This document shows, piece after piece, positions 1 through 11,247 of a stretch of DNA of 11,247 bases (its first letter is position 1; each line of letters starts with the position of its first letter). The stretch is taken from NCBI GenBank assembly GCA_017303735.1, contig JAFLCF010000142.1:1-11247 (forward strand), given 5' to 3'. The notes beneath the pieces were generated by a model. That model was given only the letters and a program-made list of their open reading frames with translations. It was not told where the DNA came from and searched no databases. The stretch comes from Anaerolineae bacterium. GTDB taxonomy: Bacteria; Chloroflexota; Anaerolineae; Anaerolineales; Villigracilaceae. The position numbers and the translations under genes were made by a program.

Positions 1-41
1 GTGATCTCTGATTCCATATTCAAAACAAAATCCTGTAGCAA

Positions 42-69
42 GAAAACAGCCTCTCTTACCGAGAGGCTG
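42..69 (-). terminator. Rho-independent terminator after fdhD
   Basis: Read on the minus strand, a perfect 9-bp stem (CAGCCTCTC / GAGAGGCTG, 61-69 and 47-55) with a 5-nt loop is followed by TTTTCTTG. It lies about 40 nt past the fdhD stop codon and probably ends the whole formate dehydrogenase operon. Both the stem and the T-run are seen directly; function is inferred. Confidence 0.85.
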
Positions 70-109
70 AAACGTCTTGGATGTTTTATATCAAACGCAA
101 GTGGAATTG

Positions 110-958
110 TCAATTTGAAAATACAGGTTCTTCGGCTTGCATGCGCTGCACATTGGCGTAGACGTTGAAACGCTGTCCGCGCAGGAAGCCGATCAAGGTA
201 ATGCCAAAGCGTTCGGCAAATTCCACTGCCAGGCTGCTCGGTGCAGATACAGCACAGAAGACTGAGATGCCCGCTGAAAAACTTTTTTGCAATAGTTCAT
301 AGCTGGCACGTCCGCTGACCATTAAGACTTTATCGTGGAACGGAAGTTTGTCGTTGAGCAAACCCCAACCGATCAATTTATCCAAGGCATTATGGCGACC
401 TACATCTTCGCGCACGGCGAGGAGATTGCCTTCAAGGTCGAATAAGGCTGCAGCGTGGAGTCCGCCAGTGGATTCAAAGAGGTCTTGCGCACTGCGAAGT
501 TTTTCTGGCAAAGATGTGATCAACTCAGGCGAGACGATGGGTCCGTTCGGGAGTGGCGGCAAATTCCGTTCGCCAATATCATCCAGCATGGTGGTGCCGC
601 AAACGCCGCAGGCGCTGTTGGTGAAGAAATGCCGTTCGAGTTGCTTAAGCTCGGGCATGGAATCAGCTGTCAGCTGAATCCGAAGCGAGTTGTATTCCTG
701 CTGGTTGCCGTCTACGCAATAGGTCATGCCGGTGATCTCGTCTTTGCGGAGCAAAATCCCTTCGTTGTAGAGAAAGCCCGCGGCGAGTTCATAGTCGTTG
801 CCGGGGGTGCGCATGGTGATGGCAACTGTCTGCTGTTTGTCTCCGGCGCGCAAAAGGATCTCCATCGGCTCTTCCGTGGCGAGGATGTCTTTGCGGCGTT
901 GAGGCTTGCCGTTATCATACGTCCAGATCATTTGTTTTTTCTTATTAAAGCGAGTCAT
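110..958 (-). CDS. fdhD: FdhD, formate dehydrogenase accessory sulfurtransferase
   Basis: The 282-residue protein has the normal FdhD length. In E. coli, FdhD takes sulfur from IscS and passes it to the bis-MGD molybdenum cofactor before insertion into formate dehydrogenase; without it the enzyme is inactive. The family's CxxC sulfur-relay motif is present as SACGVCG (Cys117 and Cys120). Other conserved blocks are TPGNDYELAAGFL near residues 51-63, EDVGRHNALDK and SGRASYELLQK in the C-terminal half. The start is set by AGAAGGT (963-969) 4-5 nt upstream of the ATG. It is the last gene of the operon, 81 nt downstream of the catalytic subunit it serves, which supports a Mo/W-bis-MGD formate dehydrogenase here. 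A strong hairpin lies in that gap. It is also called FdsC in NAD-linked systems. Nothing appears broken. Confidence 0.96.
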   Translation of the reverse strand: MTRFNKKKQMIWTYDNGKPQRRKDILATEEPMEILLRAGDKQQTVAITMRTPGNDYELAAGFLYNEGILLRKDEITGMTYCVDGNQQEYNSLRIQLTADSMPELKQLERHFFTNSACGVCGTTMLDDIGERNLPPLPNGPIVSPELITSLPEKLRSAQDLFESTGGLHAAALFDLEGNLLAVREDVGRHNALDKLIGWGLLNDKLPFHDKVLMVSGRASYELLQKSFSAGISVFCAVSAPSSLAVEFAERFGITLIGFLRGQRFNVYANVQRMQAEEPVFSN

Positions 959-983
959 GCGTACCTTCTTTGCGAATAAAACG

Positions 984-1021
984 AACGGAGACCGGGAATT
1001 TCGCCGGTCTCCGTTTTGACT
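984..1021 (-). terminator. Intergenic hairpin between fdhA and fdhD, terminator-like
   Basis: A perfect 12-bp stem (AACGGAGACCGG 984-995 with CCGGTCTCCGTT 1004-1015) has an 8-nt loop. On the minus strand it follows the fdhA stop codon and is trailed by CGTTTTATT, so it can reduce read-through into fdhD or protect the fdhA 3' end. On the plus strand it is trailed by TTGACTTTTT. Because fdhD is so close and functionally linked, partial termination or mRNA processing seems more likely than complete termination. Confidence 0.65.
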
Positions 1022-1039
1022 TTTTGGGCGTTGGGTTTC

Positions 1040-3118
1040 TTACACTGCTTCCACACGAACCGTGCAGACTTTCATCTCGGCGGTGTGCGTCTCGGGGTCA
1101 TACCCGGAGCCGGTGAGGATGTTGACGGGCGTATCTGCATAACTGAAACTGGCGAAAACGGTTCCACGCGGAGAACGCGACGTGGCTTTAACTTTGATCT
1201 TGATCTCGCCGCGTCGACTCGTGATCTTCGCCCAGCCGCCATCCGTCAGCCCCCACTTCTTGACATTGTCGGGATGGACTTCCAAATATTCTTCGGGCGC
1301 AAGATATTCAATGCCCGAGGAGCGCCCGGTCTGTGTGCGGGTGTGATAATTCTGCAAACGGCGACCGGTGGTAAGCCAGATGGGAAATTCATCGTCCACC
1401 ACTTCAGCCGGGTCACGATAACCAATGGCACGCAGGATGGCACGTCCATTGCTGAAGCCATCTTCATGCAGGCGCGGCGTACCGGGGTGACCCTTATACG
1501 GAATGGGCCACTGATATTGACCGCCGTCGATCAAGTCCCAGTCCACACCGGCATAGATGGGAACAAGGCTGCAAATTTCGTTGAAGACTTCGGCAGGCGA
1601 ATCGTATTCAAAGCCCTGGAAGCCCATCGTGTTTGCAAGCGCACTTAGAATCCACCAATCGGGTTTGGCTTCTCCGGGCGGAGTGACCGCCGCACGCACG
1701 CGTTGGATGCGGCGTTCGGTGCTGGCAAAGGTTCCATCCGTTTCGCCCCACGAGGTGGCAGGCAAAACCACGTCTGCTAATTCAGCGGTCTCGGTTAAGA
1801 AGATATCGATCACGCAAAGGAAATCCAACTTGCCCAGAGCGTGTTCACAATGAGCACGATCAGGATCGGAAACGACCGTATTCTCGCCATCGATCAACAT
1901 CGCGTGGATGCCTTCGCCGCACATCTCCAGTGCGGTCACTTTGGTGATGCCTTTCTCAGCATCCATCGGGCGACCATACGCCTTCTCGAATTTTTCGCGG
2001 TTCTCCGGCTTGAGCACAGACTGATAGCCGGGGTAATCACTCGGAGCGGTTCCTGCATCACCCGCACCCTGAATGTTATTCTGCCCACGCAGCGGATTGA
2101 TGCCGCAGCCTTCTCTTCCCAAATGACCCGTCATCAAGGCGAGATTGCTCAAGCTTTGAACGTTGTCCACGCCACAGATGTGTTCGGTGATGCCGAGCGT
2201 GTAATAGATGGAGGCTTTGTCGGCACTCGCATACATGATCGCAGCTTTTTCAATATCCTTGACGGGTACGCCTGTGATCTCAGAAGCCCATTCGGGTGTG
2301 AATTGTTTGACGTGGGCAATGTATTCTTCGATGCCAGTGGTGCGTTCTTCGATGAACCTATGATCCAGCAGATTCTCGCGGACGATGACATGCGCCATGC
2401 CAAGCAATAACGCCACATCAGTACCGACGCGCAGAGGCAGATAGAGATCAGACATCTCTGCCAGTTTGATGTAACGCGGGTCTGCCACGATGAGTTTGGA
2501 ACCGCGTGTCAATGCTTTCTTCATACGGGTTGCCGCCACAGGGTGGCATTCCGTCATGTTTGTGCCAATGCAGAAATAGACATCTGCCTTTTCCAGGTCA
2601 GACAAGGGATTCGACATGGCACCGCGACCGATGGTTGCCGCCAGACCGGCGACAGTGGGCGCGTGTCAGGCACGGCTACAGTTGTCTATGTTATGGGTGC
2701 CGAACCCGGCGCGGATGAATTTCTGCATCAGGTAATCGGCTTCGGTGGGAGTGCGTCCGCTGGAGACGCCGTAAATGGCGTGGCGTCCATACTTCTGCTC
2801 CACGTTGCGGAAGCCATCGGCTGCCACTTGCAAGGCTTCTTCCCAGGTGGTCTCATGCAGTTTGCCATCTTCGCGGCGGACGAGCGGTTTTTTCAACCGA
2901 TCCGGGTGATGGACGTAGTCATAGGCAAACTGTCCCTTCACGCAGAGCGCGCCCAAATTGGCAGGACCATCCATGGCAGGCTGCACGCCGATGATGTGAT
3001 CATCCTTGCTAAGGATATCCACTGAGCAACCCACGCCGCAGTATCCGCAGACAGTGCGAGTCTTTTTCACGCCCGAGTTGATGAGAGGCAATTCACGTAA
3101 TTCTTGTAGTAGCGCCAT
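1040..3118 (-). CDS. fdhA: Formate dehydrogenase alpha subunit, selenocysteine-containing (Mo/W-bis-MGD)
   Basis: This is the catalytic subunit for formate oxidation to CO2, read as one 692-residue protein with TGA at 2668-2666 decoded as selenocysteine 151. The frame is open on both sides and reads NCSRA-U-HAPTVAGL, the exact place of Sec140 in E. coli FdhF; His152 and Arg344 (in NPLRGQNN) match the FdhF active-site His and Arg. Residues 20-75 form the N-terminal 4Fe-4S domain with Cys24, Cys27, Cys31 and Cys59. The molybdopterin oxidoreductase core follows, and the C-terminal dinucleotide-binding domain begins near FPIWLTTGRRLQNYHT and ends near residue 690. The start is supported by AAGGAG (3126-3131) 7 nt upstream. 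Unlike FdsA or HylA-type alpha subunits it has no NuoG-like N-terminal extension; the preceding gene supplies that part. Without Sec insertion, translation would stop after 150 residues. A second start at 2617 would lack the 4Fe-4S domain and is not credible. Confidence 0.93.
2637..2668 (-). promoter_or_regulatory. UGA selenocysteine codon and bacterial SECIS-like stem-loop
   Basis: Downstream of the in-frame UGA (2668-2666) the mRNA can form a 6-bp apical stem, GUCGCC (2653-2648) with GGCGGC (2642-2637), closing a GGUCU loop (2647-2643). The distance from the UGA to GGUCU is 18 nt, the same as in E. coli fdhF, whose apical loop also carries GGUC. SelB is known to bind such a loop in bacteria. 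Part of the sequence is also fixed by the protein motif VAGL, so loop conservation alone is not proof; a pairable stem plus matching distance makes the case good. Confidence 0.8.
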
Positions 3119-3125
3119 ATCTTTA

Positions 3126-3131
3126 CTCCTT
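3126..3131 (-). promoter_or_regulatory. Ribosome binding site of fdhA
   Basis: AAGGAG on the minus strand lies 7 nt before the ATG at 3118. It fixes the start of the selenoprotein gene and supports independent translation initiation after the upstream hairpin. Confidence 0.85.
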
Positions 3132-3154
3132 CTTACTTTTAAACAATAAACACC

Positions 3155-3185
3155 GCTCTGTTAGGGGCTAAGCCCCTAACAGAGC
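3155..3185 (-). repeat. Perfect 14-bp inverted repeat between the FeS subunit gene and fdhA
   Basis: GCTCTGTTAGGGGC (3155-3168) and its exact complement GCCCCTAACAGAGC (3172-3185) are separated by 3 nt. On the minus strand it starts 8 nt past the stop of the upstream gene and is followed by GGTGTTTATTGTTT, a T-rich but interrupted tail. It could be a leaky terminator, an RNA-stability or processing hairpin that sets subunit stoichiometry, or less likely a protein-binding site. Confidence 0.7.
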
Positions 3186-3192
3186 TTATAAA

Positions 3193-3852
3193 CTAAGCAT
3201 GTCGTAAGGCTTTTTTATCTGCCAACGCGCCCGTCGGGCAAGTCTGCACGCATTGACCGCAGAAGGTACAAGCCGAGGAACGCAGTTCCAAGTTGAACTC
3301 GGTGGTGATCTGAGTATGGAATCCGCGGTTCATCACACTGATGGCGTAGTCGCCTTCCTGCTCAGCGCAGACGCGCACACAACGATAGCAGGAAATGCAC
3401 AGATCATAATCGCGCAAGATGAACGGATTCTTGTCATCGAGTCTGCTATGACCCGATTGCGCGCCCTTGAAGCGACCTGTCTTCGCACCGTATTTTTCCA
3501 CCAAAATGGAAAGTTCCTGCGAAGCCACGCCGCGCAATGGAGAGACTTCCAACTCGCGGTTTTCCGAAACGACCATTTCCAGTAAGGTCTTGCGGTGCTT
3601 CTCCAAAACATCAGTGACGGTGTTCACTTCCATGCCAGCCGTTGCCGCCGTCGTACAAGAGGCGACCGGGTTCTTCATCCCTTTGATTTCCACGGCGCAC
3701 ATACGGCAGGAGCCGAACGGTTTGAGGCGCGGGTCAAAGCATAAAGTTGGGATGAAAACATCATTACGCTGGGCGATATCAAAAATGGTTTCGCCTTGCG
3801 TGAACGGCACATCTTTGCCGTCTAACTTCATGGTGAGTTCGTTATCAGCCAT
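3193..3852 (-). CDS. NuoG-N-terminus-like 2Fe-2S / 2x4Fe-4S subunit of formate dehydrogenase
   Basis: This 219-residue electron-transfer protein resembles the N-terminal part of NuoG, HndD or FdsA as a separate polypeptide. A plant-type 2Fe-2S domain covers residues 5-80 with Cys38, Cys49, Cys52 and Cys66. A ferredoxin-like pair of 4Fe-4S motifs follows: Cys152, 155, 158, 162 (CISCYRCVRVC) and Cys195, 198, 201, 205 (CTFCGQCVQTCP). Between them, residues 94-122 align with the region that in NuoG carries the His-Cys3 cluster (SEHP..C..C.....C), but here it reads SENRELEVSPLRG and has no cysteine, so that cluster is apparently absent. It likely carries electrons between the diaphorase encoded just upstream and the catalytic subunit just downstream. 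The start overlaps no other gene: the preceding stop lies 3 nt away and GAGG inside the previous gene acts as Shine-Dalgarno, pointing to translational coupling. It could also be annotated as formate dehydrogenase beta-like or HoxU-like; HoxU is a close structural analogue. Confidence 0.88.
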   Translation of the reverse strand: MADNELTMKLDGKDVPFTQGETIFDIAQRNDVFIPTLCFDPRLKPFGSCRMCAVEIKGMKNPVASCTTAATAGMEVNTVTDVLEKHRKTLLEMVVSENRELEVSPLRGVASQELSILVEKYGAKTGRFKGAQSGHSRLDDKNPFILRDYDLCISCYRCVRVCAEQEGDYAISVMNRGFHTQITTEFNLELRSSACTFCGQCVQTCPTGALADKKALRHA

Positions 3853-3855
3853 GGC

Positions 3856-5544
3856 TCACCTCTTTTCCACGAATTCCTGCACGCGGGCAGGGAATTGCTT
3901 GATCAGGCTTTCGATCACCAAGGGTGCCGCCATGCCCAAGCCGCAAGCGCTGAAGGATTTCATCGCTGCATTCATATCATTGACTTCTTCCAACCAGACC
4001 TGCAACTGCATGGGACCTTCACCAGATAATCGTTCAGTCAAACGCTGAGTTCCAAGACGGCAGGGGAAACATTTGCCGCAGGATTCATGCGCAAAGAATT
4101 CCATTGCATTATGAGTTACTGCGATCATATCGCGGCTGTCATCGAGCACGATCATACCTGCCGCGCCGAGCATCGAGCCTTTGCTGCGAATGCTGGGTTC
4201 ATCAATTGTCGCGGTTTCGAGGTCTTCACCCGCCAGAAAACCGCCGGAGAGTCCAGCCATCGTCACGGCTTGGAATGTGCGCCCGGGCTTGGGTCCGCCT
4301 GCCCAATCGTACAGCAGAGTCTTCAACGGCAAACCGAACGGCACTTCGTAGTTTCCGGGGCGTTGAACATCTCCTGAAAGAGAAACAACTTTGGTACCGG
4401 CGTGACCGTTTAGTCCCAATTTGGTGTACCACTCTGGCTCATGTCGCATGATCTGAGCCGCCGCTGCCAGCGTTTCCACATTGTTTACCGCCGTCGGCAG
4501 ATTCTCAAATCCGTGTGTCACAGGGAAAGGCGGACGATTGCGCGGGAAGGGATGCTTGCCCTCAAGGCTATTGAGCAGCGAGCCTTCTTCACCGCAAATG
4601 TACGCGCCGCCGCCGCGCCGCACATACAATTCAAAATTAAAGTTCGAGCCTAAAATATTCTTGCCAAGCAAATTCGCGGCATACGCATCGGCGATGGCTT
4701 TTTCCAACAAAAGATTCGTTTCGGGATATTCGTAACGCAAATAAATAATTCCGCGCGCCGCACCCGTAGCATACCCGGCGAGGGTCATGCCTTCGATCAC
4801 GGCAAACGGGTCGTAGTCCATGATCGCGCGGTCTTTGAAACAACCCGGTTCGCCTTCGTCTGCATTACAAACAATAGACTTTGGTTCACCTGGCGCATCA
4901 GCCACAGCTTGCCACTTCACACCGGTTGGGAACGCCGCCCCGCCGCGCCCCGCCAACTTACTGGCTTTGATATGTTCGATCACATCTTTGGGCGTCATCT
5001 CTTTGACGGCGCGCATCAGACCTTCATAACCACCTGTTCGGCGGTACCCGGGCAGGGTGCCACGCTCGGGCTCTCGGATCTGCGCAAAGACGCACTCTTC
5101 GATCTTGCCAGGGTTCACCGGCGGCACAGGCGTGGACTTGCGAGTCAGGTTGCCCTGCGCATCGCCCACCCATTGCTCATTGCCGATCAACACCGGAACC
5201 GGTTCATCACATCGCCCTGCACACGGCATCGACGTAGCACCTTGTTCTGCCAACGCAGAAAGACATTCATGCCCGCCATTTAAACGACAAACGGGTCCCG
5301 TACAAACCCGCGGTTTGTTGAACCCGTTCTCTTGCTGGCTGAAGTGATGATAAAAAGTGACTGTGCCGAACAGGTCGGCAAGGGGAACCCCCATACTTGT
5401 AGAGATTGCACGCAAGGCACTCTCTGAGATGTATCCATCTCGTTCGTGGAAGGCGTGTAATATTTTCAAGAGAGGGGCGGGACTGTCTTGCAGTTGTTCA
5501 ACGAACAAAAGATCGATGGCTTCTTGATCAATAACTTGTTCCAT
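3856..5544 (-). CDS. nuoEF: NuoE-NuoF fusion, NAD(H)-linked diaphorase subunit of formate dehydrogenase
   Basis: A 562-residue fusion moves electrons between FeS clusters and NAD+. Residues 1-125 are NuoE-like: a helical part, then a thioredoxin-like 2Fe-2S site with Cys81, Cys86, Cys108 and Cys112 (CTGPVC and CAGRC). The gap between the two cysteine pairs is 21 residues, shorter than the roughly 35 usual for NuoE. Residues 160-562 are NuoF-like: the FMN-binding loop AGRGGAAFPTG (198-208), CNADEGEPG (226-234), the NADH-site glycine-rich GGGAYICGEE (311-320), an SLBB-like segment, and the N3 4Fe-4S ligands Cys489, Cys492, Cys495 (SCGKCFPC) and Cys534. As first gene of the operon beside a formate dehydrogenase, it is expected to make the complex NAD-dependent, like FdsBG, rather than part of respiratory complex I, whose other subunits are missing. 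There is no Shine-Dalgarno before the ATG; a -10-like box 6 nt upstream suggests a leaderless mRNA. Confidence 0.93.
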   Translation of the reverse strand: MEQVIDQEAIDLLFVEQLQDSPAPLLKILHAFHERDGYISESALRAISTSMGVPLADLFGTVTFYHHFSQQENGFNKPRVCTGPVCRLNGGHECLSALAEQGATSMPCAGRCDEPVPVLIGNEQWVGDAQGNLTRKSTPVPPVNPGKIEECVFAQIREPERGTLPGYRRTGGYEGLMRAVKEMTPKDVIEHIKASKLAGRGGAAFPTGVKWQAVADAPGEPKSIVCNADEGEPGCFKDRAIMDYDPFAVIEGMTLAGYATGAARGIIYLRYEYPETNLLLEKAIADAYAANLLGKNILGSNFNFELYVRRGGGAYICGEEGSLLNSLEGKHPFPRNRPPFPVTHGFENLPTAVNNVETLAAAAQIMRHEPEWYTKLGLNGHAGTKVVSLSGDVQRPGNYEVPFGLPLKTLLYDWAGGPKPGRTFQAVTMAGLSGGFLAGEDLETATIDEPSIRSKGSMLGAAGMIVLDDSRDMIAVTHNAMEFFAHESCGKCFPCRLGTQRLTERLSGEGPMQLQVWLEEVNDMNAAMKSFSACGLGMAAPLVIESLIKQFPARVQEFVEKR

Positions 5545-5550
5545 GGAAGG

Positions 5551-5579
5551 ATTCTACATTAGATTCAACCCTTTTACAA
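5551..5579 (-). promoter_or_regulatory. Putative promoter of the formate dehydrogenase operon
   Basis: On the minus strand TTGTAA (5579-5574) and TAGAAT (5556-5551) are separated by 17 nt, matching sigma-70 type -35 (4 of 6) and -10 (5 of 6) boxes. Only 6 nt separate the -10 from the ATG at 5544, so transcription would begin at or within a base or two of the start codon, giving a leaderless message. This agrees with the absence of a ribosome binding site. The prediction is from pattern only. Confidence 0.55.
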
Positions 5580-5640
5580 GAAAGGCGCTATAGACAAGTC
5601 GAATACCATTTTTAAAAAATTTAAGGCATCAAAAAATGTC

Positions 5641-5669
5641 TTGCAGAATCACTTAAATTCATATATACT
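5641..5669 (+). promoter_or_regulatory. Putative padR-modAB promoter
   Basis: TTGCAG (5641-5646) and TATACT (5664-5669) are 17 nt apart, a plausible sigma-70 type promoter (4 of 6 and 5 of 6 matches). The -10 box lies inside the left arm of the 35-nt palindrome, so a protein bound to the palindrome would block this promoter. The expected start near 5676 gives a leader of about 10 nt with no good Shine-Dalgarno. Confidence 0.6.
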
Positions 5670-5691
5670 CACTCAGTGAGTATATATGAAT
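5657..5691. promoter_or_regulatory. 35-nt palindromic operator over the padR start
   Basis: Two perfect 17-bp arms, ATTCATATATACTCACT (5657-5673) and its complement (5675-5691), flank a single central C. The site covers the -10 box and the padR ATG at 5686. Dyads of this size at a PadR-family start are typical of autoregulatory operators; the core ACTCACT-C-AGTGAGT is the likely contact region. It lies about 100 nt from the divergent fdh promoter, so joint control is possible but not shown. The dyad could also fold as an RNA hairpin that would hide the start codon. Confidence 0.85.
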
Positions 5692-6249
5692 AAAAAAGAA
5701 CACCACAGTGGCAACCTCTCCCCCGAATTTGCGCTCATGGGCTTTCTGATTGAAAAGCCCTGCCACGGCTACGACCTGCACCAACGTCTCACCACCGAGC
5801 TTGGGCAGGTTTGGCATTTAAGTCAAAGCCAGGCGTATGCCATTTTGAAACGGCTTGAAACCCGCGGCGATATTTCTGCCCGTATGGTCGCACAGGAGAA
5901 ACTGCCTGCCCGCCAAATGTTGCACATCACCGCCAGCGGACGCAAACGCTTCTTCGAATGGCTCGAAACCGACATCAGCTCCACCGCCCGCTCCATTCGC
6001 CTGGAATTTCTCACACGCCTGTATTTTGCAAATCTATACCGCCCTGAGACCCTGCCGCAAATTTATCACTCGCAATTAATCGAAATTAATTCCAAGGTCG
6101 AGCAACTCGAAACCTTGATCGAACACCTCCCGCCCGAACAAACCTACAACCGCTTAAGCCTCGACCTTCGCCTCCAACAAATGAAACTGATCGAAACCTG
6201 GATGTCGGAGATACGAACTCAATTTCATATTTCAAGGATGGAGAAATGA
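5686..6249 (+). CDS. PadR-family transcriptional regulator
   Basis: This 187-residue protein has a PadR winged-helix domain at about residues 14-85: EFALMGFLIEKPCHGYDLHQRL opens it, SQAYAILKRLETRGDI is the recognition-helix region, and LHITASGRKRFFEWL ends the wing. The C-terminal half (95-187) is helical and charged, as in PadR subfamily Vir-type dimerisation domains. PadR proteins are usually repressors released by a small ligand; the ligand here is unknown. The gene sits inside its own presumptive operator and overlaps modA by 4 nt (ATGA), so it is cotranscribed with molybdate uptake genes and probably controls them. The ATG at 5686 is chosen because it falls 10 nt past the expected transcription start; a shorter start at the internal Met18 would cut the first helix. 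Confidence 0.9.
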   Translation: MNKKEHHSGNLSPEFALMGFLIEKPCHGYDLHQRLTTELGQVWHLSQSQAYAILKRLETRGDISARMVAQEKLPARQMLHITASGRKRFFEWLETDISSTARSIRLEFLTRLYFANLYRPETLPQIYHSQLIEINSKVEQLETLIEHLPPEQTYNRLSLDLRLQQMKLIETWMSEIRTQFHISRMEK

Positions 6250-7046
6250 GACGCCATCTACACATCGCCCTCTTGCTCGCCTTGTTGCTTGCAGGATGTA
6301 CAACCGCTCAAGCCACGCCGGTAACTGCTCCTGTCACCCAAGCAACTCTAAACGTCTTCGCCGCCGCATCTCTCACCGATGCGTTCACTGAAATCGGTGA
6401 GAACTTCCAAACCGTGAACCCCGGTGTGACCGTCACCTTCAACTTCGCCGGGTCACAAGCGCTACGCACTCAAATTGAAGAAGGCGCCCCAGCCGATATC
6501 TTCGCCTCTGCCAGCGGCAAAGAAATGGACGCTGCCATTGAAGGGAAATTCATTGCAGAAGATGCCAAGCAAGTTTTCCTCACGAACAAACTGGTTGTCA
6601 TCCTTCCGGCGAATAACCCTGCTGGTTTGGAAACACTCGAAGATCTCACGAAATCAGGTGTAAAGATCGTACTAGCCGCAGAAGAAGTGCCAGTCGGCAA
6701 TTACGCCCGCCAATCACTTGACCTCATGAACGGTTCCTTTGGTGCTGATTTCAAAGACAAGGTCCTCGCAAATGTGGTCTCCAATGAAGATAACGTCAAA
6801 CAGGTGGTATCCAAAGTTCAATTAGGCGAAGCCGATGCGGGCATCGTATACACCTCAGACGCTGTCGCTGCCCCTGAATTGAAGTCCATTGAAATCCCCG
6901 CCGAGTTGAACGTCATTGCCAAGTATCCCATCGCTCCACTGGTGGAATCTGAAAACGCGGACCTCGCCCAGGCTTTCATTGATTATGTCCTTTCAGATGA
7001 AGGTCAAGCCATTCTGGCAAAATGGGGTTTTGGTCCACAACCATAA
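6246..7046 (+). CDS. modA: ModA, molybdate ABC transporter substrate-binding lipoprotein
   Basis: This 266-residue protein captures molybdate (possibly tungstate) outside the membrane and delivers it to ModB. The signal peptide has an Arg-rich start, a Leu/Ala core and a lipobox LLAGC with Cys18 as lipid anchor, expected where a soluble periplasm is lacking or limited. A Thr/Pro/Ala linker to about residue 33 precedes the type II periplasmic-binding fold. Family motifs are LNVFAAASLTDAF (35-47), FNFAGSQALRTQIEEGAPADIFASAS (positions about 65-90), VPVGNYARQSL and AGIVYTSDA. Its start overlaps the padR stop by 4 nt and AAGGA (6234-6238) is 7 nt upstream, so translation is coupled. A strong terminator directly follows. 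Molybdate uptake fits the neighbouring Mo-dependent formate dehydrogenase. Tungstate specificity cannot be excluded from sequence alone. Confidence 0.95.
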   Translation: MRRHLHIALLLALLLAGCTTAQATPVTAPVTQATLNVFAAASLTDAFTEIGENFQTVNPGVTVTFNFAGSQALRTQIEEGAPADIFASASGKEMDAAIEGKFIAEDAKQVFLTNKLVVILPANNPAGLETLEDLTKSGVKIVLAAEEVPVGNYARQSLDLMNGSFGADFKDKVLANVVSNEDNVKQVVSKVQLGEADAGIVYTSDAVAAPELKSIEIPAELNVIAKYPIAPLVESENADLAQAFIDYVLSDEGQAILAKWGFGPQP

Positions 7047-7061
7047 ACAGGGTAATATCGG

Positions 7062-7091
7062 TCGCGGGAGGAAGACCTCCCGCGATTTTTT
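7062..7091 (+). terminator. Intrinsic terminator between modA and modB
   Basis: A perfect 10-bp stem, TCGCGGGAGG (7062-7071) with CCTCCCGCGA (7076-7085), an AAGA tetraloop and six T residues (7086-7091) form a textbook Rho-independent terminator. It ends 5 nt before the modB ATG. The only purine-rich GGAGG near modB is locked in the left arm, about 25 nt away. The arrangement suggests that most transcripts stop after modA and that fewer reach modB. Confidence 0.9.
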
Positions 7092-7096
7092 AATCC

Positions 7097-7885
7097 ATGA
7101 AACTATTCTCTTCACGTTCAAAATGGCTGTTTATCCTCCCCAGCATTTTTATGTTGGCTTTATTTCTATTGCCGCTTTCCGCCATCTTGATCCGCTCGAT
7201 CGGGGATGATTTCTTTACCAATGCATTTTCTGAGCAAGCCTTCAAAGCCCTGCGTCTGAGTCTTATTACCAGCACCATCACCACATTTTTTGCCATTCTA
7301 CTTGGCACGCCTTTGGCATACATGCTCGCCCGTTGGAAGTTCCGCTTCAAAACCGCGCTTGAATTGCTGATCGACCTGCCCATTGTCTTACCGCCTTCAG
7401 TAGCTGGGCTTGCCTTGTTGATCGCTTTTGGTCGCCGCGGACTCTTCGGCTCCTTGCTGAGTGAAGTCGGCATTAGTTTGCCATTTACAACGGCAGCGGT
7501 GGTACTTGCTCAACTTTTTGTGGCTGCCCCTCTTTACATCCGCTCGGCACGGATCGGCTTCGCCGAAGTGGATGAACAGCTCGAAGAAGCTGCCAATGTA
7601 GAAGGTGCGAATCAATGGCAGGTCTTTCGATCTGTAATGCTGCCCTTGGCTGGGCGCGCCCTCATCAGCGGCGCGATTCTGACATGGACACGCGCCCTCG
7701 GCGAATTTGGTGCGACGATTCTTTTTGCGGGAAATCTTGAAGGAATCACACAAACCATGCCCATGGCGATCTATCTCGGATTTGAGCGTAATATTGGGGT
7801 GGCGCTTTCCCTCTCGGTTGTTCTTATTTTAGTTTCCACCCTGTTACTCTTGCTCACTAGAAAACTTGAAAAAGAAGAAACCTAA
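7097..7885 (+). CDS. modB: ModB, molybdate ABC transporter permease
   Basis: This 262-residue integral membrane protein forms the translocation channel for molybdate. Hydrophobic segments lie at about residues 10-32, 51-78, 91-111, 131-148, 181-202 and 233-254, the usual six-helix plan. The cytoplasmic EAA loop that docks the ATPase is clear: LEEAANVEGANQWQVFRSVMLP at about 142-163, followed by the family hallmark TRALGEFGATILFAG. Upstream, VLPPSVAGLALL is also typical of ModB/CysW permeases. No Shine-Dalgarno is visible before the ATG, and a terminator hairpin ends 5 nt upstream, so expression must rely on read-through or an unrecognised signal. A CysT/CysW sulfate permease is an alternative, but the ModA partner makes molybdate or tungstate far likelier. 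The ATPase ModC is not encoded in this window. Confidence 0.94.
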   Translation: MKLFSSRSKWLFILPSIFMLALFLLPLSAILIRSIGDDFFTNAFSEQAFKALRLSLITSTITTFFAILLGTPLAYMLARWKFRFKTALELLIDLPIVLPPSVAGLALLIAFGRRGLFGSLLSEVGISLPFTTAAVVLAQLFVAAPLYIRSARIGFAEVDEQLEEAANVEGANQWQVFRSVMLPLAGRALISGAILTWTRALGEFGATILFAGNLEGITQTMPMAIYLGFERNIGVALSLSVVLILVSTLLLLLTRKLEKEET

Positions 7886-7896
7886 CCCTATTTAAC

Positions 7897-7930
7897 GGCT
7901 TACGCCGCGCAGTGCGCGGCGTAGCCTTTA
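7897..7930 (+). terminator. Terminator-like hairpin after modB
   Basis: A 10-bp stem TACGCCGCGC (7901-7910) with GCGCGGCGTA (7914-7923) closes a 3-nt AGT loop and is extended by GGC/GCC with one bulged T. TTTAG follows on the plus strand. It lies 11 nt past the modB stop and probably ends padR-modAB. It also lies downstream of the minus-strand small gene, so it may serve both directions. The short T-run makes it weaker than the modA one. Confidence 0.7.
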
Positions 7931-7982
7931 GACCAACTCAGAGGGAGGAGAGAGAGTTTGGATGAACAGCGTTTCGGCTGTT

Positions 7983-8204
7983 CTATTCAACAGGGTCAAC
8001 GTCAGGGTTTGTTCCGCTCAACGAGCAGGCGGGGTGTTCGAGACAATTGCATTCCAATGCTTTCGAACAGCGCCGGGCTTGAATGCGGGGGGCTTGCATG
8101 GGCAGTTGTTCCGCCGGGTATACAACCTCGACTTCGATGGCGATGGTGTCCTGCACACGTTCGCAGTACTTGGTTTTTTCAACTTGCCAAACCTTCTTTG
8201 CCAT
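7983..8204 (-). CDS. Small cysteine-rich protein of unknown function
   Basis: I do not recognise a named family. The 73-residue protein starts MAKKVWQVEKTKYCERV, continues with an alternating charged/hydrophobic stretch (IAIEVEVVYPAEQLP) and has a C-terminal half with Cys46, Cys52, Cys54 and Cys60 (C-x5-C-x-C-x5-C), plus Cys14. This could bind a metal or form disulfides. No signal peptide or membrane helix is seen, so a cytoplasmic place is likely. It is called real because AGGAGG (8210-8215) lies 5 nt before the ATG, an ideal Shine-Dalgarno, and because the composition resembles a folded protein. It lies between a strong terminator of the upstream gene and the modB hairpin, so it appears to be its own transcription unit. 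An overlapping plus-strand reading frame (7962-8237) is a less likely competitor. Confidence 0.75.
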   Translation of the reverse strand: MAKKVWQVEKTKYCERVQDTIAIEVEVVYPAEQLPMQAPRIQARRCSKALECNCLEHPACSLSGTNPDVDPVE

Positions 8205-8209
8205 AACTG

Positions 8210-8215
8210 CCTCCT
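8210..8215 (-). promoter_or_regulatory. Strong ribosome binding site of the 73-residue gene
   Basis: A complete AGGAGG on the minus strand, 5 nt from ATG 8204, decides both that this small frame is coding and where it starts. Confidence 0.8.
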
Positions 8216-8240
8216 GACTCCGATGATATTAGTTTAAATG

Positions 8241-8270
8241 CAAAACACCTGCCACACTAGTGACAGGCGT
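8241..8270 (-). terminator. Rho-independent terminator after the sugar dehydrogenase gene
   Basis: On the minus strand an 11-bp stem (ACGCCTGTCAC 8270-8260 with GTGGCAGGTGT 8255-8245, including two G-T pairs) closes a TAGT loop and is followed by TTTTG. It lies 46 nt past the stop codon at 8316 and separates that unit from the small cysteine-rich gene. Confidence 0.8.
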
Positions 8271-8315
8271 CCTGAACTGGAATGACAAACCACCTATTAC
8301 GGATGTGATAAGTCT

Positions 8316-9545
8316 TTATTTTCTTGCAAGGATGTAAACCGCCCCCGTATCGCTGACGAGATACAGCTCGCCTGCTTCATCTTCGCCAAAGGATGTGATG
8401 CGAAGATCCGTCTCGAACAGGACCTGAGACTGCCACTGCCCATTGAGCAGAGTCAGCCCCCATACCGTGCCCTCGCAATAATCGCCATACAGATACACGC
8501 CGTTCCATTCGGGCATCGCGCCGCGGTAGACATAGCCGCCAGTTACGGAACATCCGCTATACGGGTTAGAGTGGCTGTACTCTGCGGCAGGGAGCAGCAA
8601 GCCGGGTTGAGCTTCACCATCGTACCCGTAGCTGCCTTCCATAATACTCCAGCCAAAATTCGCGCCGCCGGGCGAGCCTGCCGGGAGGTAGTCCACTTCT
8701 TCCCATTCCCCTTGACCCACATCGCCGATCCACAGATCGCCGGTGGCACGGTCAAACGAGAAGCGCCAGGGGTTGCGCAGACCATACGCCCAAACTTCGT
8801 TCCCAAATGGATTATCAGCAGGGATGGCATATGGGTCGCCGTTGTTCACGTCGATGCGCAAGAGCTTGCCAAGCAAGGCATCAAGGTTCTGTCCGTTCTT
8901 GAATGGGTCGCCACCCGCACCGCCATCACCCAGCCCGAGGTAAAAATACCCGTCAGGTCCGAAAACCACGCCGCCGCCGTTGTGATTCGGAAAGGGCTGG
9001 TCTATGACCATCAGCACTTGCTCACTGTTCGGGTCGGCAACGTCCCCACTGGCGGTGAAACGCGAGATGCGGGTATGCCCGCCTTCACCAGTGTAGTTGA
9101 CGTAGAAATAGCCATTCTGTTCATAGTTTGGGTGAAAGGCAAGACCCAGCAAGCCCATTTCGTTGCTTTCATCATTCACGCGGTCGTCGATATTCAGAAA
9201 AGGCTGGTCAAGCAGCTGCCCATCTTTGGCAACGCGAATCGCGCCGTATTTTTCGATGACGAACAAACGCCCGGAGCCGTCAAAAGCTGATTGCAGGTCT
9301 ACGGGGCGGGTCAAACCGTCTACGATGGGAACCCATGCGAAGGCATTCGGATCGGGGAATTGGCTGGCGTTCGTTGTGGGAATTTCTGTCGGCGGTGGAA
9401 TGGCGGTATCCGGCTGGGGCTGAGATTCAGTCTGCGGGGCTGAAACAACTTCCGTTGGAGGAAGAGGCGTGGCAGTAGGTCCGGGGATGCCATTCCCACC
9501 ACAAGCCAGTACAGTTAACAATAAGGGGATGAGTAGTCGTCGCAT
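8316..9545 (-). CDS. PQQ-dependent sugar (aldose/glucose) dehydrogenase-like lipoprotein
   Basis: This 409-residue exported protein belongs to the soluble glucose dehydrogenase / YliI (Asd) / HHIP-like six-bladed beta-propeller family, whose members oxidise aldoses with PQQ. The N-terminus carries a signal peptide with probable lipobox ending at Cys15, then a Pro/Thr/Ser/Gln-rich linker to about residue 65 that tethers the propeller to the cell surface. Family blocks are GLLGLAFHPNYEQNGYFYVNY (positions 131-151), PNHNGGGVVFGPDGYFYLGLGDGG (186-209), VWAYGLRNPWRFSFD (251-265) and GDVGQGEWEEVDYLPAG (274-290). Cys332 and Cys357 may form a disulfide on the outside. PQQ binding is inferred from family only; many members have other or unknown substrates, and no PQQ synthesis genes are in the window. 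The ATG directly abuts the stop of the DUF1232 gene, with only a weak purine-rich stretch before it, which suggests translational coupling. Confidence 0.88.
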   Translation of the reverse strand: MRRLLIPLLLTVLACGGNGIPGPTATPLPPTEVVSAPQTESQPQPDTAIPPPTEIPTTNASQFPDPNAFAWVPIVDGLTRPVDLQSAFDGSGRLFVIEKYGAIRVAKDGQLLDQPFLNIDDRVNDESNEMGLLGLAFHPNYEQNGYFYVNYTGEGGHTRISRFTASGDVADPNSEQVLMVIDQPFPNHNGGGVVFGPDGYFYLGLGDGGAGGDPFKNGQNLDALLGKLLRIDVNNGDPYAIPADNPFGNEVWAYGLRNPWRFSFDRATGDLWIGDVGQGEWEEVDYLPAGSPGGANFGWSIMEGSYGYDGEAQPGLLLPAAEYSHSNPYSGCSVTGGYVYRGAMPEWNGVYLYGDYCEGTVWGLTLLNGQWQSQVLFETDLRITSFGEDEAGELYLVSDTGAVYILARK

Positions 9546-9914
9546 TTATTCTTTTACTTCGGTTGTCTCACCATCGACGATATCATCATTGGCATCATTC
9601 GGCTTCATATTGCCAGCTAGTGATTTCATATGTTCCTCGACGACATCAGGCGGGCAGAGCTCGGTGAAGATGTAGGAGCCAAGCCAGAGAATGGCAGCAT
9701 CATCGACCACGCCAATGACCGGCAGGACGACGTTCGGCGCGAGGTCGGCGGGCATGAGCAAATACGCGAAGGCTCCCAAGGGAACCAGTTTGGCAAGAAA
9801 GCTCACGCGTTTATCGCCGATGAGGCGAAAGATCAGCTTGAACTGATTCATGAGGTTCTTGACCACACCACCCTGCTGAGAGACGATAATATCGGAAGAT
9901 TTTTTCTCATTCAT
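9546..9914 (-). CDS. DUF1232 (YkvA-like) small membrane protein
   Basis: The 122-residue protein has the DUF1232 core at about residues 38-78: AKLVPLGAFAYLLMPADLAP is the hallmark Y-L-x-x-P-x-D-L-x-P block, followed by NVVLPVIGVVDDAAIL. Two hydrophobic segments suggest membrane association; the tail after residue 100 is acidic. The molecular function of the family is not established. The frame stays open upstream to an ATG at 10097, but the start at 9914 is chosen because AAAGGAG (9922-9928) is 7 nt upstream and a perfect TATAAT lies at 9947-9942. Its stop codon TAA is followed at once by the ATG of the sugar dehydrogenase gene, so the two form a transcription unit. Confidence 0.87.
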   Translation of the reverse strand: MNEKKSSDIIVSQQGGVVKNLMNQFKLIFRLIGDKRVSFLAKLVPLGAFAYLLMPADLAPNVVLPVIGVVDDAAILWLGSYIFTELCPPDVVEEHMKSLAGNMKPNDANDDIVDGETTEVKE

Positions 9915-9941
9915 GTTGTTTCTCCTTTGAGTTGTAGGTTC

Positions 9942-9947
9942 ATTATA
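9942..9947 (-). promoter_or_regulatory. Putative -10 box of the DUF1232-sugar dehydrogenase unit
   Basis: A perfect TATAAT on the minus strand lies 27 nt before the ATG at 9914, with a good ribosome binding site between. No convincing -35 box was found 16-18 nt upstream, so the promoter may need an activator. Confidence 0.5.
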
Positions 9948-10009
9948 TTCGGAATCGTCTTTTGAACCATCGACGGCTTGCACATGGGAATATATACGTA
10001 TGTGGAGTA

Positions 10010-10058
10010 GATATGGTGCATATCTGCCAGAGATGACAAACGTCATGCTAAATATAAG
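10010..10058 (+). promoter_or_regulatory. Two inverted repeats and a -10-like box upstream of osmC-like gene
   Basis: GATATG-GTG-CATATC (10010-10024) and ATGAC-AAAC-GTCAT (10033-10046) are perfect short dyads just before TATAAG (10053-10058), a possible -10 box. No clear -35 box is visible; the second dyad occupies that place and could be an activator or repressor site. The gene lies 75 nt downstream. Short dyads arise by chance, hence modest confidence. Confidence 0.4.
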
Positions 10059-10119
10059 ACGAAAGTTTGTATCATCTCCACTGGGAGGGGCATCCAACTT
10101 GTATCACAACAAATAATTT

Positions 10120-10125
10120 GGAGGA
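10120..10125 (+). promoter_or_regulatory. Ribosome binding site that sets the osmC-like start
   Basis: GGAGGA lies 7 nt before the ATG at 10133. It favours this start over the in-frame ATG at 10067, whose extra 22 residues match nothing typical of the family. Confidence 0.85.
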
Positions 10126-10132
10126 ACTTCCC

Positions 10133-10525
10133 ATGGAAATGATCATAGACTTCCCCGGCGGGCAAAAAGTGGATGCCCACTTCCGCGGTCATACCGTACA
10201 AACTGACCAACCCAACGATGATACAGCGCCGATGCCTTTCGAGTTATTTCTGGCATCCATTGGCACCTGTGCAGGCATTTATGTTTTGGGCTTTTGCCGT
10301 CAGCGCAATTTGCCCACCGAAGGCATTCGCATTGTTCAACGCAATTACGCGAACCCTGCAAATGGCATGATGGATAAGATCGACCTGGAAATTCAGGTGC
10401 CGCCTTCTTTCCCTGAGCAATATCATGCGGCGTTGATCCGTTCGGCAGAGTTGTGCAAGGTGAAGAAAACCCTTGAACATCCCCCCGTTTTTGATGTAAC
10501 TACAAAAGTTTTGGAATCTGCATAA
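10133..10525 (+). CDS. OsmC/YhfA-family protein
   Basis: The 130-residue protein belongs to the OsmC superfamily, thiol proteins that reduce organic hydroperoxides or, in the YhfA branch, have unclear roles. The first beta-strands carry a small ligand (IIDFPGGQKVDAHFRG), then MPFELFLASIGTCAG contains the first conserved cysteine (Cys46) at the start of the long helix. The second conserved cysteine (Cys108) is in AELCKVKKTLEHPP. Cys55 lies one to two helix turns after the first. The pattern with TAPMPFELFLASIG and LCKVKKTL is closer to YhfA-like members than to classical OsmC/Ohr, so peroxidase activity is not certain. It is a single-gene unit with its own Shine-Dalgarno and terminator. Confidence 0.88.
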   Translation: MEMIIDFPGGQKVDAHFRGHTVQTDQPNDDTAPMPFELFLASIGTCAGIYVLGFCRQRNLPTEGIRIVQRNYANPANGMMDKIDLEIQVPPSFPEQYHAALIRSAELCKVKKTLEHPPVFDVTTKVLESA

Positions 10526-10554
10526 CAAGCCTTCTCAGGCTGCATTCTCCTGAT

Positions 10555-10593
10555 GACCTTCAATAGTGGGCGCTATTGAAGGTCTACTTTTTT
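10555..10593 (+). terminator. Rho-independent terminator after the osmC-like gene
   Basis: A perfect 12-bp stem GACCTTCAATAG (10555-10566) with CTATTGAAGGTC (10573-10584), a 6-nt loop, and TACTTTTTT form a strong terminator 30 nt past the stop codon. Confidence 0.9.
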
Positions 10594-10617
10594 AACCCGG
10601 CACACATCCAACCCACG

Positions 10618-10623
10618 TAAAAT
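10618..10623 (+). promoter_or_regulatory. Putative -10 box of the yacP-like gene, leaderless arrangement
   Basis: TAAAAT lies 6 nt before the ATG at 10630 and no Shine-Dalgarno is present. The spacing equals that at the fdh operon start (TAGAAT, 6 nt, ATG). No good -35 box was found. A leaderless message is inferred. Confidence 0.4.
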
Positions 10624-10629
10624 CAACGT

Positions 10630-11094
10630 ATGCCTTTTCTGATCGATGGACATAATTTGATCCCCAAACTGGGATTACGCCTCGACGAACCTGATGATGA
10701 ATTGGAACTCGTGCGCCTCTTACAAGACTTTGCACGGATTCGGCGACAACAGGTCGAAGTCTACTTTGACGGCGCTCCCGCCGGGCAGGCTGGCATGCGC
10801 AAACTGGGCAGAATCAAAGCTCATTTTGTAAGGCTGGGTCAATCTGCAGATGCTGCCATTCGCAAACGATTGGAGGCGATGGGGAAAGAGGCAAAGAATT
10901 GGGTGGTAGTTTCATCGGATCATGAAGTACAAAGCGCGGCAAGGATTCATCAGGCGGGTTTTATCCGCTCAGAAGAATTTGTAAGACAAATCAGATCTGC
11001 CCTTACAGCAGATACAAAACAAACAAATGAAGGTCAAACCATTTCAGCACAAGAGGTGGCAGAATGGATGAAGTTGTTTGATCAGAGAGATTAG
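10630..11094 (+). CDS. YacP/Rae1-type NYN (PIN-like) domain RNase
   Basis: The 154-residue protein has the NYN/PIN-like nuclease fold of the YacP (Rae1) family; B. subtilis Rae1 cuts mRNA in the ribosome A site. Acidic metal-binding positions are visible: Asp6 and Asn9 in LIDGHNLI, Asp47 in VEVYFDGAPAG, Asp74 in QSADAAIRKRL and Asp97 in VVVSSDHEVQ. The domain spans residues 1-120; the C-terminal tail (122-154) is polar and helical. The preceding gene ends in a strong terminator, so this gene has its own promoter. The start is the first ATG that keeps the family's N-terminal beta-strand intact. The substrate in this organism is unknown. Confidence 0.88.
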   Translation: MPFLIDGHNLIPKLGLRLDEPDDELELVRLLQDFARIRRQQVEVYFDGAPAGQAGMRKLGRIKAHFVRLGQSADAAIRKRLEAMGKEAKNWVVVSSDHEVQSAARIHQAGFIRSEEFVRQIRSALTADTKQTNEGQTISAQEVAEWMKLFDQRD

Positions 11095-11135
11095 TACTTA
11101 TGTCTTATATGGATTTAATACAATATGGATAAAAA

Positions 11136-11247
11136 AGGTGTATATTATCTCTAACGACACCTGCCCTCCCTTTTATTGGTATTCTGGTGTCAGCCGCCGC
11201 TCTGCTCAGCATGTCCCCCCCATGCTGGCAGGCGGCGGCACCTTTTT
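11136..11247 (+). ncRNA. Candidate structured RNA or attenuator ending in a GC-rich terminator
   Basis: A long hairpin occupies 11186-11242. Its inner stem is CAGCATG (11207-11213) with CATGCTG (11221-11227) around a C-rich loop. GCCGCC (11193-11198) pairs with GGCGGC (11234-11239), GGT (11186-11188) with ACC (11240-11242), and T residues run to the window end. Upstream, GACACC (11156-11161) can pair either with AGGTGT (11136-11141) or with GGTGTC (11186-11191), the second pairing competing with the terminator base. TATATT (11141-11146) could be a -10 box, giving an RNA of about 95 nt. It may instead be only the terminator of the yacP-like gene 90 nt upstream, or the leader of a gene beyond the window. 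It matches no RNA family I know. Confidence 0.4.

Follow-up and report, generated by a model that had tools for sequence, protein, structure and literature searches.

The window analysed here, an 11,247-nucleotide stretch of a contig from an Anaerolineae bacterium (Chloroflexota), holds on one strand the genes fdhD, fdhA, a HoxU-like gene and a fused nuoEF, in that order, with padR, modA and modB diverging from them. At its heart lies a catalytic gene that looks broken, interrupted by a TGA codon within its own reading frame. The features on which the argument rests are these:

110..958, minus strand: fdhD, accessory sulfurtransferase of formate dehydrogenase (287.7 bits to NCBIfam NF001943, cut-off 269; stop codon TGA)
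1040..3118, minus strand: fdhA, formate dehydrogenase catalytic subunit, 692 residues with TGA read as selenocysteine (TIGR01591, Pfam)
2666..2668, minus strand: in-frame TGA that forms codon 151 of fdhA, a putative selenocysteine codon matching TGA codon 140 of Escherichia coli fdhF in alignment
2637..2653, minus strand: bacterial SECIS-type hairpin GUCGCC-GGUCU-GGCGGC, six pairs of which one is U-G, conserved in relatives
3193..3852, minus strand: HoxU/NuoG-like iron-sulfur electron-transfer subunit, 219 aa (Fer2_4 and Fer4_Nqo3 over cut-off)
3856..5544, minus strand: fused NuoE-NuoF-type flavoprotein with a presumed NAD site, 562 aa (Pfam; stop codon TGA)
5686..6249, plus strand: PadR-family regulator, divergent from the fdh operon (PF03551, 51.3 bits; stop codon TGA)
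6246..7885, plus strand: modA and modB, for the binding protein and the permease of a molybdate ABC transporter (TIGR01256, TIGR02141)

With the TGA taken as a residue, FdhA scores 771.8 bits against the NCBIfam Fdh-alpha model TIGR01591 (cut-off 666.25) and carries three molybdopterin oxidoreductase domains (PF04879, PF00384 and PF01568). The product of 3193..3852 falls under the cut-offs of NF040763 (180.3 bits) and of the HoxU model NF005745 (163.6 bits). The fused NuoEF contains PF01257 (residues 16-101), PF01512 (192-362), an SLBB domain and PF10589, and reaches 429.7 bits against the NuoF model TIGR01959, under its cut-off of 558.65. Iron-sulfur and NuoE/NuoF flavin subunits thus adjoin fdhA, as expected for an NAD-linked formate dehydrogenase complex, and such an enzyme is the likely product of the gene set as predicted from its domains. 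Across the divergent side, modA (177.3 bits, cut-off 62.5) and modB (215.5 bits, cut-off 182.6) score over their cut-offs; the stretch from modB to the following gene (window 6246-8316) has no modC-size open frame, so the transporter ATPase is probably encoded elsewhere. The window's gene order, tested over nine genes, is reproduced in two relatives (L002 and L003), and among the best 80 relative loci, some of them cut by contig ends, the HoxU-like subunit has a homologue in 74 and NuoEF in 57.

The frame of fdhA runs from 3118 to 1040 on the minus strand, with a single in-frame TGA at 2668-2666 and a TAA as its terminal stop. A sequence-only reading of this DNA had claimed that both flanks of the TGA share one frame, that they join in the motif NCSRA-U-HAPTVAGL, and that TGA remains an ordinary stop for other genes such as fdhD and padR. 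Each of these points holds: the TGA is codon 151 of the frame, the motif surrounds it in translation, and TGA also ends nuoEF. An alignment with selenocysteine (Sec) and cysteine homologues, which that reading had put forward as a check, was run on relatives found by peptide patterns that leave out residue 151. Of 569 relatives the best 80 loci were kept; 77 of them cover the codon (L064, L065 and L072 end short of it and were excluded), and of these 72 have TGA and 5 a Cys codon. For L003 the codon was located manually, in a frame that is shifted there: at positions 10001-12061 of this locus, from an OLB14 assembly, two compensating single-base homopolymer differences displace the fdhA frame around the TGA, which may reflect assembly error or decay.

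Immediately downstream lies the hairpin, at 2653-2637. The earlier claim of a 6-bp stem with a GGUCU loop 18 nt past the codon stands for the stem and the loop, with the distance needing correction in one respect: 18 nt separate the TGA from the start of the loop, and the stem begins after 12 nt. In E. coli K-12 fdhF, GGTCT likewise starts 18 nt past the TGA. Taken alone, the hairpin of the window is weak evidence: when its peptide is recoded at random with synonymous codons, 16% of draws yield the loop and 2.6% the loop with all 6/6 pairs; it is comparative evidence that places the putative recoding hairpin, together with its TGA, past chance. All six pairs are intact in 57/57 unique close Sec rows, and again in all eight of the more distant Sec rows. 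The stem columns 15-27, which are synonymous sites on both sides, pair as C-G in 36 rows, U-A in 20 and G-C in one, so that each of the 57 unique rows is paired; shuffling gives a mean of 42.4, and none of 10000 shuffles reaches 57, a figure to be taken as a guide because the shuffles ignore kinship. Third-position entropy is 0.12 bits at each of codons 157, 158 and 159 (in the close group of 65 rows including the window, drawn at more than 60% identity plus L003, of which 64 are unique), and most neighbouring codons in the same group lie at 1.0 to 2.0. In short, synonymous sites in the hairpin hardly vary, and compensatory changes occur. The five Cys rows lack the stem, and four of them still have the letters GGTCT. 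An Rfam scan of the window at the gathering threshold gave no match, and ARAGORN found nothing in it.

Recoding of this kind calls for dedicated machinery, and 39 relatives' genomes, from among those of 40 of the 80 loci, were searched for it. Over cut-off were tRNA-Sec in 36, selB in 35, selA in 33 and selD in 35; a hand tally finds all four in 30 of the 39 and at least one missing in the other 9. In 14 control genomes the same cut-offs were passed by tRNA-Sec in 5, selB in 2, selA in 1 and selD in 2; the tRNA-Sec cut-off is permissive, given that 5/14 controls pass it. The scores themselves are at least 59 bits for 35 of the 36 tRNA-Sec matches (the remaining one, in G008, has 53.8), and ARAGORN reports tRNA-SeC(tca) in G002 and G003. 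The nearest relative, G001, with an FdhA 95% identical to that of the window, has selA, selB and selD over cut-off; no tRNA-Sec passes in its bin, which has nothing truly resembling the tRNA-Sec of G003 either (best E value 0.93), and the bin is presumably incomplete. None of the four genes is over cut-off in G007, and G008 has the weak tRNA match only. Two 22,019-base loci, L007 and L008, agree at 21,991 positions and come from bins titled Opitutia and Rhodospirillaceae; since they are near-identical and selA, selB and selD are over cut-off in neither bin, at least one of the contigs is probably misbinned. From the relatives as a whole, we infer that the host of the window probably carries selA, selB, selD and tRNA-Sec, and an intact fdhA with a Sec codon itself implies an organism that uses selenium.

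In the same genomes, 33 of the 35 over-cut-off selD matches contain an in-frame TGA. Those of G001 (L129, SACAG-U-ASK) and G003 (L131, STCAG-U-ASK) have the TGA followed by a predicted hairpin, and in both genomes selD is likely to be a selenoprotein gene in its own right.

How else might the TGA have arisen, or be read? A Cys codon could have turned into TGA, by mutation in a dying gene or by sequencing error in a sound one, and Cys is indeed what more distant homologues carry: in a second protein search, scored on residues 1-166 and listing 120 proteins, 59 span codon 151 and all 59 have Cys there, 54 of them in alignments longer than 600 residues, with identities of 39 to 49%. Yet the same TGA recurs in 72 of the 77 relatives among the best 80 loci, in many separate assemblies, the hairpin is conserved with it, and purifying selection acts on both sides of the codon, with dN/dS against L001 of 0.015 upstream and 0.048 downstream, and against L002 of 0.078 and 0.042 respectively. 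We regard a dead or misread gene as exceedingly improbable. It is just as hard to credit that two polypeptides are made, with translation stopping at the TGA and restarting at the ATG at 2617, even though this is how the listed database entries stand. In the whole-protein search, all 120 matches listed of the 8000 scored align from residue 156 or later and are C-terminal pieces, 101 of them starting to align at residue 168, the ATG at 2617, and the longest has 546 residues. Against a restart, the 16 codons from the TGA to the next in-frame ATG are conserved as protein, with 466 synonymous and 17 non-synonymous differences between 64 close relatives and the window (counts from rows that are not independent). 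That codons past the TGA evolve as protein counts both against a stop and restart and against a dead gene. These 16 codons, moreover, include the His that aligns with His-141 of E. coli, and a split product would be without its metal ligand.

A reassigned code or suppressor tRNA that would decode the TGA as some other amino acid has scarcely any likelihood either: TGA terminates fdhD, nuoEF and padR within the window, a SECIS-type hairpin follows the codon on its 3' side, and the Sec machinery is present in most of the relatives' genomes that were searched. The proposal of the sequence-only reading, that the TGA encodes selenocysteine in a formate dehydrogenase, is supported by the relatives' codons, the conserved hairpin and the relatives' Sec genes alike, and the TGA in this seemingly broken fdhA is almost certainly read as selenocysteine, as it appears to be in many related bacteria. 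SelB-dependent selenocysteine at codon 151, serving as a metal ligand of an NAD-linked formate dehydrogenase, is the explanation that best accounts for these observations jointly, and we hold it with very high confidence. As an example the fdhA of the window is clear, but the case is an ordinary one and this kind of selenoprotein gene is well known. The point is mainly one of annotation: what looks like a broken gene is an intact one, coding for the catalytic subunit of a likely NAD-linked formate dehydrogenase.

The databases bear this out from the other direction. Among the 120 proteins listed for residues 1-166, 61 stop short of codon 151 (58 align to residue 150 and 3 to residue 149), and their C-terminal ends read DNCSRA in 56, DNCSRH in 3 and DHCARA in 2, the very residues that precede the TGA. 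None of the 120 has a U or X residue; database proteins written with U, if there are any, would escape recognition by this search. The database proteins listed for this clade are fragmentary, pieces on either side of the TGA, just as had been foreseen for a gene that automatic annotation would split, and it follows that automatic annotation will tend to under-call formate oxidation in these uncultured lineages. In the N-terminal pieces of 380-442 aa from the residues 1-166 search, FdhA starts with fused iron-sulfur domains, whereas the HoxU-like subunit of the window is separate from FdhA. When plasmid records were searched with the protein, 1531 matched, all below 60% identity.

With selenocysteine at codon 151, the working of the locus can be proposed by analogy with known families, from which insertion at this codon would itself be expected. 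SelB with GTP and Sec-tRNA-Sec would bind the hairpin just 3' of codon 151 and deliver selenocysteine to the TGA; Sec151 would then be a metal ligand at a bis-MGD site, with Mo or W as the metal expected from those families. The 692-residue FdhA would catalyse formate oxidation or CO2 reduction, either direction having precedent in them, and electrons would presumably leave FdhA by way of the HoxU-like iron-sulfur subunit and reach the FMN/NAD site in the fused NuoEF. FdhD would sulfurate the cofactor and ModAB would help to supply molybdate.

The reference selenoprotein for such a gene is E. coli formate dehydrogenase H (FdhF). A search for whole-gene DNA similarity between the window fdhA and E. 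coli genomes gave no match, so the comparison was made through protein alignment and hairpin position. The two proteins are identical at 263 of 673 aligned positions, and E. coli positions 8, 11, 15, 42, 44, 140, 141 and 333 correspond to C24, C27, C31, C59, K61, U151, H152 and R344 of the window; we take these to be the [4Fe-4S] Cys, the Lys, the Sec metal ligand at 140, the His and the active-site Arg (R333) of FdhF. In both, TGA occupies the metal-ligand position and is followed by His, and GGUCU sits at exactly +18 nt. They differ in that the window stem has six continuous pairs, whereas the helix of the E. coli fdhF hairpin has a bulged U, and in that the partners of E. coli FdhF are those of formate hydrogenlyase and the partners in the window form an NAD-type module. 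FdsABG-type enzymes have a NuoE/NuoF-like electron module, and the structures PDB 6tg9 and 6tga, presumably of an NAD-dependent formate dehydrogenase of this type, have a catalytic subunit homologous to the window FdhA (525 bits). In their 958-residue chain the match starts at residue 247, with about 246 residues ahead of it; the window, unlike these structures, has its iron-sulfur part in a 219-aa protein of its own and its NuoE- and NuoF-like domains fused.

No bacterial selenoprotein family is said to be more widely distributed than FdhA (PMC13188914). A close parallel in gene content comes from the Planctomycetes strain P1, in which an operon of Sec-fdhA and nuoEF, sited away from the Sec-insertion genes, is reported as conserved in Plesiocystis pacifica SIR-1, with transfer proposed (PMC4807772). 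Compared by description only, the window shares with that operon the Sec FdhA and nuoEF, and stands apart from it in its fused NuoEF, adjacent fdhD, divergent padR-modAB and Chloroflexota setting. For the phylum itself, a 2006 count gave three selenoproteins of Chloroflexi (PMC1794560), and a Sec-containing NAD-FDH is mentioned for a Chloroflexi single-cell genome (PMC5736913).

A quick maximum-likelihood tree built from 75 rows joins the window to L001 (support 98) and sets both within a group made up of 17 Chloroflexota rows and the window (support 99). This group is part of a large clade of 67 tree rows, or 70 with L003, L008 and L060, which are absent from the tree and were put in the clade by identity. 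Every row has TGA: 70/70, with Cys in 0/70, counting the window and 69 of the best 80 loci, two of them near-copies. Of the eight tree rows outside the clade, three have TGA and five Cys. By phylum labels taken from record titles, the clade spans six phyla, the titles including Chloroflexota, Poribacteria, Gemmatimonadota, Verrucomicrobiota, Planctomycetota and Latescibacterota, and the hairpin core is almost fixed across them. The labels cluster strongly in the tree, which alone does not show transfer. We lean, by a modest degree, towards the view that the formate dehydrogenase clade of the window is old and selenocysteine-only, bearing in mind that rare Cys members might have been missed because the rows are the best 80 loci. 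If this is true, lineages of the clade that lost selenium use would have lost the enzyme too, rather than replacing its selenocysteine with Cys, and a clade in which Cys never takes over would stand in useful contrast to the Sec-to-Cys changes described for FdhA (PMC1794560).

The Poribacteria deserve separate mention. Ten of their loci in the tree (L004, L006, L011, L013, L015, L017, L018, L020, L023 and L024) have the FdhA and HoxU-like parts, and no NuoEF homologue was found in these rows within up to 10 kb on each side; the electron partner of Poribacteria FdhA may be different. Our literature search found nothing on selenocysteine in Poribacteria, and we do not claim that the clade is absent from print.

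Co-occurrence was tallied by hand over 61 genomes (G003 and its relatives), counting FDH-like matches of any FDH clade above about 120 bits that contain one in-frame TGA. Among the matches listed, 35 of the 61 genomes have such a TGA-bearing FDH, and selA is over cut-off in 33 of these 35 as well as in 17 of the 26 genomes where none is listed (Fisher p 0.006), so that the association of selA with TGA-bearing FDH is present yet not exclusive. Many of the G003 relatives in the series G040-G098 carry other FDH genes with an in-frame TGA, about 40-48% identical and often in frames longer than 900 aa, a Sec-FDH type unlike that of the window.
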